A stretch of 64,000 nucleotides of DNA from Conexibacter sp. SYSU D00693 (GCF_017084525.1 NZ_CP070950.1:2604001-2668000), one strand, 5' to 3'; positions 1-64,000 are shown, counted from the stretch's first letter. Numbers and translations are program-made. Notes: generated by a model not told the origin, from the sequence alone.

Positions 1-321
1 GGCAAGAACCCGCTGCTCGAGATCGCGACGGAGATGGAGAAGATCGCGCTGGAGGACGACTACTTCGTCCAGCGCAAGCTCTACCCGAACGTCGACTTCT
101 ACTCGGGCCTCATCTACGAGGCGCTCGGCCTGCCGGTCGAGATGTTCACGGTGATGTTCGCCATCCCGCGCACCTCGGGCTGGATCGCCCAGTGGCTCGA
201 GATGGTCACCGACAAGGAGCAGAAGATCGCCCGTCCGCGGCAGATCTACACCGGCGACCGCACGCGCGACTACGTGGACATGGGGTCGCGCTCGGGCGGC
301 GAGATCCCGAGCGGCGCCTAG
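1..321 (+). CDS. gltA: Citrate synthase, C-terminal part (5' end outside window)
   Basis: Last 106 residues of citrate synthase, the cytoplasmic enzyme that condenses acetyl-CoA with oxaloacetate at the entry to the TCA cycle. The frame is open from the first base and stops at TAG 319-321. Landmarks seen are NVDFYSG, which carries the Asp that acts as catalytic base in this family, and [10 protein letters not shown] and [10 protein letters not shown], whose arginines contact substrate. The tail after YVDM is short and Gly/Ser-rich. A perfect hairpin follows the stop. The C-terminus alone cannot exclude 2-methylcitrate synthase. Confidence 0.93.
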
Positions 322-350
322 CGCCCGGGCACATCCGCAGGGCCTGGGAC

Positions 351-374
351 GGGGGTGCGGGGGACCGCACCCCC
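351..374 (+). terminator. GC-rich hairpin after citrate synthase
   Basis: A perfect 10-bp stem (351-360 pairs with 365-374) with a GGGA loop lies 29 bases after the citrate synthase stop. Only a weak T-run follows. It is read as an intrinsic terminator of the GC-rich actinobacterial type. Confidence 0.7.
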
Positions 375-414
375 GTTCTGTGACCGCCATCACCACACGA
401 TAGTTGCATTTCAG

Positions 415-420
415 TACTTT
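415..420 (+). promoter_or_regulatory. -10 box of a leaderless GNAT gene
   Basis: TACTTT ends exactly six bases before GTG 427, so transcription would begin at or next to the start codon. There is no Shine-Dalgarno sequence. This decides between GTG 421 and GTG 427 in favour of 427. Confidence 0.5.
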
Positions 421-426
421 GTGCCT

Positions 427-945
427 GTGCGGGTCGTCCTCCCCACAGGTCTGCAGCTCCGCGTCCGGCCGATCCGCTCGGCCGACAAGCTCCTCATCGC
501 CGACGGGCTGGCCCGGCTGAGCCCGGAGTCCCAGCACCGGCGCTTCCTCGGCCCCAAGCCGCGGCTGTCCGCCAAGGAGCTGCGCTACCTCACCGAGGTC
601 GACCACGTGGACCACGTCGCGCTCGTCGCCGTGCGCGAGGACCGGCCGGACGTCGTCGTCGGCGTCGGCCGCTGGGTCCGCGACCGCGAGCGCCCCGACC
701 AGGCCGAGATCGCCGTCGTCATCGCCGACGACCTCCACGGCCTGGGCCTCGGCTCGCGGCTGGGCGAGGCGCTGGCCCGCGCCGCCGCCGCGCGCGGCGT
801 TCGCCGGTTCACCGCGACGATGCTCGCCGACAACACCGCCGCGCACCGGCTCATGGCGCGCATCGACGAGGCGCTGGCCCGCGAGCTCGCGACCGCCGAC
901 CTACCCCGCGTGGCGCCGGCCTTCTCGCCGCCCGTCGCGGCGTAG
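427..945 (+). CDS. GNAT-family N-acetyltransferase
   Basis: 172-residue protein with the GCN5-related acetyltransferase fold, expected to move an acetyl group from acetyl-CoA to an amine. It has an N-terminal strand-helix segment (RVRPIRSADK), a central strand QAEIAVVIAD, and then the acetyl-CoA pyrophosphate loop in the form LHGLGLGSRL (about residues 104-113). The following helix and ATMLADNTAAHRLM match motif A/B of the family. GTG 427 is chosen because of the -10 spacing; GTG 421 is the alternative. Substrate unknown. It is a single gene after a terminator, with a second TAG triplet at 958 that forms part of the next promoter. Confidence 0.82.
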   Translation: MRVVLPTGLQLRVRPIRSADKLLIADGLARLSPESQHRRFLGPKPRLSAKELRYLTEVDHVDHVALVAVREDRPDVVVGVGRWVRDRERPDQAEIAVVIADDLHGLGLGSRLGEALARAAAARGVRRFTATMLADNTAAHRLMARIDEALARELATADLPRVAPAFSPPVAA

Positions 946-957
946 CCCTACCCGCCG

Positions 958-963
958 TAGGCT
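958..963 (+). promoter_or_regulatory. -10 box, leaderless type
   Basis: TAGGCT is followed by six bases and then ATC at 970. This is the same geometry seen upstream of GTG/ATG starts elsewhere in the window, but the codon at the expected start is ATC. Confidence 0.4.
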
Positions 964-969
964 CGGGCG

Positions 970-1305
970 ATCAGCGCCTGGACCCTGACCCTCCGCCGCC
1001 GCGGGAAGACCGAGAAGGCGCGCTTCGACGACGCCGGCACGGCCTTCCTCGCCCTGGAACGCCGCCTCGACGAGCTCGCCGCCACCGAGCGCCGCGGCAC
1101 CGAGAAGGCCTTCGTGCGCGAGGTGGAGCCGGTCCAGCAGGTCGCCGCCCGCGCGGAGCTCACCGGCCCGGACCGCCGCCGCGGCGGCGTCGACCTGCGC
1201 GGCGACGGCTCCCGCGAGGCCTTCACCGGCCGCTGGCGCAAGGAGGTCGTCGAGCAGCACCCCGGCGAGGACGCCGTCGCCGCCCTGCGCCGCGCCCTGG
1301 CGTGA
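970..1305 (+). CDS. Conserved-looking hypothetical protein, possible ATC start
   Basis: 111 residues if read from ATC 970, ending at TGA 1303-1305. The frame opens after a stop at 958-960 and begins ISAWTLTLRRRGKTEKARFD. It is rich in charged residues, with a central VEPVQQVAARAELTGP and a basic segment GRWRKEVVEQHPGE. No ATG, GTG or TTG lies near the natural beginning; the first GTG is at 1114 and would discard almost half the protein. Codon use matches the neighbours, so the whole frame looks coding. I know no function. The stop lies inside a REP-like hairpin. CTG 985 is another possible start. Confidence 0.55.
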   Translation: MSAWTLTLRRRGKTEKARFDDAGTAFLALERRLDELAATERRGTEKAFVREVEPVQQVAARAELTGPDRRRGGVDLRGDGSREAFTGRWRKEVVEQHPGEDAVAALRRALA

Positions 1306-1333
1306 GAAGCAGGGGCCTGTCCCCTTCTTCGCA
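1303..1333. repeat. REP-like palindromic element, copy 1
   Basis: Contains GAGAAGCAGGGG, a short spacer, and GTCCCCTTCTTC, an imperfect hairpin. It is nearly identical in its core to a second copy 121 bases away. It overlaps the TGA of the upstream gene and probably also ends transcription. A segment of it (CTTCTTCGC) can pair with GCGAAGAAG at 1375-1383. Confidence 0.6.
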
Positions 1334-1422
1334 CGGCATGCCCGCGCCCCGCAGCCCCGCCGCGCGCCCACGCCGCGAAGAAGCCCTGCTCCTGGGCGGT
1401 TTCTGAGGCGGTGGACGCGACC

Positions 1423-1457
1423 CGTGAGAAGCAGGGGACTGTCCCTTTGTCCTCACG
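1423..1457. repeat. REP-like palindromic element, copy 2
   Basis: Outer arms CGTGAG/CTCACG and inner arms GGGAC/GTCCC form a hairpin sharing GTGAGAAGCAGGGG and CTGTCCC with copy 1. It covers the stop codon (1453-1455) of the minus-strand kinase, so the two copies cap a convergent gene pair, as BIME-type elements do. Confidence 0.6.
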
Positions 1458-2355
1458 CGACGCGGAGGGGGGCGCCGTCGAGGAGGGTCGCCGCGGAGGC
1501 GACGTCCGGCGCCGGCAGGCAGAGCGTCGCCGCGCCGCAGCGGGCGCCGAGGGCGCAGGCGTCGGGGAGGGGCAGGCCGGCACCGAGGGCGTAGGTGAGC
1601 CCGGCCGCGAAGGTGTCGCCGCACCCGTAGCTGTCGTGCGGCGTCCCGGGCAGCGGTGCGGCGCTCCAGCGGCCGGCGCCGGCGGCGTCGCACAGCCGCG
1701 CCTCGGCCAGGTCGTCGCTCGCGCCACCCGGTCGCCAGTGGCCGCCGGCCGCGCCCTCGGTCTGCACGACGGTGCGGGCGAGCGCGGCGAGGGTCTCGTC
1801 GACGCGCTCGCCGCCGTCGCTCGCGCTGCCCACGACGACGTCCAGCACGATGCCCGCCTCGACGAGGGCGTCGCGGGCGCGCGGCGTGGCGACGACGACC
1901 TTGGCCGCCCGGGCGGCCCGGACCGCCGCCGCGTCGCCGCCGGTGACGTAGACCGCGTCCCACGTCGCCGCGTCGTCCCAGCCGAGGTCGTCCGAGCCCC
2001 ACGGCACGAGCCGCTCGCGCGCCACGACGATCGAGCGCTCGTGCGCGGCGTCGAGCAGCGTGATCGCGCGGCGCTGGCCCTTGCCCGCGCGCCGCACCGC
2101 CCGCACCGTCACCCCGCGCGCCTCGAGGTCGCCGAGGGCGTCGTCGCCGGTGCGGTCGTCGCCCAGCGCGCAGAGGAACGTGCAGGAGCCCGCGAGCGCG
2201 GCGAGCTGGAACGCCGCCATCGCCCCGCCGCCCCCGGCGCGACTGCGGATGCCCGACGCGTGGACGATCTCCCCCGGCCGCGGCAGGTGGTCGACCGCGA
2301 CGACGTCGACCCACTCGACGTGCCCGACGACCGCGACGCGCGGCGGGCGCGCCAC
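1453..2355 (-). CDS. PfkB-family (ribokinase-like) carbohydrate kinase
   Basis: 300 residues. The family phosphorylates sugars or nucleosides with ATP in the cytoplasm. The N-terminus VAVVGHVEWVDVVAVDHLPR is the usual first strand, and GGGGAMAAFQLAALAG matches the glycine-rich substrate loop. The C-terminal signature DSYGCGDTFAAGLTYALG holds the anion hole (GCGD) and the catalytic Asp, with Cys in place of the usual Ala. GTG 2355 begins two bases after the stop of the upstream peptidase gene, so the two are co-transcribed and probably translationally coupled. The sugar specificity cannot be told from the sequence. Confidence 0.85.
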   Translation of the reverse strand: MARPPRVAVVGHVEWVDVVAVDHLPRPGEIVHASGIRSRAGGGGAMAAFQLAALAGSCTFLCALGDDRTGDDALGDLEARGVTVRAVRRAGKGQRRAITLLDAAHERSIVVARERLVPWGSDDLGWDDAATWDAVYVTGGDAAAVRAARAAKVVVATPRARDALVEAGIVLDVVVGSASDGGERVDETLAALARTVVQTEGAAGGHWRPGGASDDLAEARLCDAAGAGRWSAAPLPGTPHDSYGCGDTFAAGLTYALGAGLPLPDACALGARCGAATLCLPAPDVASAATLLDGAPLRVA

Positions 2356-2357
2356 GC

Positions 2358-3017
2358 TCAGAGGACCAGGGTCGCGCCGTGTCGCCGCAGCCATCGCTGC
2401 GGCTCGGCGTACCCCGGCAGGTGCGATCCGAGCAGCGACCAGAAGCGCGTGGAGTGGTCGAGCACCACGAGGTGGCACGCCTCGTGCCAGACGACGTAGT
2501 CGAGCACCGCCTCGGGGGCGAGCAGCAGCCGCCAGTTGAACGACAGGCCGCCCTTGGACGTGCACGAGCCCCAGCGCGTGCGCTGGTCGCGCACGGTCAG
2601 CGACGTGTACGAGACGCCCAGCGCGGCGGTCGCCGCGTCGACGCGCGGCACGAGCTCGGCCCGCGCCTGGCGCCGGTACCAGCGCTCGAGCGCCGCCCGG
2701 GCGTCGCCCGCCGGCACGAGCAGGACGTCGCCGCGCCGGTGCACCCGCGTGCGCCCGTGCTCGGGCACGAGCTCGAGCGCGGTGCCGAGGTAGGGCACCG
2801 TCGAGCCCCGCGCCTCGACGTGCGCGCGCGCCGCTGCCGCCTCGGCCAGCCGCCGGTCGATCCACGGGCGCAGCTCGACGACCGCCGCCTCCGCGTCGCG
2901 CACCCGCGCCCACGTGGGCAGGACGACCTCGACCGCGCCGTCGCGCGGGTCGACCCGCACCCCGACGCGCCGGGCGCGCGACGAGCGGCGGATGGAGTAG
3001 GCGAGCTCGGAGGCCAC
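2358..3017 (-). CDS. YgjP-type (DUF45/SprT-like) zinc metallopeptidase
   Basis: 219 residues. The C-terminal half carries the zinc motif VVWHEACHLVVL (HExxH at about 178-182) followed by DHSTRFW, giving the HExxH-x5-HS-x2-FW pattern of the M48-like YgjP/WLM group. The upstream RWGSC and SFNWRLLLAPEAVLDYVVWHE segments are also typical. The N-terminal half is the beta-rich DUF45 part. Start GTG 3017 is chosen because TACCCT (3034-3029) lies 11 bases before it; a longer start at 3074 has no such support. It is the first gene of a two-gene unit with the kinase. Substrates are unknown. Confidence 0.85.
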   Translation of the reverse strand: MASELAYSIRRSSRARRVGVRVDPRDGAVEVVLPTWARVRDAEAAVVELRPWIDRRLAEAAAARAHVEARGSTVPYLGTALELVPEHGRTRVHRRGDVLLVPAGDARAALERWYRRQARAELVPRVDAATAALGVSYTSLTVRDQRTRWGSCTSKGGLSFNWRLLLAPEAVLDYVVWHEACHLVVLDHSTRFWSLLGSHLPGYAEPQRWLRRHGATLVL

Positions 3018-3028
3018 GACGGCGGCGC

Positions 3029-3034
3029 AGGGTA
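3029..3034 (-). promoter_or_regulatory. -10 box of the peptidase-kinase unit
   Basis: On the minus strand TACCCT is followed by 11 bases and GTG 3017, implying a very short leader. Confidence 0.4.
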
Positions 3035-3100
3035 CGCGCCGGCGCGGCGGACGCCTGACGTCGGGACCCCACACACCCGATCACGTCCGCGCGCATCGGG

Positions 3101-3106
3101 TAGCGT
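3101..3106 (+). promoter_or_regulatory. -10 box, leaderless type
   Basis: TAGCGT, six bases, then GTG 3113. No Shine-Dalgarno sequence is present. Confidence 0.5.
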
Positions 3107-3112
3107 CGCGCC

Positions 3113-3484
3113 GTGGCACAGGACGTCGAGGTCCTGGTGGCGGTGGCGCACGGGCTGGCCGGGCACGTCGCGGCGGTCGTGCGCGACCCCGAGGGCGGCG
3201 TGCTGCTGACGAGCTCGTCGTCGCACGGCGCCGGCGCGCTGCTCGACGACGACCACGACCTCGCGCTCGAGGGCTACGACGACCACGTGGTGGTCGGGGG
3301 CCTGCTGCCCGACGGCGCGGTCGCCGCGGACGTCGACGACGAGGCGGGCGCGGTGCACGCCGCCGCCTGCGACCGTGGCGCGTGGGTCTGCGTCCTGCCC
3401 GCTTCCCGCCGCGTGCGCCCGCCCCGCGTCGTCTTCCGCGACCCCAGCGGCGCGGTCGTCCCCCGCCGGCGCCGGCAGCTGTAG
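3113..3484 (+). CDS. Hypothetical protein
   Basis: 123 residues starting at a leaderless-type GTG. The first 85 residues are acidic and Val/Ala/Asp-rich with a run of serines (LLTSSSSHGAGALLDDDHD). The last 30 are basic (RVRPPRVVFRDPSG then RRRRQL). No signal peptide or membrane segment is visible and no family is recognised. TAG 3482-3484 shares its G with the GTG of the next gene, so the two are translated as a coupled pair. Confidence 0.6.
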   Translation: MAQDVEVLVAVAHGLAGHVAAVVRDPEGGVLLTSSSSHGAGALLDDDHDLALEGYDDHVVVGGLLPDGAVAADVDDEAGAVHAAACDRGAWVCVLPASRRVRPPRVVFRDPSGAVVPRRRRQL

Positions 3485-3765
3485 TGGCGCGCTCCCGAGT
3501 CCGCCTCCCCGCCGGGGTGCGCCCGCCCTTCGAGGTCTACGTCTCCGGCGTGCGCCAGGAGCCCGGCGTCGACTTCGAGGTGGCCGACGGCGTCCTGCTC
3601 TTCGAGCGCGAGCTGCGCAAGGACCACATCAGCGGCTGGCGGTGGTTCCTCGGCGCGTGGGGCGTCGGGACCTACCGCCAGGACGACAGCGTCGACATCC
3701 GCTACCAGCGCGACGGCCGCACGCTGGTCGCCGAGGGCCTCGAGCCCGAGGTCCTCGACGACTGA
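3484..3765 (+). CDS. Small conserved hypothetical protein
   Basis: 93 residues. It reads as a compact beta-rich domain: RLPAGVRPPFEVYVSGVRQ, then GVDFEVADGVLLFERELRK, a Trp-rich turn (GWRWFLGAWGVGTYRQ) and VDIRYQRDGRTLVAEGL. From memory similar short proteins occur in related actinobacteria, but no function is known to me. GTG 3484 overlaps the previous stop by one base, giving a two-gene operon. It converges on metF, 12 bases away. Confidence 0.65.
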   Translation: MARSRVRLPAGVRPPFEVYVSGVRQEPGVDFEVADGVLLFERELRKDHISGWRWFLGAWGVGTYRQDDSVDIRYQRDGRTLVAEGLEPEVLDD

Positions 3766-3777
3766 GGCCGCGGGTCG

Positions 3778-4716
3778 CTAGGCCGCCGGCGCCGGCGGCT
3801 TGCGCGCCTCGCCGAGGCCCGTGCGCTCCGCGTCCCACGGACGCCACAGGCGCAGCGCGCTGAGGATCGCGCGCGTCGCGGGCGAGCGGTTGAGCGTGTA
3901 GAAGTGGATGCCCGGCGCGCCGTGCGCGAGCAGGTCCGCGCACTGCATGACCGCGTAGGAGACGCCGAAGGCCGCGACCGCGGCCGGGTCGTCCTTGCGG
4001 GCCTCGAGCTCGCCGATGACGTGCTCGGGCCACGTCGCCCCGCACATCGTCGTGATGCGCGCGATCTGGGCGTAGTCGGAGATCGGCATGACGCCCGGGA
4101 TGATCGGGACGTCGATCCCCGCCTCGCGCGCCCGCGCCACGAAGTCGTGGAAGACGCCGTTGTCGAAGAAGAGCTGCGTGATGAGGAACCGCGCGCCCGC
4201 GTCGGCCTTCGCCTTGAGGTAGTCGAGGTCGGCCTCGGGCGAGACGGCGTCGAGGTGCGTCTCGGGGAAGCACGCCGCCCCGACGGCGAAGTCGAACTCG
4301 CGGTCGATGAGCTCGACGAGCTCGCGCGAGTACTCGAGGCCGCCCTCGGTCTTCGTCCAGCGGTCCTGCCCCTGCGGCGGGTCGCCGCGCAGCGCCAGGA
4401 CGTTGGAGATCCCGGCCTCCTGCATCTGGGCGAGCGTCGCGCGCAGGTCGTCCGTGGTCGCGTTGACGCAGGTGAAGTGCGCCATCGCCTCCAGGCCGAA
4501 CTCCTCGCGGATGCGCGTGACGATCTCGATGGTCTTGCCCCGGGTGCTGCCGCCGGCGCCGTAGGTCACCGACACGAAGTCGGGGCCGAGCTCGCGCAGC
4601 TCGCGCAGGGCGGCGTAGAGGTTCTCCTCCCCCTCGGGCGTGCGGGGCGGGAAGAACTCGAAGGAGAAGATCGGCTCGCCGGAGCGGCCGGCGTCGAGGA
4701 GCTCGTCGATGCGCAT
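3778..4716 (-). CDS. metF: Methylenetetrahydrofolate reductase
   Basis: 312 residues, the normal size of bacterial MetF, a TIM-barrel flavoenzyme that reduces 5,10-methylene-THF to 5-methyl-THF for methionine synthesis. Signatures: SFEFFPPRTPEGEENL with the conserved Glu near the N-terminus, VSVTYGAGGSTRGKTIEI, HFTCVNAT, NVLALRGDPPQG and LITQLFFDN, which line the FAD and folate sites. ATG 4716 fits the family N-terminus. A perfect 26-bp palindrome ends ten bases upstream of the start and overlaps the stop of the upstream MBL gene. That suggests its own operator-controlled promoter despite possible read-through. Confidence 0.95.
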   Translation of the reverse strand: MRIDELLDAGRSGEPIFSFEFFPPRTPEGEENLYAALRELRELGPDFVSVTYGAGGSTRGKTIEIVTRIREEFGLEAMAHFTCVNATTDDLRATLAQMQEAGISNVLALRGDPPQGQDRWTKTEGGLEYSRELVELIDREFDFAVGAACFPETHLDAVSPEADLDYLKAKADAGARFLITQLFFDNGVFHDFVARAREAGIDVPIIPGVMPISDYAQIARITTMCGATWPEHVIGELEARKDDPAAVAAFGVSYAVMQCADLLAHGAPGIHFYTLNRSPATRAILSALRLWRPWDAERTGLGEARKPPAPAA

Positions 4717-4725
4717 CGCACGCCG

Positions 4726-4751
4726 AACCTTGACACGATCGTGTCAAGGTT
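4726..4751. promoter_or_regulatory. Perfect 26-bp palindrome upstream of metF
   Basis: The arms read AACCTTGACACGA from each strand, with dyad centre at 4738/4739. It ends ten bases from the metF ATG and includes the TGA of the MBL gene. The half-site TTGACAC also resembles a -35 element. A dimeric repressor operator is the simplest reading; an intrinsic terminator is less likely because the stem is not GC-rich and no T-run follows. Confidence 0.65.
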
Positions 4752-5751
4752 GCAAGCGCCAGCGCTCGGGCTCGCCGTCGGCGCCCGCCATGCGGACCGC
4801 CTCCTCGCGCACCTCGAGGTGGCGCAGCGCGCACATGGTCTGCGCGATGAGCCAGTGGCCGGTCAGCGGCGTGAGCGCCTCGCCGAAGACGCCCTGGGCG
4901 ACCTCGAAGGCCGTCGGCTCGCCCCCCGCCACCTGCTCGCGGACCTTCCGGACGATCTCCAGCGTCGCCTTGCGCGCCGCGTCGGTGTGGCCGGGGACGT
5001 CGCTGAACGTCCGGCCGTGGCCCGGCAGCGCGAGGCGCACGTCGAGCCCGTCGACGACGTCGCACGAGCGCAGGAACTCCCCCATCGGGTCCGGCGTCCA
5101 GCCGTAGTCGAACCACAGGGAGACCCGGCCGAGCACCTGGTCGCCGCTGAGCAGCAGCCGCCGCTCGGCCTGGTGCAGGACGACGTGCGACGGCGCGTGG
5201 CCCGGCGTCTCGTGGACCGTCCACGTCCCCAGGTCGGTGCGGACCTCGACGCCCGGCAGCAGCTCGCGGTCGGGCTCGACGATCCCCGCCACGCCGGCGT
5301 CCCGGCCGCCCCGCTCCTCGAGCACGCGCTGCAGCGCCGCCTCGGGCACCCCGCTCGTGCGGGCGACCTCGAGCCGGCGCCGCAGCGCCTCGTCGGGGTC
5401 GTCGGCCATCTTGCGCATGTGGTCGAAGTCCGGGTGCATCCAGAGCTCGCACCCGGTCCGCTCGACGATCGTCTTCGCCTCGCCGTAGTGGTCGGAGTGC
5501 GCGTGGGTGCAGACGAGCAGCCGGATGTTCTCCACGCGCAGGTTGCACTGGGCCAGCGCGCGCTCGAGGTGCGCCCACGACCCGGGCTCGTGGATGCCGG
5601 TGTCGACGAGCACGATGCCGTCGCCGGCGGCCAGCGCCCAGGCGTTGCCGTGCGGGACGCCCGGCCAGGGCAGCGGGAGGCGCAGCCGCCACACGCCGGG
5701 CAGCACCCGCTCCCCGCGTCCGACCTCGCGCTTGCGCTGAGCCTCAGGCAC
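4744..5751 (-). CDS. MBL-fold metallo-hydrolase
   Basis: 335 residues of the metallo-beta-lactamase superfamily, cytoplasmic, with hydrolytic activity on an unknown ester or thioester. The zinc site is visible as VCTHAHSDHYGEA (HxHxDH), then HETPGHAPSH and a later GDQVLG Asp. The C-terminal third is helical (GHTDAARKATLEIVRKVREQ), as in larger MBL esterases. GTG 5751 is chosen because TATGTT lies six bases upstream on the minus strand. The gene is divergent from another MBL gene across a 24-base promoter region. Its TGA lies in the metF palindrome. Confidence 0.85.
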   Translation of the reverse strand: MPEAQRKREVGRGERVLPGVWRLRLPLPWPGVPHGNAWALAAGDGIVLVDTGIHEPGSWAHLERALAQCNLRVENIRLLVCTHAHSDHYGEAKTIVERTGCELWMHPDFDHMRKMADDPDEALRRRLEVARTSGVPEAALQRVLEERGGRDAGVAGIVEPDRELLPGVEVRTDLGTWTVHETPGHAPSHVVLHQAERRLLLSGDQVLGRVSLWFDYGWTPDPMGEFLRSCDVVDGLDVRLALPGHGRTFSDVPGHTDAARKATLEIVRKVREQVAGGEPTAFEVAQGVFGEALTPLTGHWLIAQTMCALRHLEVREEAVRMAGADGEPERWRLQP

Positions 5752-5757
5752 CCGCCC

Positions 5758-5767
5758 AACATAGACT
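5758..5767. promoter_or_regulatory. Two overlapping divergent -10 boxes
   Basis: Minus-strand TATGTT (5763-5758) sits six bases before GTG 5751. Plus-strand TAGACT (5762-5767) sits eight bases before ATG 5776. The boxes share two base pairs, so only one polymerase could occupy the site at a time. Confidence 0.55.
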
Positions 5768-5775
5768 CGACCGCC

Positions 5776-6966
5776 ATGAGCCAGACGCGCGACGTGGCCC
5801 GCCAGTACTTCGAGGCGATCGGCCGGCGCGACGTCGACGCGGCCGTCGCGCTGTGGGAGCCCGGAGGCCGGGAGCACGTGCACGGCCAGGTCGACACGAC
5901 GGCGCCCGACGGGGTCCGCGAGTTCCTGCAGGGCATGCTCGACGCGCTGCCCGACGCCGAGCTCGAGGTCCTCTCGCTCACCGCGGAGCGCAACCGCGCG
6001 GCGGTGCACTGGACCGCGCGCGGGACGTTCGCCGGGGGCGAGCTCAACGGCATCGGTCCGACGGGCGCGAAGATCGTCCTCGAGGGCGTCGACGTCCTGG
6101 TCGTGAAGGACGGCCGGATCCACTCCAACGACGCCTTCCTGGACGGCATGGGCCTGGCGCGGCAGGTCGGCCTGCTGCCGGCGCAGGGGTCCAAGCAGGA
6201 GGCGCGGCTGGCCAGGGCGTTCAACCTGCGCACGCGCGTGGCCGCCGCCTTCCACGCCGCGCCGGTCGAGCAGATCGCCCAGGACGTGTGGATCGTCCGC
6301 GGCGGCTTCCCGTCGCGGACGATGAACGTCTACCTCGTGCGCGACGGCGACGGCGTGATGCTCTTCGACGCCGGCATCAAGCAGATGACCCACGCGGTGG
6401 CGGCGGCCGCGGCGTCGCTGGGCGGCGTGACGAAGGTCCTGCTCGGCCACGCCCACCACGACCACCGCGGCGTCGCCCCCGCCCTCGGCGCCGACGTCTG
6501 GTGCCACAGCGCCGAGCGCGAGCACGCGGAGGGCGACGGCGGCTGGGCCGACGACTACGACTTCTCCAAGCTCAAGGCGGTCGGCCGGCAGGTCTACCCG
6601 CGGCTGCTGCCGTTCTGGGACGGCGGGCCGGTGCAGGTGGCCAGGACCGTCGAGGAGGGCGACGAGCCGGCCGAGGGCTGGAAGGTCGTCCACCTCCCGG
6701 GCCACGCGCCGGGGCTGATCGGCATCGTGCGCGAGCGCGACGGCCTGGCGCTCGTCAGCGACTGCATCTACACGATCGACCCCGAGACCTCGATCAAGGG
6801 ACCGCCGCGCGTGCCCCATCCGGCGTTCACGCCCGATCGCGAGGCCGCGCGCGCGTCGGTGCACAAGCTCGCCGAGCTCGGGCCCTCGATCGTCTGGGCC
6901 GGCCACGCCGAGCCGGTGAGCGAGGACGTCCGCGGCCAGCTCATCACCGCGGCCGAGACGACCTGA
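5776..6966 (+). CDS. SnoaL/NTF2-like domain fused to an MBL-fold hydrolase
   Basis: 396 residues in two parts. Residues 1-125 are an NTF2/SnoaL-like cone (VARQYFEAIGRRDVDAAVAL, IGPTGAKIVLEGVDVLVVKDG), a fold that usually binds small hydrophobic substrates. Residues about 150-396 are a metallo-beta-lactamase domain with LLGHAHHDHRGVA (His225, His227, Asp229, His230), VVHLPGHAPG and LVSDCIY. A ligand-binding cone attached to a hydrolase suggests one substrate handled by both, but that is inference. It is leaderless-type and divergent from the related MBL gene. GTG of the next gene follows five bases after the stop. Confidence 0.8.
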   Translation: MSQTRDVARQYFEAIGRRDVDAAVALWEPGGREHVHGQVDTTAPDGVREFLQGMLDALPDAELEVLSLTAERNRAAVHWTARGTFAGGELNGIGPTGAKIVLEGVDVLVVKDGRIHSNDAFLDGMGLARQVGLLPAQGSKQEARLARAFNLRTRVAAAFHAAPVEQIAQDVWIVRGGFPSRTMNVYLVRDGDGVMLFDAGIKQMTHAVAAAAASLGGVTKVLLGHAHHDHRGVAPALGADVWCHSAEREHAEGDGGWADDYDFSKLKAVGRQVYPRLLPFWDGGPVQVARTVEEGDEPAEGWKVVHLPGHAPGLIGIVRERDGLALVSDCIYTIDPETSIKGPPRVPHPAFTPDREAARASVHKLAELGPSIVWAGHAEPVSEDVRGQLITAAETT

Positions 6967-6971
6967 TCGGC

Positions 6972-7331
6972 GTGGGCCGGCGGTCGCGCAAGCGCGGGCA
7001 GGCGGAGATGCCGCCCGCGCCGGAGGTGCCCTACGCGCTGCCCGACGGCGGCGAGCTCGTGCTCCGCGGCGCGCTGACGCTCAAGACGCGCGAGCAGTAC
7101 GCCGGCCTCGCCGGCAACGCCGCCGCCAACGCGGAGGACCTCTGGCAGCGGCGCGTCGAGTTCCTCTTCGAGCGCCTCGCCGTGCGGTGGGACGTCGCGG
7201 GCGTGGTCTGGGAGGGCCAGAAGGAGCTGCTCCAGCGCTTCCGCGTCGCCGGCGCCGAGGAGCGCAAGGCGGTGCGCGAGGCGCTGCGGGTGCACGTCGC
7301 GGACTGGTTCCCGGACGTGGAGGCCCCGTGA
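6972..7331 (+). CDS. Hypothetical protein
   Basis: 119 residues, soluble, with a basic N-terminus (VGRRSRKRGQAEMPP) and a helical remainder (REQYAGLAGNAAANAEDLW, VEFLFERLAVRWDVAG, EGQKELLQRFRVAGAEE) ending in VADWFPDV. It has no known motif. It starts at GTG 6972, five bases after the MBL fusion gene, and its TGA overlaps the GTG of the aminotransferase gene (GTGA). It is therefore the middle of a four-gene plus-strand operon. Confidence 0.65.
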   Translation: MGRRSRKRGQAEMPPAPEVPYALPDGGELVLRGALTLKTREQYAGLAGNAAANAEDLWQRRVEFLFERLAVRWDVAGVVWEGQKELLQRFRVAGAEERKAVREALRVHVADWFPDVEAP

Positions 7332-8496
7332 CGTCGCCGGTGACGTCGCCGGCCGGCGAACGCCGGTTGTTGCTGGGGTCCGGACCGTCGCCGGTTCCGC
7401 AGCGCGTCCTCGACGCCCTCGCCCGACCGACGCTCGGCCACCTCGACCCGCGGTTCGGCGAGGTCATGGAGGACGTCGCCCGCCTGCTGCGCGCGACCTT
7501 CCAGACGGCCAACGACGTGACGCTGCCGCTGTCGGCCACGGGCAGCGGCGGGATGCAGATGCTCGTCGACGCGCTCGTCGTGCCCGGCGACCGCGTCGTC
7601 TGCGGCGTCCACGGCGCGTTCGGCGCGCGGATGGCCGACGCGCTCGGGCGCGCGGGCGCCGAGGTGGAGGTCGTCGAGGCCGCGTGGGGCCGGGCCATCC
7701 CGGTCGAGCGGCTCACCGCCGCGCTGCGCCCCGGCGACCGCGCGCTCTTCGTCGTCCACGGCGAGACCTCGACCGGCGTCTGCCAGCCGCTGGACGGCCT
7801 GGGCGACGCGGCCCACGAGGCCGGCGCGCTGTTGTTCGTGGACTGCGTCACCTCGCTGGCGGGCCAGCCGCTGGACCTCGACGCGGCCGGGGTCGACGCC
7901 GCCTTCTCCGGCTCGCAGAAGTGCCTCAACGCGCCGCCCGGCCTCGCGCCGTTCACCGCCGCACCGCGGGCGCTCGAGCGTCTCAGCCGCCGCTCCTGGT
8001 ACTTCGACCTCGCCGCCTACCTCGGCTACTGGCGGCCCGAGGGCGACGGCGCGCGGGTCTACCACCACACGGCGCCGACGAACATGGTCGTCGCCCTGCG
8101 CGAGGCGCTCGCCGTCGTGCAGGAGGAGGGCCTCGAGGCGCGGTGGGCGCGCCACGCCGTCGCGCACGAGGCGCTGCGCCGGGCGCTCGAGGTGCTCGGC
8201 CTCGAGCGGATCGCGCCCGCCGGCGAGCAGCTCCACCCGCTGCTGGCGGTCCGCGTCCCCGACGGCGTCGACGAGGCCGCCGTGCGTGGGGCGCTGCTGC
8301 GCGACCACGGCATCGAGGTCAGCGGCGGGCTCGGCCCGTTCGCGGGTGCCGCGTGGCGGGTGGGCGTCATGGGCGAGGGCGCGCGGCCCGAGGCGCAGGA
8401 GCGCCTGGTCGGGGCGCTCGCCGGGCTGCTGGGCGCCGACGCGCCGGCCGCCCTGCGCGCGCTCGACGAAGGCTGGCGCGGCGCGGAGGTCCGGTC

Positions 8497-8500
<4 letters not shown>
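7328..8500 (+). CDS. Class V aminotransferase (alanine-glyoxylate/serine-pyruvate type)
   Basis: 390 residues, PLP-dependent fold type I. Seen: LLLGSGPSPVPQRVL at the N-terminus, LSATGSGGMQM that cradles the cofactor phosphate, HGETSTGV, LFVDCVTSLAG with the Asp that contacts the PLP ring nitrogen, and SGSQKCLNAPPGL with the Schiff-base Lys at about 198. The YHHTAPTNMVVALREAL segment matches alanine-glyoxylate and serine-pyruvate transaminases. The start repeats TSPVTSP. It overlaps both neighbours by four bases (GTGA), so it is translated together with the M29 peptidase, which hints at amino-acid or peptide salvage. The amino donor is not determined. Confidence 0.86.
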
Positions 8501-9581
<1,081 letters not shown>

Positions 9582-9585
<4 letters not shown>

Positions 9586-12452
9586 CCCACGCCCGGCGTC
9601 GACAGCAGCAGCCCCAGCTCGCCCGCGCGCGTCGCCGCCTCGGTGCGGGTGCGGCAGCGCAGCTTGGTGAGGATGTTGCGCACGTGCATGTCGACCGTGC
9701 GCGTGGACAGGACGAGGCGGCCGGCGACCTCGCGGTTCGTCAGCCCCGCTGCGACCAGGCGCAGGACCTCCAGCTCGCGCGGGGAGAGGCCGGCGGTCTC
9801 GTGCTCGGCGGCGGCGCGGCGGCCGACGACGTCCTCGAGCGAGGCGTCGAGGGCGCCGACCGCGGCGACCACGTCCTCGGCGAGCGGGCGCGCACCGAGG
9901 TCGCGGGCGAGGGCGTGGGCGTCGGCGAGGCGCTCGAGGGCGACGTCGTCCTGCCCGGCGGCCGCCGCCGCTGCGGCGGCGCGCACGAGCACCTGCGCGC
10001 GCTCGAACGGGATCTGGAGGCCGGCGTGGAGCTCGACGACGCGGTCGAACTGCGCGACGGCGCCCTCGACGTCGTCCTCGGCGAGGGCCAGCTCGGCGAG
10101 CGCGAAGGCCAGCGCGGCGAGGGCGTCGGGGTGCCCGGCGGACGTGGCGATCGCCGAGAGCGCCTCGGTGCACCCACGCGCGAGCGCGAGCTCGCCCTCC
10201 CCCGCCAGCCACCCGGCCGCCCAGCGCAGGCCCCAGACGGCGTAGTGGTGGTCCTCGCTGCGGCCCCAGCGCCCGAGCAGGGCCCGGCAGTGCTCGACGG
10301 CCCGGCCTCGATCGCCCTCGCGCGCGGCGACCCCGGCGAGCGCCGCGAGGCTGTCGCACTGCATGGAGACGACGTCGATCTGGGTGGCGGTCTCGAGGCA
10401 CCGGGTCAGCAGCGGCACCGCCGCGCCCGGGTCGCCGCGCCAGGCCAGCACAGCGCCGAGGACGCCGTCGGCCACGAGCGTGTCCTGCGGCCCGGCGTCC
10501 GGCGCGATGAGCGTGCGGCAGAGCGTGTCGACCTCGTCCCAGTCGCCGAGCTCGCGCAGCACGTAGGCCATGCAGGCGCGACACACCTCGCCGAGGGCCG
10601 AGTCGGCGTCGCACAGGCCCAGAGCGGTGTCGAGCGCGTCGCGCGCGCCCGGGTAGTCCCCCGCGATCTCGTGCGCGGTGCCCAGGCGCTGGTAGACCTC
10701 GGCGGCGACCGGCGTCAGCCCGTGGGCGAGGGCGAGCGACAGGCCGGCACGGACGGTCTCCAGACCCTCGGGCTCGCCGCGCTTGACGCGGGCGACGCCC
10801 TCGAGCCCCATGGCCCGCGCCTGCAGGTCGGGGCGCTCCGCGCGCACCGCCTCCTCGCGTGCCTGCGCGGCCGCCGCGACGGCCTGGACGTGGGTGCCGG
10901 AGGACTGGTGGTACTGCGCCATCACGAGCCGCTCGGCCGCCGCCTCGCCGGGCAGGCCGTTGGCCGCGAAGGCCTCGGCCGCCACCTGGCGGGCGACGAG
11001 CGCACGCCGGCGATCGCCCTGCAGCGCGTAGATCGCCGCCATGCGCCGCTCCGCGTCGGCCAGCGCACGCCCGGCGCCCTCGGCGCGCCGCGCGCTCACG
11101 ACCTCGCGCTGGGCGCGCGCCGCCTCCGCGAGGTCGCCCGCCAGCTCGGCGCTGCGGGCGTGGCCCTCGAGGAGGGCGATGCGCGCAGGCCCGCGCTCGC
11201 CCTCCGGCCACAGGTCGAGGGCCTGGCGGCCGAGCCGTGCCGCGTCCCGGTGGGCGTGCACCGCCACGCGGTCGGCGATGGCGCGCACGAGGGCGTCGAC
11301 CCCGCCGGCGGTGTCACGCGCCGCGAGGCGGTGCGCCGCCACCTCGGCGTGGTCGCCGCCGTCACGGTCGAGGGCCTCGGCGAGCCGGCGGTGCAGCGCG
11401 CGGCGGCGCAGCCACGGGACGTCCTCGTAGAGGGCGTCGCGCGTCAGCGGATGGCGGAAGGCGGCGGTGCCCGGCGCGGTCTCGACCACCAGCCCGGTGG
11501 CCAGGAGCTCGGCCAGCCCCGCCTCGCCGTCCGGCCCGGCGACGACCGCGAGGTCGAACCGTGGGCCGGCGACCGCGGCGGCCTCCGCGGCGGCGCGGGC
11601 CGCCGGCGACAGGCCGGCGACCTGGACGAGCACCGCGTCGCGCACCGTGCGCGGCAGCGGGACGTCCTGGTCGAGGTCGAGGGCCAGGCCCTCGGGCGTC
11701 GGGCGCACGCGCCGTTCGGCCTCGAGCGCCGCCCAGAGCTCCTCGACGAAGAACGGCGTGCCGCCCGTGCGGTCGTGGACGGTGGCGACCAGCGCGTCGG
11801 ACGGCCGGTCGCCCGCGAGGTCGGCGAGCAGCGCCGCCGTCCCGTCGCGGTCCAGCGGCTCGAGGACGACCTCGCGCAGCGCACGGTCGCGGCGCAGGTC
11901 GTGGCGCAGCCGGCGCAGCGGGTGCGCGCGGGCCAGCTCGTCGGAGCGGTAGGCGGCGACGACGAGCAGCGGCAGGTCGCGCAGGGCCAGCGCGAGCGCG
12001 GCGAGCAGCTCGAGCGTCGCCTCGTCGGACCACTGGAGGTCGTCGAGCAGCATCGCGGCGGGACGGTCGGCGACGATCGCCTGCAGCCCGCAACGGATCG
12101 CCTCGACGAGCGTCGCGCGGTCCTCGCTCGGCGTCGCCGGGCCGAGCTCCGGCAGGAGCTGCGCGAGGCGGTCGCGCAGCGGGCCGCAGTCGTCGAGCGC
12201 GCGCGGGGTGCTGCGCAGGTGCTCGCGGAAGGCCGCCGTGACGGGGCCGTAGGGCGCGCACGCCGGCGCGGCGGCCCCGCGCACGAAGCGCGCGGGGCCG
12301 CCGGCCAGGACGTGGGTGGCCAGGCGGGTCTTGCCGACACCGGCCTCACCGGCCAGCAGGACGAGCGAGCCCTCGCCCGCGACGGCGCGGGCGAGCACGT
12401 CGCGCAGCTGGCGCTGCTCGAGCTCGCGGCCGACGAGCGTCCCCCCGGACAC
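9582..12452 (-). CDS. LAL-type LuxR-family transcriptional regulator with AAA ATPase domain
   Basis: About 956 residues. N-terminal LVGRELEQRQLRDVL leads to a Walker A loop GEAGVGKT (about 35-42) and Walker B AMLLDDLQWSDE. A long TPR-like helical region fills the middle. A C-terminal LuxR helix-turn-helix follows (LSPRELEVLRLVAAGLTNRE, then RTVDMHVRNILTKL). Such MalT-like switches bind DNA when an inducer and ATP are present. GTG 12452 is preferred over GTG 12458 because TAGCAT sits seven bases before it. It is convergent with the M29 gene, sharing CTAG as both stops. The target genes and ligand are unknown; a DUF4242 gene lies just upstream on the same strand. Confidence 0.88.
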
Positions 12453-12459
12453 GGCCACG

Positions 12460-12465
12460 ATGCTA
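12460..12465 (-). promoter_or_regulatory. -10 box of the LAL regulator
   Basis: TAGCAT on the minus strand, seven bases before GTG 12452 and one base before GTG 12458. The spacing argues for the inner start. Confidence 0.4.
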
Positions 12466-12473
12466 CGCCGCGA

Positions 12474-12758
12474 TCAGCGCGGCAGCGAGCGGGGGCCCGT
12501 GCTGTCGAAGGTCGCGGTGACCTCCGCGACGAGGTTCGCCGGGAAGCCGCCGCGCTTGGCGTGCTCGAGCACGTCCTCGGCGGACGCGGCGTCGTGGACG
12601 CAGTAGACCTTGTCGCCGGCGACGTAGCTGTGGCGCCAGGTGTAGGGCCGCTCGAGGCCGTCGACGACGTCGTTGGACGTCTGCGTGATGCCGCGCAGGT
12701 CCTCGTCGGACAGCTGGGAGGCGCCGGGGATCTCGCGCTCGATGAGGTAGGTGGGCAT
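12474..12758 (-). CDS. DUF4242 domain protein
   Basis: 94 residues, essentially one DUF4242 domain: YLIEREIPGASQLSDEDLRG, TWRHSYVAGDKVYCVHDA, and AEDVLEHAKRGGFPANLVAEV. Members of this family adopt a small ferredoxin-like fold, and at least one Streptomyces homologue is described as nickel-binding. The Cys and His of VYCVHDA fit such a site. ATG 12758 is backed by a good Shine-Dalgarno AAGGAG eight bases upstream. Function in this organism is unknown. A TAGCTT box lies further upstream at 12808-12803. Confidence 0.75.
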   Translation of the reverse strand: MPTYLIEREIPGASQLSDEDLRGITQTSNDVVDGLERPYTWRHSYVAGDKVYCVHDAASAEDVLEHAKRGGFPANLVAEVTATFDSTGPRSLPR

Positions 12759-13015
12759 GTGGTGAGCTCCTTGTGTGGACGGTGGTCGTTCGGACGCCGT
12801 CGAAGCTACGGGCGCCCCGCCGTGCTGCCATGCGCAGGACTGCCGTACCGGACGCGCCGGCCTACCGCATCTGCGGGTGGCCCCTCGCCGGGGGCGAGCG
12901 GACGGACGGCGGGCGCGACGTGGTCCCCGACGGCCGCCGGCGGCTGGCGACGGACCCGTGGCCCACGCTGGTGGGACCGTGACCCCCCGGATGGGGGAAC
13001 CTCGCGGTCAGGGCC

Positions 13016-13045
13016 TTGACACCTTGTCGGACGACGGCAAAGTCT
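13016..13045 (+). promoter_or_regulatory. Promoter of the hydroxyacyl-CoA/acyl-CoA dehydrogenase operon
   Basis: A consensus -35 TTGACA (13016-13021), 18 bases, then AAGTCT (13040-13045). With 17 bases AAAGTC would be the -10. The transcript would have a leader of about 78 bases that contains an inverted repeat. Confidence 0.5.
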
Positions 13046-13065
13046 GCCCGGGCGTTTGTGCGGAC

Positions 13066-13080
13066 GTCCGATGGTCGGAC
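13066..13080. promoter_or_regulatory. Inverted repeat GTCCGA-TGG-TCGGAC, likely operator
   Basis: A perfect 6-bp inverted repeat about 20 bases downstream of the -10, with another half site GTCGGAC at 13026-13032 between the promoter boxes. Binding there would block initiation or early elongation. The MarR gene at the other end of this operon is the natural candidate regulator. Confidence 0.5.
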
Positions 13081-13129
13081 GCCCGCGTTGCTGCGAGCGT
13101 GCGACCGCAAGCAACGAGGGAGACAGGAC

Positions 13130-14005
13130 ATGCAGGTGGGATCAGCCGCCGTCGTAGGGGCGGGCTTCATGGGTTCGGGGATCGCGGAGTCCGCGGCCCG
13201 TGCGGGGTGTCGTGTGGTGGTGCACGAGCCTGAGCGCCCACCGCTGGAGCGCTCGCGCGACAAGGTCCATCGCTCCGTGGAGAAGGCCGTGAAGGCCGGC
13301 AAGCTCGACGACGGCGCTGCGGGCGAGCTGCTCGGCCGCCTGTCGTGGTCCACCGACCTGGACGAGCTCTCCGGCGCCGAGGTCGTGATGGAGGCCGTCA
13401 TCGAGGACCCCAAGGTCAAGGGCAAGCTCTTCCAGCGCCTGGACCGCGCGCTGCCCGACGCCCGGATCCTGGCCACCAACACGTCGTCGATCCCGATCGC
13501 CGAGGTCGCGTCCTGGACCGCGCGGCGCGACCGCGTCGTGGGTCTGCACTTCTTCAGCCCGGTGCCGGTCATGAAGCTCGTCGAGGTCGTGCGCGGCATC
13601 GACACCTCCGACGACGTCCTCCGCGAGGCCGAGGCCTTCGCCCACCAGATCGGCAAGCAGCCGATTCGCACCAAGGACCGCTCGGGCTTCATCGTCAACA
13701 TGCTCCTGGTCCCCTACCTCATGTCCGGCATCCGGATGTACGAGGACGGCTTCGCCTCCCGTGAGGACATCGACAAGGGCATGAAGCTCGGCTGCGGCCA
13801 CCCCATGGGCCCCCTCGAGCTGGCCGACTTCATCGGCCTGGACGTCATGTACGCCATCGGCCAGTCCCTCTACGAGGAGTTCAAGCGCCCCGACTTCGCC
13901 CCGCCCCCACTGCTCAAGCGCATGGTCGTCTCCGGCCACTTCGGCCGCAAGAGCGGCCGCGGCTTCTACGAGTACGAGACCGCCCCGGCGAAGGTGGCGG
14001 CCTGA
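13130..14005 (+). CDS. 3-hydroxyacyl-CoA (3-hydroxybutyryl-CoA) dehydrogenase
   Basis: 291 residues, single-function type, oxidising 3-hydroxyacyl-CoA with NAD+ in beta-oxidation or butanoate metabolism. The Rossmann loop is VVGAGFMGSGIAESAARAG. ATNTSSIPIAEVA and GLHFFSPVPVMKLVEVV carry the substrate-binding and catalytic residues. DRSGFIVNMLLVPY and GHPMGPLELADFIGLD are the C-terminal dimer domain signatures. ATG 13130 is preceded by GAGGGAG. Its TGA overlaps the ATG of the acyl-CoA dehydrogenase gene (TGATG), so both steps of the pathway are translated together. Confidence 0.93.
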   Translation: MQVGSAAVVGAGFMGSGIAESAARAGCRVVVHEPERPPLERSRDKVHRSVEKAVKAGKLDDGAAGELLGRLSWSTDLDELSGAEVVMEAVIEDPKVKGKLFQRLDRALPDARILATNTSSIPIAEVASWTARRDRVVGLHFFSPVPVMKLVEVVRGIDTSDDVLREAEAFAHQIGKQPIRTKDRSGFIVNMLLVPYLMSGIRMYEDGFASREDIDKGMKLGCGHPMGPLELADFIGLDVMYAIGQSLYEEFKRPDFAPPPLLKRMVVSGHFGRKSGRGFYEYETAPAKVAA

Positions 14006-15171
14006 TGAGCGCGACGACCCCGGCCTACGCCGAGCTCTACGACGTCCCGCAGGAGCACAAGGACTTCGTCGCCCTGGTCCGCCAGCTCGCCCAGGAGCAG
14101 ATCGCCCCGCGCTCCGCCGAGATCGACGCGACCGCCGAGTACCCCTGGGACGTCCGCAAGCTGCTGGCCGAGAACGACGTCCTGGCGCTGCCCTTCGCCG
14201 AGGAGTTCGGCGGCATGGGCACCGGGACGCTCATGCTGCAGATGGCCGTCGAGGAGATCGCCAAGGTCGACGCCTCCTGCGCGTTGATCCTGATGGTCCA
14301 GGAGCTGGGGTCGCTGCCGATCCAGCTCTTCGGCTCCCAGGAGCTCAAGGAGCGCTTCCTGCCCCGGTGCGCGACGGGCGAGTGGTCGCCCGCGTTCGCC
14401 CTGAGCGAGCCGGAGGCCGGCAGCGACCCGGCCTCCATGCGCACCCATGCCGAGCTGGACGAGGCCACGGGCGAGTGGGTGATCAACGGCCAGAAGAACT
14501 GGATCACCAACGCGGGGATCGCGGACTTCTACGTCGTGTTCGCCAAGACCGACCGCGAGGCCAACCGGATCACCGCGTTCGTGGTCGAGAAGGACCGCGA
14601 GGGCTTCGACCCCGGCCAGCTCGAGCACAAGCTGGGCATCAAGGGCTCGCCGACGGGCCAGCCGTCGTTCACCGACGTGCGCGTCCCCCAGGAGAACGTC
14701 ATCGGCGAGGTCGGCCGCGGCCTGGGCGTCGCGCTGGGGACCCTGGAGCACACCCGTCTGGGTGCCGCCGCGCAGGCGGTCGGCATCGCGCAGGGCGCCA
14801 TCGACTACGCGCTCGCGTACGCCAAGGAGCGCATCGCCTTCGGCAAGCCGATCGCCCAGCTGCCCTCCATCCAGGACAAGCTCGCGGTCATGCAGACCAA
14901 GACCGCCGCCGCGCGCGAGCTGCTCTACAAGGCCTGCGCCCTGGCCGACCGCAAGGACCCCCAGGCACCCAAGTACAGCTCCATGGCCAAGCTCTTCGCC
15001 AGCGACAGCGCCATGGAGGTCACGGTCGAGGCGGTCCAGGTCCTCGGCGGCTACGGCTACGTCAAGGAGTACCCCGTCGAGCGCTACATGCGCGACGCCA
15101 AGATCACCCAGATCTACGAGGGCACCAACGAGATCCAGCGCCTCGTCATCGCCCGCCAGATGCTCCGCTAG
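14005..15171 (+). CDS. Acyl-CoA dehydrogenase
   Basis: 388 residues, FAD-dependent, introducing the alpha-beta double bond in acyl-CoA. Seen: FALSEPEAGSDPASM, INGQKNWITNAGIADFYVVF, and the C-terminal GGYGYVKEYPVERYMRDAKI followed by IYEGTNEIQR. That last segment holds the catalytic Glu (about 372) in the position typical of short- and medium-chain enzymes. It is co-translated with the upstream dehydrogenase. The acyl specificity cannot be fixed; butyryl-CoA would fit the partner gene. It converges on the MarR gene. Confidence 0.93.
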   Translation: MSATTPAYAELYDVPQEHKDFVALVRQLAQEQIAPRSAEIDATAEYPWDVRKLLAENDVLALPFAEEFGGMGTGTLMLQMAVEEIAKVDASCALILMVQELGSLPIQLFGSQELKERFLPRCATGEWSPAFALSEPEAGSDPASMRTHAELDEATGEWVINGQKNWITNAGIADFYVVFAKTDREANRITAFVVEKDREGFDPGQLEHKLGIKGSPTGQPSFTDVRVPQENVIGEVGRGLGVALGTLEHTRLGAAAQAVGIAQGAIDYALAYAKERIAFGKPIAQLPSIQDKLAVMQTKTAAARELLYKACALADRKDPQAPKYSSMAKLFASDSAMEVTVEAVQVLGGYGYVKEYPVERYMRDAKITQIYEGTNEIQRLVIARQMLR

Positions 15172-15183
15172 GCGATGGCGCGG

Positions 15184-15690
15184 TCAGTCCTGGAAGTCGC
15201 CGGCCTGCGCGCGCAGGCCCCTGAGCAGCCGGAAGACCTCGTCGGCCTCGCGGTCGCCCAGCGGGGCGATGCCGAAGCCCGCGGCGTTCAGCGCCTCGGT
15301 GCTCTGCACCGCGACGCGGCGCCCCTCCTCGGTGATTGCCGCCAGGGTGGTGCGCCGGTCCTGGTCGTGGGGCCGGCGCTCGACCAGGCCGTCGGCCACC
15401 AGCCGGTCGACGACGTTCGTGACGCTCGCGCGGTGGACCTGCAGGCGGGTGCCCATCTTGCCCAGCGGCAGGGCGCCGTTGCGGGAGTAGTGCAGGAGCA
15501 GGAGCGCCTCGTAGCGCGGGAAGGTCAGGCCCCAGGGACGCAGCTCGTCGTTGAGCCGGCCCAGGAGGATCTGGTGGGCGCGCATGATCGACGTGACCGC
15601 GCGCATCGCGGCCGTCGCGTCGGAGCCCCAGTGCGTGTCCCACTGGCGGCCGGCCTCGTCGATCGGGTCGAACGGGAGGGGCGGCGACAC
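15184..15690 (-). CDS. MarR-family transcriptional regulator
   Basis: 168 residues with a winged helix: LTFPRYEALLLLHY, LGKMGTRLQVHRASVTNVVD (recognition region), and DGLVERRPHDQDRRTTLAAI (wing with the usual DxRxx). MarR proteins repress nearby genes until a small ligand binds. It is convergent with the acyl-CoA oxidation pair, and in the same order as many lipid-degradation loci. The GTCCGA-TGG-TCGGAC repeat in front of those genes is a reasonable target. It starts at GTG 15690, with 50 bases to a divergent gene. Confidence 0.87.
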   Translation of the reverse strand: MSPPLPFDPIDEAGRQWDTHWGSDATAAMRAVTSIMRAHQILLGRLNDELRPWGLTFPRYEALLLLHYSRNGALPLGKMGTRLQVHRASVTNVVDRLVADGLVERRPHDQDRRTTLAAITEEGRRVAVQSTEALNAAGFGIAPLGDREADEVFRLLRGLRAQAGDFQD

Positions 15691-15740
15691 GCCCGGCAGT
15701 CTCGCCCATCGCGCGGCGCGACGACGCGGAGGGGCTGTCG

Positions 15741-16532
15741 GTGAGCGCCACGTACGAGGCCTTCGCCGTCCGCCGGGCGACGGACGGCCTGCCCGACCCG
15801 CGGCCCGTCCAGGGCACGACCTTCACCCGCGAGGAGATCCTCGACGCGATCCGCCGGTGGGCCGAGCTCCACGGCGGGCCGCCCGCCTCCGACGACTGGG
15901 ACCCCGCGCGGGCTCGCCGCCAGGGCAAGCCGTGGCGCGCCGAGCTCTTCCACGCCGGCACGTGGCCGTCGGTGCGCATGGTGCGCCGCCAGTTCGCGAC
16001 GTTCGGCGCCGCCCTGGAGGCCGCGGGCTTCCCGGCGACGCGGACCGGCAAGGGCAAGCCGCGCCTGGCCGGCCGCGACGAGGTGCTGCGCGCGATCCGC
16101 GAGTGGTTGCGCCGCTACGGCGAGCCGCCGACCCAGGCCGACTGGGACCCGGTCCGCGCCCGCAGCCGCGGGCAGGAGTGGCGCATCGAGCGCTACCGCG
16201 CCGGCGACTGGCCGAGCCTCGCGACGGCCCGCAGCCACTTCGGCAGCCTCGGCGCCGCCGTGCGCGCCGCGGGGCTGGAGCCCGGCGCACGCTGGGAGTC
16301 CCTCGAGGACCGGGCCGCGCGCCACGAGCGCAACCTGCGCGCCCTCGCCGACCACGACGCGGCGCAGGCCGGCCCCACCGGCCCGACCGTGCTCGCCCAG
16401 GGGCTGCGCGAGGTCGCGGCCGCCCGCGCGGCGCGCGACGACGAGGCGCTGCGCGCCGGGCTGCTCGAGCTCGCGTCCTCGGCCCTGCGGTGGGCCGGCG
16501 AGGTGCGCTGGACGCCGGACGAGGAGCGCTAG
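15741..16532 (+). CDS. Protein with two homing-endonuclease-associated (HNE-type) repeats
   Basis: 263 residues. Two copies of a ~62-residue unit are seen. The first (about 28-90) has EEILDAIRRWAELHGGPP, SDDWDPARARRQG and WPSVRMVRRQFATFGAALEA. The second (about 108-173) has DEVLRAIREWLRRYGEPP, QADWDPVRARSRG and WPSLATARSHFGSLGAAVRA. Such units accompany HNH or homing nucleases and are thought to bind DNA, but no nuclease motif is present here. The C-terminal 80 residues are helical and Ala-rich. GTG 15741 follows a strong GGAGGGG site at six bases. It shares CTAG with the convergent gene. Confidence 0.72.
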   Translation: MSATYEAFAVRRATDGLPDPRPVQGTTFTREEILDAIRRWAELHGGPPASDDWDPARARRQGKPWRAELFHAGTWPSVRMVRRQFATFGAALEAAGFPATRTGKGKPRLAGRDEVLRAIREWLRRYGEPPTQADWDPVRARSRGQEWRIERYRAGDWPSLATARSHFGSLGAAVRAAGLEPGARWESLEDRAARHERNLRALADHDAAQAGPTGPTVLAQGLREVAAARAARDDEALRAGLLELASSALRWAGEVRWTPDEER

Positions 16533-17449
16533 CCCAGCTCTGGAGTGAGCACCTCGCGCGCCGCCCAGGGCACCTCGCCCGAGTCGCAGCGGCGCACGAG
16601 CCTGCCCGTCCGGCGGTCGAAGGCCGCGGTGGTGACGCGGAGGCGGCCCGCCGCCCCGCCGCCCGCCAGGAAGCGGCCGTTGAACTGCGCGCGGTAGCGG
16701 ACCGCGCCGCCCGTCAGGCGCACCACGAAGCGCTCGTCCTGGGTGAAGCTGCCGTCGCCGACGATCGTCGTCGGCGAGGTGGAGTTCGTGACGACGAAGC
16801 TCGGGCCGCGGTCGCAGCGCAGCCGCACCGTCCAGCGGGCGCCCAGACGCGTCGGCGGGTCGGCCATGCGCAGCTGCACGACCCCGGGCACCGCCCCGAC
16901 GCGCGCGTCGATCAGGCCCGCGTAGAAGGCCCGCGGCGACGGGTTCATCACCGGCGTGGTGCCGGGGTCCGCGGTCAGGCGCGCGAGGATCGGACGGCTC
17001 GGCAGCTCGGTGCAGCGGCTGGCGCGCTTCCCGGGGCGCCGCTCGGTCCCGGTGATGCGCAGGACGCCGAACATCGTGTCGCCCTGGACCTTCGTCGCGA
17101 GCTCCCAGGCGTAGTCCAGCCGGTTGCGCCCGACGCGGTAGGTCGTCGCGCCGCGCGCGGCGAGCGTGGCGCCGTCCCAGCCGACCGTCTTGCGCCCGGT
17201 GCCGTCGTAGACGTTGCCGCTGGGGCAGCGGACCGCCGTCTCGAAGCGCAGGGTCACCCGGCCGGGCTGGACCACCTGGGCGACGAAGCCGACGTGCCCG
17301 GTGAACGGCGCACGGGTGACGTCCGCCCGGGGGAACCACCCGCCGGCGAAGGTCGGCACGGGCTGGGCCTGCGCCGCCGCCTGCTCGGCGGTCGCGAGTG
17401 CCAGCGCGCACGCGATCGCCGTTGCCACGAATCCTCCCAGCCGTCGCAT
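16529..17449 (-). CDS. Exported hypothetical protein
   Basis: 306 residues with a clear Sec signal peptide: MRRLGG, then the hydrophobic FVATAIACALALATAEQAAA with an AxA cleavage site. The mature part is beta-rich and contains three or more short strand pairs, such as GRVTLRFETAVRC, ARWTVRLRCDRGPS and DERFVVRLTGGAVRYRAQFNG. Its cysteines could form disulphides. It looks like an extracellular beta-sandwich, without a recognised family. ATG 17449 is chosen because it directly begins the signal peptide. It is divergent from a lipoprotein operon. Confidence 0.68.
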   Translation of the reverse strand: MRRLGGFVATAIACALALATAEQAAAQAQPVPTFAGGWFPRADVTRAPFTGHVGFVAQVVQPGRVTLRFETAVRCPSGNVYDGTGRKTVGWDGATLAARGATTYRVGRNRLDYAWELATKVQGDTMFGVLRITGTERRPGKRASRCTELPSRPILARLTADPGTTPVMNPSPRAFYAGLIDARVGAVPGVVQLRMADPPTRLGARWTVRLRCDRGPSFVVTNSTSPTTIVGDGSFTQDERFVVRLTGGAVRYRAQFNGRFLAGGGAAGRLRVTTAAFDRRTGRLVRRCDSGEVPWAAREVLTPELG

Positions 17450-17528
17450 GCGGTCAGGGATTCCCGCGCGATCCGTGCGCAACGCCTGCCCGTTTGGGCG
17501 GTGCGCGCCCCTGGGCAGGAGGACGGCG

Positions 17529-17942
17529 GTGGCGCGTACGCACTCCCTCCTACTCGCGGTCACGGCCGCCGGGGTCGCCCTGGCCGGCTGCGGCACGAGC
17601 GACGACCGCGACCAGGCGCGGGCGACGGTCGAGCGCTTCTACGACGCGGTCCGCCACAAGGACGGCGAGGCGGCGTGCCGGCAGCTCAGCGCGCCGGCGC
17701 AGGACCAGGTCGAGGGGCAGAGCGGCCGGCGCTGCAACGAGGCGATCACCGCGCTGGACCTGGAGGGCGAGGCGGTCGTCGGCGCGGAGGTGTGGGTCAC
17801 CAACGCCAAGGTCGACCTGCGCTCGGGCGAGTCGGCCTTCCTGGGGCGCGAGGCCGTCGGCTGGCGGATCACGGCGCTGGGCTGCAAGCCCGAGGGCGAC
17901 AAGCCCGCCGACCGCCCCTTCGACTGCGAGGTGGAGGCGTGA
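17529..17942 (+). CDS. Putative lipoprotein, NTF2-like
   Basis: 137 residues. The signal LLLAVTAAGVALAGC ends in a lipobox (LAGC), so the mature protein should be lipid-anchored on the outer face of the membrane. The rest (RATVERFYDAVRHKDGEAAC to GWRITALGC) has the helix-then-sheet pattern of small NTF2/DUF4878-like domains, with several Cys. GTG 17529 is fixed by AGGAGG six bases upstream. It is the first gene of a tightly overlapping set with a 27-residue membrane peptide and a DUF6766 protein. Confidence 0.75.
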   Translation: MARTHSLLLAVTAAGVALAGCGTSDDRDQARATVERFYDAVRHKDGEAACRQLSAPAQDQVEGQSGRRCNEAITALDLEGEAVVGAEVWVTNAKVDLRSGESAFLGREAVGWRITALGCKPEGDKPADRPFDCEVEA

Positions 17943-18022
17943 AGACGCAGACGGTCCTGTACGCGCTGGTGATCCTGGCCGGTCTGGCCATGGCGTTCGC
18001 CGTGGGGGCGCTCGGCCAGTGA
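17939..18022 (+). CDS. 27-residue single-span membrane peptide
   Basis: A very short gene, GTG 17939 to TGA 18020-18022, encoding VKTQ followed by one hydrophobic span (VLYALVILAGLAMAFAVGAL) and GQ. It overlaps the lipoprotein stop by four bases (GTGA) and the next GTG by four bases (GTGA). It is thus embedded in a chain of coupled translation, which argues that it is real. It probably sits beside the DUF6766 membrane protein. No family is known to me. Confidence 0.6.
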   Translation: MKTQTVLYALVILAGLAMAFAVGALGQ

Positions 18023-18693
18023 GCCGCTGGCTGCGCGACAACAGCCTCGGCGTCGCCTTCGGCGTCCTCTTCCTCGTCACGCTCGTCGCGCAGGCGCTCG
18101 TCGGTCACGCCGACTTCAACCACCAGCAGGTCGCCCACCAGGCCGAGACCGTCTCGCTGGAGCGCTACCTGACGTCCTCGGCGTTCTGGGTCGACGTCAT
18201 GGAGAACTGGCAGTCCGAGTACCTGCAGTTCACGCTCTTCGTCCTGGCCGCCGTCTGGTTCGTCCAGCGGGGCTCGACCGAGTCCAAGAAGCTCGAGGAC
18301 ATCGGCGGCGAGGGCGACGAGGAGCAGCAGGTCGGCCGCTTCGCCGACGACGACTCGCCGCTGTGGGCGCGGGTCGGCGGCTGGCGCACGACGCTGTACT
18401 CGAACTCCTTCGTGCTCGTGATGGGCCTCATCTGGCTCGGGTCCTGGTCGGCGCAGGCGGTCACGGGACGCGTCGAGTACAACGCCCAGCAGCTCGACCA
18501 CCAGGAGGCGTCGCTGTCGCTGTGGCAGTACGTGGGCACGTCGGACTTCTGGAACCGCACGCTGCAGAACTGGCAGTCCGAGTTCCTCGCCGTCGGCTCG
18601 ATGGTCGTCTTCTCGATCTACCTGCGCCAGCGGGGCTCGTCGCAGTCCAAGCCGGTCGGCGCGGCGCACGCCGAGACCGCGGACGAGGGCTAG
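18019..18693 (+). CDS. DUF6766-type membrane protein with internal duplication
   Basis: 224 residues with four hydrophobic segments. The two halves are repeats of each other. NHQQVAHQAETVSLERYL then FWVDVMENWQSEYLQF and WFVQRGSTESK in the first half match NAQQLDHQEASLSLWQYV then FWNRTLQNWQSEFLAV and YLRQRGSSQSK in the second. A charged linker (about 85-110) joins them. The conserved NWQSE follows each extracellular-looking loop. Function unknown. GTG 18019 overlaps the membrane peptide stop. It shares CTAG with the convergent reductase gene. Confidence 0.75.
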   Translation: MSRWLRDNSLGVAFGVLFLVTLVAQALVGHADFNHQQVAHQAETVSLERYLTSSAFWVDVMENWQSEYLQFTLFVLAAVWFVQRGSTESKKLEDIGGEGDEEQQVGRFADDDSPLWARVGGWRTTLYSNSFVLVMGLIWLGSWSAQAVTGRVEYNAQQLDHQEASLSLWQYVGTSDFWNRTLQNWQSEFLAVGSMVVFSIYLRQRGSSQSKPVGAAHAETADEG

Positions 18694-19808
18694 GCGGCGG
18701 CGCGCTCGGCGGCGGCCGGCAGATCTCCGCGCGCCTGTGCGCGCGTGCGCGCGCGACGACCCCAGCGCGCCGCGCGCGCGTGGTGCAGGAGCGCCGGCAG
18801 GTGCTCGGGCAACCGCGGGACGTCGACGCCGGCACGGGCCAGGAGCGCCGCGCCCCGGTCGGTGGCGAAGCGCGTGGCCACGTCGAAGTACGGGACGTAC
18901 ACGGCGCCCTGGCCGCCGGCGGCCTGGAGTGCGTCGCCACCCGCCGCGGTGAACCGCGGCGCCGGCCGGTCGAGCAGGTGGGAGGCCACCTGTGCCAGCT
19001 CGCGGACCGTGATGGCGTGCGGACCGGCGGCAAGAGCGAACGCGCCGGTCGGCTCCTCGGGGTCGGCGAGGAGCTCCAGGACGCCGGCGGCCACGGCGTC
19101 GACGGGGATCGTGTCGACGACGCCGTCCGGGTCGGCCGGCAGCTCGTCGAGCAGGCCGCGGCTGAACGCCTGCAGCGGCCAGTAGAGGACGTTGAACGCG
19201 GAGGTCCAGCCACTGCCGGCCTCCCCCATGACGATGCTCGGGCGCGCGATCGCGGCGGGGATGCCGCTCGCGGCGACGAGGCGCTCGGCCTCGGCCTTCG
19301 TGCGCTCGTAGGTGTTGCGGAACGCGACGTCGAGCGGCGGTGGGGTCAGCTCGCCGGCGACGCCCTCGTGGCGCCCGGCGACGAACGCGGTCGACACGTG
19401 CACGAGCCGCGGCGCGGCCCGCAGCGCCGAGACGAGCTCGAGGACCTCGGCGGTCCCGCCGACGTTCACCGCGCGGGCCTCGTCGAGCGGCAGGTCGAAG
19501 GTGATCGACGCCCCGCAGTGCACGACCGCGGCGACCTCGTCGACCAGGCGCTCGCGGGCGGCGCGCGCGAGGCCCAGGCGCGGCGCGACGAGATCGCCCG
19601 GCACCGCCCGCAGCCGGTCGCGCCCCGGCACCGCGACGCCCTCGCCGTGCAGCTGCGCGAGCGCCGCGTCCATCCGGCGCTCCGCGGCGTCGGCGTCGGG
19701 CGCGCGGACGAGGGCGACGACGCGGTCGCCCCGGGCGAGCAGCGCGTCGGCGAGCACGGCGCCGAGGAAGCCGGTCGCGCCGGTGAGGAGGACCGCGCCG
19801 TTGGTCAT
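18690..19808 (-). CDS. Extended SDR, thioester-reductase-like (NAD-binding 4)
   Basis: 372 residues. It begins VLLTGATGFLGAVLADALLARG, the TGxxGxxG dinucleotide loop of extended SDRs. VHCGASITFDLPLDEARAVNVGGT and TYERTKAEAERLV (Tyr-x3-Lys) follow. This layout is that of thioester reductase/fatty acyl reductase domains, which release acyl chains as aldehydes. ATG 19808 overlaps the fabI stop (ATGA), making it the last gene of the fatty-acid synthesis operon. It may act on acyl-ACP or acyl-CoA made by that operon, but this is inference. The C-terminal 40 residues are Arg/Ala-rich. Confidence 0.8.
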   Translation of the reverse strand: MTNGAVLLTGATGFLGAVLADALLARGDRVVALVRAPDADAAERRMDAALAQLHGEGVAVPGRDRLRAVPGDLVAPRLGLARAARERLVDEVAAVVHCGASITFDLPLDEARAVNVGGTAEVLELVSALRAAPRLVHVSTAFVAGRHEGVAGELTPPPLDVAFRNTYERTKAEAERLVAASGIPAAIARPSIVMGEAGSGWTSAFNVLYWPLQAFSRGLLDELPADPDGVVDTIPVDAVAAGVLELLADPEEPTGAFALAAGPHAITVRELAQVASHLLDRPAPRFTAAGGDALQAAGGQGAVYVPYFDVATRFATDRGAALLARAGVDVPRLPEHLPALLHHARAARWGRRARTRAQARGDLPAAAERAAA

Positions 19809-20581
19809 GCGGCGGCCCCCACGGCGTGGAAGCCGCCGTCGACGTGGAGGATCTCGCCGGTCGTGGCGGCGGCCATCGGCGAGAGCAGGAACCGCACGGC
19901 GTCGGCCACGGGGCCGGTGTCGCGCGTGTCCCACCCCAGCGGCGCCTGGCGCTGCCAGTGGTCGCGCAGCCCGTCGAAGCCCGGGATGCCGCCGGCGGCG
20001 ATGGTCTCGAGCGGCCCGGCGCTCACGAGGTTGACCCGCACGCCCCGCGGTCCGAGGTCGCGCGCGAGGTAGCGCGAGACCGCCTCGAGGGCCGCCTTGC
20101 TCACGCCCATCCAGTCGTACACCGGCCAGGCGACCGTCGCGTCGAAGTCCAGCCCGACGACGGACGCGCCGCCCTCGGCGCGCTCGAGCAGGTCCAGCAG
20201 CGCCGCGGTCAGCGCCTTGAACGAGAAGGCCGACGTGCGGAAGGCGACCTCGGCGCTCTCGGGCGGCGTCTCGAGGAACTGGCCGCCCAGCGCGTCCGGC
20301 GGGGCGAAGGCGATCGCGTGGAGGATCCCGTCCAGCCCGCCCCACCGTGCGGCGAGGTCGTCGGCGACACGCCGCAGGTGCTCGGGCTCGTTGACGTCGA
20401 GCTCGAGGACGTCCACCTCCGCGGGGAGCTGGCGGGCGGCGCGCTGGGTGAGGCGCAGGCCGCGGCCGAAGCCGGTGAGCACGACCTCTGCGCCGTCGGC
20501 CAGCGCGCGGTTGGCGACCTCCCACGCGATCGAGTCGCGCGTGAGGACGCCGGTGACCAGGAGGCGACGGCCCTCGAGCAT
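19805..20581 (-). CDS. fabI: Enoyl-ACP reductase, FabI/InhA type
   Basis: 258 residues, NADH-dependent reduction of trans-2-enoyl-ACP, last step of the elongation cycle. It starts MLEGRRLLVTGVLTRDSIAW, continues with LTGFGRGLRLTQRAARQLP, and has VVGLDFDATVAWPVYDWMGVSK with the Tyr-x6-Lys catalytic pair. These features and the RAPLGW segment are closer to mycobacterial InhA than to E. coli FabI by eye. ATG 20581 overlaps the upstream stop by one base (TGATG). It is in the FAS II operon. Confidence 0.93.
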   Translation of the reverse strand: MLEGRRLLVTGVLTRDSIAWEVANRALADGAEVVLTGFGRGLRLTQRAARQLPAEVDVLELDVNEPEHLRRVADDLAARWGGLDGILHAIAFAPPDALGGQFLETPPESAEVAFRTSAFSFKALTAALLDLLERAEGGASVVGLDFDATVAWPVYDWMGVSKAALEAVSRYLARDLGPRGVRVNLVSAGPLETIAAGGIPGFDGLRDHWQRQAPLGWDTRDTGPVADAVRFLLSPMAAATTGEILHVDGGFHAVGAAA

Positions 20582-21111
20582 CAGAGGAAGACCGGGACGC
20601 GGCCGTCGGCGTCGGGCGCGTGGGGATCGGCCTGCGCGTCCTCGCGGGCCCAGAGGACCTCGACGCGGGCGCGGCAGCAGAGGCGGTCGTCGTGGTCGCG
20701 CACCGCCCAGGTCAGCGCGACGAGCCCGGCAGGGCCGGGCAGGTCGCGCACCTCGGCGACCTCGCCGTCGACGCGGACGTGCTCGTCCAGCGCGACGGGG
20801 CGCTTGAACACGACGTCGCCCAGCCGGCGCAGCGCGACGACGCGGCGCGGGTCGAACGGCACGAGGCCGGCGGCGACCGAGACGACGAGCAGGCCGTGGG
20901 CGATGCGCTGGCCGAACGGCGAGCGGGCCGCCCAGGCGGCGTCGACGTGCTGGGGGTGGTGGTCGCCGGTGAGCGCGGCGAAGCCGAGGACGTCGCGCTC
21001 GTCGACCGGGCGCCAGCCCGTGCGGAAGCGCTGGCCGGCGGCCAGGTCCTCGAAGGGCGCCGACCAGCGCAGCTCGGGCGCGGCGGGGGCGGTCGCGGTG
21101 GGCGGGGTCAT
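20581..21111 (-). CDS. MaoC-like hot-dog dehydratase, probable 3-hydroxyacyl-ACP dehydratase
   Basis: 176 residues with one MaoC hot-dog domain. FAALTGDHHPQHVDAAWAA and SPFGQRIAHGLLVVS form the hydratase-2 motif with the catalytic Asp/His pair. A classic FabZ is absent from this operon, so this protein probably supplies the dehydration step, as HadAB does in mycobacteria. That role is inferred from position. It lies 11 bases after the carboxylase gene and overlaps fabI. The N-terminal 20 residues are Pro/Ala-rich and the C-terminus has a CCRAR segment. Confidence 0.83.
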   Translation of the reverse strand: MTPPTATAPAAPELRWSAPFEDLAAGQRFRTGWRPVDERDVLGFAALTGDHHPQHVDAAWAARSPFGQRIAHGLLVVSVAAGLVPFDPRRVVALRRLGDVVFKRPVALDEHVRVDGEVAEVRDLPGPAGLVALTWAVRDHDDRLCCRARVEVLWAREDAQADPHAPDADGRVPVFL

Positions 21112-21122
21112 GCTGGGTCCTC

Positions 21123-22565
21123 CTAGAGCCGGACGTTGCGGGCCGGGCGCGGGGCGCCGGCACCGTCGAGGTGGGTGAGCGCCTGGGCGAGGCGCTCGCG
21201 CGTGTCGGACGGCGCGACGACCTCGTCGATCGAGCCGCCGCGCACGGCGCCCGCGACCGAGAGGTGCTCGGCGGCGTAGCGCGCGCCGCGCCGGCGGCGC
21301 TCGGCGACCGGGTCGTCGGCGGCGGCGATGGCGCGGCGCTCGACGATGCCGACGGCCTGCTCGGCGCCCATGACGCCGAGCTGCGCCTGGGGCCAGGCGA
21401 GGACGAGGTCCGCGCCCAGCTCGCGCGAGTTCATCGCGATGTACGCACCGCCGAACGCCTTGCGCAGCACGACGGTGAGCCGCGGGACCGACGCGCCCGC
21501 GAACGCGTGCACGAGCTTGGACCCGTGGCGGATGACGCCGTCGGCCTCCTGCTTGGTCCCGGGCAGGAACCCGGGCGTGTCGACGAGCACGACGAGCGGC
21601 AGCCCGAAGAGGTCGCAGGTGCGGATGAACCGGGCCGCCTTCGCGGCCGACTCGCTGTCCAGCACGCCGCCGAGGTGGCGCGGCTGGTTGGCGACGATGC
21701 CCACGGCCCGGCCGTCGAGGCGGGCGTAGGCCGTCACGACGTTGCGCGCCCAGCGCTCGCCGAGCTCGAGCAGCCGGCCGCCGTCGACGATCGCCCGCGC
21801 GACGTCGCGCACGTCGTAGACCTTGCGCGGGTCGTCGGGCACCGCGGCGTCGGGCGCGTGGCCGGGCGGGTCCACGACGGGCCAGCGCGGCGGGCGCTCG
21901 CCCGCGCGGTGCGGGAGGTAGTCGAGCAGGTCGCGCGCGAGCCACGCGGCGTCGGCGTCGGTCTGCGCGACGAGGTCGCAGACGCCGTTGCGCTCGTGCA
22001 CGCGCGGTCCGCCCAGGCCCGCGGCGTCGACCTCCTCGCCGAGCACCTCCCGCACGACGCCCGGGCCGGTCAGGAACATCGCGGCGTCGCGCGTCATGAC
22101 GACGTGGTCGGTGAGCGCCGGGCCGTAGGACCCGCCGCCCGCGCTGACGCCCGCGACGACGCTGACCTGCGGGACGAGGCCCGAGAGCGCCACGTGCTCG
22201 CGGAAGATCCGGCCGTAGCCGTTGAGCGCGTCGAGGCCCTCCTGCAGGCGGGCACCGGCCGAGGCGACGAAGCCGACGGCGGGGACGCGCGCGCGGCCGG
22301 CGAGGCGCAGGACCTGGCAGATCGTCTCGGCGTGCGCCGCGCCGAGGGACCCGCCGGCGAACGACGGGTCCTGCGCGAAGGCGTAGACCGGCCGGCCGTC
22401 GATGCGCCCGGCGGCGCCCAGGACGCCGTCGCCCGCGGCACCGTCGGCGAGCTTGCGCGACACGACGCCGGTGCGCACGAGCGAGAGCGACCCCGGGTCG
22501 CACAGGACCTCGAGGCGCTCCAGGGCGCTGAGCTGCTCGGCGGGCCGCTCGGCGAGCTTGAGCAT
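21123..22565 (-). CDS. Acyl-CoA carboxylase carboxyltransferase subunit (AccD-type)
   Basis: 480 residues holding both crotonase-like halves of a biotin-dependent carboxyltransferase. The N half has GAAHAETICQVLRLAGR and GVSAGGGSYGPALTDHVVMT. The C half has LFGLPLVVLVDTPGFLPGTK, RKAFGGAYIAMNS and LVLAWPQAQLGVMGAEQAVG. It should carboxylate acetyl- or propionyl-CoA with a separate biotin subunit. Its place in a FAS operon resembles accD6 after kasB in Mycobacterium and suggests malonyl-CoA supply. ATG 22565 overlaps the fabF stop; GTG 22568 directly before it is also possible. Confidence 0.9.
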   Translation of the reverse strand: MLKLAERPAEQLSALERLEVLCDPGSLSLVRTGVVSRKLADGAAGDGVLGAAGRIDGRPVYAFAQDPSFAGGSLGAAHAETICQVLRLAGRARVPAVGFVASAGARLQEGLDALNGYGRIFREHVALSGLVPQVSVVAGVSAGGGSYGPALTDHVVMTRDAAMFLTGPGVVREVLGEEVDAAGLGGPRVHERNGVCDLVAQTDADAAWLARDLLDYLPHRAGERPPRWPVVDPPGHAPDAAVPDDPRKVYDVRDVARAIVDGGRLLELGERWARNVVTAYARLDGRAVGIVANQPRHLGGVLDSESAAKAARFIRTCDLFGLPLVVLVDTPGFLPGTKQEADGVIRHGSKLVHAFAGASVPRLTVVLRKAFGGAYIAMNSRELGADLVLAWPQAQLGVMGAEQAVGIVERRAIAAADDPVAERRRRGARYAAEHLSVAGAVRGGSIDEVVAPSDTRERLAQALTHLDGAGAPRPARNVRL

Positions 22566-23773
22566 CACGCGGCCTCGAGGCAGAGGACGGCGTTGTGGCC
22601 GCCGAAGCCGAACGAGTTCGACAGGCCGACGGGCGCCCGCTCCGGGTCGTCGAGGGCGAGCGGGCGCGCCGAGCCGCCCGGCACGTAGTCGAGGTCCAGG
22701 CCCTCCTCGCGCTCCGCCCAGCCGACGGTGGGCGGGGCGACGCGGTCGCGCAGCGCCAGGACGGTCGCGACCGCCTCGACGGCCCCGGCGGCCCCGAGCA
22801 GGTGGCCGATCGCCGACTTCAGCGAGGAGACCGGGACCTCCGTCGCGCGCTCACCCAGCGCCTCGTGCAGCGCGCGCGTCTCGGCCCGGTCGTTGAGCGG
22901 CGTGGAGGTGCCGTGGGCGTTGACGTAGTCGACGTCGGCGGGCTCGAGCCCGGCGTCGCGCAGCGCGTGGCGCACGGCGCGCGCCGCGCCCTGGCCCTCG
23001 GGGTGCGGGGCCGTGAGGTGGTGGGCGTCGCTCGTGGCGCCGTAGCCGCGCAGCGTCGCGAGGATGCGCGCGCCGCGTTCGCGCGCCGCGTCGCCGTCCT
23101 CGAGGACGAGCACGCCGGCGCCCTCCCCCATGACGAAGCCGTCACGCCGTGCGTCGAACGGGCGCGAGACGCCGCTCGGGCTCAGCGCGTCCATCGCCGC
23201 GAAGGCGGTCTTCGAGAGCGGGGTGATCGCCGCCTCGCTGCCACCGCACACGACGGCGGTCGCGTCGCCGCACTGGATCGCGCGGGCCGCGCTGCCGATC
23301 GCGTGGGCCCCGGCCGCGCAGGCGGAGACCACGCCGTAGGTCAGCCCGCGCAGGTCGTGGCGCAGCGCCACCGCGGCGGCGGGCGCGTTGCTCATCATGA
23401 GCGGGATGGACAGCGGCCCGACGCCGACCGGGCCGCGGTCGCGCAGGTCGTGCACGGCGCCCTCGAGCGTGTGGATCCCGCCGATCCCGGTCCCGACGAT
23501 GCAGCCGACGAGCTCGGGGTCGTAGGGCGGCGCGTCGGCGTCCCAGCCCGCGTCGGCCAGCGCCTCGCCGGCGGCGACGCGCGCGAGCTGCGTGCAGCGG
23601 TCGGCCCGGCGCGCCTCCTTCTTGGAGAGGTGCTCGGCCGGGTCGTAGGCGCCGCAGCGGCCCTCGCCGTCCTCGATGCCGCTCGCGCCGGCCGACCAGC
23701 GCTCGTGCAGGACGCGGGCGCCGACGCCCAGCGGCGTCACGGCACCCACGCCCGTGATGACGACGTCGCCCAC
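22565..23773 (-). CDS. fabF: 3-oxoacyl-ACP synthase II
   Basis: 402 residues, condensing acyl-ACP with malonyl-ACP to elongate chains. The thiolase-fold active site is complete: Cys in VVSACAAGAHAIG, His in NAHGTSTPLND, Lys/His in SLKSAIGHLLGAAGAVEA. NSFGFGGHNAVL is the C-terminal KAS signature. It starts at GTG 23773, nine bases after acpP. It is the only KAS I/II gene in the operon, where mycobacteria have two (kasA, kasB). Confidence 0.95.
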   Translation of the reverse strand: MGDVVITGVGAVTPLGVGARVLHERWSAGASGIEDGEGRCGAYDPAEHLSKKEARRADRCTQLARVAAGEALADAGWDADAPPYDPELVGCIVGTGIGGIHTLEGAVHDLRDRGPVGVGPLSIPLMMSNAPAAAVALRHDLRGLTYGVVSACAAGAHAIGSAARAIQCGDATAVVCGGSEAAITPLSKTAFAAMDALSPSGVSRPFDARRDGFVMGEGAGVLVLEDGDAARERGARILATLRGYGATSDAHHLTAPHPEGQGAARAVRHALRDAGLEPADVDYVNAHGTSTPLNDRAETRALHEALGERATEVPVSSLKSAIGHLLGAAGAVEAVATVLALRDRVAPPTVGWAEREEGLDLDYVPGGSARPLALDDPERAPVGLSNSFGFGGHNAVLCLEAA

Positions 23774-23782
23774 GGGCGTGCC

Positions 23783-24037
23783 TCAGCCGGCGCGCGCGAC
23801 GATGCGGTCGACCGCGTCGCCGACGGTCTTGAACTCCTTGACGTCCGAGCTCTCGAGCCGGACGCCGTACTCCTCCTCGACGATCTGCGCGAGCTCGGCG
23901 AGGTCGAGGGAGTCGATGTCGAGCGCCTCGAAGGTCGCCTCGCGGGTGACGTCCTCGACGGCGACGTCGCCGAAGGACGAGATCGCCTCGGCGACGCGGG
24001 CCTGGACGGCCTCGGGGGTGACGGCGGTGGTGGCCAT
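23783..24037 (-). CDS. acpP: Acyl carrier protein
   Basis: 84 residues, acidic. The phosphopantetheine site is ALDIDSLDLAELAQIV with Ser43. The flanking helices (VQARVAEAISSFGDVAVEDV, VKEFKTVGDAVDRIVARAG) fit the four-helix ACP fold. It carries growing acyl chains between the operon's enzymes. ATG 24037 has a strong GAGGAGG site. This is the widest spacing in the operon (41 bases from fabG) and has the strongest ribosome site, consistent with the need for more ACP than enzyme. Confidence 0.94.
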   Translation of the reverse strand: MATTAVTPEAVQARVAEAISSFGDVAVEDVTREATFEALDIDSLDLAELAQIVEEEYGVRLESSDVKEFKTVGDAVDRIVARAG

Positions 24038-24078
24038 GGTGGGTGGGTCCTCCTCGGGTGGTGGGACTTCGGGGTGGA

Positions 24079-24867
24079 TCAGGCGGAGAGGCCGCCGTCG
24101 ACGGGGAGCGTCGCGGCGGTCACGTAGGCGGCGGCGTCGCTGGCCAGGAAGCGCACGGCGGCGGCGACGTCCTCGGGCGTGCCGACGCGCTTGGCGGGGA
24201 TGTGGTCGGCCAGGCCGCCGGCCGGGAGGTCGGCGGTCATGTCGGTGGCGATGAAGCCCGGGGCGACGGCGTTGACGGTCACGCCGCGCCGGGCGACCTC
24301 GTGGGCGACGGTCTGGGTCATCGCGACGAGGCCCGCCTTCGCGGCGGCGTAGTTGGCCTGGCCGGCGTTGGCACGCAGGCCGACGATCGACGCGACGTTG
24401 ACGATGCGCCCGTAGCGGGCGCGGACCATGCCGCGCAGCGCGGCGCGCGTGAGGCGGAAGGCGGACGTGAGGTTCGTCTCGAGGACGCGGTCCCAGGCCT
24501 CGTCGGTGAGCTGGAGGGCCAGGCCGTCGTCGCGCACGCCGGCGTTGTTGACGAGGCACAGGACGGGGCCGAGCTCCTGCTGGACCTCGTCGAGCAGGCG
24601 CGCGGCGGCGTCGGGCTCCGCGACGTCGCCGCGGACGACGTGGGCGCTGCCACCCGCGTCGCGGATCGCGGCGGCGGTGCGCCGGGCGCCGTCCTCGTCG
24701 GCCTTGAAGCCCACGCCGACGGCCCAGCCGTCGTCGGCCAGCGCCGTGGCGACGGCCGCGCCGATGCCGCGCGAGGCGCCGGTGACGAGGGCGACGGCGC
24801 CCTGGGGGCGCGCGGTGCCGGGGACCAGCTTGGCGGCGGAGGTCGCCGTCTCGGCCGTGGCGCTCAT
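24079..24867 (-). CDS. fabG: 3-oxoacyl-ACP reductase
   Basis: 262 residues, classical SDR using NADPH. LVTGASRGIGAAVATALA is the cofactor loop and LVNNAGVRDDGLALQL follows. Ser of VNVASIVG with Tyr/Lys of NYAAAKAGLVAMTQ forms the catalytic set, and VNAVAPGFIATDMTADL is typical of FabG. About 20 extra N-terminal residues (ETATSAAKLVPGTARP) precede the core. ATG 24867 overlaps fabH's stop (ATGA). Confidence 0.92.
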   Translation of the reverse strand: MSATAETATSAAKLVPGTARPQGAVALVTGASRGIGAAVATALADDGWAVGVGFKADEDGARRTAAAIRDAGGSAHVVRGDVAEPDAAARLLDEVQQELGPVLCLVNNAGVRDDGLALQLTDEAWDRVLETNLTSAFRLTRAALRGMVRARYGRIVNVASIVGLRANAGQANYAAAKAGLVAMTQTVAHEVARRGVTVNAVAPGFIATDMTADLPAGGLADHIPAKRVGTPEDVAAAVRFLASDAAAYVTAATLPVDGGLSA

Positions 24868-25868
24868 GCCGCCGCCTCCCACTCGAGCAGCGCGGCGCCC
24901 CACGTGAGGCCGGCACCGAACGCGCAGACCAGGACGCGGCCCGGGTCGGGCAGCCTGCCGGCCGCCTTCGCCCGGGCCAGCGCCAGGGGGATGGTCGCCG
25001 CCGACGTGTTGCCCGTCTGGGCGATGTCGTCGACGATCCGGTCGGCCGGGAGGCCGAGCCGGTCGGCCACCGCGGCGGTGATGCGCGCGTTGGCCTGGTG
25101 GGGGACGACGAGGTCGACGTCCTGCAGCTCGATGCCGGCGCGGTCGCAGACGCGCCTGGCCGCGCCGGTCATGGCGCTCACGGCGCGCCGGAAGGTCTCG
25201 TGGCCGTCCATCGTCAGCCGGCCGCCGACCTCGCAGGCGATGAGGTCCGCGCCGGTGCCGTCGCTGCCCAGGACGACGGGGCCCAGGCGCCCGCCCTCGC
25301 CGTTGGCGGTGAGCACCGCCGCGGCCGCGCCGTCGCCGAACAGCGGCGTCGTCATCTTGTCGGCGGGGGCCAGGATGGAGGTCAGGCGCTCGGCGCCGAC
25401 GACGAGCGCGCACTGCGCGCGGCCGGTCTCGAGCTGGGCGGCGGCGGTCGTCAGCGCCGTGAGCCAGCCCGTGCACGCGGCCCACACGTCGTAGGCGGCG
25501 GCGCCGTGGGTGCCCAGCCGCGCGGCGAGCACCGGCGCGACCGACGGCGTCACGCGGTCCGGCGTCATCGTCGCGACGACGACGAGGTCCACCTCGCTGG
25601 CCGAGACGCCCGCGTCGTCCAGGGCGGCACGGGCAGCGTGCTCGGCGAGGTCCGTGGTGCCGACGCCCTCGCCGGCACGCCGCCGTTCGTCGATGCCCGT
25701 GCGCCGGGCGATCCAGGTCTCGTCGACGCCGATCGCCGCGGCGACGGGGCCGTTGGTGATGCGCTCGTCGGGCAGCGCGGCGCCGAGGCCGGCGAGCCGC
25801 GCGGCGTGCACGCTGCGCAGGTCCGTGACGCTCGCGCCCTCCTCGATGACGGCGCTATGCCAGTGCAC
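24864..25868 (-). CDS. fabH: 3-oxoacyl-ACP synthase III
   Basis: 334 residues, starting chain synthesis from an acyl-CoA and malonyl-ACP. The active site Cys is in VWAACTGWLTAL, the His in LVVPHQANARITAAVAD and the Asn in QTGNTSAATIPLALA. GTG 25868 is chosen because GGAGG lies six bases upstream. It overlaps the end of fabD by 14 bases. The primer preference (acetyl versus branched) cannot be read directly. Confidence 0.93.
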   Translation of the reverse strand: MHWHSAVIEEGASVTDLRSVHAARLAGLGAALPDERITNGPVAAAIGVDETWIARRTGIDERRRAGEGVGTTDLAEHAARAALDDAGVSASEVDLVVVATMTPDRVTPSVAPVLAARLGTHGAAAYDVWAACTGWLTALTTAAAQLETGRAQCALVVGAERLTSILAPADKMTTPLFGDGAAAAVLTANGEGGRLGPVVLGSDGTGADLIACEVGGRLTMDGHETFRRAVSAMTGAARRVCDRAGIELQDVDLVVPHQANARITAAVADRLGLPADRIVDDIAQTGNTSAATIPLALARAKAAGRLPDPGRVLVCAFGAGLTWGAALLEWEAAA

Positions 25869-26718
25869 GGGCGTCCTCCAGGCGGGCGGCGGTGACGTCG
25901 GGCAGGCAGCGCTGCACGAGCTTGACCAGGACGTCGCCCGGGCCGACGTCGACCACGTGGCGCGCCCCGCGGTCGTGCAGCGCCGTCATCGTCTCGCGCC
26001 AGCGCACCGGCGCGGTGAGCGCCTCGGCCAGCTCGCGGCGGACGTCGGTGAAGGGCTGCGCGGTGGCGCAGTGCAGGACGGGGATCCGCGGCTCGTGGAC
26101 CGGGACCTGCCGCAGCGCCGCGGCGAACCCGGCGCGCGCCGCCGCCATCTGCGGCGAGTGGAAGGCACCGGCGACGTCGAGGCGCAGCACCCGGACCCGG
26201 TCGGCCCGCGCGGCGAGCACGACCTGCTCGAGCCGGTCCTTGGAGCCCGAGAGGACGACCTGCCCGGGCGCGTTGTCGTTGGCGACCGCGACGTCGTGCG
26301 CCTCGGCCAGCCGCCGCGCCTGCGCGGGCGTCGCGCCCAGCAGTGCGAGCATCGTGCCGCCCCCGGCCCGCTCCCCCGCCTCGGCCATCAGCCGGCCGCG
26401 CGTCACGGCGAGCGCCACGGCGTCCTGCTCCTCCAGGACCCCGGCCGCCGCGAGCGCGCTCAGCTCGCCGAGCGAATGGCCGGAGACCGCGACCGGTCGA
26501 AGGTCCCTGAGCAAGTCCCACCCGGCGAGCGAGGCGCACAGGATCGCGGGCTGCGCGAACCGCGTGCTCTCCCCGACCCGCGCGAACGGGTCCTCGCCGG
26601 CGAGCTCGGTCGCCAGCTCCAGCAGGTCCGGCCGCTCGGCGGCGACGAACTCGCGCATGTCCTTCGTGTGGGCACCCTGGCCGGGGAAGACCGCGGCGGT
26701 GGGGACGGGGTCGAACAC
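25855..26718 (-). CDS. fabD: Malonyl-CoA:ACP transacylase
   Basis: 287 residues, loading malonate onto ACP. AAVFPGQGAHTKDM and VSGHSLGELSALAAAG (nucleophile Ser in GHSLGE) are the defining motifs. The Arg in TRGRLMAEAG and the His in AGAFHSPQM complete the active site. It is the first gene of the minus-strand operon fabD-fabH-fabG-acpP-fabF-accD-maoC-fabI-reductase. A C6/G6 hairpin and a TAGCCC box lie in the 100 bases upstream. The start is GTG 26718, with a weak purine-rich AGAGGG upstream. Confidence 0.94.
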   Translation of the reverse strand: MFDPVPTAAVFPGQGAHTKDMREFVAAERPDLLELATELAGEDPFARVGESTRFAQPAILCASLAGWDLLRDLRPVAVSGHSLGELSALAAAGVLEEQDAVALAVTRGRLMAEAGERAGGGTMLALLGATPAQARRLAEAHDVAVANDNAPGQVVLSGSKDRLEQVVLAARADRVRVLRLDVAGAFHSPQMAAARAGFAAALRQVPVHEPRIPVLHCATAQPFTDVRRELAEALTAPVRWRETMTALHDRGARHVVDVGPGDVLVKLVQRCLPDVTAARLEDARALA

Positions 26719-26772
26719 GCCCTGACCCTCTCTGGGTCCGGCGGTCGCGCTGAAGGGCTACGGCGGCCAGGA

Positions 26773-26788
26773 CCCCCCGGGCGGGGGG
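26773..26788 (-). terminator. C6/G6 hairpin between the DUF559 gene and fabD
   Basis: Six C (26773-26778), a four-base loop and six G (26783-26788). It sits 30 bases beyond the stop of the DUF559-family gene and about 55 bases ahead of the fabD start. Termination is the default reading. A very similar sequence lies upstream of the acyl-CoA oxidation operon, where no transcript needs ending, so a regulatory role is possible. Confidence 0.5.
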
Positions 26789-26817
26789 AGCGGCGGGGAC
26801 GATGGAGGGGTCGGCGC

Positions 26818-27690
26818 TCAGTGGGCCGGAAGGTGGAGGGCTGCGCGGAGGGCGGCCACCACGCGCCCCGGGTGCTCGTGGACCTGCGCGTGGGTGATGC
26901 GGATGGTGCGCCAGCCCTTGGTGGCGGCAGCGAGGTCGCGGTCGTGGTCGCGCTGCCACTGGCGCTGGTTGCCGTGGAAGGTCCAGCTGTCGGCCTCGAC
27001 CAGGAGCTGGTGGTCGGGCCAGGCGAGGTCGGCGTGGTGTCGTGGGCCGATGCGGTGCTGGGAGGTCGGCTCGGGCAGGCCTGCTTGGCGGCAGAGGGCC
27101 TTGAGCGCGCGCTCCAGTGCGGAGTGCTCGCGGTCGGCGAGGCGCTGCAGGAGGGCAGTGAGGGAGGCCGCCCCCGTACGTCCCTGGAGGGGCTGTCGGC
27201 GCAGGCGGTCGACGTCGAGGACCTTGCGGTGCAGGGCCTCGTGGGCGACGTCCAGGACCCGCCACTGGTCGAGGGTCTCGGCGAGGTCGACGATCGTGCG
27301 GGTCGGGGTGGTGGTGCGGATCCCCTGCTTGGACATGACGTCCCCGGGCGGGAGGTCGCGCGGTTGGTGGACGACGATCCCGGGGCGGGGCTTGAGGCGC
27401 GAGGTCTTGGAGATCTCGACGTCGATCGCCCGGTCAGGCATCAGGCCGTGCAGCGCGGCGGCCGAGACGTGGCTGAGCACCCCGCCGGTGGCCAGGACCG
27501 CCGCCACCCACCGACCATGAGGCGAGAGCCTGCTCGCGGTCGTGTAGACGCCGGCATGCACCCGGCGAAGCCATCCACGACGCAGCGCCGTTCGGATGTC
27601 TGTCCGCGACCACCCAGCCGCCACCAACTGGGCGGCCGAGACGACGTCGAACTGGGCCACAAGAAGAGGTGCCGCACGTCTTGGGTCCAT
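26818..27690 (-). CDS. AbiEi-antitoxin-like N-terminus with DUF559 (Vsr-like) nuclease domain
   Basis: 290 residues. The N-terminus (FDVVSAAQLVAAGWSRTDI to GWLRRVHAGVYTTASRL) is the winged helix found in AbiEi-type antitoxins. The C-terminal domain (ADLAWPDHQLLVEADSWTFH with QWQRDHDRDLAAATKGWRTI) matches the Vsr-like DUF559 fold, with acidic residues in nuclease positions. No toxin gene is adjacent. Such solo proteins are common in actinobacteria and their role is unknown. The ATG lies within a large nested inverted repeat. Codon choice looks slightly less GC-extreme than that of its neighbours, hinting at transfer. Confidence 0.75.
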   Translation of the reverse strand: MDPRRAAPLLVAQFDVVSAAQLVAAGWSRTDIRTALRRGWLRRVHAGVYTTASRLSPHGRWVAAVLATGGVLSHVSAAALHGLMPDRAIDVEISKTSRLKPRPGIVVHQPRDLPPGDVMSKQGIRTTTPTRTIVDLAETLDQWRVLDVAHEALHRKVLDVDRLRRQPLQGRTGAASLTALLQRLADREHSALERALKALCRQAGLPEPTSQHRIGPRHHADLAWPDHQLLVEADSWTFHGNQRQWQRDHDRDLAAATKGWRTIRITHAQVHEHPGRVVAALRAALHLPAH

Positions 27691-27714
27691 ATGACCCAGT
27701 AGGTGCGGCACCTC
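27666..27714. promoter_or_regulatory. Nested inverted repeat spanning the DUF559 gene start
   Basis: Outer 12-bp perfect arms (27666-27677 and 27703-27714; GAGGTGCCGCAC) enclose inner 6-bp arms (27682-27687 and 27693-27698; TGGGTC). The ATG (27690-27688) lies in the inner loop. It could be an autorepressor operator, since AbiEi-type antitoxins are known to bind inverted repeats in their own promoters. It could also form an mRNA hairpin hiding the start. Confidence 0.6.
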
Positions 27715-27838
27715 CGAACTTCGCCCCCCCGAAGCCCCGAACCGCCCCGCGCGCCCGGCGACGGACGCGACCTTCCCCTCCTCAATGCGAACCAGCCAGC
27801 GCTTCGCACCCCGCCCAACGCCCGAGCGGAACGCCAGC

Positions 27839-28456
27839 TCAGGCCAGCAGCCCCAGCCGCTGCGCCCGCTGCACCGCCTGCGCCCGGTTGCGCACCCCGA
27901 GCTTGCGGTACAGCGCGCTGGCGTACTCCTTGACGGTGTGCGGCGACAGGTGGAGCGTCGAGGCGATCTCGCCGTTGGTGGCACCGCCCGCCAGGAGGTC
28001 CAGGACCTGCTGCTCGCGATCGCTCAGCGGCGGGCCCCCGGCGGGCTCCAGCGGCTCGAAGACCGTCATCCCGAGCCCGACCATCCGGACGGCGTCGGCG
28101 ATGTCGGCGGCGGGCCAGTCCTTGGGGACGAAGCCGGCGGCGCCGGCGGCGCGGGCGGCCGTGGCCGAGATGCGGCCGGCGCCGGAGATCAGCAGGACCG
28201 CGGTCGAGGGGCTCACGCGGCGCAGGCGCTCGCAGAGCTCGGCGCCGGACTCCTGGCCGACGAAGAGGTCGACGAGGGCGGCGTGGGGCTCGAAGCGGCG
28301 GGCGAGGGCCTCGGCCTCGTCGCCGGTGCGGGCGCTGAGGCAGCGCTCGACCCACGGCTGCTCGCCGAGCATGACGCGAAAGCCCCAGTGGACGACGTCG
28401 TGGTCGTCGACGACGAGGACGCGCAGCTTGCGGCCGGTGTCGACGGGCGCGGTCAC
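27839..28456 (-). CDS. NarL/LuxR-family response regulator
   Basis: 205 residues. The receiver domain has VLVVDDHDVVHWGF (acidic pocket), HAALVDLFVG (phospho-acceptor Asp) and GFVPKDW (Lys). A C-terminal LuxR HTH follows: LSDREQQVLDLLAGGATNGE, LHLSPHTVKEYASALYRKLG. GTG 28456 overlaps the kinase stop (GTGA), so sensor and regulator are made together. It lies directly downstream of the mce operon terminator; whether it acts on mce genes is unknown. Confidence 0.9.
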   Translation of the reverse strand: MTAPVDTGRKLRVLVVDDHDVVHWGFRVMLGEQPWVERCLSARTGDEAEALARRFEPHAALVDLFVGQESGAELCERLRRVSPSTAVLLISGAGRISATAARAAGAAGFVPKDWPAADIADAVRMVGLGMTVFEPLEPAGGPPLSDREQQVLDLLAGGATNGEIASTLHLSPHTVKEYASALYRKLGVRNRAQAVQRAQRLGLLA

Positions 28457-29577
28457 AGGGTCCCTCCCACGGGCGCGACGAGGCGGACCTGCCACCAGCC
28501 GTCGGGGCGCGGGCCGAACTCGACCAGGCCGCCGACCTCGAGCGCCGAGAAGGCGGCGAGGCGCAGGCCCATGCCGGGCGGGGCGGACCGGTCGGCGTCG
28601 CGGACGCCGTCGTTGGCGACCTCGAGGACGAAGGCGTCGTCGCGGCGGCCGGCGGACACGCGCAGGACCGTCGGCGACGCGTGCTTGAGCGCGTTGCTCA
28701 CGGCCTCGGCGAGCACGGTCTGCGCGAGCGCTTCGAGCCCCGGCGGCACCGCGCTCGCGTCGCCCGTCACCTCGACGGCGACGCCGGGATGCGCGCCGTG
28801 CAGCCGGTCGAGCTCCTCGGCGAGCGTCCCGCTGACGGGTCGGACGCCGCGGCCCAGCGGCCGGGCCAGCGCGGCGCGCAGCTCGGTCAGCGCCGCCTGG
28901 ACCTCCTCGGCGCAGCGCACCCGCTCGGCGGCGGGCAGGTCCTCGCCACCGGCGGCCAGCGCCAGCGACACCCCGAAGAGCCGCTGGATGACGTGGTCGT
29001 GGACGTCGCGCGCGAGGTCGATGCGCTCCTGCAGCGTGCGCGCCTTGCTCTGCTGGTCGGTCGCGATGCGCGCCGTCGACGCAAGCGCCGCGGTCTTGCC
29101 CAGCGTCCACAGGCGGTGGCGCGTCTCGGCCGACAGCGGCGGGGCGCCCGCCACGCGCTGGCCGACGACGACGCCGAGCAGCAGGCCCCGGGCGCACATC
29201 GGCACGCACAGCAGCGGCCCCTCGTCGGCCTCGGGCAGGAACGCCTCGGGCAGCTGGCCGGCGAACGGGGGCTCCGCGTCGATGACCGTGTCCTCGAGCA
29301 GCGACTGGCGCGCCAGCCACATCGACTCGAGGCCGACCGGCACGTCGACGTAGTCCTCGTAGGGCATCCCATGCCCGCCGACGACGCGCACGCGGCGGCG
29401 GCCCGGGTCGTAGCGGAAGACGAGCGCGCGGCGCATCTCCGACGTGCGACACACGGCCTCCGCGAGCCGCCCGTAGAACGCCGGTCCCTCGCCGCCGTCC
29501 TCGACCTGGTCGAGCAGCTCGACGAAGGCCTCGAGGACCTGGACCTGGTCCGGCGCCGGTGTCGCGGAGACGTCCAC
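28453..29577 (-). CDS. NarL-type sensor histidine kinase with GAF domain
   Basis: 374 residues, no membrane span, so a cytoplasmic sensor. Residues about 25-165 form a GAF-like domain (AVCRTSEMRRALVFRYDP to LLCVPMCARGLLLGVVVGQR). HisKA_3 follows with phospho-His in RDVHDHVIQRLFGVSLAL. The ATPase domain shows the N box AEAVSNALKHASP and the G region PPGMGLRLAAFSALEVG. It is paired with the overlapping response regulator. The signal is unknown; two Cys in the GAF domain might bind a cofactor. Confidence 0.9.
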   Translation of the reverse strand: MDVSATPAPDQVQVLEAFVELLDQVEDGGEGPAFYGRLAEAVCRTSEMRRALVFRYDPGRRRVRVVGGHGMPYEDYVDVPVGLESMWLARQSLLEDTVIDAEPPFAGQLPEAFLPEADEGPLLCVPMCARGLLLGVVVGQRVAGAPPLSAETRHRLWTLGKTAALASTARIATDQQSKARTLQERIDLARDVHDHVIQRLFGVSLALAAGGEDLPAAERVRCAEEVQAALTELRAALARPLGRGVRPVSGTLAEELDRLHGAHPGVAVEVTGDASAVPPGLEALAQTVLAEAVSNALKHASPTVLRVSAGRRDDAFVLEVANDGVRDADRSAPPGMGLRLAAFSALEVGGLVEFGPRPDGWWQVRLVAPVGGTL

Positions 29578-29622
29578 CAGGTCCCGAGCATGACGGGCGC
29601 GCGCCGGCCTTGCACGCGTTCC

Positions 29623-29637
29623 CCCCGATCGTCGGGG
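29623..29637 (-). terminator. Hairpin at the end of the mce operon
   Basis: CCCCGA (29623-29628), a three-base loop and TCGGGG (29632-29637), immediately after the last mce stop codon (29638-29640 on the minus strand). It separates the mce operon from the two-component genes. Confidence 0.6.
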
Positions 29638-31050
29638 CTACGGGTCGCGCTCCACGTGCGGGAAGCGCGCGGGCTTCGAGCCCGCGATCGAGAACGGCTC
29701 CTGCTGGAGGCAGGGCGGCCCACCCGGGCTCAGCAGCGGCAGCGACGGGTTGCGCGCGTGCGAGCAGTCGAAGGCCCTGAGCCGCCCGTCGAGCATGTCG
29801 GCCATCCCGCCCGGGCGGAGGTAGGGGTTGTCGCGGTGAGCGCCGTCGGCCTTGGCCACGCCGTACAGCGAGTCACCCGACACGTTGAGGATCCCGCGCA
29901 GGATGTGCGTCCGCGTGCCGTCGGCCTGCGGGTAGCTGGCCTGTGAGATCGCCCCGCTGTTGGCCAGCGCCGCGACGGCGTCCTCCCGGTAGGCGTCGAG
30001 CGTCCTGATGAGCGGGACGAGCTCCTGGCCCGCCGGGTCCAGCACGCCCATCACCGGCTTGGCCGCGTCGACGACCCGCGACAGCGCCGGCAGCCCCGCC
30101 CGCGCCAGGCGCATCGTCCGCCCGAGCGCCACGAGCGCCCCGCCGAGCTGCGGCGCCAGCGTCCGCGCGCGGCGCAGCGCCGGCGCGAGGTCCGGGGCGA
30201 CCGGCCGCAGCGTGCGCAGCGCCGCCGTCGCGTCCGGGGTGGCCGACTCCACGTCGCCCGAGAAGCGCCGCAGCTCGACGAGCGTCGCCGGCAGCTCGCG
30301 CACCGTCGCGGTGAGCGACCGGTCACGGCGCGCCGTCTCGCGCAGCAGCGCGCGGCCCTGCGTCGCGATCGCCCGTGCGTCCGCCGCCCGGTCGCCCACC
30401 GCCCGCAGCGTCGTGCCGACGTCGCGGACGAGCCCCTGCACCGCGCCGCGCTGGCGGTCCAGCGCGTCGACCAGCTTCCGGAGGTCCTCCATCGCCAGCG
30501 GTGCACGGCCGAGCGCCGCGCCCACTCCCGGCCCGCGGTCCTCGAGCGTGTCGCCGAGCCCCTCGAGGAACTGCGCGAGGTCGCGCCGCGTGCGCCGGTC
30601 GAACGCCGACAGCACCCGGTCGAGGCCCTGCGCCTCCTCGACGTTGGCCGACGAGAGCCGCCCGCCCTCGGGGATCATCCGGCCGCCCTTCGTGCCGGGC
30701 GTGAGCTCGAGGTAGCTCTCCCCCAGCAGCGTCTTGGAGCGCACGATCGCCTTCGCGTCGGCCGGCAGCGGGGCGTAGCGCGCCTCGAGCTCGACCTCGG
30801 CGTCGACCGCGCCCTCGCGGGTGACCACGGACTTGACCTTGCCGACGCGCACCCCGGCGATCCGCGCCTCGGCGTTCGGGAAGAGGTTCGACGCCTCCGG
30901 CCCGAACTGCACCTGCACCCGGTAGCCCTGCGCGCCGAACGGCACCGACCCGCCGAACGACCGCCAGACGAACAGGGTGAAGACGAAGACCGAGATCGCG
31001 AAGGCGATCGCGGCGAAGAGGGCGGAGCGGCTGGCGGGGCGGTGGCGCAT
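29638..31050 (-). CDS. Mce/MlaD-family protein (sixth Mce of operon)
   Basis: 470 residues. One N-terminal anchor (about 8-30, FAAIAFAISVFVFTLFVW) is followed by an MlaD domain (about 40-120; YRVQVQFGPEASNLFPNAEA, RIAGVRVGKVKSV, SKTLLGESYLELTPG). A long helical region of LRxLRP-type heptads comes next. In Mce systems six such proteins form a periplasm-spanning tube that moves lipids. The C-terminal 90 residues are a separate tail with two Cys (FDCSHARN, GGPPCLQQ). No lipobox. It is the last gene of the operon, three bases after the previous stop. Confidence 0.88.
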   Translation of the reverse strand: MRHRPASRSALFAAIAFAISVFVFTLFVWRSFGGSVPFGAQGYRVQVQFGPEASNLFPNAEARIAGVRVGKVKSVVTREGAVDAEVELEARYAPLPADAKAIVRSKTLLGESYLELTPGTKGGRMIPEGGRLSSANVEEAQGLDRVLSAFDRRTRRDLAQFLEGLGDTLEDRGPGVGAALGRAPLAMEDLRKLVDALDRQRGAVQGLVRDVGTTLRAVGDRAADARAIATQGRALLRETARRDRSLTATVRELPATLVELRRFSGDVESATPDATAALRTLRPVAPDLAPALRRARTLAPQLGGALVALGRTMRLARAGLPALSRVVDAAKPVMGVLDPAGQELVPLIRTLDAYREDAVAALANSGAISQASYPQADGTRTHILRGILNVSGDSLYGVAKADGAHRDNPYLRPGGMADMLDGRLRAFDCSHARNPSLPLLSPGGPPCLQQEPFSIAGSKPARFPHVERDP

Positions 31051-31053
31051 GGC

Positions 31054-32343
31054 TCAGGGCCCCGGGCAGATCGGCTGGAGGTCGAAGAACGCGTCGGCGG
31101 CCTCCTCGAGGCCCTCCTCGGCGGCGAGCGTCTCGCACGAGACGAGCAGCAGCCCGCGCCAGGCGGGCCCGTGCGCGTCCTGCGTCGCCACGAAGGACCC
31201 GGAGTTGTGGGCCATCCACGCGAGCCAGAACAGGTAGCCCTCGTCGTCGCCCGGCGGGTTGAAGGCCAGCGCGTTGGCCGTCCTGCCCAGCACGCGGAAC
31301 GCGCTCGCGAGGTCGGGCGTGACGGTGGCGAGGTCCTTCGTCGGCCCCTGCAGCGCGCGGGCCAGCGGCCGGGCCTCGCGCACGAACGGCCGCACCTGCG
31401 CGCGGACGGTCCGGGGCGCGTCACGGACCACCGGCGCGAGTGCCCGCAGCGCCTCGGGCAGTCGGGCGGCGGCCGGGCGCAGGTCGCGCAGCGCCGGGCG
31501 CAGCCGGTCGGTCAGGTCACCCAGGCGGTCCAGCGACCGCCGCGTCGCGCGCAGCGTCCCCGGCAGGTCCCGGACCGACCCGCGCAGCGACCGCTCCTCG
31601 GCGGCCAGCGCGCCGAGCGTCCGGTCGGCCGTCGCGACGAGCCCCGCGAGCCGGCGGTCGTGCGCGCCCGTCTCGCGCAGGAGGACCGACAGCTCGTGCA
31701 CCAGGCCGCGCAGCGCCACCCGGCGGCGCTTGAGCGCGCCCGTCAGCTCGGCGAGCTGGGACGCGGTCGGGCGCAGCGTGGCCAACGTGCGCCGCAGGTC
31801 CTCCCCGCGGTCGCGCAGCCCGCGGTCGCCCTCGGCGAGCAGCACGCGCAGGAACTGGCGCGTGTCGGCGTCCAGCGCGGCGGTGAGGTCGTCGCTGTCG
31901 ATCGGCTCGCTCGTGCGGGCCACGGGGATGCGCCCGCCGTCCTCCAGCGGCTGGTCGCGCGCGCGGCCCGGCGCGAGCTCGACCTGCAGGTCCTTGAGCG
32001 GCGTGCGCGGGACGAGCGCCGCGTGCGCGTCGGCGAACACGTGCGGCAGCTTGTCCGGGTCGATCTCCAGGTCCACGTCGGCGCGCCCGTCGCGCAGCCG
32101 GACGCCGGCGACCTGCCCGACCTTCACCCCCGCGACGTTGACCGGCTGCCCGAGCCCCGGCACGAGCCCGACCGACGCGGCGAACTCGGCCTTCACGGTG
32201 TAGCGGTCCTGGAACGGGACGCGCAGGCGCTGGTTGACGAGGATGTAGGCCGACGAGGCGGCCGAGAGCACGACGAGGACCCCGATGGCCACGACCCACC
32301 GGCCGTAGCGCGCGACCTGGCGCCTGAAGGCGAGCGGCAGCAT
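31054..32343 (-). CDS. Mce/MlaD-family protein (fifth Mce)
   Basis: 429 residues. The anchor is at about 14-37 (GRWVVAIGVLVVLSAASSAY). The MlaD domain follows with YTVKAEFAASVGLVPGLGQP, VNVAGVKVGQVAGV and PRTPLKDLQVELAPG. A heptad-rich helical body runs to about 360, and the tail has two Cys (LVSCETL, QPICPGP). In mycobacterial operons the fifth Mce is usually a lipoprotein, but no lipobox Cys is visible here. ATG 32343 overlaps the upstream stop (TGATG). Confidence 0.88.
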   Translation of the reverse strand: MLPLAFRRQVARYGRWVVAIGVLVVLSAASSAYILVNQRLRVPFQDRYTVKAEFAASVGLVPGLGQPVNVAGVKVGQVAGVRLRDGRADVDLEIDPDKLPHVFADAHAALVPRTPLKDLQVELAPGRARDQPLEDGGRIPVARTSEPIDSDDLTAALDADTRQFLRVLLAEGDRGLRDRGEDLRRTLATLRPTASQLAELTGALKRRRVALRGLVHELSVLLRETGAHDRRLAGLVATADRTLGALAAEERSLRGSVRDLPGTLRATRRSLDRLGDLTDRLRPALRDLRPAAARLPEALRALAPVVRDAPRTVRAQVRPFVREARPLARALQGPTKDLATVTPDLASAFRVLGRTANALAFNPPGDDEGYLFWLAWMAHNSGSFVATQDAHGPAWRGLLLVSCETLAAEEGLEEAADAFFDLQPICPGP

Positions 32344-33878
32344 CAGCGCCCGCTCCCCGCCGGCCGGGGCAGCAGCCTGCGCAGCGTCGCCGGGCGCAGC
32401 AGCCGCCGCAGCTCACCCCGCGACATCCGCGACGACGCGCGCTTGGGCGAGCGCAGCGTGCGCATCGGCGCCCCGCCGTCGGTGCGCGCCTGCAGGTCCG
32501 GCGCACGCTGGTCGGCGCATGGCTGGTCCTCGCGGTAGGGCGGGAGCCTCCCGGGTCCCAGCCACTGCGGACGCACGCCGAGGATGGGGTCCTCCACGCG
32601 GCCGGCGAGCGTCCCGAGCCCCGGGACCTTGCCCGTCGAGACGAGGTTCTCGCCGTCGGTCGAGAGCGTGTTGCGCACCCAGAAGCCGTTGGCGTCGAAG
32701 CCCGCCGACGAGGCGGCCATGCCGGGGAGGATGTGCGCGATGTCCTGCCAGACGGGGTCGCCCGTCGTCAGGCGCCCGTCCTGGAGCTCGGCCTCGAGCA
32801 CCGGCAGCAGCCGCGTCTCGACGCACCGGGTCACCGGCGTCACGAGCGGGAAGAGCTCGCGCAGCTGGTCGGCCAGCCCGGGCAGGCGGCGGACCGGCGC
32901 GCGCAGGTCGTCGAGCAGGCCCGCGAGCTCCCGGGGCCCGCTGGCCGCCCGCAGCTGCTCGAGCAGCGCGGCGGTGTCGGGCAGGACACCCGGCGCGCGA
33001 CGCAGGCCGGGGCGCAGGGCGGCGAGGGTGGCGTCGGCGTCCGGCAGCGCGGCCTCGACGCGGCGCAGGTCGGCCGGCGCGGCGCGCATCGTCGCCGCCA
33101 GCTCGCGGACCGTCCCGCGCAGCCCGTCGTCCTCGGCGGCCAGGGCGTTCGTCGTGCGGGCCAGGCCCTGCACGAGCGACGCGAGCTCCTCCCGGCGGCT
33201 CGCAAGCGCCCGCGCGGTGCGGGCCGCACCACGCACGAGCCGCGTCGCGTCCCCGGCCTCGGTGCCGCGCGCGGCCTCGGTGACGATCGCCCCGTCGCGC
33301 AGCGCATCGGCCAGCGGCGCGCCGGTGCCCGCCAGGTCCTGCGCGCCGCCGCCGGCCAGCGCGTCGTCGAGCTCGGCGATCGCACCCTCGAGGCTCGACC
33401 GCGCGGACCGGTCGAGCGTCCCCAGCACCTGGTCGGTCTGCACCGGCACCGCGGTCTGGGGCAGCGGGATGGTGTCGCCGTCCTCCAGCTCCTGCGCGCC
33501 GGGCGAGCCGGGCGACAGCTCGAGGTAGTAGCCGCCCTCGAGGAAGAGCCGCGGGCGGACACGGATCGTCGCGTCGCGGTGCACCGGCAGGCCGCCGTCG
33601 TCGAGCTCGAGCTCGAGCGTGCTGGCTGCGCCCGGGCCCTTGCGCACGCCGGTGACCTCGCCCACGTGGACGCCCGCGATGCGCACGGGCGTGCCGTCGC
33701 GCAGCCCGCTGGCCGTCTGGACCACCGCGCCGATGCGGTGGCCGTGCACGAACGGCAGGCGCTTGGTGAAGATGAGGTACGAGCCGAGCAGGAGCACGAC
33801 CGCGCCGGCGACGCCCAGCGCGACGGGCGGCCCGGCGTGCCGGCTGTGGCGCCTGGGCGCGCGGCGCAGGAGGCTCAT
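32343..33878 (-). CDS. Mce/MlaD-family protein (fourth Mce)
   Basis: 511 residues, the longest of the six. An Arg-rich N-terminus (RRAPRRHSRH) precedes the anchor VALGVAGAVVLLLGSYLIF. MlaD signatures are VQTASGLRDGTPVRIAGVHV, GEVTGV and RPRLFLEGGYYLELSPG. After the helical body comes a conserved-looking C-terminal region (NGFWVRNTLSTDGENLVS, PPYREDQPCADQRAP) and a basic tail rich in Arg/Leu. ATG 33878 overlaps the previous stop by four bases. Confidence 0.87.
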   Translation of the reverse strand: MSLLRRAPRRHSRHAGPPVALGVAGAVVLLLGSYLIFTKRLPFVHGHRIGAVVQTASGLRDGTPVRIAGVHVGEVTGVRKGPGAASTLELELDDGGLPVHRDATIRVRPRLFLEGGYYLELSPGSPGAQELEDGDTIPLPQTAVPVQTDQVLGTLDRSARSSLEGAIAELDDALAGGGAQDLAGTGAPLADALRDGAIVTEAARGTEAGDATRLVRGAARTARALASRREELASLVQGLARTTNALAAEDDGLRGTVRELAATMRAAPADLRRVEAALPDADATLAALRPGLRRAPGVLPDTAALLEQLRAASGPRELAGLLDDLRAPVRRLPGLADQLRELFPLVTPVTRCVETRLLPVLEAELQDGRLTTGDPVWQDIAHILPGMAASSAGFDANGFWVRNTLSTDGENLVSTGKVPGLGTLAGRVEDPILGVRPQWLGPGRLPPYREDQPCADQRAPDLQARTDGGAPMRTLRSPKRASSRMSRGELRRLLRPATLRRLLPRPAGSGR

Positions 33879-35281
33879 CGCCCGCCTCCCCGGACCTTCG
33901 TGTCGACCGTGTGCCCGGGCTGCAGCCCCTCCGGGTTGCCGAGCCGCAGGCCCGGCAGGAACGGCTCGTTGCCCGTCTCGCACTCCGTCGCGTCGTTGCG
34001 CGGCACGGGGTTGGCGTGCAGGTTGGGCGACGGCGACGCCTGGCGGAACAGCTGCGAGCGCAGGTCGAGGATCGGCAGGAAGTTCAGCCAGGGCGCCTGA
34101 GCGTCGCCGACGGCGAGGACCTCGGAGAGGTTGCGCGTCGAGACGCCGAGGACGTTGCAGTGCAGCTGCGCGGGCAGGACGACGTCGAGCGTCCCGTCGA
34201 GCGTGCGCACCGTCGTCGTCAACCGCCGGAGGGTGCGCGTGGTGTGCGGGTCGCGGGCCAGGGCGCGCAGGCGCCGCAGCGTCCCGTCCAGGCGCCGGCC
34301 GAACGCCGGGACCGCGGCCAGCGCCGGCGTGCCGTCGCGCAGCGCGCGGGTCAGCGCGCGGCCGGCGGGCCGCAGCTCGCGGGCGCCCGGGGCCAGGCCC
34401 TCCGCGACCGCGGCCGCGTCGCCCAGCGCGGGCGTCGCGCCGCGCACGGCGCGGGTCGCGGCGGCCGCCGCGCGCGGCAGCTCGACGAGGCCGCGGTCGA
34501 GCTGCGGTGCCGCCAGGCGCAGCGCCCGCGCGGTCCGCGCGCCGTCGCCGAGCCCGGCGGCGAGGTCGGCGGCGACCGGCGCCAGCGCGCGCGACGCGCC
34601 CGCCGCGCCGCGCACGAAGCCCCGCAGGTCGGCCCGCGGGCTCACGAGCGCGCGCAGCGTCCGCGACAGCGGCGGCAGGAGGCGCCGCGTGGTCAGCACC
34701 GTGTCGTTCAGCGCGCCGCCGCGGCCCGCCAGCGCGTCGCCGAGCCCGGAGACCGCCCGCTGGATCGCCCGCCGGGTGCGCGGCCCGAAGACGTCGAAGG
34801 CCTCGTCGAGCTGCACCCCGGCGATCGACTGGCGCAGCGGCAGGACGCCGCCGGTCGGCAGCTGCCGCGAGGACGTCCCGCGCACGAGGTCGACGAACTT
34901 CGCGCCGAGGATCGACCGCGGGCGGACCTGGACGGTCGAGTCGGCCGGCAGCCCGGCCTGGTCCTCCTCGAGCGCCAGCGTCAGCACGGCGTGGACGGGG
35001 CGCCCGCCGCGCGCGGGGACCGCCTCGACGGCCTTGACGATGCCGACGCGCGAGCCGCCGAGGCGCACCTCGCTGGATCCCGCCACGAGCTCGGCGGCGT
35101 CGCGGACCTCGGCGCGGACCTCGTAGGTCGGCACGAACGGCAGCCCGCGGCTGGCGTTGTAGCTCAGGACGACGGCGACGATCCCCGCCATGAGGAGGAT
35201 CGCGCCGACGACGAACGGGCTGGCGGGCGTGGGCGGGCGACGGGTGCCGTCGCGCGGCGCCTGGCGGATCCAGCTGCTCAT
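33875..35281 (-). CDS. Mce/MlaD-family protein (third Mce)
   Basis: 468 residues. The anchor is at about 22-42 (FVVGAILLMAGIVAVVLSY). The MlaD domain shows YEVRAEVRDAAELVAGSSEV, RLGGSRVGIVKAVEAV and RPRSILGAKFVDLVRG. The helical body is Ala/Arg/Leu-rich with repeated LRxL units. The tail holds Cys pairs (QLHCNVLGVSTRN, ATECETGNEPFLPG) also seen in other Mce proteins of such operons. It overlaps both neighbours by four bases. Confidence 0.88.
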   Translation of the reverse strand: MSSWIRQAPRDGTRRPPTPASPFVVGAILLMAGIVAVVLSYNASRGLPFVPTYEVRAEVRDAAELVAGSSEVRLGGSRVGIVKAVEAVPARGGRPVHAVLTLALEEDQAGLPADSTVQVRPRSILGAKFVDLVRGTSSRQLPTGGVLPLRQSIAGVQLDEAFDVFGPRTRRAIQRAVSGLGDALAGRGGALNDTVLTTRRLLPPLSRTLRALVSPRADLRGFVRGAAGASRALAPVAADLAAGLGDGARTARALRLAAPQLDRGLVELPRAAAAATRAVRGATPALGDAAAVAEGLAPGARELRPAGRALTRALRDGTPALAAVPAFGRRLDGTLRRLRALARDPHTTRTLRRLTTTVRTLDGTLDVVLPAQLHCNVLGVSTRNLSEVLAVGDAQAPWLNFLPILDLRSQLFRQASPSPNLHANPVPRNDATECETGNEPFLPGLRLGNPEGLQPGHTVDTKVRGGGR

Positions 35282-36741
35282 CGCCCCTGCCCCAGGAGGA
35301 GGTCGAGGAGGCGCTCGGCGCCCTTGACGACATCGCGCACCGGCTCGACGACCTGCGGCAGGGGCGTCGTCGGCGCGGGCGTCTGCGTCGTGGTCTGCGG
35401 GGTGGGCGTCGTGACGGGCGCGGGCGCGGCGGGCGGCGCGGCGGGCGCGGCCGGCCGGCGCGGGCGGTCGCCCCGGGGGCCACGGCGGCGGGCGCGCGAG
35501 CGCGTCTCGTGGTGCTCGCGCGTGTAGTTCGCGTCGCAGGCGGTCTTCGTCTCGTTCGCGAAGAGCCCGCAGGTGTTGATGACGACGCCCGACGGCAGCA
35601 GGTGCGACGTGCGGTCGAAGCGCGACGTCGCCGCCGCGGCGCGGTAGACGAAGGACAGGAGGTGGCGGATGACGTCCTGGTCGACGGCGCTGGCGAGCAG
35701 CCGTTCGAGCTCGTCGCCCGTCGGCACCGCCGCGGCCGCGAAGCGCCCGAGCCGTCCGGCCAGCGGCCGGGCGTCGCGCACCGCGGCGCGCCCGTCGCCC
35801 GCGGTGACCCCGAGCGAGCGCACCGCCGGGCCCGCCGCCCTGGCCGCGGGCGGGATCGCGGTGAGCAGCTGCGTCGCCGCGGGCGCGCCCTCGCGCAGCT
35901 CGTCGGCCAGCGGCCCGCCGGCCGTCGCGAGCCGGTCGACGCGGGCGAGCGCCGGCCGCAGCGCGGCCAGCAGCGGCGGCAGGCTGCGCACGCCCGCGCG
36001 CAGCTCCGCGCTCCGGCGCGCCGTCACCCGGGCCACCGCGCCCGCCTCGTCGACGAACGCGCCGATCCGCTGGGGGTCGCGGGCCAGCTCGCGCGTGAGG
36101 CGATGGGTCTGCGAGGTCGCGGCGAGCAGGTCATCGCGCTGGGCGTCGAGCGTCTCCACCGCCTGCTTGACCAGCCCGAGCGTCGGGTTGGCGCGCTGCA
36201 GCACCTCGTTGAGGTCCGGGCCGCGGGCCGCCGCGCCCGCGCCGAGGGTCGTGAGCAGCACCCGCAGGCGGTCGCGCACGGGGACCTCCCACACCTCGAA
36301 GAGGTCCGTGAGGTTCACCGGGACCGCGGTGCGTTCGAGCGCGACCGTCGGCACCTCGTCGCCGCGGCCGACCAGCGCCGCCGCCGACGGCGTCCCCGGG
36401 TCGCACTGCACGAAGTTCTCCGACAGCAGGCCCTCGGGCTGGATCTCGCAGCGGGCGTCCTCGCGGAACGGCCCGAAGCGCCCGTCGACGCGCAGCTGGA
36501 TGCGCGCGCGGTGGTCCGGCGTCAGCACGACGTCCTGCACCTCGCCGACGCGCGCGCCCGCGACCTTCACGGTCTGGCCGGGGACGATGCCCTTCGCGGT
36601 GTCGAAGATCGCGTCGACGCGGTAGGAGCCCGTCGGCGGTCCGTCCTGCAGGTTCGTCTGCGCCTGCCCGCCGCCGGCGAGCACGAGCGCGCCGACGACC
36701 GCGGCGGCGAGCACCGGCGCGAGCCACGCGAGGCGCCTCAC
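35278..36741 (-). CDS. Mce/MlaD-family protein (second Mce) with Pro/Thr-rich tail
   Basis: 487 residues. It has a signal-anchor at 1-28 (WLAPVLAAAVVGALVLAGGG). The MlaD domain follows (YRVDAIFDTAKGIVPGQTV, KVAGARVGEVQDV, QPEGLLSENFVQCDPG). After the helical body the C-terminal 75 residues switch to a basic stretch, then a disordered Pro/Ala/Thr segment (TTPTPQTTTQTPAPTT) and a short amphipathic end. Extended tails of this type occur in Mce proteins and may reach the cell wall. GTG 36741 overlaps the previous stop. No lipobox is visible. Confidence 0.87.
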   Translation of the reverse strand: MRRLAWLAPVLAAAVVGALVLAGGGQAQTNLQDGPPTGSYRVDAIFDTAKGIVPGQTVKVAGARVGEVQDVVLTPDHRARIQLRVDGRFGPFREDARCEIQPEGLLSENFVQCDPGTPSAAALVGRGDEVPTVALERTAVPVNLTDLFEVWEVPVRDRLRVLLTTLGAGAAARGPDLNEVLQRANPTLGLVKQAVETLDAQRDDLLAATSQTHRLTRELARDPQRIGAFVDEAGAVARVTARRSAELRAGVRSLPPLLAALRPALARVDRLATAGGPLADELREGAPAATQLLTAIPPAARAAGPAVRSLGVTAGDGRAAVRDARPLAGRLGRFAAAAVPTGDELERLLASAVDQDVIRHLLSFVYRAAAATSRFDRTSHLLPSGVVINTCGLFANETKTACDANYTREHHETRSRARRRGPRGDRPRRPAAPAAPPAAPAPVTTPTPQTTTQTPAPTTPLPQVVEPVRDVVKGAERLLDLLLGQGR

Positions 36742-38054
36742 GGCCGGCGGTCCCCGGGCTCGCAGAGGTCCGGCAGCTCCCACGGGTTGGAGCCGTCGGC
36801 GGCGGGCGCCGCGCCCGCCCCCGGGCAGCGCTTGTCCATCCCGCGCTGGGGCACGAGCCCGGGCGGGTCGAGCCCCGGGAAGAGCGACAGCAGGCCCGAC
36901 CCCACCGCGCCGCCCGCGGCGAGCTCGACCTTCACCGCGTGGCCGTTGGCGTCGTAGCCGGCGCCCGTCCCGCCGCCCAGGCCCTTGAGCAGCCCCGCGA
37001 CGAGGTCCATCGAGTACGGCCGCAGGCCCGCGAAGATCGGGATGGACCGGCCGATGGCCTCGGTGGTCGAGCGCAGCGCGGGCACGCCGGCGCGCTCCAG
37101 CCCGGGGGCGCGGCGCAGCGTCGCGTCGACGCGCGGCAGCGTCGCGCGCAGCTGCGCCAGGACCGGCTCGGCGGCCGTCGCGGCCCCGGGCAGCGCGCCG
37201 AGGACCGCCGCCAGGCCGGGGGCCGCCGCCCGCAGGTCGCGCAGCGCGGGGCGCGCCCGGCGCAGCGTCTGCCCCGTGCGCCGCAGGGTCCGGCGCACCT
37301 GGCGCGCCGCGGCGGGGGCGGCCTGCAGCAGCTCGCCCGTCGCGCGGCGCTCGGCGGCCAGGGCCGTGAGCGTCCGCGCCGTCCCGCGCAGCGACGCGCG
37401 CAGCGCCTGGGGGTCGGCGGCGAGCGCGCGCGCGGCCTGCGAGCCGGCGCCGACCATCGCCGCGAACGCCTCGCCGTCGCGCGCGAGCTCGTCGGCCAGC
37501 GCCTGGACCTGCGCGACGGCCGGCTCGAGGTAGCCCAGCGCGCGGTTGGCGTCCTGGGCCGCGCCGTCGTCGAAGAGCCGCCCGCCGCTGCGCAGCACGG
37601 AGCGCAGCCGGTCGCGCGTGCGCGGGTCGATCGAGCTGAGGACGGCGTCGAGGTCGACGATGCCCCGTGTGCGGTCGAGGTCGAGCACCCCGCCGTCGTC
37701 GATCTCGGGCGCCGAGGCCGGTCCCGGGGCCAGGTCGACGTAGCGGTTGGCGATGCCTCCGAGGCCGACGGCGCGGATCGACGCGCGCGTGCCCTCGTGC
37801 AGCGGCGCGGCGTCGTCGTCGAGCTCGAGACGGACGTCGGCGACGCCGTCGTCGGCGAGGGTGATCGCCTTGATCGTCCCGACGGGCCGGCCCGCCACCT
37901 GCACCCGCCCGCCCTCGACGAGCTGGCCCGCGTCGCGGAAGCGGGCGGACACCTCGTACGTGCCGCCGCCCGACACCGTCGTGAGCACCACCGCCAGCAC
38001 GACGACGAGCGCCGCGACGGCGAGCCCTCGGACGAGCAGGACCTCGCGCTCCAC
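36738..38054 (-). CDS. Mce/MlaD-family protein (first Mce)
   Basis: 438 residues. The anchor is at about 5-27 (LLVRGLAVAALVVVLAVVLT). The MlaD domain follows (YEVSARFRDAGQLVEGGRVQ, VAGRPVGTIKAITL, RAVGLGGIANRYVDLAPG). The helical body is rich in Arg and Ala. The tail has SLFPGLDPPGLVPQRGM and two Cys (DKRCPGAG, DLCEPGD). GTG 38054 begins two bases after the YrbE-B stop, placing it as first Mce after the permeases, as in mycobacterial mce operons. Confidence 0.88.
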   Translation of the reverse strand: MEREVLLVRGLAVAALVVVLAVVLTTVSGGGTYEVSARFRDAGQLVEGGRVQVAGRPVGTIKAITLADDGVADVRLELDDDAAPLHEGTRASIRAVGLGGIANRYVDLAPGPASAPEIDDGGVLDLDRTRGIVDLDAVLSSIDPRTRDRLRSVLRSGGRLFDDGAAQDANRALGYLEPAVAQVQALADELARDGEAFAAMVGAGSQAARALAADPQALRASLRGTARTLTALAAERRATGELLQAAPAAARQVRRTLRRTGQTLRRARPALRDLRAAAPGLAAVLGALPGAATAAEPVLAQLRATLPRVDATLRRAPGLERAGVPALRSTTEAIGRSIPIFAGLRPYSMDLVAGLLKGLGGGTGAGYDANGHAVKVELAAGGAVGSGLLSLFPGLDPPGLVPQRGMDKRCPGAGAAPAADGSNPWELPDLCEPGDRRP

Positions 38055-38056
38055 CC

Positions 38057-38854
38057 TCAGCCCCCGATCGGCGCGCGCGCGTTGCCGCCCCAGAAGAGCT
38101 GCGTGCCGAGCAGGCCGATGACGTGGATGCCGAGGATGTTGGCGACCATCGACTTCGCGGTCGCCGTCCCCACCCCCACCGGGCCTCCGGTGGCGTGGTA
38201 GCCGTAGTAGCAGCCGACGAGCACGACGAACGTCGCCATCCCCATGCCCTTGATCGCCGAGTACACGAGGTCGACGGGGTCCTGGAACTGCCAGAAGATC
38301 TGCAGGTAGCCGCCGGCGCTCACCTCCCCGATCTGCTGGACCACGGCGATGTACGAGCCGACGAAGCCGACGGCGATCGCCGCGAGGTAGACGAAGGGCA
38401 GGACGAGCCACATGCCCAGCAGGCGCGTCGAGCAGAGGAAGACCAGCGAGTCGAAGCCCATGACGTCGAGGGCGTCGATCTCGTCGGAGATCCGCATCGA
38501 CCCGAGCTCGGCGACCATGCCGGTGCCGACCTTCGCGGCCATCATGTAGCCGAAGGCGTAGGGCGTGACCTCGCGCAGGTCGCACAGCGCGGTGAACGCG
38601 CCGACCGTCGAGGGCGAGCCGACCGCGCGTGAGCCGTACGCGCCCTCGATCCCGCACTGCAGGCCGAGGATGAAGACGAGGCCCAGGACGATGAGCACCG
38701 AGCCGACGACGAGGATGCCGGCCTGCCGCAACGCCTCGCCGAAGAACCGCAGGACCCGGCCCGTCGCGATGCCCGCGAGCACGCGCCCGGCGAAGCGCAG
38801 CACCCGGCCGAAGCCGGCGAAGCCGTCGCGCGCGCTGTCGGCGAGCGCCCTCAC
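38057..38854 (-). CDS. MlaE/YrbE-type lipid ABC permease B
   Basis: 265 residues with five or six membrane spans. MlaE signatures: CGIEGAYGSRAVGSPSTVGA, AAKVGTGMVAELGSMRISDE (the conserved EIDAL coupling region follows), and a final hydrophobic SMVANILGIHVIGLLGTQLF. It forms the membrane channel with the neighbouring permease. GTG 38854 overlaps that gene's stop (GTGA). The ATPase (MceG/Mkl type) that powers such permeases is not in this window. Confidence 0.92.
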   Translation of the reverse strand: MRALADSARDGFAGFGRVLRFAGRVLAGIATGRVLRFFGEALRQAGILVVGSVLIVLGLVFILGLQCGIEGAYGSRAVGSPSTVGAFTALCDLREVTPYAFGYMMAAKVGTGMVAELGSMRISDEIDALDVMGFDSLVFLCSTRLLGMWLVLPFVYLAAIAVGFVGSYIAVVQQIGEVSAGGYLQIFWQFQDPVDLVYSAIKGMGMATFVVLVGCYYGYHATGGPVGVGTATAKSMVANILGIHVIGLLGTQLFWGGNARAPIGG

Positions 38855-39681
38855 CGCACCGCCGACAGCTCGGGGTGGGTGGCCAGCAGCGTCTGGGTGA
38901 ACACGTAGTTCACGGCGCCGATGCCCATGAAGGCGATGACGACCGCCTGGTTGACCGACCGCCCGACGCCCTCCGCCCCGCCGCTGGCCGTCAGGCCCTT
39001 GTAGCAGCAGACGATGGCGATGATGGCGCCGAAGATCGTCGTCTTGAGCAGCGAGCCCCAGAGCTCGGTGGTCGTCGCGTTCGTGAAGTACGTCGCCCAG
39101 AACGGGCCGAGCGGCGCGTCGTTGGCGAGGGTGACGAGCACGCCGCCGAGCGTCCCGAACATCAGCGCGTAGACGTTGAACATCCCCGTCGCGAGCATGA
39201 GCGCGAGGAAGCGCGGGACGACGAGCTCCTTGACCGGGTCGACGCCGAGCACGAGCAGCGCGTCGAGCTCCTCGCGGATCTTGCGCGCGCCGAGGTCGGC
39301 GGTCATCGCCGTCCCCGCGACGCCGGCCATGACGATCGCGCAGACCAGGGGCGCGAACTCGCGGACGACGGCGAGGACGAAGAGCCCGCCGAGCCGGTCG
39401 ATGGCCCCGAAGATGTTCAGGAAGTTCGCGGCCTGGATCCCGGACGGCCCGTAGGTGAAGCAGATCGACGCGACGATCATCGGGAACCAGCACAGGCGCA
39501 GGGCGAAGAGGAACTGCTCGACGAACTCGGCGCCGTACGGGTAGGGCGGGCGCAGCGCGCTCGTCGCGGTGCGCGCAGCGAGCATCCCCATCGAGCCGAT
39601 GGTCTCGACGAACCCGCGCAACGACGCGGCGCCGGACCCCGCCAGGGTCCTGGCCGCCGTGACCGGTCCTCCTCCCGTCAC
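38851..39681 (-). CDS. MlaE/YrbE-type lipid ABC permease A
   Basis: 276 residues, first gene of the mce operon. Seen: FPMIVASICFTYGPSGIQAA, REFAPLVCAIVMAGVAGTAM, then TADLGARKIREELDALLVLG with the EExDAL coupling helix that docks with the ATPase. Several spans follow. GTG 39681 is chosen because TACCGT lies eight bases before it. That box lies within a GGTAC-N6-GTACC operator, so the whole eight-gene operon (two permeases, six Mce proteins) is probably controlled here. Confidence 0.92.
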   Translation of the reverse strand: MTGGGPVTAARTLAGSGAASLRGFVETIGSMGMLAARTATSALRPPYPYGAEFVEQFLFALRLCWFPMIVASICFTYGPSGIQAANFLNIFGAIDRLGGLFVLAVVREFAPLVCAIVMAGVAGTAMTADLGARKIREELDALLVLGVDPVKELVVPRFLALMLATGMFNVYALMFGTLGGVLVTLANDAPLGPFWATYFTNATTTELWGSLLKTTIFGAIIAIVCCYKGLTASGGAEGVGRSVNQAVVIAFMGIGAVNYVFTQTLLATHPELSAVR

Positions 39682-39691
39682 CCTCGGCGAC

Positions 39692-39707
39692 GGTACAGCG
39701 CCGTACC
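39692..39707. promoter_or_regulatory. GGTAC-N6-GTACC operator at the mce promoter
   Basis: A perfect 5-bp inverted repeat with a six-base spacer. On the minus strand it overlaps the -10 TACCGT (39695-39690); a -35 TTGCCC (39719-39714) lies 18 bases upstream of that box. The same 16-bp pattern occurs only twice more in the window by eye, at the P450 and SDR starts. Confidence 0.7.
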
Positions 39708-39747
39708 CCGGCCGGGCAACCCACAACCGCGGGCGACGGTGCGCGCT

Positions 39748-41169
39748 TCAGCGATCGCGGCGCGCCGTCATGACGACGCGCCCGCCCTTCTCGGGGATCA
39801 TCGTCACGTTGCGCATCCGCGCGCGCTCGAAGTGCTCGGGGTGCGCCGCGACCATGTCCGTGCGCCGCGCGACGGTGCGCAGCACGACCCGCTGCTCGGC
39901 CATCGCCAGCGCCGCCCCCAGGCAGCGGCGCGTGCCGCCGCCGAACGGGATCCACGTGTACGTCCCGGGCTTGGCCCCGACGAAGCGCTCGGGCCGGAAC
40001 TGGAACGGCTCGGGGTAGACGTCCTCGCGGTGGTGCAGCAGCAGGATGTGGAGCGCCACCGGCGTCTGCGCGGCGATCGTGAAGTCGCCGAGCTGCCACG
40101 GCACCTGCACGCGCCGGCCGACCATCGGGATGACGGGGCGCACGCGCATGCCCTCGTGCACGGTCGCCTCGACGTAGCCGTCGGGGTCGCCGTCCTCGGA
40201 GCGGGCGACGTCGCGCAGGCGGTCGTAGGCGGCGGGGAAGCGCACGAGCCGCTCGAGCGTCCACGCCAGCGAGTTGGCGGTCGTCTCGTGGCCGGCGAGG
40301 ACGAGCGTGAGGAGCTCGTCGCGCAGCTCCTCGTCGCTCAGCGGCGCGCCGTCCTCCGTGCGAGCCTGGAGCAGGAGCGAGAGCACGTCGTCGCCGGTCG
40401 CTCCCCGCGCGCGGCGGTCGCGGATGACCGCGTACAGGCGCTTGTCGCTGTAGGCGAGGATCCGCTTGAGCACCCCGCGCGGTTCGTCGCGGCCGAGGTT
40501 CTCGAGGTCGACGAGGCTCCACGCCGGGTGGGTGGACCAGGCCAGGACGCGGCGGACGGTCTCGCGCAGGTCGTGCTCGATCGTCCCGGGCCCGGGCGTG
40601 CCTTCGATGCCGAAGACGCCGGCGAGGATGACGTCGAGCGTCAGCGCCTGCATGCGCGGCGCGAGGCTGAACGGGCGCCCGACGGGCCAGCGGTCGACCT
40701 CGCGCTCGGCGACCTCGGTGATGACGTCGGTGTAGCGGCGCACGGCGTCGCCGTGGAACGGGGGCAGCAGGAGCTTGCGCTGGCGCAGGTGGCGCGGGCC
40801 GTTGGCGGTGAGGACGGAGTTCGGGCCGAGGACCGGGCGCAGCGGCGACTCGGCGGTCATCGACGGCACGAGCCCCGGCTTGGCCTTGAACAGCGACGCG
40901 ACGTGGTCGGGGTGGCTCGTGACGATGAGGTCGGCGTCGCGCACGACCAGGCGCACGCGGAAGACCTCGCCCATCTCGCGGCCCGAGCGCATGCTCGTGC
41001 CGAACGGGCGCAGGCCGAGGCCGATGGTCTGCTTGAGCGGGCGGCCCGGAAGCCGCGGCGGCGGGTTGAAGGCGCCGGCGTGGTCGGGCAGCGGGCCGGC
41101 GGGCGAGGGCGCGAACCGGCCGCCCGCCTCCGGCTGCTCGGCGCGCGGGGCCTCCGTCGTGGCGCTCAT
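39748..41169 (-). CDS. Cytochrome P450
   Basis: 473 residues, heme-thiolate monooxygenase. All core motifs are present: I-helix LVLAGHETTANSLAW (oxygen-binding AGxxT), K-helix VHEGMRVRP (ExxR), PERFV, and heme loop FGGGTRRCLGAALAM with Cys416. There is no membrane anchor, so it is a soluble bacterial enzyme needing separate redox partners. The substrate is unknown; the context with Mce lipid import suggests a lipid or sterol-like molecule. The ATG abuts the GGTAC-N6-GTACC operator. It is divergent from the TetR gene and has its own leaderless-type -10 (TACCGT). Confidence 0.94.
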   Translation of the reverse strand: MSATTEAPRAEQPEAGGRFAPSPAGPLPDHAGAFNPPPRLPGRPLKQTIGLGLRPFGTSMRSGREMGEVFRVRLVVRDADLIVTSHPDHVASLFKAKPGLVPSMTAESPLRPVLGPNSVLTANGPRHLRQRKLLLPPFHGDAVRRYTDVITEVAEREVDRWPVGRPFSLAPRMQALTLDVILAGVFGIEGTPGPGTIEHDLRETVRRVLAWSTHPAWSLVDLENLGRDEPRGVLKRILAYSDKRLYAVIRDRRARGATGDDVLSLLLQARTEDGAPLSDEELRDELLTLVLAGHETTANSLAWTLERLVRFPAAYDRLRDVARSEDGDPDGYVEATVHEGMRVRPVIPMVGRRVQVPWQLGDFTIAAQTPVALHILLLHHREDVYPEPFQFRPERFVGAKPGTYTWIPFGGGTRRCLGAALAMAEQRVVLRTVARRTDMVAAHPEHFERARMRNVTMIPEKGGRVVMTARRDR

Positions 41170-41185
41170 GGTACGAGACGGTACC
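41170..41185. promoter_or_regulatory. GGTAC-N6-GTACC operator between P450 and TetR genes
   Basis: It directly touches the P450 start codon (41169-41167). The minus-strand -10 TACCGT (41183-41178) lies within it, eight bases before ATG. It also lies about 38 bases upstream of the TetR GTG, so the same site could allow autoregulation. Confidence 0.72.
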
Positions 41186-41209
41186 AGACCATGGTCGTCC
41201 ATCTTCTGG

Positions 41210-41215
41210 CAGGGT
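41210..41215 (+). promoter_or_regulatory. Possible -10 box of the TetR gene
   Basis: CAGGGT followed by seven bases and GTG 41223. It is a weaker match to TANNNT than the other boxes but has the same spacing. Confidence 0.3.
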
Positions 41216-41222
41216 GCGGGAC

Positions 41223-41843
41223 GTGACGGAGACGTCCACCACGGTCATGCCGGACGCCACGGGCAGTCACCGCGACCGCCTGCTCGCCGCCATGGCCGAC
41301 GCGCTGCGCGAGCGCGGCTTCCGGGGCACCACCGTGGCCGACGTGGTCCGCCACGCCCGGGTCTCCCGGCGCACGTTCTACGAGCACTTCGAGGACCTCG
41401 TCGCCTGCTACCTGGCGCTGGGCGACGTCCTGGGCGACCTCGTCCTGGCGCAGATCCGGGCGGCGGCGTCGCTCGACAAGCCGCTGGAGGAGCGCCTGGA
41501 CGCGGCCACCGACGCCTACCTGCGGTCGCTCACCAGCGAGCCGGAGCTCACGCGCACCTACGGCTACGAGATGTACCTGGCGGGCGAGCGCGGGATCGAG
41601 CGCCTCCACGCCGTGCACGAGAAGGCGGCGCAGGTCCTGCACGACCTCGTGGAGGAGGCGCGCGAGCGCGAGCCCGACCTCCAGGCGCTGCCGGTCGACA
41701 CCGCGATCGTCATCGTCGCGGGCATCCGCGAGCTGGCCACGCGGGTGTTCGACGCGCCGGACCCCGCGCGGCGCCGGCGCGAGGTGCAGGACGTCGCGCG
41801 CGGCCTGCTGCGCGCGGTGCTCACCGCCCCTGCTGACGGCTGA
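41223..41843 (+). CDS. TetR-family transcriptional regulator
   Basis: 206 residues. The HTH is at about 20-65 (LLAAMADALRERGFRGTTVA, VVRHARVSRRTFYEHFEDLV). A helical ligand-binding domain follows (LTRTYGYEMYLAGERGIERL). It is divergent from the P450 gene and overlaps the convergent SDR gene by 23 bases. Its position between two GGTAC-N6-GTACC sites, with a third at the mce promoter, makes it the likely regulator of all three. GTG 41223 is preferred over GTG 41214 because of spacing to the CAGGGT box. Confidence 0.88.
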   Translation: MTETSTTVMPDATGSHRDRLLAAMADALRERGFRGTTVADVVRHARVSRRTFYEHFEDLVACYLALGDVLGDLVLAQIRAAASLDKPLEERLDAATDAYLRSLTSEPELTRTYGYEMYLAGERGIERLHAVHEKAAQVLHDLVEEAREREPDLQALPVDTAIVIVAGIRELATRVFDAPDPARRRREVQDVARGLLRAVLTAPADG

Positions 41844-42705
41844 GGCGCACCTTGCGCATCGAGTGGCCGTCGCGGCGGCCGAGGGCCTCGACGCGCTCCA
41901 GCAGGTCGAAGTAGCGGTTGGGCGCGAGGCGCACGAGCAGGTCGAAGAAGACCGCGTCGGCGCCGACGCGGATGCGCGGCTTGCCGGCCTGGATGCCCTC
42001 GTGGATGGTCTTGGCCGCCTTCTCCGGCGAGGTCTGGGCGATGCGGTCGAACTCCTTGACCGCGCGGGCGTGGTCGGTCGAGCCACCGGCGTCGACGTGG
42101 TAGCGGGCGTTGGCGACGATGTTCGTCTTCACGCCGCCGGGGTGGATGGTCGTCGCGCGCACGCCGGTGCCGCGCAGCTCGTGGCGCAGGGCCTCGGTGA
42201 AGCCACGCACGGCGTGCTTGGAGGCGCAGTAGGCGCTCTGGTTGGGGAAGCCGATGAGGCCGAAGACGCTCGAGGTGTTCGCGATCGTGCCGGAGCCCTG
42301 GTCGAGGAGGATCGGCAGGAAGGCGCGGGTGCCGTGGACGACGCCGCCGAAGTTCACGTCGACGACCCACTCGTCGTCCTCGGGCGAGGCGCCGGCCACC
42401 GACTGGGCGACGGTGACGCCCGCGTTGTTGACGACGGCCCCGATCGGCGCGGGTGCCCACTGCGCGACGTCGGCGGCGAAGGCCATCACGCCCTGGCGGT
42501 CGCGGACGTCGAGCCTGCGGTGCAGGACCGGCCCGGCGCACTGGGCCGCCGTCTCCTCGAGCTGCTCCTCGTGCCAGTCGGCCAGCGCGACCGGGCAGCC
42601 GCGCGCCGCCATCCGCAGGGCGAGCGCGCGGCCCATGCCCGAGCCGGCGCCGGTGATGACCCAGGTCCGGCCGTCGAGGGTGGGCGGGGCGTCGGCACGC
42701 GGCAT
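41821..42705 (-). CDS. Short-chain dehydrogenase/reductase
   Basis: 294 residues. Seen: WVITGAGSGMGRALALRMAA (cofactor loop), VVNNAGVTVAQS, Ser in NTSSVFGLIG, and Tyr-x3-Lys in SAYCASKHAVRGFTEAL. The C-terminal tail of ~45 residues (FFDLLVRLAPNRYFDLLERV) is typical of SDRs near mycobacterial lipid genes. It would oxidise or reduce a hydroxyl/keto group, possibly on the P450 product. ATG 42705 has a GGTAC-N6-GTACC operator one base upstream. The 3' end overlaps the TetR gene. Confidence 0.88.
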   Translation of the reverse strand: MPRADAPPTLDGRTWVITGAGSGMGRALALRMAARGCPVALADWHEEQLEETAAQCAGPVLHRRLDVRDRQGVMAFAADVAQWAPAPIGAVVNNAGVTVAQSVAGASPEDDEWVVDVNFGGVVHGTRAFLPILLDQGSGTIANTSSVFGLIGFPNQSAYCASKHAVRGFTEALRHELRGTGVRATTIHPGGVKTNIVANARYHVDAGGSTDHARAVKEFDRIAQTSPEKAAKTIHEGIQAGKPRIRVGADAVFFDLLVRLAPNRYFDLLERVEALGRRDGHSMRKVRLSRQQGR

Positions 42706-42706
42706 C

Positions 42707-42722
42707 GGTACCCGACCGTACC
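42707..42722. promoter_or_regulatory. GGTAC-N6-GTACC operator at the SDR start
   Basis: Third copy of the operator, one base from the SDR ATG. The minus-strand -10 TACGGT (42720-42715) lies inside it, nine bases before the start. The arrangement copies that at the P450 gene. Confidence 0.7.
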
Positions 42723-42734
42723 GGAACCGGTCGG

Positions 42735-42763
42735 GGGTGGAAGGTGCCTGGCACCCTCCACCC
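42735..42763. repeat. Palindromic GGTGCC-type repeat, likely also terminator
   Basis: Arms GGTGGA-A-GGTGCC and GGCACC-C-TCCACC make an almost perfect 13-bp stem. It lies just past the stop of the minus-strand methyltransferase gene and ahead of the SDR promoter. The short GGTGCC-TGGCACC core looks like a REP-type element that can serve as terminator. Confidence 0.55.
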
Positions 42764-42769
42764 TGGCGC

Positions 42770-43531
42770 TCAGGGCTTGCGGGCCTCGAGCTCCAGGCGG
42801 ACGTAGTCGATGACCGGCTCCGGGCCGAGCGCGCGGGCGACCGCGGCGACGAGGGCGTCGGCGTCGGCGGCCGAGCGCTCCGCCACGTAGGAGCCCAGGA
42901 CGACGGTGCGCAGGTAGGTCTCGACGCCGTCGCGCGTGACGGGCGCCGGGTCGGCCCGCAGGCGGGCGTGGACGTCGGTGAAGCCCGCGGCCTGGAGCTC
43001 GCGCGTCGCCGTCTCGGGGTCGTCGAACGTCCATGGGGTGTCGTGGACGCCGAGGTCGCGCAGCGCCTGCAGGATCCGGGCGATGTTGCCGGCCCCGCCG
43101 CAGTCCACGACGAGCTGGCCGCCGGGCTTGAGCGCGGCGTGCAGGCGCCGCCACAGTGCGGGGTGGTCCGGGACCCAGTGGAAGGTCGAGGTCGAGACGA
43201 CCGCGCACAGCGACCCGGGCTCGGCGAACCCGTCGGCCCCCAGGTCGGCGACCACGAACGCGACGCGCGGGTCGTCGCCGAGGACGGCGCGGGCCTCCGC
43301 GACCATCGACGGCGAGCCGTCCAGCGCGATGACCCGGCCCTCGGGGCCCAGGCGCTCGAGCACCGCGGCGGTGACGCGCCCCGTGCCGCAGCCGGCGTCG
43401 AGCACGGTCATGTGCGGCTGCAGCTCGAGGCGGTCGACGGCGAGCAGGCCGCGACGGGTCATCGGCGCCCCCACGCGGTCGTAGGTGGCGGCGTCCCAGT
43501 CGCGGGGCCCGGAGGCGGAGGAGGTCGGCAT
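42770..43531 (-). CDS. SAM-dependent methyltransferase (class I)
   Basis: 253 residues. Motif I is TVLDAGCGTGRVTAAVLERL, motif II region VIALDGSPSMVAEARAVLG, and FVVADLGADGF and STSTFHWVPDHPALW resemble trans-aconitate or ubiquinone-type methyltransferases. The C-terminal half may select substrate (VETYLRTVVLGSYVAER). It is divergent from a LysR gene across an 88-base region with a LysR-type T-N11-A repeat, so it may be the regulated gene. Substrate unknown. Confidence 0.87.
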   Translation of the reverse strand: MPTSSASGPRDWDAATYDRVGAPMTRRGLLAVDRLELQPHMTVLDAGCGTGRVTAAVLERLGPEGRVIALDGSPSMVAEARAVLGDDPRVAFVVADLGADGFAEPGSLCAVVSTSTFHWVPDHPALWRRLHAALKPGGQLVVDCGGAGNIARILQALRDLGVHDTPWTFDDPETATRELQAAGFTDVHARLRADPAPVTRDGVETYLRTVVLGSYVAERSAADADALVAAVARALGPEPVIDYVRLELEARKP

Positions 43532-43555
43532 GGGCGGCAGCGTGCCGCCGCGGCA

Positions 43556-43576
43556 TCCACGGCACAAGGCTGTGGA
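43556..43576. promoter_or_regulatory. LysR-type T-N11-A inverted repeat
   Basis: TCCAC (43556-43560), eleven bases, GTGGA (43572-43576). This is the classic LysR recognition geometry and it lies between the methyltransferase and LysR starts. Confidence 0.5.
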
Positions 43577-43605
43577 CGACGTGGTTCGATAGCCGTTGGC
43601 CGTGG

Positions 43606-43611
43606 TAGGGT
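43606..43611 (+). promoter_or_regulatory. -10 box of the LysR gene
   Basis: TAGGGT, eight bases, then GTG 43620. Confidence 0.45.
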
Positions 43612-43619
43612 CGCGCGCC

Positions 43620-44504
43620 GTGGACGTGCTCGGCGACGCCGCGCGCCTGCGGGCGTTCCTCGCGGTGGCCGACCGCGGGTCCTTCACCGCCGCGGCCCGG
43701 GTGCTCGGCGTGAGCCAGCCGACGGTCTCCTCGCACGTCGCCGCGCTCGAGCGCCGGGCGGGGGCGCCGCTCGTCGAGCGCTCACGCGCGGGCGCGCGCC
43801 TCACGCCGGCCGGCGAGGCGCTGCGCCCGCACGCCGCCGCCCTGCTGGCCGAGGCCGAGGCGGCGGGCGCCGCCGTCGAGCGCGCCGTCGCGCCCGAGCG
43901 CCGCCACCTGCGCCTCGGCGGCGGCGAGGTCCTGACCACGCACGTCCTCCCGCCCGCGCTGGCCCGGCTGCGCGCGCGGCTGCCCTCGCTGCTCGTCGAC
44001 GTCCTCGCCGGCGACGAGGCCACCGTCGTCGACGCCCTCCGGCAGGGTCGCGTCGACGGCGCCCTCCTCACCGACCGCGCGCCCGCCGCCGGCCTCGTCG
44101 TGGAGCCCTTCGCCCGGGACGCGCTCGTCTGCCTCCTCCCCGCCGGCCATCCGCTCGCCGAGCGCGATCGCGTGCGCCTCACCGACCTCCGGCGCGAGAC
44201 CCTCGTCGTCCGCCACGCCGGCGCCGTCGACCGCCGCGAGGTCGACGCGCTCCTCGCCGCCCGCTCCATCACCCCCGCCGCGCGCCTCGTCGCGGGCACC
44301 GCCGAGGGCGTCCGGCGCTCCGTCTCGGCCGGCCTCGGCGTCGGCCTCGTCCCGGGCGTCGCGACCGCCGGTGCGGACCAGGGGACCGTCCCCCGCCCGC
44401 TTGCGGGCGCGCCGCGCTTCACCTACGCGCTGGCGACCCTGCCCACGAACCGCCCGCCGCTGGCCGACGCGCTCCTCGCCGCCCTGCGCGAGGAGCGAGG
44501 GTGA
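43620..44504 (+). CDS. LysR-family transcriptional regulator
   Basis: 294 residues. N-terminal winged helix (LRAFLAVADRGSFTAAARVL, GVSQPTVSSHVAALERRAGA, PLVERSRAGARLTPAGEAL), then the periplasmic-binding-like effector domain (HLRLGGGEVLTTHVLPPALA onward). It probably controls the divergent methyltransferase. Near the C-terminus, between GVGLVPGVATAG and RPLAGAPRF, the reading frame includes DQGTVP. This is encoded by CAGGGGACCGTCCCC, matching the core of the REP-like repeats at 1.3-1.5 kb, so part of a repeat may have been built into the gene. Confidence 0.88.
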   Translation: MDVLGDAARLRAFLAVADRGSFTAAARVLGVSQPTVSSHVAALERRAGAPLVERSRAGARLTPAGEALRPHAAALLAEAEAAGAAVERAVAPERRHLRLGGGEVLTTHVLPPALARLRARLPSLLVDVLAGDEATVVDALRQGRVDGALLTDRAPAAGLVVEPFARDALVCLLPAGHPLAERDRVRLTDLRRETLVVRHAGAVDRREVDALLAARSITPAARLVAGTAEGVRRSVSAGLGVGLVPGVATAGADQGTVPRPLAGAPRFTYALATLPTNRPPLADALLAALREERG

Positions 44505-44509
44505 GACCC

Positions 44510-44932
44510 CTACGTCCCAGGGGGCTCGTCGACGAGCGCGATCCAGCCGTCCACGACGGCGACCGGGAAGGTGCGCAGGGGGGCCGCGGTGTTGGCGACG
44601 CCCTGGACCGCCTTCGAGTACGGCGGGAAGCCGAAGACCTTGCCCTTGGGGCCCGAGACCATCTCGCCCGTGCGCACGTCGTAGCGGGCGCGGTGCCAGG
44701 GGCACTCCAGGCAGCCGTCGCGGATCTGGCCGCGCCCGAGCTTGGCGAACTGGTGGCGGCAGACGTTGCCCGTCGCGAACGGGACGCCGTCGACCATGCC
44801 CACCGCGAGCGTGCCGTGCTCGTCGGTGTCGACCTCCACGACGTCGTCGGCCTTCAGGACGTCGGCCTGCACGAGGCGGCGACCCTGGGCCTTGACGGGG
44901 TTCCCGGAGGTGACGGGCGGGGCGATGGACAT
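44510..44932 (-). CDS. Rieske [2Fe-2S] domain protein
   Basis: 140 residues, a single Rieske fold. The cluster ligands are Cys58 and His60 (NVCRHQFAKLG) and Cys77 and His80 (LECPWHRARYDV). No signal peptide, so cytoplasmic, like ferredoxin components of dioxygenases or small stand-alone Rieske proteins. It may pass electrons to an oxygenase, but no oxygenase is adjacent; the P450 lies 3.3 kb away. ATG 44932. It converges on the LysR gene, five bases apart. Confidence 0.88.
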   Translation of the reverse strand: MSIAPPVTSGNPVKAQGRRLVQADVLKADDVVEVDTDEHGTLAVGMVDGVPFATGNVCRHQFAKLGRGQIRDGCLECPWHRARYDVRTGEMVSGPKGKVFGFPPYSKAVQGVANTAAPLRTFPVAVVDGWIALVDEPPGT

Positions 44933-44942
44933 GGCCTCGGGG

Positions 44943-45410
44943 CTACCCGGACGCGCCGAGCTCCCGCACCAGGTCGTCGAGGTCGGCGCAGATCCGCCCG
45001 CCGCTGTGCACGACGAACGCCTCGACCTGGAGGTTCACCGCCATCCCCGGCTCGCCCGCCCGGCGCAGGTCGGTGCGCAGCCCGTCGCAGCGCAGGCCCA
45101 GCGCGGCGGCGAAGCCGAGCTCGGCCACGGTCCCCGAGTCGGGCTCCTGGCCCTCGAGCACCGCGACGAGCCGGTCGCACGTGCGCAGCGCCTCGGCGTT
45201 GCGGCGGCCGACCTCCAGCCAGAACGGCCGCTGCTCCTCGGGCGTGCGCCCCACGGTCGCGGCTGCGGCCTCCTCGGGCGCCGTGAGCGCCCACGGGTCG
45301 ACGGGCTCGACGACCGCCGCCAGCGCGGGCAGCAGCACCTCGCCGTACCAGTGCCGCCCCGCGGCGGTGAAGCCCAGCGGGCTGGCGACGTACGTCCTCG
45401 GGCGCCCCAC
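44943..45410 (-). CDS. Nucleoside 2-deoxyribosyltransferase-like protein
   Basis: 155 residues. It starts RTYVASPLGFTAAG (the nucleotide-like N-terminal strand) and has RNAEALRTCDRLVAVLEGQE then PDSGTVAELGFAAALGLRC. That follows the D-x-GT-xxE-xG-xAxAxG pattern of the family that swaps bases on deoxyribonucleosides. The C-terminus is longer than usual, with VHSGGRICADLDDLV. GTG 45410 is a leaderless-type start with TAGCGT seven bases before. It lies ten bases upstream of the Rieske gene on the same strand, likely co-transcribed. Confidence 0.62.
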   Translation of the reverse strand: MGRPRTYVASPLGFTAAGRHWYGEVLLPALAAVVEPVDPWALTAPEEAAAATVGRTPEEQRPFWLEVGRRNAEALRTCDRLVAVLEGQEPDSGTVAELGFAAALGLRCDGLRTDLRRAGEPGMAVNLQVEAFVVHSGGRICADLDDLVRELGASG

Positions 45411-45417
45411 CGCCGGG

Positions 45418-45423
45418 ACGCTA
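45418..45423 (-). promoter_or_regulatory. -10 box, leaderless type
   Basis: TAGCGT on the minus strand, seven bases, then GTG 45410. Confidence 0.5.
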
Positions 45424-45507
45424 GCCAGGTCGGGGGCCGGACCGCCGCGGCCACCGGCCGGCGCGCCCGCTCAAGGTCTCGCCCCAGCCGCCGATGCTGA
45501 CCTGACC

Positions 45508-47097
45508 GTGGGTCGCCTGCCGCTCGTCGCAGCCCTCGCCGTCGCCGCCGGCCTCGCCGGGCCGTCGACGGCCGCCGCCCAGGAGGGCGGCGCGTGGAAC
45601 TGCGCGGCAAGCGCGGTGCGCGGCACCGTGCTGGGCACGACGATCGAGCCGGTCTTCGCGAACGTCGGCGAGCCGGAGTGCCGGACCGACACCCACGCGC
45701 TCGTCGACACCGCCAAGCAGCTGCCGCTGCCCCTGCAGCTCTCCGCGGTCACGGCCGGCACCTCGATCACCGGCGCCTCGTCGTCGCGCGCGCGGGACCG
45801 CACCGCCCTCGCCGTCGGCGGCGTGACCGACCTCAAGGTCCTCGCGCTGTCCCAGCTGCCGGACGTCGCGCTCGGCCCGCTGCTCGACGCCCTGCCGTCG
45901 CTGTCGCTGCCGATCCCCGGCGCGCTCCAGCTCCTGGGCCTCCCGCCGCAGCTCAGCCTCGACCTCGTCCCGGCGGTGCGCAGCCTGCTCGACGGGCTGA
46001 ACACCGCCGACGTCCTCACGGTCCAGGGCGTCCAGGCCGCCGCCACCGCCGCGTGCGTCGACGGCCAGCCCAAGCTCGTCGGCGCCTCGCAGGTCGCCGG
46101 GGTGCGCGTGCTCGGCCAGGACCTCGGGCTCGACGGCGTGCTGGACCAGACGCTCGACCTGCTGGACACGACGAGCCTCGACCTGTCGGACCTCGACGTC
46201 TCGAAGATCAAGCTGCCGCTGGTCGACGGCATCACGGGCCCGGTCCTCCAGGGCCTCGTGCAGCCGCTCCTCAAGCCGCTGCTCGACGCGCTGCCGCCGA
46301 TCTCCATCCCCGCGGCGGTGCTCAAGCTCAAGGTCACGCCCAACCAGCAGACGCGCTCTCCCGACGGCCGCTCGCTCACGCAGCGCGCGCTGCGCGTCGA
46401 GGCCTCGCTGCTCGGCCAGCCGCTGCTCGACGTCGTCGTCGGCGAGGCCGCCGTCGGCAACGGCGACGTCGACTGCTCGGGCGACGCCGGCCCGCAGACC
46501 GCCAACGACCTCGCGCTGGCCTGCACGACGCGCAAGCTCGTGCTGACCGACGTCGTGCCCGAGGGCCGCCGCGTGCGGCTCCTCGGCGCCGCGGACCGCT
46601 CCCTGGCGGGCAAGCGCGTCGCCATCACGCTCCAGGCCACGGGCAAGGTCGTCGCCCGCCCGGTCGTCCGCGCGGACGGCTCGTTCACCGCCACGGCGCC
46701 GATGCCGTCGCGCAAGGTGCGCTCGGGCAACCGCGCGCGCTACGTCGCCAAGGTCGGCCGGGAGCGCAGCCTCAACCTCAAGCTGCAGCGGCGCATGCAG
46801 GTCACCGGCGTGCGCTCGAAGGGCGGAGCGGTCACGATCTCCGGCCGCGTCGCCCGGCCGCTGGCCGGCACCGAGCGGGCCCGCCGGATCACCGTCAAGC
46901 GGCGCCTGAGCTGCAAGACCTGGGAGACCGTCGGCACCACCGCGCCCAAGGCCGACGGCAGCTTCCGGATCACCGTCGACGCGCCGGAGGGCACCGCCGC
47001 CGCGGTCTACCGCCTGGGCTCGAAGGTGCGCCGGACCACGCGCAACCCGAAGCTCTTCCCGACGTTCTCGCTGCCGCGCGCGGTGAACCTGCTGTAG
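45508..47097 (+). CDS. Large exported protein with C-terminal beta domains
   Basis: 529 residues. It has a signal peptide (LPLVAALAVAAGLAGPSTAA, AQ). The mature N-terminal region has CAASAVRGTVLGTTIEP, CRTDTHALVDTAKQLPLPL and many hydrophobic Leu/Pro repeats (LLDALPSLSLPIPGALQLLG, LLKPLLDALPPISIPA). The last 170 residues form two Ig-like/carboxypeptidase-regulatory-type units (KRVAITLQATGKVVARPVV, GAVTISGRVARPLAGTER, ITVKRRLSC). Probably cell-surface or secreted; some features recall choice-of-anchor families, not confirmed. GTG 45508 is picked from the signal peptide; the promoter is unclear. Confidence 0.65.
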   Translation: MGRLPLVAALAVAAGLAGPSTAAAQEGGAWNCAASAVRGTVLGTTIEPVFANVGEPECRTDTHALVDTAKQLPLPLQLSAVTAGTSITGASSSRARDRTALAVGGVTDLKVLALSQLPDVALGPLLDALPSLSLPIPGALQLLGLPPQLSLDLVPAVRSLLDGLNTADVLTVQGVQAAATAACVDGQPKLVGASQVAGVRVLGQDLGLDGVLDQTLDLLDTTSLDLSDLDVSKIKLPLVDGITGPVLQGLVQPLLKPLLDALPPISIPAAVLKLKVTPNQQTRSPDGRSLTQRALRVEASLLGQPLLDVVVGEAAVGNGDVDCSGDAGPQTANDLALACTTRKLVLTDVVPEGRRVRLLGAADRSLAGKRVAITLQATGKVVARPVVRADGSFTATAPMPSRKVRSGNRARYVAKVGRERSLNLKLQRRMQVTGVRSKGGAVTISGRVARPLAGTERARRITVKRRLSCKTWETVGTTAPKADGSFRITVDAPEGTAAAVYRLGSKVRRTTRNPKLFPTFSLPRAVNLL

Positions 47098-47127
47098 CGC
47101 CGAGGCAGGGGCCGCGCACCGCGGGGG

Positions 47128-47133
47128 TAGCCT
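47128..47133 (+). promoter_or_regulatory. -10 box of pyruvate kinase
   Basis: TAGCCT, ten bases, then ATG 47144; a leader of only about three bases. Confidence 0.45.
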
Positions 47134-47143
47134 GCGACGCGCC

Positions 47144-48610
47144 ATGGCAGACCGCCGCACGAAGATCGTCGCCACCATCGGACCGGCCTCGCGGGACCCC
47201 GAGGTCCTGGTCCGGCTCATCGAGGCGGGGATGGACGTCGCGCGGCTGAACTTCAGCCACGGCACGCACGACCAGCACGCCGAGACCGCGCAGCGCGTGC
47301 GCGACGCCGCCGGCCGCGCCGGGCGCCCGGTGGCGATCCTCCAGGACCTCCCCGGCCCGAAGCTGCGCATCGGGCCGCTGCGCGAGGGCACCGCCGAGCT
47401 CAAGCCCGGCGACGAGCTGACCTTCGTCTGCGGCGACGGCGACGTCGAGGGCGACGAGCGCCGGATGTCGCTCTCGTGGGCCGACCTGCCGCAGTCCGTC
47501 GAGGCGGGCGACGTGCTCTACCTCGCCGACGGCGCGGTGCGCCTGCGGGCGACCGCGGTGCGCCCTGGCGAGCGCGAGGTCGACACCGAGGTCGTGGTCG
47601 GCGGCGTCGTCGCCTCGCGCCAGGGCCTCAACATCCCGGGCCCCGCCGACCTCCTGCCCTCCGTGCCCGAGGAGGACCTCGAGCACCTGCGCGCCGGCAG
47701 CCGCATCGGCGTGGACGTCGTTGCGCTGAGCTTCGTCCGCCGCCCCGAGGACGTCCTCCACGTCCGCGAGCACACGCGCGTCCCGCTCATCGCGAAGATG
47801 GAGAAGCCCCAGGCGGTCGACAACGCCGAGGCGATCATCAAGGTCTCCGACTGCGTGATGGTCGCCCGCGGCGACCTCGGCATCGAGCTGCCCATCGAGG
47901 AGGTCCCGATGGTGCAGAAGCGGCTCATCGCCATGGCCGGGCGCTTCGCGCGGCCGGTGATCACCGCGACGCAGATGCTCGACTCCATGGTCACCTCGTC
48001 GCGCCCGACGCGCGCGGAGGTCGCCGACGTCGCCAACGCGATCCTGGACGGCACCGACGCGGTGATGCTCTCCCAGGAGACCGCCGTCGGCGCCTACCCC
48101 GTCGGTGCCGTCGAGATGATGGCCGCGGTCGCCCGGACCGTCGAGGGGTCGCTGCCCTACGAGCGCTGGAACGACGAGCGCGTGGCGCGCGACGCCCGCG
48201 ACCCGTCGTACACGATGGCCCACGCGGCCTGCGAGGCCGCGCGCGAGCTCGGCCTCGACGCGCTGGTGATCCCGACCCTGTCGGGCCGCAGCGCCCGCCT
48301 CGTCAGCGCGCACCGCCCGGAGGTGCCGATCTTCGCCCTCTCGCCCGGCCGCGAGACGGTCCGCCGCTGCGGGCTCATGTGGGGCGTCAAGGGCGCCTCG
48401 ATGCCCCGCCACGAGGTGACCGAGGAGCTCATCCACCACGCGGCCCGCCGCGTCGCCGAGCTCGGGTGGCTCAAGCCGGGCAGCCGCGTGGGCATCACGG
48501 CCGGGCTGCCGTCGGGCCGGCCGGGGTCGACCTCCCTCCTGCAGATCCAGGAAGTCCCCGAGCCGACCGCGCCTCCCGCCGTGCCACGAGCGCCCCGGCG
48601 ACAGCCATGA
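47144..48610 (+). CDS. pyk: Pyruvate kinase
   Basis: 488 residues, converting PEP and ADP to pyruvate and ATP, the last step of glycolysis. N-terminal RRTKIVATIGPAS and ARLNFSHG, catalytic IAKMEKPQAVDN (Lys/Glu), MVARGDLGIELP, and TRAEVADVANAILDGTDAVM are all present. The C-terminal domain includes TLSGRSARLVSAHRPEVPIF. After the usual end (SLLQIQ) it has an extra Pro-rich tail (PEPTAPPAVPRAPRRQP). This tail and the end of the core overlap the convergent VTT-domain gene by 116 bases. Confidence 0.95.
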   Translation: MADRRTKIVATIGPASRDPEVLVRLIEAGMDVARLNFSHGTHDQHAETAQRVRDAAGRAGRPVAILQDLPGPKLRIGPLREGTAELKPGDELTFVCGDGDVEGDERRMSLSWADLPQSVEAGDVLYLADGAVRLRATAVRPGEREVDTEVVVGGVVASRQGLNIPGPADLLPSVPEEDLEHLRAGSRIGVDVVALSFVRRPEDVLHVREHTRVPLIAKMEKPQAVDNAEAIIKVSDCVMVARGDLGIELPIEEVPMVQKRLIAMAGRFARPVITATQMLDSMVTSSRPTRAEVADVANAILDGTDAVMLSQETAVGAYPVGAVEMMAAVARTVEGSLPYERWNDERVARDARDPSYTMAHAACEAARELGLDALVIPTLSGRSARLVSAHRPEVPIFALSPGRETVRRCGLMWGVKGASMPRHEVTEELIHHAARRVAELGWLKPGSRVGITAGLPSGRPGSTSLLQIQEVPEPTAPPAVPRAPRRQP

Positions 48611-49043
48611 GCAGGATGACCCCGATGGCGCCCAGCGCGACGGGGTCGGTGAGGTCGTCGAAGCTGCCGCCGAGCGCGGCGTAGGCGGCGGTCCGCGGCG
48701 CGGCGCCCAGGGCGGTGGCGGCGGTGAACGAGCGCAGGCGCACCGGCGACAGGCCGGCGGCGTAGTTCACGAGCGTGTACGGCACGCCGGGCATGAGCCG
48801 GGCGTAGAGCACGCTGAGGAAGCCGCGCTGGCCGACCCACTCGCGCAGCGCCCGCAGCCGCGGGCCCTGGAGGCGCTCGACGGCGTCGTGGGCGAGGCGG
48901 CGGGCGATCGTGAACGCCAGGACGGCGCCGAGCACGACGGCCAGCACCGCAAGCGGCGCGCCCAGCGCGGTGCCGAACAGCAGCCCGCCCGCGCCCGCCA
49001 GCAGCGGGCCGGGGAAGAGCGTCGGGACCAGGAGCGCCGCCAC
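48495..49043 (-). CDS. TVP38/TMEM64 (VTT/SNARE-associated) membrane protein, start uncertain
   Basis: At least 182 residues from GTG 49043. PTLFPGPLLAGAGGLLFGTA, AFTIARRLAHDAVERLQG, FLSVLYARLMPGVPYTLVNY and AAGLSPVRLRSFTAATALG match the VTT/DedA-like family. The frame runs on upstream without a stop, through GVLGPVLYVAVA and a hydrophobic helix LVVLAVVIGVGFGAVAL, to the end of the UbiB-like gene (49192). The natural protein therefore probably begins near 49190, but no ATG, GTG or TTG is there. Either an unusual start codon is used or the sequence has an error. Its 3' end overlaps pyk. Confidence 0.7.
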   Translation of the reverse strand: MAALLVPTLFPGPLLAGAGGLLFGTALGAPLAVLAVVLGAVLAFTIARRLAHDAVERLQGPRLRALREWVGQRGFLSVLYARLMPGVPYTLVNYAAGLSPVRLRSFTAATALGAAPRTAAYAALGGSFDDLTDPVALGAIGVILLMAVAGALVARREARSARGLPGSAGGRSTPAGPTAARP

Positions 49044-49191
49044 GGCGACGTAGAGGACCGGCCCGAGGACGCCGTGGCCGTCGAGGCGGTCGCGCAGCTC
49101 GTCGGCGCTCAGGCCCCCGGACAGCGCGACGGCGCCGAAGCCGACGCCGATGACGACCGCCAGGACGACGAGGCGGCCGACCGCCCGGCGG

Positions 49192-50577
49192 TCAGCGTCG
49201 CGCGGCGTAGAACTCGGCCTCCTGGCGCCCGAGCTCCGTCCGCGGCGCGTCGCCGTAGATCCACTCCCGGGCGATGGCGTTCCAGTTGTTGCACGCCCGC
49301 AGCTGGCTGAGCACCGCGAGCGTCAGCGTCTCCAGGCGCCGGCCGAAGAGGTGGTCGGCCGGCAGCGTCTCGCGGCGCATCGTGTCGAAGTGGCGCGAGC
49401 GCGGGTCGCCCATCTGGATCAGGACCTCCGTCGCGAGCTCGGGCGTGAGCTGGATGTCGGCGTCGATCGTGTACCAGCCCACGAGGTCCTCGAACTGCTC
49501 GAGGATCGACTCGTGCGTGTAGCGCGACGGGTCGCTGATCCACCCGCCGCGGTGCATGTGGTCGATGAGCTCCTCGGCGCGGCCCTCGATGCCCAGCCGC
49601 TGCGTCTCGAGCTCGAACTCCGCGGCCTCGTCGCTGATCCTCTTGAACAGCCCGAAGTCCAGGAACGCCATGCGGGGCAGCGGCCCGTCGCGGTCCAGCA
49701 CGAGGCAGTTGCCCGGGTGCGGGTCGCCGCTGAACTGGCGGTGGCGGTACATCGTCCCGAAGTAGAAGCGGAAGATGACCTCGCCGACCGCGTCGCGCTC
49801 CTCCTGGGAGGCGGACTCGAGCTCCTCGAAGCGCCGGCCCTGCACGAACTCGGAGACCACGACGCGCTCGTGGCTGAGCGACGTGACGACGTCCGGGATG
49901 ACGATGAACGGGTGGCCGCGGTAGATGCGCGCGAGCGTGCGCTGGTTGGCGGCCTCGAGCTCGTAGTCGAGCTCCTCCTCCATGCGCTCGCGGATCTCGC
50001 CGCCGATCGCGTCCGGGTCCAGCCCCGGCGCCATCCGCTTCATGAGCCGCAGCAGGATGCCCATGTTCTGGAGGTCCGAGCGCACGGCGCGCGCGACGCC
50101 GGGGTACTGGACCTTCACCGCGACGTCGCGGCCGTCGTGCAGGCGGGCGCGGTAGACCTGGCCGATCGACGCGGCGGCGATCGGCACCGGGTCGAAGGTG
50201 TCGAAGACGTGGTCGAGCTTCTCGCCGTAGGACTCCTCGAGGACCCGCTTCATGTCCTTGAAGGCGACCTTGGGCGCGGCGTCGCGCAGCTCGGCGAGCT
50301 TGGCCTGGAACTCCTCCCGGTGGCTCTCCGGGACCAGGCCGACGTCGAGGAAGCTCAGGACCTGGCCGAGCTTCATCGCCGCGCCCTTCATCGTCCCGAG
50401 CACGGCGACGATCTGCTCGGCCGCCTCGATCTGGCGCTGCTCGAGCGCGCGCTGGGCCGCCTCGTCGGAGCGCGCGACGTTCGCGGCACGGGTGCCCGCC
50501 TGGCGCGCGGCCTGCGTGGCGGCGAGGCGACCGACCTTGGCGGCCCGCCGCCAGCGCCCGGTCGGGAGCTCGCTCAC
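49192..50577 (-). CDS. AarF/UbiB/ABC1-family atypical kinase
   Basis: 461 residues. Family marks: MKGAAMKLGQVLSFLDVGLV (KxGQ), PIAAASIGQVYRARLHDGRD with VAVKVQYPGV, FSGDPHPGNCLVLDRDG (metal-binding) and MAFLDFGLFKRIS (DFG-like). These proteins affect quinone or lipid metabolism in ways still unclear. There is no obvious membrane anchor at the C-terminus. GTG 50577 overlaps the stop of the MBL gene (GTGA). The VTT-family membrane gene follows directly downstream. Confidence 0.9.
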   Translation of the reverse strand: MSELPTGRWRRAAKVGRLAATQAARQAGTRAANVARSDEAAQRALEQRQIEAAEQIVAVLGTMKGAAMKLGQVLSFLDVGLVPESHREEFQAKLAELRDAAPKVAFKDMKRVLEESYGEKLDHVFDTFDPVPIAAASIGQVYRARLHDGRDVAVKVQYPGVARAVRSDLQNMGILLRLMKRMAPGLDPDAIGGEIRERMEEELDYELEAANQRTLARIYRGHPFIVIPDVVTSLSHERVVVSEFVQGRRFEELESASQEERDAVGEVIFRFYFGTMYRHRQFSGDPHPGNCLVLDRDGPLPRMAFLDFGLFKRISDEAAEFELETQRLGIEGRAEELIDHMHRGGWISDPSRYTHESILEQFEDLVGWYTIDADIQLTPELATEVLIQMGDPRSRHFDTMRRETLPADHLFGRRLETLTLAVLSQLRACNNWNAIAREWIYGDAPRTELGRQEAEFYAARR

Positions 50578-51335
50578 CGCTCGATCTTCGAGCCCGGGAC
50601 GATGTCGTCGCGTCCGTCGGGCCAGCGCACCCAGGCCTTGTGGCCGCCGTCGTAGTCGTCGCCGAGCAGCACGAGCGTCGCGGGCTCGCCAAGCGCCGTG
50701 CACGGCTCGTCGCCCTCGGGGTCGACGCCGCGCCAGACGCGGATGAAGCGGTTGTGCTCCCACTCGTCGCCGACCGTGGACGGGTCGGTGTGGCCGGGGC
50801 GCAGCACGGTCTGCGCCGGCAGCCCCATGATCGTGTCCATCACCGAGCTCTTGAGGTCGGCGTAGGAGGTCGATCCCGGCGCGCGCACGCCGCCGACCGA
50901 GCCCTTGAACAGCGTGTCCCCGGTGAAGAGCTCGCCCTCGACCAGGAGGCCGAGCATCCCCGCCGTGTGGCCCGGGATGTGCAGGACCTCGACCGCCAGC
51001 TCGCCGACCTGGACCGTGTCGCCCGGGGCGATCTCGCCGGTGACGTGCTGCTCGAGCTCGGGCGCGGCGGCCTTGAGCGCCTCGCGCTCGCGGGCGTCGA
51101 TGAGGACCTCGATCCCGGGGTGGGCCGCCACGACCTCCCCGATGGCCGAGACGTGGTCCCAGTGGTGGTGGGTGAGCAGGAGGTGCGTCGGCGTGATCCC
51201 GAGCTCCTGCGCCCTCGCCGCCAGCCCGGCCACGTCGCCGTGGGCGTCGACGTAGAAGCCGTCGCCCCCGCCGTCGGGTCCCACGAGGTACGTGTTGGCC
51301 AGGAACTGGTCGTCCATCGTCCGCTCGACGCGCAT
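50574..51335 (-). CDS. Glyoxalase II-like MBL-fold hydrolase
   Basis: 253 residues. The zinc motif is LLLTHHHWDHVSAIG (HxHxDH), with HIPGHTAGMLGLLV, LFTGDTLFKGSVGG and LRPGHTDPSTVGDEWEHN giving the remaining ligands of the glyoxalase II/persulfide dioxygenase branch. A short C-terminal extension (LVLLGDDYDGGHKAWVRWPD) is unusual. It is divergent from a glyoxalase I gene 69 bases away, so the pair may detoxify methylglyoxal or a similar 2-oxoaldehyde. It overlaps the UbiB-like gene by four bases. Confidence 0.85.
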   Translation of the reverse strand: MRVERTMDDQFLANTYLVGPDGGGDGFYVDAHGDVAGLAARAQELGITPTHLLLTHHHWDHVSAIGEVVAAHPGIEVLIDAREREALKAAAPELEQHVTGEIAPGDTVQVGELAVEVLHIPGHTAGMLGLLVEGELFTGDTLFKGSVGGVRAPGSTSYADLKSSVMDTIMGLPAQTVLRPGHTDPSTVGDEWEHNRFIRVWRGVDPEGDEPCTALGEPATLVLLGDDYDGGHKAWVRWPDGRDDIVPGSKIER

Positions 51336-51392
51336 GGCCGCGCAGCATCCCAGACGCGCCGTCAAGGCTCGTGAAGCGCGCGGGGGGCTTTG

Positions 51393-51398
51393 TAGGCT
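51393..51398 (+). promoter_or_regulatory. -10 box, leaderless type
   Basis: TAGGCT, six bases, then GTG 51405. Confidence 0.5.
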
Positions 51399-51404
51399 CG
51401 CCAG

Positions 51405-51782
51405 GTGCCCGAGCTCATCCACACCTGCTACCGGATCGGCGACATCGACCGCTCGGTCGCCTTCTACGGCGCCCTGGGCTTCGAGGAGCGCCGCCGCATG
51501 GACCTCCCCGACGGCGCGACGAACGTCTTCCTCGGGCTCCCCGGCGACGGCGACCGCCTCGAGCTGACCAAGAACCCCGGGGTCGACAGCTACGACCTGG
51601 GGACGGGCTACAACCACATCGCGCTGACCGTCGAGGACCTCGACGACACGCTCGCGGGGCTGGCGCAGGAGGGCATCCAGCCCGAGAAGCCGCCGTACCA
51701 GGTGCGCGCGGGCGGCTCGCGCATCTGCTTCGTGCGCGACCCCGACGGCTACCGCGTCGAGCTCATCGAGCGCCCGGCGTAG
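51405..51782 (+). CDS. Lactoylglutathione lyase-like (glyoxalase I) protein
   Basis: 125 residues, VOC fold. All four metal ligands of glyoxalase I are in place: His6 (LIHTCYRI), Glu in DRLELTKNPG, His in GYNHIALTVEDL and Glu in GYRVELIERP. DRSVAFYGALGF is the usual helix. Actinobacteria generally lack glutathione, so the thiol may be mycothiol or another cofactor. It is divergent from the glyoxalase II-like gene. Confidence 0.9.
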   Translation: MPELIHTCYRIGDIDRSVAFYGALGFEERRRMDLPDGATNVFLGLPGDGDRLELTKNPGVDSYDLGTGYNHIALTVEDLDDTLAGLAQEGIQPEKPPYQVRAGGSRICFVRDPDGYRVELIERPA

Positions 51783-51824
51783 CGCCCTTCACCACCCGTC
51801 CACGGCCGCCGCGGCGCCCCGCGC

Positions 51825-51830
51825 TACGGT
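51825..51830 (+). promoter_or_regulatory. -10 box, leaderless type
   Basis: TACGGT, eight bases, then GTG 51839. Confidence 0.45.
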
Positions 51831-51838
51831 GGCCGGAC

Positions 51839-52612
51839 GTGCGGTGGCTCGAGCTCGACGGCGTCGTCAACGGTCGTGACGTGGGCGGTCTGGCCCTCGC
51901 GGAGGGCGGCGCCGTCGCGCCCGGCCGGCTGCTGCGCTCGGACAACCTCCAGGACCTGAGCGAGGCCGACGTCGACCGGCTCGTCGAGGACCTCCGGCTG
52001 CGGACGGTCATCGACCTGCGCACGGGCGCCGAGCGCCGGCTCGAGGGCCCGACGCCGCTGGACCGCGACGGGCGCGTCGAGGTCCTGCACCTCTCCGTCC
52101 ACCCCGAGACGGGCGGCCAGACCGACGTCGACGCCGAGACCGTCCTGCCGGGCTGGGGCGAGGCGGGCATGGCCGACGAGCCCGACGAGCACCCCGTCGT
52201 GCGCTCGTACCTCGGCTACCTCCAGCACCGCCCGGACGCCGTCGTCGCCGCCGTCCGCGCCATCGCGGGGACCGACGGCGCCGTGCTCGTGCACTGCGCG
52301 GCGGGCAAGGACCGCACCGGGGTCGTCGTCGCGCTCGCGCTCGACGCGGCCGGGGTCGACCGCGAGGCGGTCGTCGCCGACTACCTCGCGACGGCCGAGC
52401 GCATCGAGGCGATCATCGACCGGCTGGCCTCGACGCCGACCTACGCCGGCGAGGTCCGCTCGCAGGACCCGCGCTCGCACGCGCCGCGCCCGGGCACGAT
52501 GGAGCGCGTGCTCGAGCTGCTCGACGAGCGCCACGGCGGCGCGGCCGGCTGGCTGCGCGCCCACGGCCTCACCGAGGACGAGCTCGCCGCCCTGCGCGCC
52601 CGCCTGGGCTAG
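51839..52612 (+). CDS. Tyrosine-protein phosphatase (lipid phosphatase-like, MptpB type)
   Basis: 257 residues. The P-loop is LVHCAAGKDRTGVVVALAL, with nucleophile Cys153 and the K/D of HCxxGKDRT, found in the MptpB/LipA branch that can use phosphoinositides as well as phosphotyrosine. The N-terminus VNGRDVGGLALAEGG and LRTVIDLRTGAERRL match Tyr_phosphatase3. Cytoplasmic or released without a visible signal. GTG 51839 is fixed by the TACGGT box. Its TAG stop forms the first half of the next gene's -10 box. Confidence 0.88.
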   Translation: MRWLELDGVVNGRDVGGLALAEGGAVAPGRLLRSDNLQDLSEADVDRLVEDLRLRTVIDLRTGAERRLEGPTPLDRDGRVEVLHLSVHPETGGQTDVDAETVLPGWGEAGMADEPDEHPVVRSYLGYLQHRPDAVVAAVRAIAGTDGAVLVHCAAGKDRTGVVVALALDAAGVDREAVVADYLATAERIEAIIDRLASTPTYAGEVRSQDPRSHAPRPGTMERVLELLDERHGGAAGWLRAHGLTEDELAALRARLG

Positions 52613-52615
52613 CGT
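52610..52615 (+). promoter_or_regulatory. -10 box made from the upstream stop codon
   Basis: TAGCGT starts with the TAG stop of the phosphatase gene. ATG 52625 follows after nine bases. Confidence 0.45.
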
Positions 52616-52624
52616 CGCGCGGCG

Positions 52625-53533
52625 ATGGGGTTCCTCGACGCCTTCCGCAAGGGCGACGCGACGATCACGCTCGCCGTCGACCCGCCGTCGCCGTCGCCCG
52701 GCGACGAGGTCACGCTGCGCGCCGACGTCGCCGGCGCGCTCGACGACAGGGCCCAGGGGCTGCGGCTCGCCCTGCGCTGCACCGAGCACTACCTCGTGTG
52801 GGACAAGGACCCGGGCGACGACCACGCCGAGCAGGAGTGGCGCAGCGCCACCCTGCACGAGGAGCGCGAGGAGCTCGAGGCCGCGCCCGGCGCGCACACC
52901 GCGACGTTCACGCTGCCCGCGGGGCTGCCGCACAGCTCGGCCGACGCGGTGCGCTGGCGCGCCGAGGCGCGCATCGACCGCCACCGCGGCCGCGACGCCA
53001 AGGCCGAGCAGGAGCTGCACGTGCCCGCGCCGGCCGCCGCCCTGCCGGCCGGGACGCTCGGCGCGGTGGTCGGCGAGGCGGGCGTCGGGCTCGAGGGCCT
53101 GCCCGCCGCCGTGGCACCCGGCGCGACGCTCGAGGGCGTCGTCGTCGTCACGCCGCCCGAGGACGTCAGGACCACCGGCGTCCTGGTCCGCCTGCGCCGC
53201 CGCCGCACGTACACCGCGACGGGCCACGACCTCGGCAACGCCTCCCTCACCGTCGGCGGGATGACGTTCGGCTCGGGCCGCTCGACCATCCACAAGGACG
53301 AGGAGGTCGCCGAGCTCGAGCTGCAGGGCGGCGGGGAGCTGGCCGCCGGCCACACCGTGCGCCTGCCCTTCGCCCTCCCCGTGCCGGCCGACGCCGGGCC
53401 GTCGGTCGTCGCGCCCCACGCCGTCGTGCGCTGGCAGGTCGAGGCGGTCCTCGCGCGGCGCATGCGCGGGGACCACACCGCGGTCGCGGAGGTCGTCGTC
53501 GCCGGGGCGAGCGCGGCCACGCCCGGCGGGTAG
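52625..53533 (+). CDS. Arrestin-like/Spo0M-like hypothetical protein
   Basis: 302 residues, no signal peptide. The sequence suggests two beta-sandwiches. The first begins ATITLAVDPPSPSPGDEVTL and includes HTATFTLPAGLPHSSADAVR. The second includes ATLEGVVVVTPPEDVRTTGV, HTVRLPFALPVPADAGPSVV and VVRWQVEAVLARRMRGDH. That layout and the closing WQVEAVL resemble Spo0M/arrestin-like proteins, but the match is by eye and the function is unknown. ATG 52625. Its TAG stop again forms the next -10 box. Confidence 0.6.
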   Translation: MGFLDAFRKGDATITLAVDPPSPSPGDEVTLRADVAGALDDRAQGLRLALRCTEHYLVWDKDPGDDHAEQEWRSATLHEEREELEAAPGAHTATFTLPAGLPHSSADAVRWRAEARIDRHRGRDAKAEQELHVPAPAAALPAGTLGAVVGEAGVGLEGLPAAVAPGATLEGVVVVTPPEDVRTTGVLVRLRRRRTYTATGHDLGNASLTVGGMTFGSGRSTIHKDEEVAELELQGGGELAAGHTVRLPFALPVPADAGPSVVAPHAVVRWQVEAVLARRMRGDHTAVAEVVVAGASAATPGG

Positions 53534-53536
53534 CCT
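53531..53536 (+). promoter_or_regulatory. -10 box made from the upstream stop codon
   Basis: TAGCCT starts with the TAG stop of the arrestin-like gene; ATG 53546 follows after nine bases. Confidence 0.45.
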
Positions 53537-53545
53537 GCCTCCGCG

Positions 53546-55048
53546 ATGGCCGACCGGCGCGTCGCGGTGTGCGACCTGGGCTCCAACTCCTTCCGCCTCG
53601 TCGTCTTCACCGCCGCCGACGGCTGGTGGGGCCGCACGGACGAGATCTACGAGCCGGTCCGCATCGGCGAGGGGCTCGCGGCGACCGGACGGCTCGGCGA
53701 CGAGGGCATCGCCCGCGCGCTGGCCACGGTCGAGGTGTTCGCGCACTTCTGCGAGGCCACGGGCGTCGAGGAGGTCGACGCGGTGGCCACGAGCGCCATC
53801 CGCGACGCCGAGAACGCCGACGAGTTCCTCCGCCGCTCGGCGCTGCCCGTGCGCGTCCTCTCCCAGCGCGACGAGGCCTACCACGGCTACCTGGCGGCGG
53901 TGAACTCCTCGACGCTGGCCGACGGCGTCGTGCTGGACATCGGCGGCGGCTCGATGCAGCTCGTGCGCGTCGTCGGCCGTCACGCCCAGGCGCTCGAGTC
54001 CTGGCGCCTGGGCGCGGTGCGGATGACCGAGCGCTTCGAGCTGGCCGGCGACGGGCCCGCGCCGGCCAAGCGCCTCAAGGCGCTGCGCGACCACGTCGCG
54101 CGCAAGCTCGAACGTGCGCCGTGGCTCGGCCGCTCCGGCGACCGGCTCGTGGCGCTCGGCGGCACGGTGCGCAACCTCGCCACCGCCGTGCAGCTCGAGC
54201 ACGACATGCCGTCGATGGGCGTGCAGGGCTTCGTCCTCGAGCGCGCCGCCCTCGACGACCTCGTCGAGCGCCTCGCCGCGATGGCGCCGGCCGACCGCGG
54301 CAAGGTCCCAGGGATCAAGCCCGCGCGCGGCGACCTCATCCTCGCGGGCGCCGTCGTGGTCCAGGGGGTGCTCGAGGCCGGCGGCTTCGGCGCGCTCGAG
54401 GTCACCGAGGCGGGCCTGCGCGAGGGGGTCTTCTTCGCCCGCCACCTCCAGGGCGAGCCGCCGCTGGTCGACGACGTGCGCCGCTCGAGCGTCCTCAACC
54501 TCGCCGGACAGCACCACGTCGATCCGGCGCACACCGAGCACGTCGCCCGCCTCGCCCTGGGCCTCTTCGACGACCTCGCCGCGGCCGGCCTGCACCCCGG
54601 CGACCCGCGCGAGCGCGAGCTGCTGTGGGCGGCCTGCGTGCTCCACGACATCGGGATGGCCGTCGACTACGACGACCACCACAAGCACTCGCGCTACCTC
54701 GTGCTCAACAGCGGCCTGCCGGGCTTCAGCCAGCGCGAGGTCGCGCTGATCGGCCAGGCCGTGCGCTTCCACCGCAAGGGGATGCCGGGGCTCGGCCCGT
54801 TCTCGGCACTCGCGCACAAGGGCGACGCTGCGGTGCTCGACCGCTGCGCGGTGCTGCTGCGCCTGGCCGAGGACCTCGAACGCTCCCGCGACCAGGTCGT
54901 GCGCGCCGTCGGCGTCGCGGCGCGCAACGGCAAGGTCCGCCTGGCGCTGGAGGCCGCGGGCGACGTGCGCGTCGCGCAGTGGGCCGCGAGCCGCGAGCGC
55001 GACCTGTTCCGGCGCGCGTTCGACCGCGAGCTCGAGCTGACGGCGTAG
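53546..55048 (+). CDS. Ppx/GppA-family exopolyphosphatase/pppGpp phosphatase
   Basis: 500 residues. The actin-like ATPase fold shows VAVCDLGSNSFRLVVF, AVATSAIRDAENADEFLRR, VVLDIGGGSMQLV and RLVALGGTVRNLA. A C-terminal HD-type domain follows (WAACVLHDIGMAVDYDDHHK, VRFHRKGMPG). The enzyme hydrolyses polyphosphate or the pentaphosphate alarmone. The length with an HD domain is typical of the long form. It starts at ATG 53546. Confidence 0.92.
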   Translation: MADRRVAVCDLGSNSFRLVVFTAADGWWGRTDEIYEPVRIGEGLAATGRLGDEGIARALATVEVFAHFCEATGVEEVDAVATSAIRDAENADEFLRRSALPVRVLSQRDEAYHGYLAAVNSSTLADGVVLDIGGGSMQLVRVVGRHAQALESWRLGAVRMTERFELAGDGPAPAKRLKALRDHVARKLERAPWLGRSGDRLVALGGTVRNLATAVQLEHDMPSMGVQGFVLERAALDDLVERLAAMAPADRGKVPGIKPARGDLILAGAVVVQGVLEAGGFGALEVTEAGLREGVFFARHLQGEPPLVDDVRRSSVLNLAGQHHVDPAHTEHVARLALGLFDDLAAAGLHPGDPRERELLWAACVLHDIGMAVDYDDHHKHSRYLVLNSGLPGFSQREVALIGQAVRFHRKGMPGLGPFSALAHKGDAAVLDRCAVLLRLAEDLERSRDQVVRAVGVAARNGKVRLALEAAGDVRVAQWAASRERDLFRRAFDRELELTA

Positions 55049-55053
55049 CGCCC

Positions 55054-56718
55054 CTAGCGCGCGGCGAGCGCGAGCTCGGCGGGCGCCACCGGCATGCCGT
55101 AGAGCCAGCCCTGGCCGAAGTCGCAGCCGACGGCGCGCAGGACGTCGTCCTGCTCGCTGGTCTCCACGCCCTCGGCGACCACGTCGAGCCCGAGGGCGGC
55201 GCCCAGCGAGCAGAGGCTGCGGATGAGGGCACGGGCCTCGGGGTCGCGGTGGATGTCCGCGACGAACGAGCGGTCGACCTTGAGGACGTCGACCGGCAGG
55301 GCGCGCAGGTGGCGGACCGACGAGTAGCCCTCGCCGAAGTCGTCGAGCGCGATGCGCACGCCGTCGTCGCGCAGGATGCCCAGCGCCAGCGCGGCCTCCT
55401 CCGGGCGGCGCAGCACCGCGGTCTCCGTGACCTCGAGGCAGAGCGCCGTCCCGGGCAGGCCCGCGTCGTGCAGCGCGCGGCGGACCGTGCCGACGAGGCC
55501 GGGCCGGCCGAGCTGGAGGGCGGAGACGTTGACGGCGACCGTGAGCTGGTGGCCGGCGGCGCGCCACTGCGCGGCCTGGCGGCAGGCCTCGCGGACCACC
55601 CACTCGCCGATCGCGACGATCTGGCCGTCGTCCTCGGCGATCCCCAGGAACTCGCCCGGGCGCAGCCGGCCCCGGTCCGGGTGCTCCCAGCGCAGGAGCG
55701 CCTCGCAGCCGGCGACCGCGTCCGTGCGCAGGTCGACGACGGGCTGGAAGTGCAGGCGCAGCTGGGCAGCGGCGAGCGCACCGCGCAGGTCGGCGGCCAG
55801 GGCGAGGCGGCGGCGGTGCTCGTCGCGCAGGACCTCGTCGAAGCGCTCGGCCCGCGCCCGGCCGCGGGTCTTGGCGCGCTCGAGCGCGACGTCGGCGTCG
55901 CGCAGCAGCTCCTCCGGGTCGAGCGCGCCGTCGGCGGTGTCGGCCACGCCGACGCTGGCGGTCACGCGCAGGCGCTCGCCGTCGACCTCGTAGGGGTCGT
56001 CGAAGCAGCCGAGGATCCGGGGCAGGAGGAGGCGGTCGGCCTCGGGCCCCTCGAAGAGGCAGACGAACTGGTCGCCGGCGAGTCGGGCGAGCGTGTCCTG
56101 TGCACGGATGCGGTGGCGCAGGCGCTGGGCGACGGCGTGCAGCAGCCGGTCGCCGACGCGGTGGCCGTGGGAGGCGTTGACGGTCTTGAACTCGTCGAGG
56201 TCCACGACGACGAAGCCGACGTGCCCGGTGCCCGCGCGCGTCAGGCGCCCCAGCGCCTGCGTGGCGCGGTCGACGAGCAGCGCGCGGTTGGGCAGGCCGG
56301 TCAGCGGGTCGTGCAGCGCTTGGGCCTCGAGCGCCTTGCGGCCGGTGATGTCCTTGGCGACGAGGTAGCAGCGCCGGCCGTCCCAGCTGGCGCTCCACAG
56401 CATCCAGAGCCAGCGGCCGTCGCGGGCGCGCAGGCGGTTCTCGAAGTCGACGACCGTCCCGCGCGCGTCGGAGGTCATGCGGCGGATGACCTCGCGGGTG
56501 GCCGGCACGTCGTCGGGATGCACCAGCCCGTGCCACGGCGAGCCGACGAGGGTGTCCACCTCCCACCCGAGGACGGTGTCCCAGGCGGGGTTCAGCCGCT
56601 CGAGGCGGCCGTCGGCGCCGATGGTCGCCAGGAGGTCGCGGCTGAGGACGAACAGCTGCTCGAGCTCCAGCAGCCGGTCGAGGGCCGGCCCAGCCGGCAG
56701 CTCCTCCTCCGCATCCAC
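55054..56718 (-). CDS. PAS-GGDEF-EAL protein, probable c-di-GMP phosphodiesterase
   Basis: 554 residues. PAS domain about 25-130 (ATIGADGRLERLNPAWDTVL, VDFENRLRARDGRWLWML). GGDEF domain about 140-300 (HDPLTGLPNRALLVDRATQA, DLDEFKTVN). EAL domain from about 315 (CEALLRWEHPDRG, NVSALQLGRPG, ALDDFGEGYSSVRHLR). The GGDEF signature reads AGDQF, losing the catalytic Glu, so cyclase activity is unlikely. The EAL motif, the DDFGEGYSS loop and the Glu of VAEGVE are intact. It should lower c-di-GMP, perhaps with the GGDEF part as GTP sensor. No membrane segment. GTG 56718 chosen; a longer frame exists. Confidence 0.9.
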   Translation of the reverse strand: MDAEEELPAGPALDRLLELEQLFVLSRDLLATIGADGRLERLNPAWDTVLGWEVDTLVGSPWHGLVHPDDVPATREVIRRMTSDARGTVVDFENRLRARDGRWLWMLWSASWDGRRCYLVAKDITGRKALEAQALHDPLTGLPNRALLVDRATQALGRLTRAGTGHVGFVVVDLDEFKTVNASHGHRVGDRLLHAVAQRLRHRIRAQDTLARLAGDQFVCLFEGPEADRLLLPRILGCFDDPYEVDGERLRVTASVGVADTADGALDPEELLRDADVALERAKTRGRARAERFDEVLRDEHRRRLALAADLRGALAAAQLRLHFQPVVDLRTDAVAGCEALLRWEHPDRGRLRPGEFLGIAEDDGQIVAIGEWVVREACRQAAQWRAAGHQLTVAVNVSALQLGRPGLVGTVRRALHDAGLPGTALCLEVTETAVLRRPEEAALALGILRDDGVRIALDDFGEGYSSVRHLRALPVDVLKVDRSFVADIHRDPEARALIRSLCSLGAALGLDVVAEGVETSEQDDVLRAVGCDFGQGWLYGMPVAPAELALAAR

Positions 56719-56780
56719 GGGGCTCTCATCGGTGGTTCGGGCATTGCCCTTTAACCGCCGATGAGGTGAACGGCGGTCCG

Positions 56781-57095
56781 CTAGCCGTCCTGGCGCGCCG
56801 GGATGGTGCGCTGCGCCGCGACCGCCTCGACGACCTCGACGTCCTCGGTCTCCTCCGCGAGGTCCTCGTCGTGCTCGCCGTCGCACAGGACCCGGAAGTT
56901 CCCGCTCACGCCTTGGTCGGCGTGGATCGTGATCCCCGGCAGGACCTCCTCGCCCTCGTCGAAGCCGAGGCGCTCGAGGTCGAAGTGGGCCAGCCCGATC
57001 CCGTAGGCGTTGTGCGTCGGGTTCTCGCGGTCGTGGGCGTTGATGGCGATCTGGAACGCCCGGAGGTTCGCCGCGATCTTCGACGTGTCGGCCAT
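56781..57095 (-). CDS. Hypothetical acidic protein
   Basis: 104 residues. It starts ADTSKIAANLRAFQIAINAH, continues DRENPTHNAYGIGLAHFDLE and VLPGITIHADQGVSGNFRVL, and ends in a very acidic stretch (EHDEDLAEETEDVEVVEAV). No signal peptide or known domain. ATG 57095 is leaderless-type, with TAGCCT nine bases upstream. It lies after the terminator of the TasA-like operon, so it is probably a separate unit. Confidence 0.62.
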   Translation of the reverse strand: MADTSKIAANLRAFQIAINAHDRENPTHNAYGIGLAHFDLERLGFDEGEEVLPGITIHADQGVSGNFRVLCDGEHDEDLAEETEDVEVVEAVAAQRTIPARQDG

Positions 57096-57104
57096 GCGCG
57101 CGGG

Positions 57105-57110
57105 AGGCTA
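57105..57110 (-). promoter_or_regulatory. -10 box, leaderless type
   Basis: TAGCCT on the minus strand, nine bases, then ATG 57095. Confidence 0.45.
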
Positions 57111-57119
57111 GCGCGGGCG

Positions 57120-57144
57120 GCGCGGGGTGGCGAGCACCCCGCGC
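57120..57144 (-). terminator. Hairpin at the end of the SipW/TasA-like operon
   Basis: A perfect 10-bp stem (57120-57129 with 57135-57144) with a five-base loop, nine bases beyond the last stop of the operon. Confidence 0.65.
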
Positions 57145-57153
57145 GCGCCGCGA

Positions 57154-57741
57154 CTAGAGCGTGCTGGAGGCGGTGAAGCGCAGGTTCACGCGGCTGACCG
57201 CGCCCTGCACCGCGTTGTCGCCCGAGGTCGGGCTGGACGGGATGCCGCCGGACGGCAGCGTCGCCGTGAACCGGTAGACGCGGTTCTCCCCCGAGGCGAA
57301 GCGCCCCAGGTTCAGGGAGGACAGGCTCGCGAGCGTCCCGTCGTAGAGGCGCCGCACGCCGGTGCGCGAGCGCTCGTCGACCTTGACGTTGAGCTTCGGC
57401 GAGAGCTTGCCGCCGAAGCGGCCGAGCGTGTCGACGAGGTCCGTGGCCTGCAGGGTGTAGGCGCCGGCCAGCAGGCCGGTGTTCGCCACGCGGACCTCGC
57501 CCCACTTCGACTCGCCGGGCACGAGGCCCTGCGCGGTCAGGACCGTGCCGTTGCCCTTGTCGTTGGTCTGGCCGAACAGCAGGCCGAGCGAGAGGGTGAT
57601 GCGCAGGACCTGGTCCTCGCCGCCCACGACGATCTTGCCCTGGTCGCTGGAGGCGGCGACCGCCACCCCCGCGACCCCGAGCGCCGCCACGACGGCCACG
57701 AGCTGGACCGGCCGGCGGATGATCTGGTTGAACCGGCTCAC
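57154..57741 (-). CDS. TasA/camelysin-like exported protein 3
   Basis: 195 residues. A signal-type N-terminus (VQLVAVVAALGVAGVAVAAS) is followed by a beta-rich domain: VLRITLSLGLLFGQTNDKGN, LVPGESKWGEVRVANTGLLA, GAYTLQATDLVD and RVYRFTATLPSGGI. The strand that includes VPGE then VRVANTG is the TasA/CalY-type core (compare VPGQSATGSVTISNTG in the first gene of this operon). It probably joins an extracellular polymer. GTG 57741 overlaps the stop of the glycine-rich gene. It is the last gene of the operon. Confidence 0.68.
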   Translation of the reverse strand: MSRFNQIIRRPVQLVAVVAALGVAGVAVAASSDQGKIVVGGEDQVLRITLSLGLLFGQTNDKGNGTVLTAQGLVPGESKWGEVRVANTGLLAGAYTLQATDLVDTLGRFGGKLSPKLNVKVDERSRTGVRRLYDGTLASLSSLNLGRFASGENRVYRFTATLPSGGIPSSPTSGDNAVQGAVSRVNLRFTASSTL

Positions 57742-60128
57742 AGGATGCTCCCCCTCTGGCCGGTCTGCCCGGCGTTGCCTGCACTGCCACCGCCGCCACC
57801 GGCGCTGCCGATGGAGAACACCGTGCCGCTGTCGTTGGCCACCGAGCCGCCGAGGCGCAGCACGCCGATGCTCGGGCCGCCGGAACCGCCGCCACCATGG
57901 CCGCCGCTGCCGCCGCTGCCGCCGTTGCCGCCGTTGCCGCCGCAGCCGACCTCGCCGCAGTCGCGGGTCGCCCCGAGACCGCCGGTGCCGCCACCGCCGC
58001 CATTGCCGCCGCCGCCACCACCGCCGCCCGCGCCACCGGTGCCGGTGCTCACGAGCGAGCCGTCGGTGAGCGTCACGGTCGAGGCCCAGAGGTAGATGCC
58101 GATGGACGCGCCGCCCCAGCCGCCACCCGTGCCCGGGAAGCCGCCCTGGCCGCCGCCACCGCCGCCGCCACCGCCGTTGCCGTGGCCGTCGTTGCAGAAG
58201 GTGCAGCCCTGGCCACCGCCACCGCCGCCGCCGCCACCGCCCAGGCCGCTGGCGCCCTGGCCGCCGGTGGCGCCGTTGAAGCCGGCCCAGCCGCCAGAGC
58301 CCGCAGCCGCGAAGCCGTTGCCGCCGGCACCGCCGTTGGGGCCCGCACCGCCGGACGCGCCGCCGCCGCCGTCGTTGCCGCGCCGGCCCGGGTCGCCGCC
58401 CGCACCGCCCGCGCCACCGCCGCCGCCGCCGCAGCCGCCCTGGGCGCCGTTGTCGCCGCGGTTGTTGCCGTAGCGACCGCCCTTGCCGCCGCCACCGCCC
58501 GGGCAGCCGCCGGCCGAGGGCCCACCGCCGCCGCCGGCGCCGCCGGGACCGTTGTCGTCGTTGTCGCCGTCGCCGCCGCGGCTGCCGTCGGTGCCGCGCG
58601 CGCCGCCGCCGCCGGTGGAGCCACCGCCGCCGTTGGCACCCGGCCCGGCGACCGCCGCCGAGGCCTGGAGGGTGATGGTGGAGTTCACGGCGCGGATGCC
58701 GTAGGCGCTCATGCCACCGCCGCGGTTGCCCTCGAAGCGCATCCGCTGCAGCGTCACGTTCGTGTCGCCGTTGGCCAACGCGGCGGAGGCCGAGCCCGTG
58801 ACCGTCGTCGTGGCGTCCCGCGCGCCGGTGAAGCCGGAGCGGTAGGCGCCGAAGACGCTCACGCCCGTGACGAGCTCGAGGCCGTCGGCGCCCTCGTCGT
58901 AGGTGCCTGAGGACACCAGGACCGGACGCCCGCCCGAGCTGTTCACGGCGTTCTGGACGGTGCGCTTGGGCGCCGCCAGCGTGCCGGGGTTGCCGTCGTT
59001 GCCCGACGTCGCGACGAACACCGACCCGGCGGCGTCGCCGTCGACCGTGTCGCAGTTCGTGTCGGCGGACTGCAGGTCCGGCGCGTCGGGCCTGCCCGGC
59101 GCCACGGTGCCGTCGAGCGGCGCGCAGTCGTTGCCGTCGAGCGCGCCGTCGCCGTCGTCGTCGGCGTCGCAGGCGTTGCCGAACGCGTCGCCGTCGGTGT
59201 TCTCCTGGCCGGTGTTCGGGACGAACTGGCAGTTGTCGGAGCCGTCGCTGACGCCGTCGCCGTCGTCGTCGGCGTCACAGGCGTCGCCGGCGCCGTCACC
59301 GTCGGCGTCCTGCTGACCGCCGTTGGCGACGACCCGGCAGTTGTCGTCGCCGTCCGTGACGCCGTCGCCGTCGTCGTCGGCGTCGCACGCGTCGCCCTGG
59401 CCGTCGCCGTCGGTGTCGGCCTGGCCGGGGTCGGGCGTGAACTGGCAGCCGTCCTCGCCGTCCAGGACGCCGTCGCCGTCGTCGTCGCCGTCGCACGCGT
59501 CGCCCTGGCCGTCGCCGTCGGTGTCGGCCTGGCCCGGGTTCGGGACCGACGCGCAGGTGTCGTCGGCGTCCGGCACGCCGTCGCCGTCGTCGTCGGCGTC
59601 GCACTGGTCGGGCTGGCCGTCGCCGTCGAGGTCCGGGAGCTCCGGGTCGGCGCAGGCGTCGATCGTGATCGTCGCCTCGCGCGCCTCACCCGCGTTGCCG
59701 GCGCCGTCGACCGCGTGGAGGCTGAGCGGGCGCTCGCCGTCGGGCGTGTCGTCGCCGACCGTGAAGGTCCGCTGCCAGCCGAAGGCGTCGCCCGGGCCGC
59801 AGCCGTCCTCGCAGGCCTCGAGGTCCTGGTCGTCCCCCGCACCCACGGCGCTGAGGTCGGCCTTCACCGCGGCGACCCCGCTCGAGGGCCGGCCGTCGTC
59901 GGAGACCTTGGCGTACACCGTCGCCTGACCGCCGACCGCGGCGGTGGCGCTGGTCCGGGCGTCGTCGACGACGGGCGCCACGAAGTCGGGCACCGCGCTC
60001 GCGGACTGCGGGGAGGACGAGCTGCTGAAGAACGCCGCGCCCGAGCCGCCGATGGCGGTCACGAGCACCACGAGCAGCGCGACGACGCCCGTCGTCACGC
60101 CCAGCGAGAGCTTGGTCCGGCGGGTCAT
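57738..60128 (-). CDS. Exported TSP3-repeat and glycine-rich protein
   Basis: 796 residues in four parts. A signal/anchor (about 6-29) ends with GGSGAAFFSSSSS. A beta domain follows (about 50-160). About five thrombospondin type 3 repeats (167-336; DADDDGDGVPDADDTC type) should bind calcium. A DUF1565/beta-helix-like part (370-490; VFVATSGNDGNPGTLAAPKR, GVSVFGAYRSGFTG) precedes a ~280-residue glycine-rich region (497-780) of GGxGGx repeats with a few paired Cys (GQGCTFCNDGHG). ATG 60128 overlaps the SipW stop. It is probably a secreted structural protein. The GC-rich repeats also create spurious frames on the other strand. Confidence 0.8.
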   Translation of the reverse strand: MTRRTKLSLGVTTGVVALLVVLVTAIGGSGAAFFSSSSSPQSASAVPDFVAPVVDDARTSATAAVGGQATVYAKVSDDGRPSSGVAAVKADLSAVGAGDDQDLEACEDGCGPGDAFGWQRTFTVGDDTPDGERPLSLHAVDGAGNAGEAREATITIDACADPELPDLDGDGQPDQCDADDDGDGVPDADDTCASVPNPGQADTDGDGQGDACDGDDDGDGVLDGEDGCQFTPDPGQADTDGDGQGDACDADDDGDGVTDGDDNCRVVANGGQQDADGDGAGDACDADDDGDGVSDGSDNCQFVPNTGQENTDGDAFGNACDADDDGDGALDGNDCAPLDGTVAPGRPDAPDLQSADTNCDTVDGDAAGSVFVATSGNDGNPGTLAAPKRTVQNAVNSSGGRPVLVSSGTYDEGADGLELVTGVSVFGAYRSGFTGARDATTTVTGSASAALANGDTNVTLQRMRFEGNRGGGMSAYGIRAVNSTITLQASAAVAGPGANGGGGSTGGGGARGTDGSRGGDGDNDDNGPGGAGGGGGPSAGGCPGGGGGKGGRYGNNRGDNGAQGGCGGGGGGAGGAGGDPGRRGNDGGGGASGGAGPNGGAGGNGFAAAGSGGWAGFNGATGGQGASGLGGGGGGGGGGQGCTFCNDGHGNGGGGGGGGGQGGFPGTGGGWGGASIGIYLWASTVTLTDGSLVSTGTGGAGGGGGGGGNGGGGGTGGLGATRDCGEVGCGGNGGNGGSGGSGGHGGGGSGGPSIGVLRLGGSVANDSGTVFSIGSAGGGGGSAGNAGQTGQRGSIL

Positions 60129-60649
60129 GCCGTCACCTCGAAGCGGATGCGGCCGGGGCTGCTGTCGCGCCACAGGCCGGCGATGAGGGCGAGCGCCAGG
60201 AGCGCCGCCGGGAGACCGATGACGAGCGTGCGCACCCAGCGCACGTCGAGGGCCGCCACGACGTAGCCGACGTGGGGCACCGAGCCGACGACGCGCGGGA
60301 GCTCCGCGGTGGTCGGCGTGAAGGTCCAGGGGTCCGCCACGTCGTTGGCGTCGCCCTTGGTGCGGAACGCGAGCGGCGCGCCCGGCGTGCGGACGACCTC
60401 CGTGATCCGGTGGGTCACGAGCTCGGTGTGACCGGGGGGCTGGAACGTCACGACGTCGCCCGCCCGGAGCTGGTCGCGCGGCGTCGGGTCGCCGAACACC
60501 ACGCTGCCGCGGTCGTAGCTGCCCGTCATGGAGCCGCTGGTGAGGACGTAGCGCTCCATGCCGAAGAGCGCGGGGCCCAGCAGCACGACGGCGAGCGCGA
60601 GCGCGGTCAGCGGCACCAGCACGCCGGCGATGCGACCGGCGAGCGTCAC
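60125..60649 (-). CDS. sipW: SipW-type (ER-type) signal peptidase I
   Basis: 174 residues with N- and C-terminal membrane spans (VLVPLTALALAVVLLGPALF; LVIGLPAALLALALIAGLW). The catalytic Ser is in LTSGSMTGSYDRGSVVF (Ser40). The general base is His (VTHRITEV, His80) where ordinary bacterial type I peptidases have Lys, and Asp lies in RTKGDAND. These mark the ER/SipW subtype, which in Bacillus cleaves TasA and TapA. GTG 60649 overlaps the upstream stop and its TGA overlaps the next ATG, so it is translated with its presumed substrates. Confidence 0.9.
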   Translation of the reverse strand: MTLAGRIAGVLVPLTALALAVVLLGPALFGMERYVLTSGSMTGSYDRGSVVFGDPTPRDQLRAGDVVTFQPPGHTELVTHRITEVVRTPGAPLAFRTKGDANDVADPWTFTPTTAELPRVVGSVPHVGYVVAALDVRWVRTLVIGLPAALLALALIAGLWRDSSPGRIRFEVTA

Positions 60650-61212
60650 TCCCCGGCCTCCATGGCGAACCCGAGCGTGGCCTGCGTGCTCGCGGCCTGC
60701 AGGTCCGGGTCGGCCTCGTCCTGCGGCCAGCTCAGCGTGACCCGGTAGGTCGACGCGCTGCCGGGCGCCGCCGCGCCGAGGGCGGTGCGGTCGGCCGCCG
60801 CGGCCTGGGCGAGGGTGACGCCCTCGAGGACCGGCTCGGCCCCCGGGCACTCGGCACCGCCGGTCGGGCAGCGCTCGAGCGCGAAGCGCAGCACCGAGCT
60901 CAGCGCCGGGCTGGCCGGCACGTCGACGACCTCGGGGGCCGCGTCGAAGAAGGCCTCGGCGTCCGCCGAACCCGCGTTGCTCACGGTCACGGTCCCCGAG
61001 CGCGTGACGCCAGGGCGCAGGCCCGTGGCGTCGGCCACCACGCCCTGACCGTCCTTCGTGCTGGTCAGGCGCAGGTCACCCGCGTCCACGGTGACGTGGG
61101 CCGCGCCGGTCTGGGTGGCGAACGTCGCCCCCGACAGCCCGACCGTGGCCGCCCCGAGGGCGGCCACGGCGAGCGTCGAGAGCGCGATCGCACGAGGCGT
61201 GGAACGCCGCAT
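60646..61212 (-). CDS. TasA/camelysin-like exported protein 2
   Basis: 188 residues. Signal ALSTLAVAALGAATVGL leads into SGATFATQT, resembling the SipW-dependent junction of TasA-type proteins. The mature beta domain follows: VTVDAGDLRLTSTKDGQGVV, LRPGVTRSGTVTVSNAGSAD (typical TasA strand pair) and STYRVTLSWP. A Cys pair (LERCPTGGAECPG) may form a disulphide. ATG 61212 has no strong ribosome site and lies 32 bases after the first gene. Likely cleaved by the adjacent SipW. Confidence 0.75.
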   Translation of the reverse strand: MRRSTPRAIALSTLAVAALGAATVGLSGATFATQTGAAHVTVDAGDLRLTSTKDGQGVVADATGLRPGVTRSGTVTVSNAGSADAEAFFDAAPEVVDVPASPALSSVLRFALERCPTGGAECPGAEPVLEGVTLAQAAAADRTALGAAAPGSASTYRVTLSWPQDEADPDLQAASTQATLGFAMEAGE

Positions 61213-61244
61213 GCCAGGGGAGTGCGTGATCGCGTCCGGCTGGG

Positions 61245-61808
61245 CTAGGAGCCCGCGGAGGCCGACCAGGTGTACGACGTCGTGAACGACGAGCCCTCGT
61301 AGGCGTTGTCGTTCGCGCCGCTGCCCGGGAAGGTGACGGTGAAGTCGTACTGGCGCGAGCCGCCGGCCGGGATGGCCTCGAGGTCGGCGCCGGTGAAGCC
61401 GGCGACGGTGCCCTCGTAGACCGTCGTGCCGCCCGTGGCGACCTTGAGGACGGCGACGTCCTTCAGGGAGGCGGAGGCGTCGCTGTGCGGGTCGTCGCCG
61501 GCCGTGGTGCCGGTGACGGCCTGGGCGACCTTCCAGCCGTTGCCGGCCACGTTGCCCGTGTTGCTGATGGTGACCGAGCCCGTGGCGGACTGCCCCGGGA
61601 CGAGGTTCGAGGCGGTCAGGATCGCCTGACCGTCCTTGTCGGAGCCGGCCTTCAGGATGCCGGCGCTGAAGGTGTTGTTCGGGTTCACCGTCTGGGTGGT
61701 GAACGCGGCGTTCGAGCCGACGACCGCACCGGTGGCGACGAGGACGGCGGACAGCGAACCAAGCGCACGCCAAGGATGGCGCGCGAGGACGTCGAGGCGC
61801 GAGGCCAT
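61245..61808 (-). CDS. TasA/camelysin-like exported protein 1
   Basis: 187 residues. Signal LGSLSAVLVATGAVVGS then NAAFTTQT, VNPNNTFSAG and ILKAGSDKDGQAI. The A-x-F followed by N-x-F-x-AG is a recognisable SipW-substrate pattern. The core has LVPGQSATGSVTISNTGNVA and SRQYDFTVTFPGSG. In Bacillus such proteins polymerise into biofilm fibres; here that is inferred. ATG 61808 has a strong ribosome site (AAGGGGGAG). It is the first gene of a five-gene operon. Confidence 0.8.
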   Translation of the reverse strand: MASRLDVLARHPWRALGSLSAVLVATGAVVGSNAAFTTQTVNPNNTFSAGILKAGSDKDGQAILTASNLVPGQSATGSVTISNTGNVAGNGWKVAQAVTGTTAGDDPHSDASASLKDVAVLKVATGGTTVYEGTVAGFTGADLEAIPAGGSRQYDFTVTFPGSGANDNAYEGSSFTTSYTWSASAGS

Positions 61809-61834
61809 GGGTACTCCCCCTTGTGATGGATGAC

Positions 61835-61850
61835 CGCCCGGCGCCGGGCG
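61835..61850. promoter_or_regulatory. 16-bp perfect palindrome in the TasA-like operon leader
   Basis: CGCCCGGC and its complement, 27 bases upstream of the first start. A direct repeat, TCCCCCTTGT on the plus strand, flanks it (61815-61824 and 61872-61881); the first copy is part of the ribosome site. It could be an mRNA hairpin or a repressor site. No clear -10 was found. Confidence 0.4.
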
Positions 61851-61934
61851 AACCCACGGCGTCGCCGCGCGTCCCCCTTGTCCCGACCCTCGGGCACCCC
61901 CGCCGGTCCCGTCCGGCTGCGAGGTGCGGGGAAC

Positions 61935-62822
61935 CTAGACGCGTGTCCCAGAAACAGGTGTGAACTGCGACGAACGGCGGAGCACGGCCGCCGAAAGGCG
62001 ATCGACCGTCGCCACGTCGAGCCCGTGGCGCCGCGCGGCGCGCTGCACCGCTCCGGCGATCGCGTCGAGCTCGTGCTCCGCGCCCGCCACGACGTCCGCC
62101 CGCAGGGAGCTCGTCGCGCCATCGGGCAGCTCGTCGAGCTCGCGCAGGACGGCCGCCTCGTCGACCGCCGCGCCGTCGGCCCGGGCGACCGCGGCCGCCT
62201 CGCGGGCCACCGCGCGCGCGTCCTCGCGCACGTCGCCCAGCGGCCTGTCGGCCGCCGCCGTCGCCAACGCGATGGCGCACAGCCGCGTGAGCTTGCCCCA
62301 CAGGACGTCGGTCTGCGAGGCGCCCGCGTCGTCCACGTCGACGTCCGCCGCGCGCAGCGCCGCGACCAGGGGCGGGCAGCCGGGGGCGGCGAGGGTGACG
62401 AGCGCCAGCGGGATGCGGTGCACGACGTGCGCCGGGCCCTCGCGGTGGGCCTGCACGCGGATCGTGGCGGCGACGACGCGGTCGCCGAAGCGCTCGCGCA
62501 GCACGCCCACGTGGTCCAGGCCGTTGAGCAGCGGGACGACGGCTGCGGGCGTCCCCCCGACGCGGTCGAGCCCGTCGCGCAGGCCGGCGGCCTTCGTCGC
62601 GACGACGAGCACGTCGTCCCCGCGCAGCTCCAGGCGCTCGACCGCGCGGACGGCGTGGCGCTCGTCGCCGTAGCGCGGGCTCTGCAGGCGCAGGCCGTCG
62701 CGGGCGATGGCCGCGACCGTGCCGGGCCGGCCGACGAGCACCGCCTCGCCTCCCGCGCGCGTGAGCGCGCCCGCGAGGAGGCCGCCGACGGCGCCCGGGC
62801 CCAGGAGGACGATCCGCGCCAC
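61935..62822 (-). CDS. Ketopantoate reductase-like protein (ApbA/PanE family)
   Basis: 295 residues. The NADPH-binding N-terminus is RIVLLGPGAVGGLLAGALTR, then VLVVATKAAGLRDGLDRV and VVPLLNGLDHVGVLRERFG. The catalytic Lys is in VLWGKLTRLCAIALATAA. The C-terminal helices include SLRADVVAGAEHELDAIAGA. The family reduces 2-ketopantoate for coenzyme A synthesis, though many members act on other 2-keto acids. GTG 62822. The C-terminal tail SSQFTPVSGTRV is a little shorter than usual. Confidence 0.85.
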   Translation of the reverse strand: MARIVLLGPGAVGGLLAGALTRAGGEAVLVGRPGTVAAIARDGLRLQSPRYGDERHAVRAVERLELRGDDVLVVATKAAGLRDGLDRVGGTPAAVVPLLNGLDHVGVLRERFGDRVVAATIRVQAHREGPAHVVHRIPLALVTLAAPGCPPLVAALRAADVDVDDAGASQTDVLWGKLTRLCAIALATAAADRPLGDVREDARAVAREAAAVARADGAAVDEAAVLRELDELPDGATSSLRADVVAGAEHELDAIAGAVQRAARRHGLDVATVDRLSAAVLRRSSQFTPVSGTRV

Positions 62823-62922
62823 GCCCCCATGGTGCCAGCGGCGCGCCGGTGCGGTCGCCCGCACCCGGTTCGGGGTGGCGGCTCCCTGGGGCGCGTCCTC
62901 GCCGCCCAGCACGATCCGCAGC

Positions 62923-63591
62923 ATGCGCCGCCCGCTCTCCGTGCTCGCCGTCCTCTGCGCGACCGTGCCCGCGGCCGTCGCGATGGCCGACGTGGGCTCG
63001 CAGTCCATCGACCTCGACCGCGATGGCACGCCGGAGACCCTCCAGGTCCGCGAGACCGAGTGCTTCAGCGCCGAGGGCACGGCCACGCCGCCCTGTCCCG
63101 AGGACAGCTTCAGCGCCAAGCAGGCCACGGTCGAGGCCTACTGCGCCGACGGCCGGCCGCAGCGCATCGACCTCCTGCGCCGGGACCACGACGCGTTCGT
63201 GGCGGCCGACCCGGTCGAGGCCGACGGCGACCCCGCCACGCAGGAGGTCTTCGTCGTGGGGCGCAGCGGCGCCGCCGCCCGCAACGGCGAGGACCGCATC
63301 GTCGCCTTCCGCCGCGGCGCCGACGGCTGCCTCGCGGTCCGCACGCTCTACCGCCACCCGGGCAAGGGCTTCGAGACCAGGCGCCCCAAGCGGGCGTCCT
63401 ACCCCGGCACGGGCGACGCGGTCCTCTCGAAGGACGGCACCACGCTCACGCTCGAGCAGCCGTGGTACAAGCGCACGGACGGCGGCTGCTGCCCGACGTA
63501 CCTCGCCGTCGCGCGGTTCCGGTACTCCGCGCGCGCCGGGCGGTTCGTCAAGGTCTCCGAGCGCGTCAAGAAGTACGACCGCCGGGGCTAG
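62923..63591 (+). CDS. Exported hypothetical protein
   Basis: 222 residues with a signal peptide (RRPLSVLAVLCATVPAAVAM, ADVG). The mature part starts SQSIDLDRDGTPETLQVRET, an FG-GAP/EF-like loop common in exported actinobacterial proteins. It has three Cys pairs (ETECFSAEG, GGCCPTYLAV and others). The second half alternates short strands (DAVLSKDGTTLTLEQPWYKR, VARFRYSARAGRFVKVSER). Function unknown. ATG 62923 is chosen from the signal peptide. Its TAG shares CTAG with the convergent oxidase gene. Confidence 0.68.
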   Translation: MRRPLSVLAVLCATVPAAVAMADVGSQSIDLDRDGTPETLQVRETECFSAEGTATPPCPEDSFSAKQATVEAYCADGRPQRIDLLRRDHDAFVAADPVEADGDPATQEVFVVGRSGAAARNGEDRIVAFRRGADGCLAVRTLYRHPGKGFETRRPKRASYPGTGDAVLSKDGTTLTLEQPWYKRTDGGCCPTYLAVARFRYSARAGRFVKVSERVKKYDRRG

Positions 63592-64000
63592 GGGTCGACC
63601 AGCACGCCGGGGTTGAGCACCCCGGCCGGGTCGAGCGCCGCCTTCGCCGCTCGCAGGGCCGCCGCGAACGGCTCGGGCCGCTGGCGGTCGTACCAGGGGC
63701 GGTGGTCGCGGCCGACCGCGTGGTGGTGGGTGATCGTCCCGCCCGCCCGGTGCAGCGCCTCCGAGGCGGCGGCCTTCGCGCGGTCCCACTGCTCGACCTC
63801 GCCGCCGCGCACCGCCGGGGCCAGCACCGTGAAGTACGGGGCCGGGCCGTCCGGGTAGACGTGCGTGAAGCGGCAGGTGACGCGACACGGCTCGCCGAGC
63901 GCCTCGCGCACCGCGCCGACGACCTCGTCGTGCAGCGCCGGGAGGCGGTCCCAGGTCACCGCGGTCTCGAACGTCTCGCTCACGATCCCGAGGCGCAGCA
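63588..64000 (-). CDS. FAD-linked oxidase, C-terminal part (alkyl-DHAP synthase-like)
   Basis: The last ~137 residues; the 5' part is outside the window. ETFETAVTWDRLPALHDEVV, CRFTHVYPDGPAPYFT, GGTITHHHAVGRDHRPWYDR and LDPAGVLNPGVL are characteristic of the vanillyl-alcohol-oxidase superfamily, especially alkyldihydroxyacetonephosphate synthase, which makes ether-lipid precursors in eukaryotes. Bacterial relatives often act on other substrates. The HHH segment lies at the active site in that family. Confidence 0.88.
   Translation of the reverse strand, partial: LRLGIVSETFETAVTWDRLPALHDEVVGAVREALGEPCRVTCRFTHVYPDGPAPYFTVLAPAVRGGEVEQWDRAKAAASEALHRAGGTITHHHAVGRDHRPWYDRQRPEPFAAALRAAKAALDPAGVLNPGVLVDP

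What the first reader, a model, noticed from the sequence alone, without database searches (positions are those of the whole stretch)
57154..61808. SipW/TasA-like fibre-export operon in a GC-rich actinobacterium
Seen: five minus-strand genes, four of them linked by 4-base overlaps, encode a Ser/His (SipW-type) signal peptidase, three small TasA/camelysin-like beta proteins and one large repeat protein, closed by a strong terminator. Known: in Bacillus, SipW processes TasA and TapA, which form biofilm fibres. Inferred: this operon builds an extracellular fibre or matrix, with the TSP3/glycine-rich protein as a second, perhaps calcium-dependent, component. I know of no description of this combination.
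Basis: partly seen in the sequence, partly recalled or inferred. Interest (0 to 1): 0.8.

Follow-up and report, generated by a model that had tools for sequence, protein, structure and literature searches.

The report
Actinobacterial TasA-type fibre operon, swapped adhesin
Five linked genes in a high-GC actinobacterium look like a kit for building thin protein fibres on the cell surface, related to the TasA biofilm fibres of Bacillus, with one component whose usual end has been replaced by a large, probably calcium-binding head; similar kits turn out to be common in actinobacteria and seem to be undescribed.

Summary
Genes A (TasA/camelysin), B (TasA-like), C (ER-type Ser/His signal peptidase), D (796 aa) and E (TasA-like) lie at 57154-61808 minus; B-C-D-E are joined by three 4-nt overlaps. 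A passes the Pfam camelysin cut-off; its predicted fold matches the TasA fibre best in the whole PDB. C scores with eukaryotic SEC11 and the archaeal-type signal peptidase model. The operon is conserved: in 108 SipW-like loci a TasA relative lies upstream in 95, and a D-family protein (SipW-type leader plus Ig domain) downstream in 76. Nearly all D-family proteins end in one conserved terminal domain; the window's D has lost it and carries TSP3 repeats plus a glycine-rich module found elsewhere in free-standing secreted proteins. The usual form survives in a second operon of the same genome. Best reading: a SipW-processed, sortase-free, donor-strand fibre; A/B are subunits, D a terminal adhesin or initiator with a swapped head, E an end subunit with an ordinary leader. 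Fibre formation is not shown. I found no paper on actinobacterial SipW-TasA operons. New variant of a known kind.

The parts
61245..61808 (-). Gene A, 187 aa: TasA/camelysin-type subunit; SipW-type leader (SNAA-FTTQTVNPNNTFSAG), mature N-terminus resembles the TasA donor strand
   Evidence: PF12389 27.2 bits against cut-off 22.5; AlphaFold2 model, best PDB match TasA fibre 8aur_A E 9.5e-7, Z 10.5; N-terminal motif score 29.4, p about 0.002
60646..61212 (-). Gene B, 188 aa: second TasA-like subunit with SipW-type leader (SGAT-FATQTG); motif degenerate
   Evidence: Related to A and to TasA-like proteins of relatives; no Pfam or NCBIfam hit; motif p about 0.10
60125..60649 (-). Gene C, 174 aa: ER-type (Ser/His) signal peptidase of the SipW kind
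   Evidence: TIGR02228 67.1 bits against 51.85; SipW model NF046067 58.9 against 190; invariant Ser and His; PDB profile match SEC11C 6.4e-17
57738..60128 (-). Gene D, 796 aa: SipW-type leader, Ig/PKD-like domain (about 50-160), five TSP3 repeats (about 165-360), glycine-rich module (about 365-796)
   Evidence: D-family homologues directly after SipW in 76 of 108 loci; TSP_3 105 bits; confident beta-sandwich at 50-160, best matches Ca-binding PKD domains Z 10.5; same TSP3-glycine architecture free-standing in L160
57154..57741 (-). Gene E, 195 aa: TasA-like protein without the A-x-F SipW-type motif; leader looks like an ordinary signal peptide (GVAVA-ASS)
   Evidence: Related to A (E 1.8e-11) and to last-gene TasA relatives; donor motif absent, p 0.31
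57099..57150 (-). GC-rich hairpin after gene E, possible operon end; no T-run
   Evidence: RNA fold -37.8 kcal/mol, z -1.86; no intrinsic-terminator match

Best explanation
The operon makes a SipW-dependent, sortase-independent surface fibre of the TasA kind. Shown by sequence or model: A is a TasA-type beta-sandwich whose N-terminal segment after the leader is free in the monomer model and carries the TasA-type motif; C is an ER-type signal peptidase; A, B and D carry SipW-type leaders (A-x-F at the cleavage region), E does not; D pairs such a leader with a complete Ig domain, and its C-terminal half is a head exchanged for TSP3 repeats plus a glycine-rich module. Inferred: after cleavage by C, the N-terminal strand of one A/B subunit fills the groove of the next (donor-strand exchange). 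D, with its own closed Ig fold, can only give a strand and so starts or caps the fibre, like TapA, while displaying a calcium-stiffened head for adhesion. E, matured by the ordinary signal peptidase and lacking the motif, sits at the other end or at the wall.
For: TasA identity of A: (29 of 38 relatives hit PF12389). Residues 29-42 of A and 28-38 of D are the lowest-confidence, unpaired part after the leader in the models, the place of the donor strand. TasA polymerises by such a strand, and TapA starts it with a TasA-like N-terminus and a complete Ig fold (PMC9674648; PMC10151520). Proteins in the slot after SipW score in 15 of 28 cases with the TasA mature N-terminal motif at the leader end (p <= 0.05); 13 last-gene TasA proteins of Thermoleophilia do not. 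Phe at P2' hinders ordinary signal peptidase but SipW cuts there (PMC10269814). Ser/His enzyme; the genome has a separate ordinary signal peptidase. Operon conserved. D head swap. No sortase near: the two sortases lie elsewhere.
Against: No experiment; fibre formation, secretion and cleavage are inferred. The window's own D scores poorly for the donor motif (p 0.55) although it keeps the A-x-F leader end; B is marginal (p 0.10). B and E reach no curated model. C is far below the cut-off of the Bacillus SipW model. The motif test cannot separate 'SipW recognition' from 'donor strand'. The TSP3 and glycine-rich parts of D have no confident model. E has an N-terminal extension that could hold a different strand. 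In six other genomes of the genus no D relative was found, and a C relative only as one weak match, so the operon is dispensable there.
Confidence: 0.6

Rival explanations
1. The genes make non-filamentous surface proteins: TasA/CalY-like adhesins held at the cell surface and released by C, with D as a free matrix adhesin; no ordered donor-strand fibre is built.
For: CalY of B. cereus is reported to act as a surface adhesin before it forms fibres (PMC13082335). The fold is also near other Ig/PapD-like domains.
Against: The free N-terminal segment, its conservation and the TasA fibre as the one strong fold match point to polymerisation; three TasA-like genes in one operon suit a heteropolymer.
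Confidence: 0.2
2. D is not part of the fibre but a separately secreted calcium-dependent matrix protein that merely uses the same signal peptidase; its TSP3/glycine head cross-links the matrix as in MtsC-like cohesion proteins.
For: The same TSP3 plus glycine-rich architecture occurs as a free-standing secreted protein without SipW-type leader (L160); D hits NF047638 MtsC through its TSP3 repeats, below cut-off; D's own donor motif is weak.
Against: D-family proteins follow SipW in 76 of 108 loci and slot proteins share the TasA-like N-terminus in many cases; D overlaps both C and E by 4 nt.
Confidence: 0.25
3. Chance neighbours: unrelated small beta proteins beside a signal peptidase.
For: None beyond the missing curated-model hits of B and E.
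Against: Same gene order in many genera of the order and in Nocardioides, Microbacterium, Aeromicrobium, Knoellia and others.
Confidence: 0.02

Closest known systems
tapA-sipW-tasA operon of Bacillus subtilis
   Same: SipW-type peptidase beside TasA-type subunit; an accessory protein with a complete Ig fold (TapA; here the D family); sortase-free
   Different: Here three TasA-like genes; D shows no detected sequence relation to TapA and carries a large modular head; E lacks the SipW-type leader; gene order differs
sipW-tasA-capP-calY locus of Bacillus cereus (CapP = BC1280)
   Same: Two TasA-type subunits plus one chaperone-like partner, processed by SipW (PMC13082335, PMC10151520)
   Different: D family is Ig/Big-type with adhesin heads; relation to CapP not tested
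sipW-bsaABC operon of Clostridium perfringens
   Same: SipW with the filament-forming secreted protein BsaA and further secreted proteins in one operon (PMC7395162)
   Different: A scores only 16.4 bits with the BsaA-family model against a cut-off of 60; no D-like partner described
Archaeal bundling pili and archaeal threads
   Same: Donor-strand filaments; threads have a putative cap with donor strand but no acceptor groove (PMC9715654); the A profile also touches archaeal AbpX weakly
   Different: Archaeal; no SipW operon of this form and no TSP3 head
Free-standing TSP3 plus glycine-rich secreted proteins of the same order (for example L160)
   Same: Same C-terminal module as D, 47% identity over 134 residues, with TSP3 in front
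   Different: Ordinary leader, no Ig base; no SipW operon seen with it

Membership tests
TasA/camelysin family (PF12389) | Score above the curated cut-off | tested here: met
   A 27.2 against 22.5 bits; B and E have no hit, but are related to A
TasA/camelysin family (PF12389) | TasA beta-sandwich fold | tested here: met
   A: 8aur_A E 9.5e-7, the only match at or below 1e-3; Z 10.5, rmsd 3.2 over 140 residues
TasA/camelysin family (PF12389) | N-terminal donor strand after a SipW-type leader | tested here: inconclusive
   Motif strong in A, marginal in B, absent in E; strand exchange itself cannot be tested here
B. subtilis TasA equivalog (NF046066) | Score above cut-off 450 | tested here: not met
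   A 16 bits: a relative, not that protein
ER-type signal peptidase I (TIGR02228) | Score above cut-off and Ser/His dyad | tested here: met
   C 67.1 against 51.85 bits; S40 and H80 invariant in 15 sequences; SEC11C 6.4e-17
Bacillus SipW equivalog (NF046067) | Score above cut-off 190 | tested here: not met
   C 58.9 bits: works like SipW, not filed as that equivalog
Thrombospondin type 3 repeat proteins (PF02412) | Repeat score above cut-off | tested here: met
   D 105 bits, five stretches
TapA | Sequence relation to TapA | tested here: inconclusive
   The D-family profile finds no TapA chain in the PDB at E <= 0.1; the analogy rests on leader and closed Ig fold
Sortase-assembled pili | Sortase in the cluster | tested here: not met
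   No sortase in the operon; two elsewhere in the genome
TasA-type fibre system | Forms extracellular filaments | not testable with these tools
   Needs microscopy

The most novel reading that the evidence does not exclude
Actinomycetota hold a widespread, undescribed class of sortase-free donor-strand pili, encoded as TasA - SipW - adhesin (- TasA), in which the protein after SipW is a donor-only end piece with exchangeable heads (Ig repeats with a conserved terminal domain, CBM3, invasin-like Big_1, or TSP3 plus glycine-rich module as here), and the last TasA, without SipW-type leader, is an acceptor-only opposite end.
Probability: 0.4. Interest if true: 0.75.

Novelty: new variant of a known kind. 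Interest (0 to 1): 0.52.

Why it matters
TasA fibres are studied almost only in Bacillus. Finding a conserved TasA-SipW operon with its own partner protein across actinobacteria, including much-studied genera such as Nocardioides and Microbacterium, would give a large group of soil and water bacteria a fibre system that seems unstudied, and would show how such fibres get different heads. It also makes the question of what starts, ends and decorates a TasA fibre testable: donor-only and acceptor-only parts seem to be encoded side by side.

Tried and rejected
Sequence search of A alone against the PDB gave only chance haemoglobin hits; the profile of 38 relatives was needed. A 15-member alignment of C was too diverse for the genome scan. 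The literature searches for SipW/TasA in actinobacteria gave nothing specific; the archaeal bundling pili paper is not held. A right-handed beta-helix for the glycine-rich module was considered from the look of the sequence: no Pfam domain supports it and the model there is of low confidence, so it is not claimed. A foreign origin by composition finds no support: operon GC 0.758 against 0.76 for the window. The structural search of D is filled by the Ig domain; nothing is said about the fold of the rest.

Full report
WHAT IS THERE. Five minus-strand genes fill 57154-61808. A is separated from B by 32 nt; B/C, C/D and D/E overlap by 4 nt. The window is part of a 4.43 Mb single-contig genome.

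THE SMALL PROTEINS. A passes the Pfam cut-off for camelysin/TasA (27.2 against 22.5 bits) and 29 of 38 members of its alignment also hit that family. B and E hit no curated model but are related to A and to TasA-like genes of relatives. The AlphaFold2 model of A (mean pLDDT 77.7) finds the TasA fibre 8aur_A as its only PDB match at E <= 1e-3 (9.5e-7); on re-alignment Z is 10.5 over 140 residues, followed by the TasA monomers at 8.5. A profile of 38 relatives finds TasA first in the PDB (1.6e-8). Residues 29-42 of A, just after the leader helix, are the unordered part, where TasA has its donor strand (PMC9674648).

THE PEPTIDASE. C is an ER-type signal peptidase: TIGR02228 67.1 against 51.85 bits, the Bacillus SipW model below its cut-off (58.9 of 190), Ser and His invariant with the GDAN motif, SEC11C as best PDB relative (6.4e-17). 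The genome has a normal signal peptidase elsewhere, so C looks dedicated. In Bacillus the Phe at P2' of TasA hinders the ordinary enzyme and SipW does the job (PMC10269814). A, B and D end their leaders in A-x-F; E does not.

CONSERVATION. A second operon in the same genome (about G000:C1:3747460-3750160) holds A, C and a D-family protein. In 232 genomes of the order the N-terminal part of D is found in 19, in three families and 15 genera, but in none of six others of the genus. In 108 SipW-like loci collected from the order and from named GTDB genomes, TasA-like genes lie upstream in 95 and D-family genes downstream in 76; for named Actinomycetota the figures are 68 and 59 of 70. These loci were gathered with C (and partly D) as query, and a few are the same contig met twice, so they are not a random sample of SipW genes. 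In an even draw of 296 Actinomycetota genomes 43 have a PF12389 match over the cut-off.

PROTEIN D. Its relatives, placed right after SipW, consist of a SipW-type leader, a variable number of Ig-like repeats and a conserved terminal domain, often with the ending E-S-G-x-x-D-x-F (Pfam Big_7, Big_13 and weak Big_5). Of 73 complete D-family sequences 61 end in a D-x-F-like form and several more in D-x-L or D-x-Y. The window's D keeps the leader and the first Ig domain, modelled with pLDDT near 92 and closest to calcium-bound PKD domains (Z 10.5 over 85 residues), but then runs into five TSP3 repeats and a 430-residue part with 40% glycine. That last part is a module of its own: 20 of 232 genomes of the order have it, and L160 has TSP3 repeats followed by the same module behind an ordinary leader. 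D is therefore best seen as a fusion of the fibre-operon base with a head from a free-standing surface protein. Other heads occur in the same slot: CBM3 in Nocardioides L112 and invasin-like Big_1 repeats in L082.

DONOR AND ACCEPTOR LOGIC. A position matrix made from the first 18 mature residues of 69 A-type proteins was scored on N-terminal regions against shuffles. Fifteen of 28 D-family or slot proteins score with p <= 0.05 at the leader end; 13 last-gene TasA-like proteins of Thermoleophilia do not, while three of Nocardioides do. The window's A scores strongly, B marginally (p 0.10), D not (p 0.55), E not (p 0.31). TapA of Bacillus, with a TasA-like N-terminus and a closed Ig fold, starts TasA fibres (PMC9674648, PMC10151520), and a cap without acceptor groove is proposed for archaeal threads (PMC9715654). 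The D family fits the donor-only role and the E type could be the acceptor-only end. This is an inference; the motif may also be just the recognition site of the peptidase.

COMPARISON AND NOVELTY. The system works like tapA-sipW-tasA and the sipW loci of B. cereus and C. perfringens, and A belongs to the TasA/camelysin family. It differs in the D family, in the exchangeable heads, and in the E type. TasA-like systems are known to be widespread (PMC10903470), but no paper found in the library describes the actinobacterial operons; subscription papers are not covered. New variant of a known kind; the TSP3-glycine swap in D is special to this window among the loci seen.

Noticed in passing
window 55054-56754 (-): PAS-GGDEF-EAL protein (c-di-GMP turnover) on the same strand about 0.4 kb after the fibre operon; a possible regulatory link to matrix production.
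   Followed up: partly
window 56781-57095 (-): 104-aa ORF between the fibre operon and the GGDEF-EAL gene, no Pfam hit.
   Followed up: partly
G000:C1:3747460-3750160 (L047): Second TasA-SipW-D operon of the same genome with the canonical D form (four Big_7 domains, conserved terminal domain).
   Followed up: yes
G000:C1:3661961-3662401 (L048): Orphan TasA-like protein; no SipW or D relative was found in the 19 kb around it, and it lacks the A-x-F leader end.
   Followed up: partly
L052, L050, L070, L088 and others, C-terminus of D-family proteins: Conserved terminal domain ending E-S-G-x-x-D-x-F with only weak Big_5 matches; looks like an undescribed domain.
   Followed up: partly
L053:3738-4757, L073:9537-10427: Last-gene TasA-like proteins with C-terminal RTX calcium-binding repeats.
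   Followed up: partly
L160, L162, L164, L169, L171: Family of secreted proteins of the same order with the glycine-rich module of D joined to different N-terminal domains (TSP3, CARDB, MopE-like metal-binding motif).
   Followed up: partly
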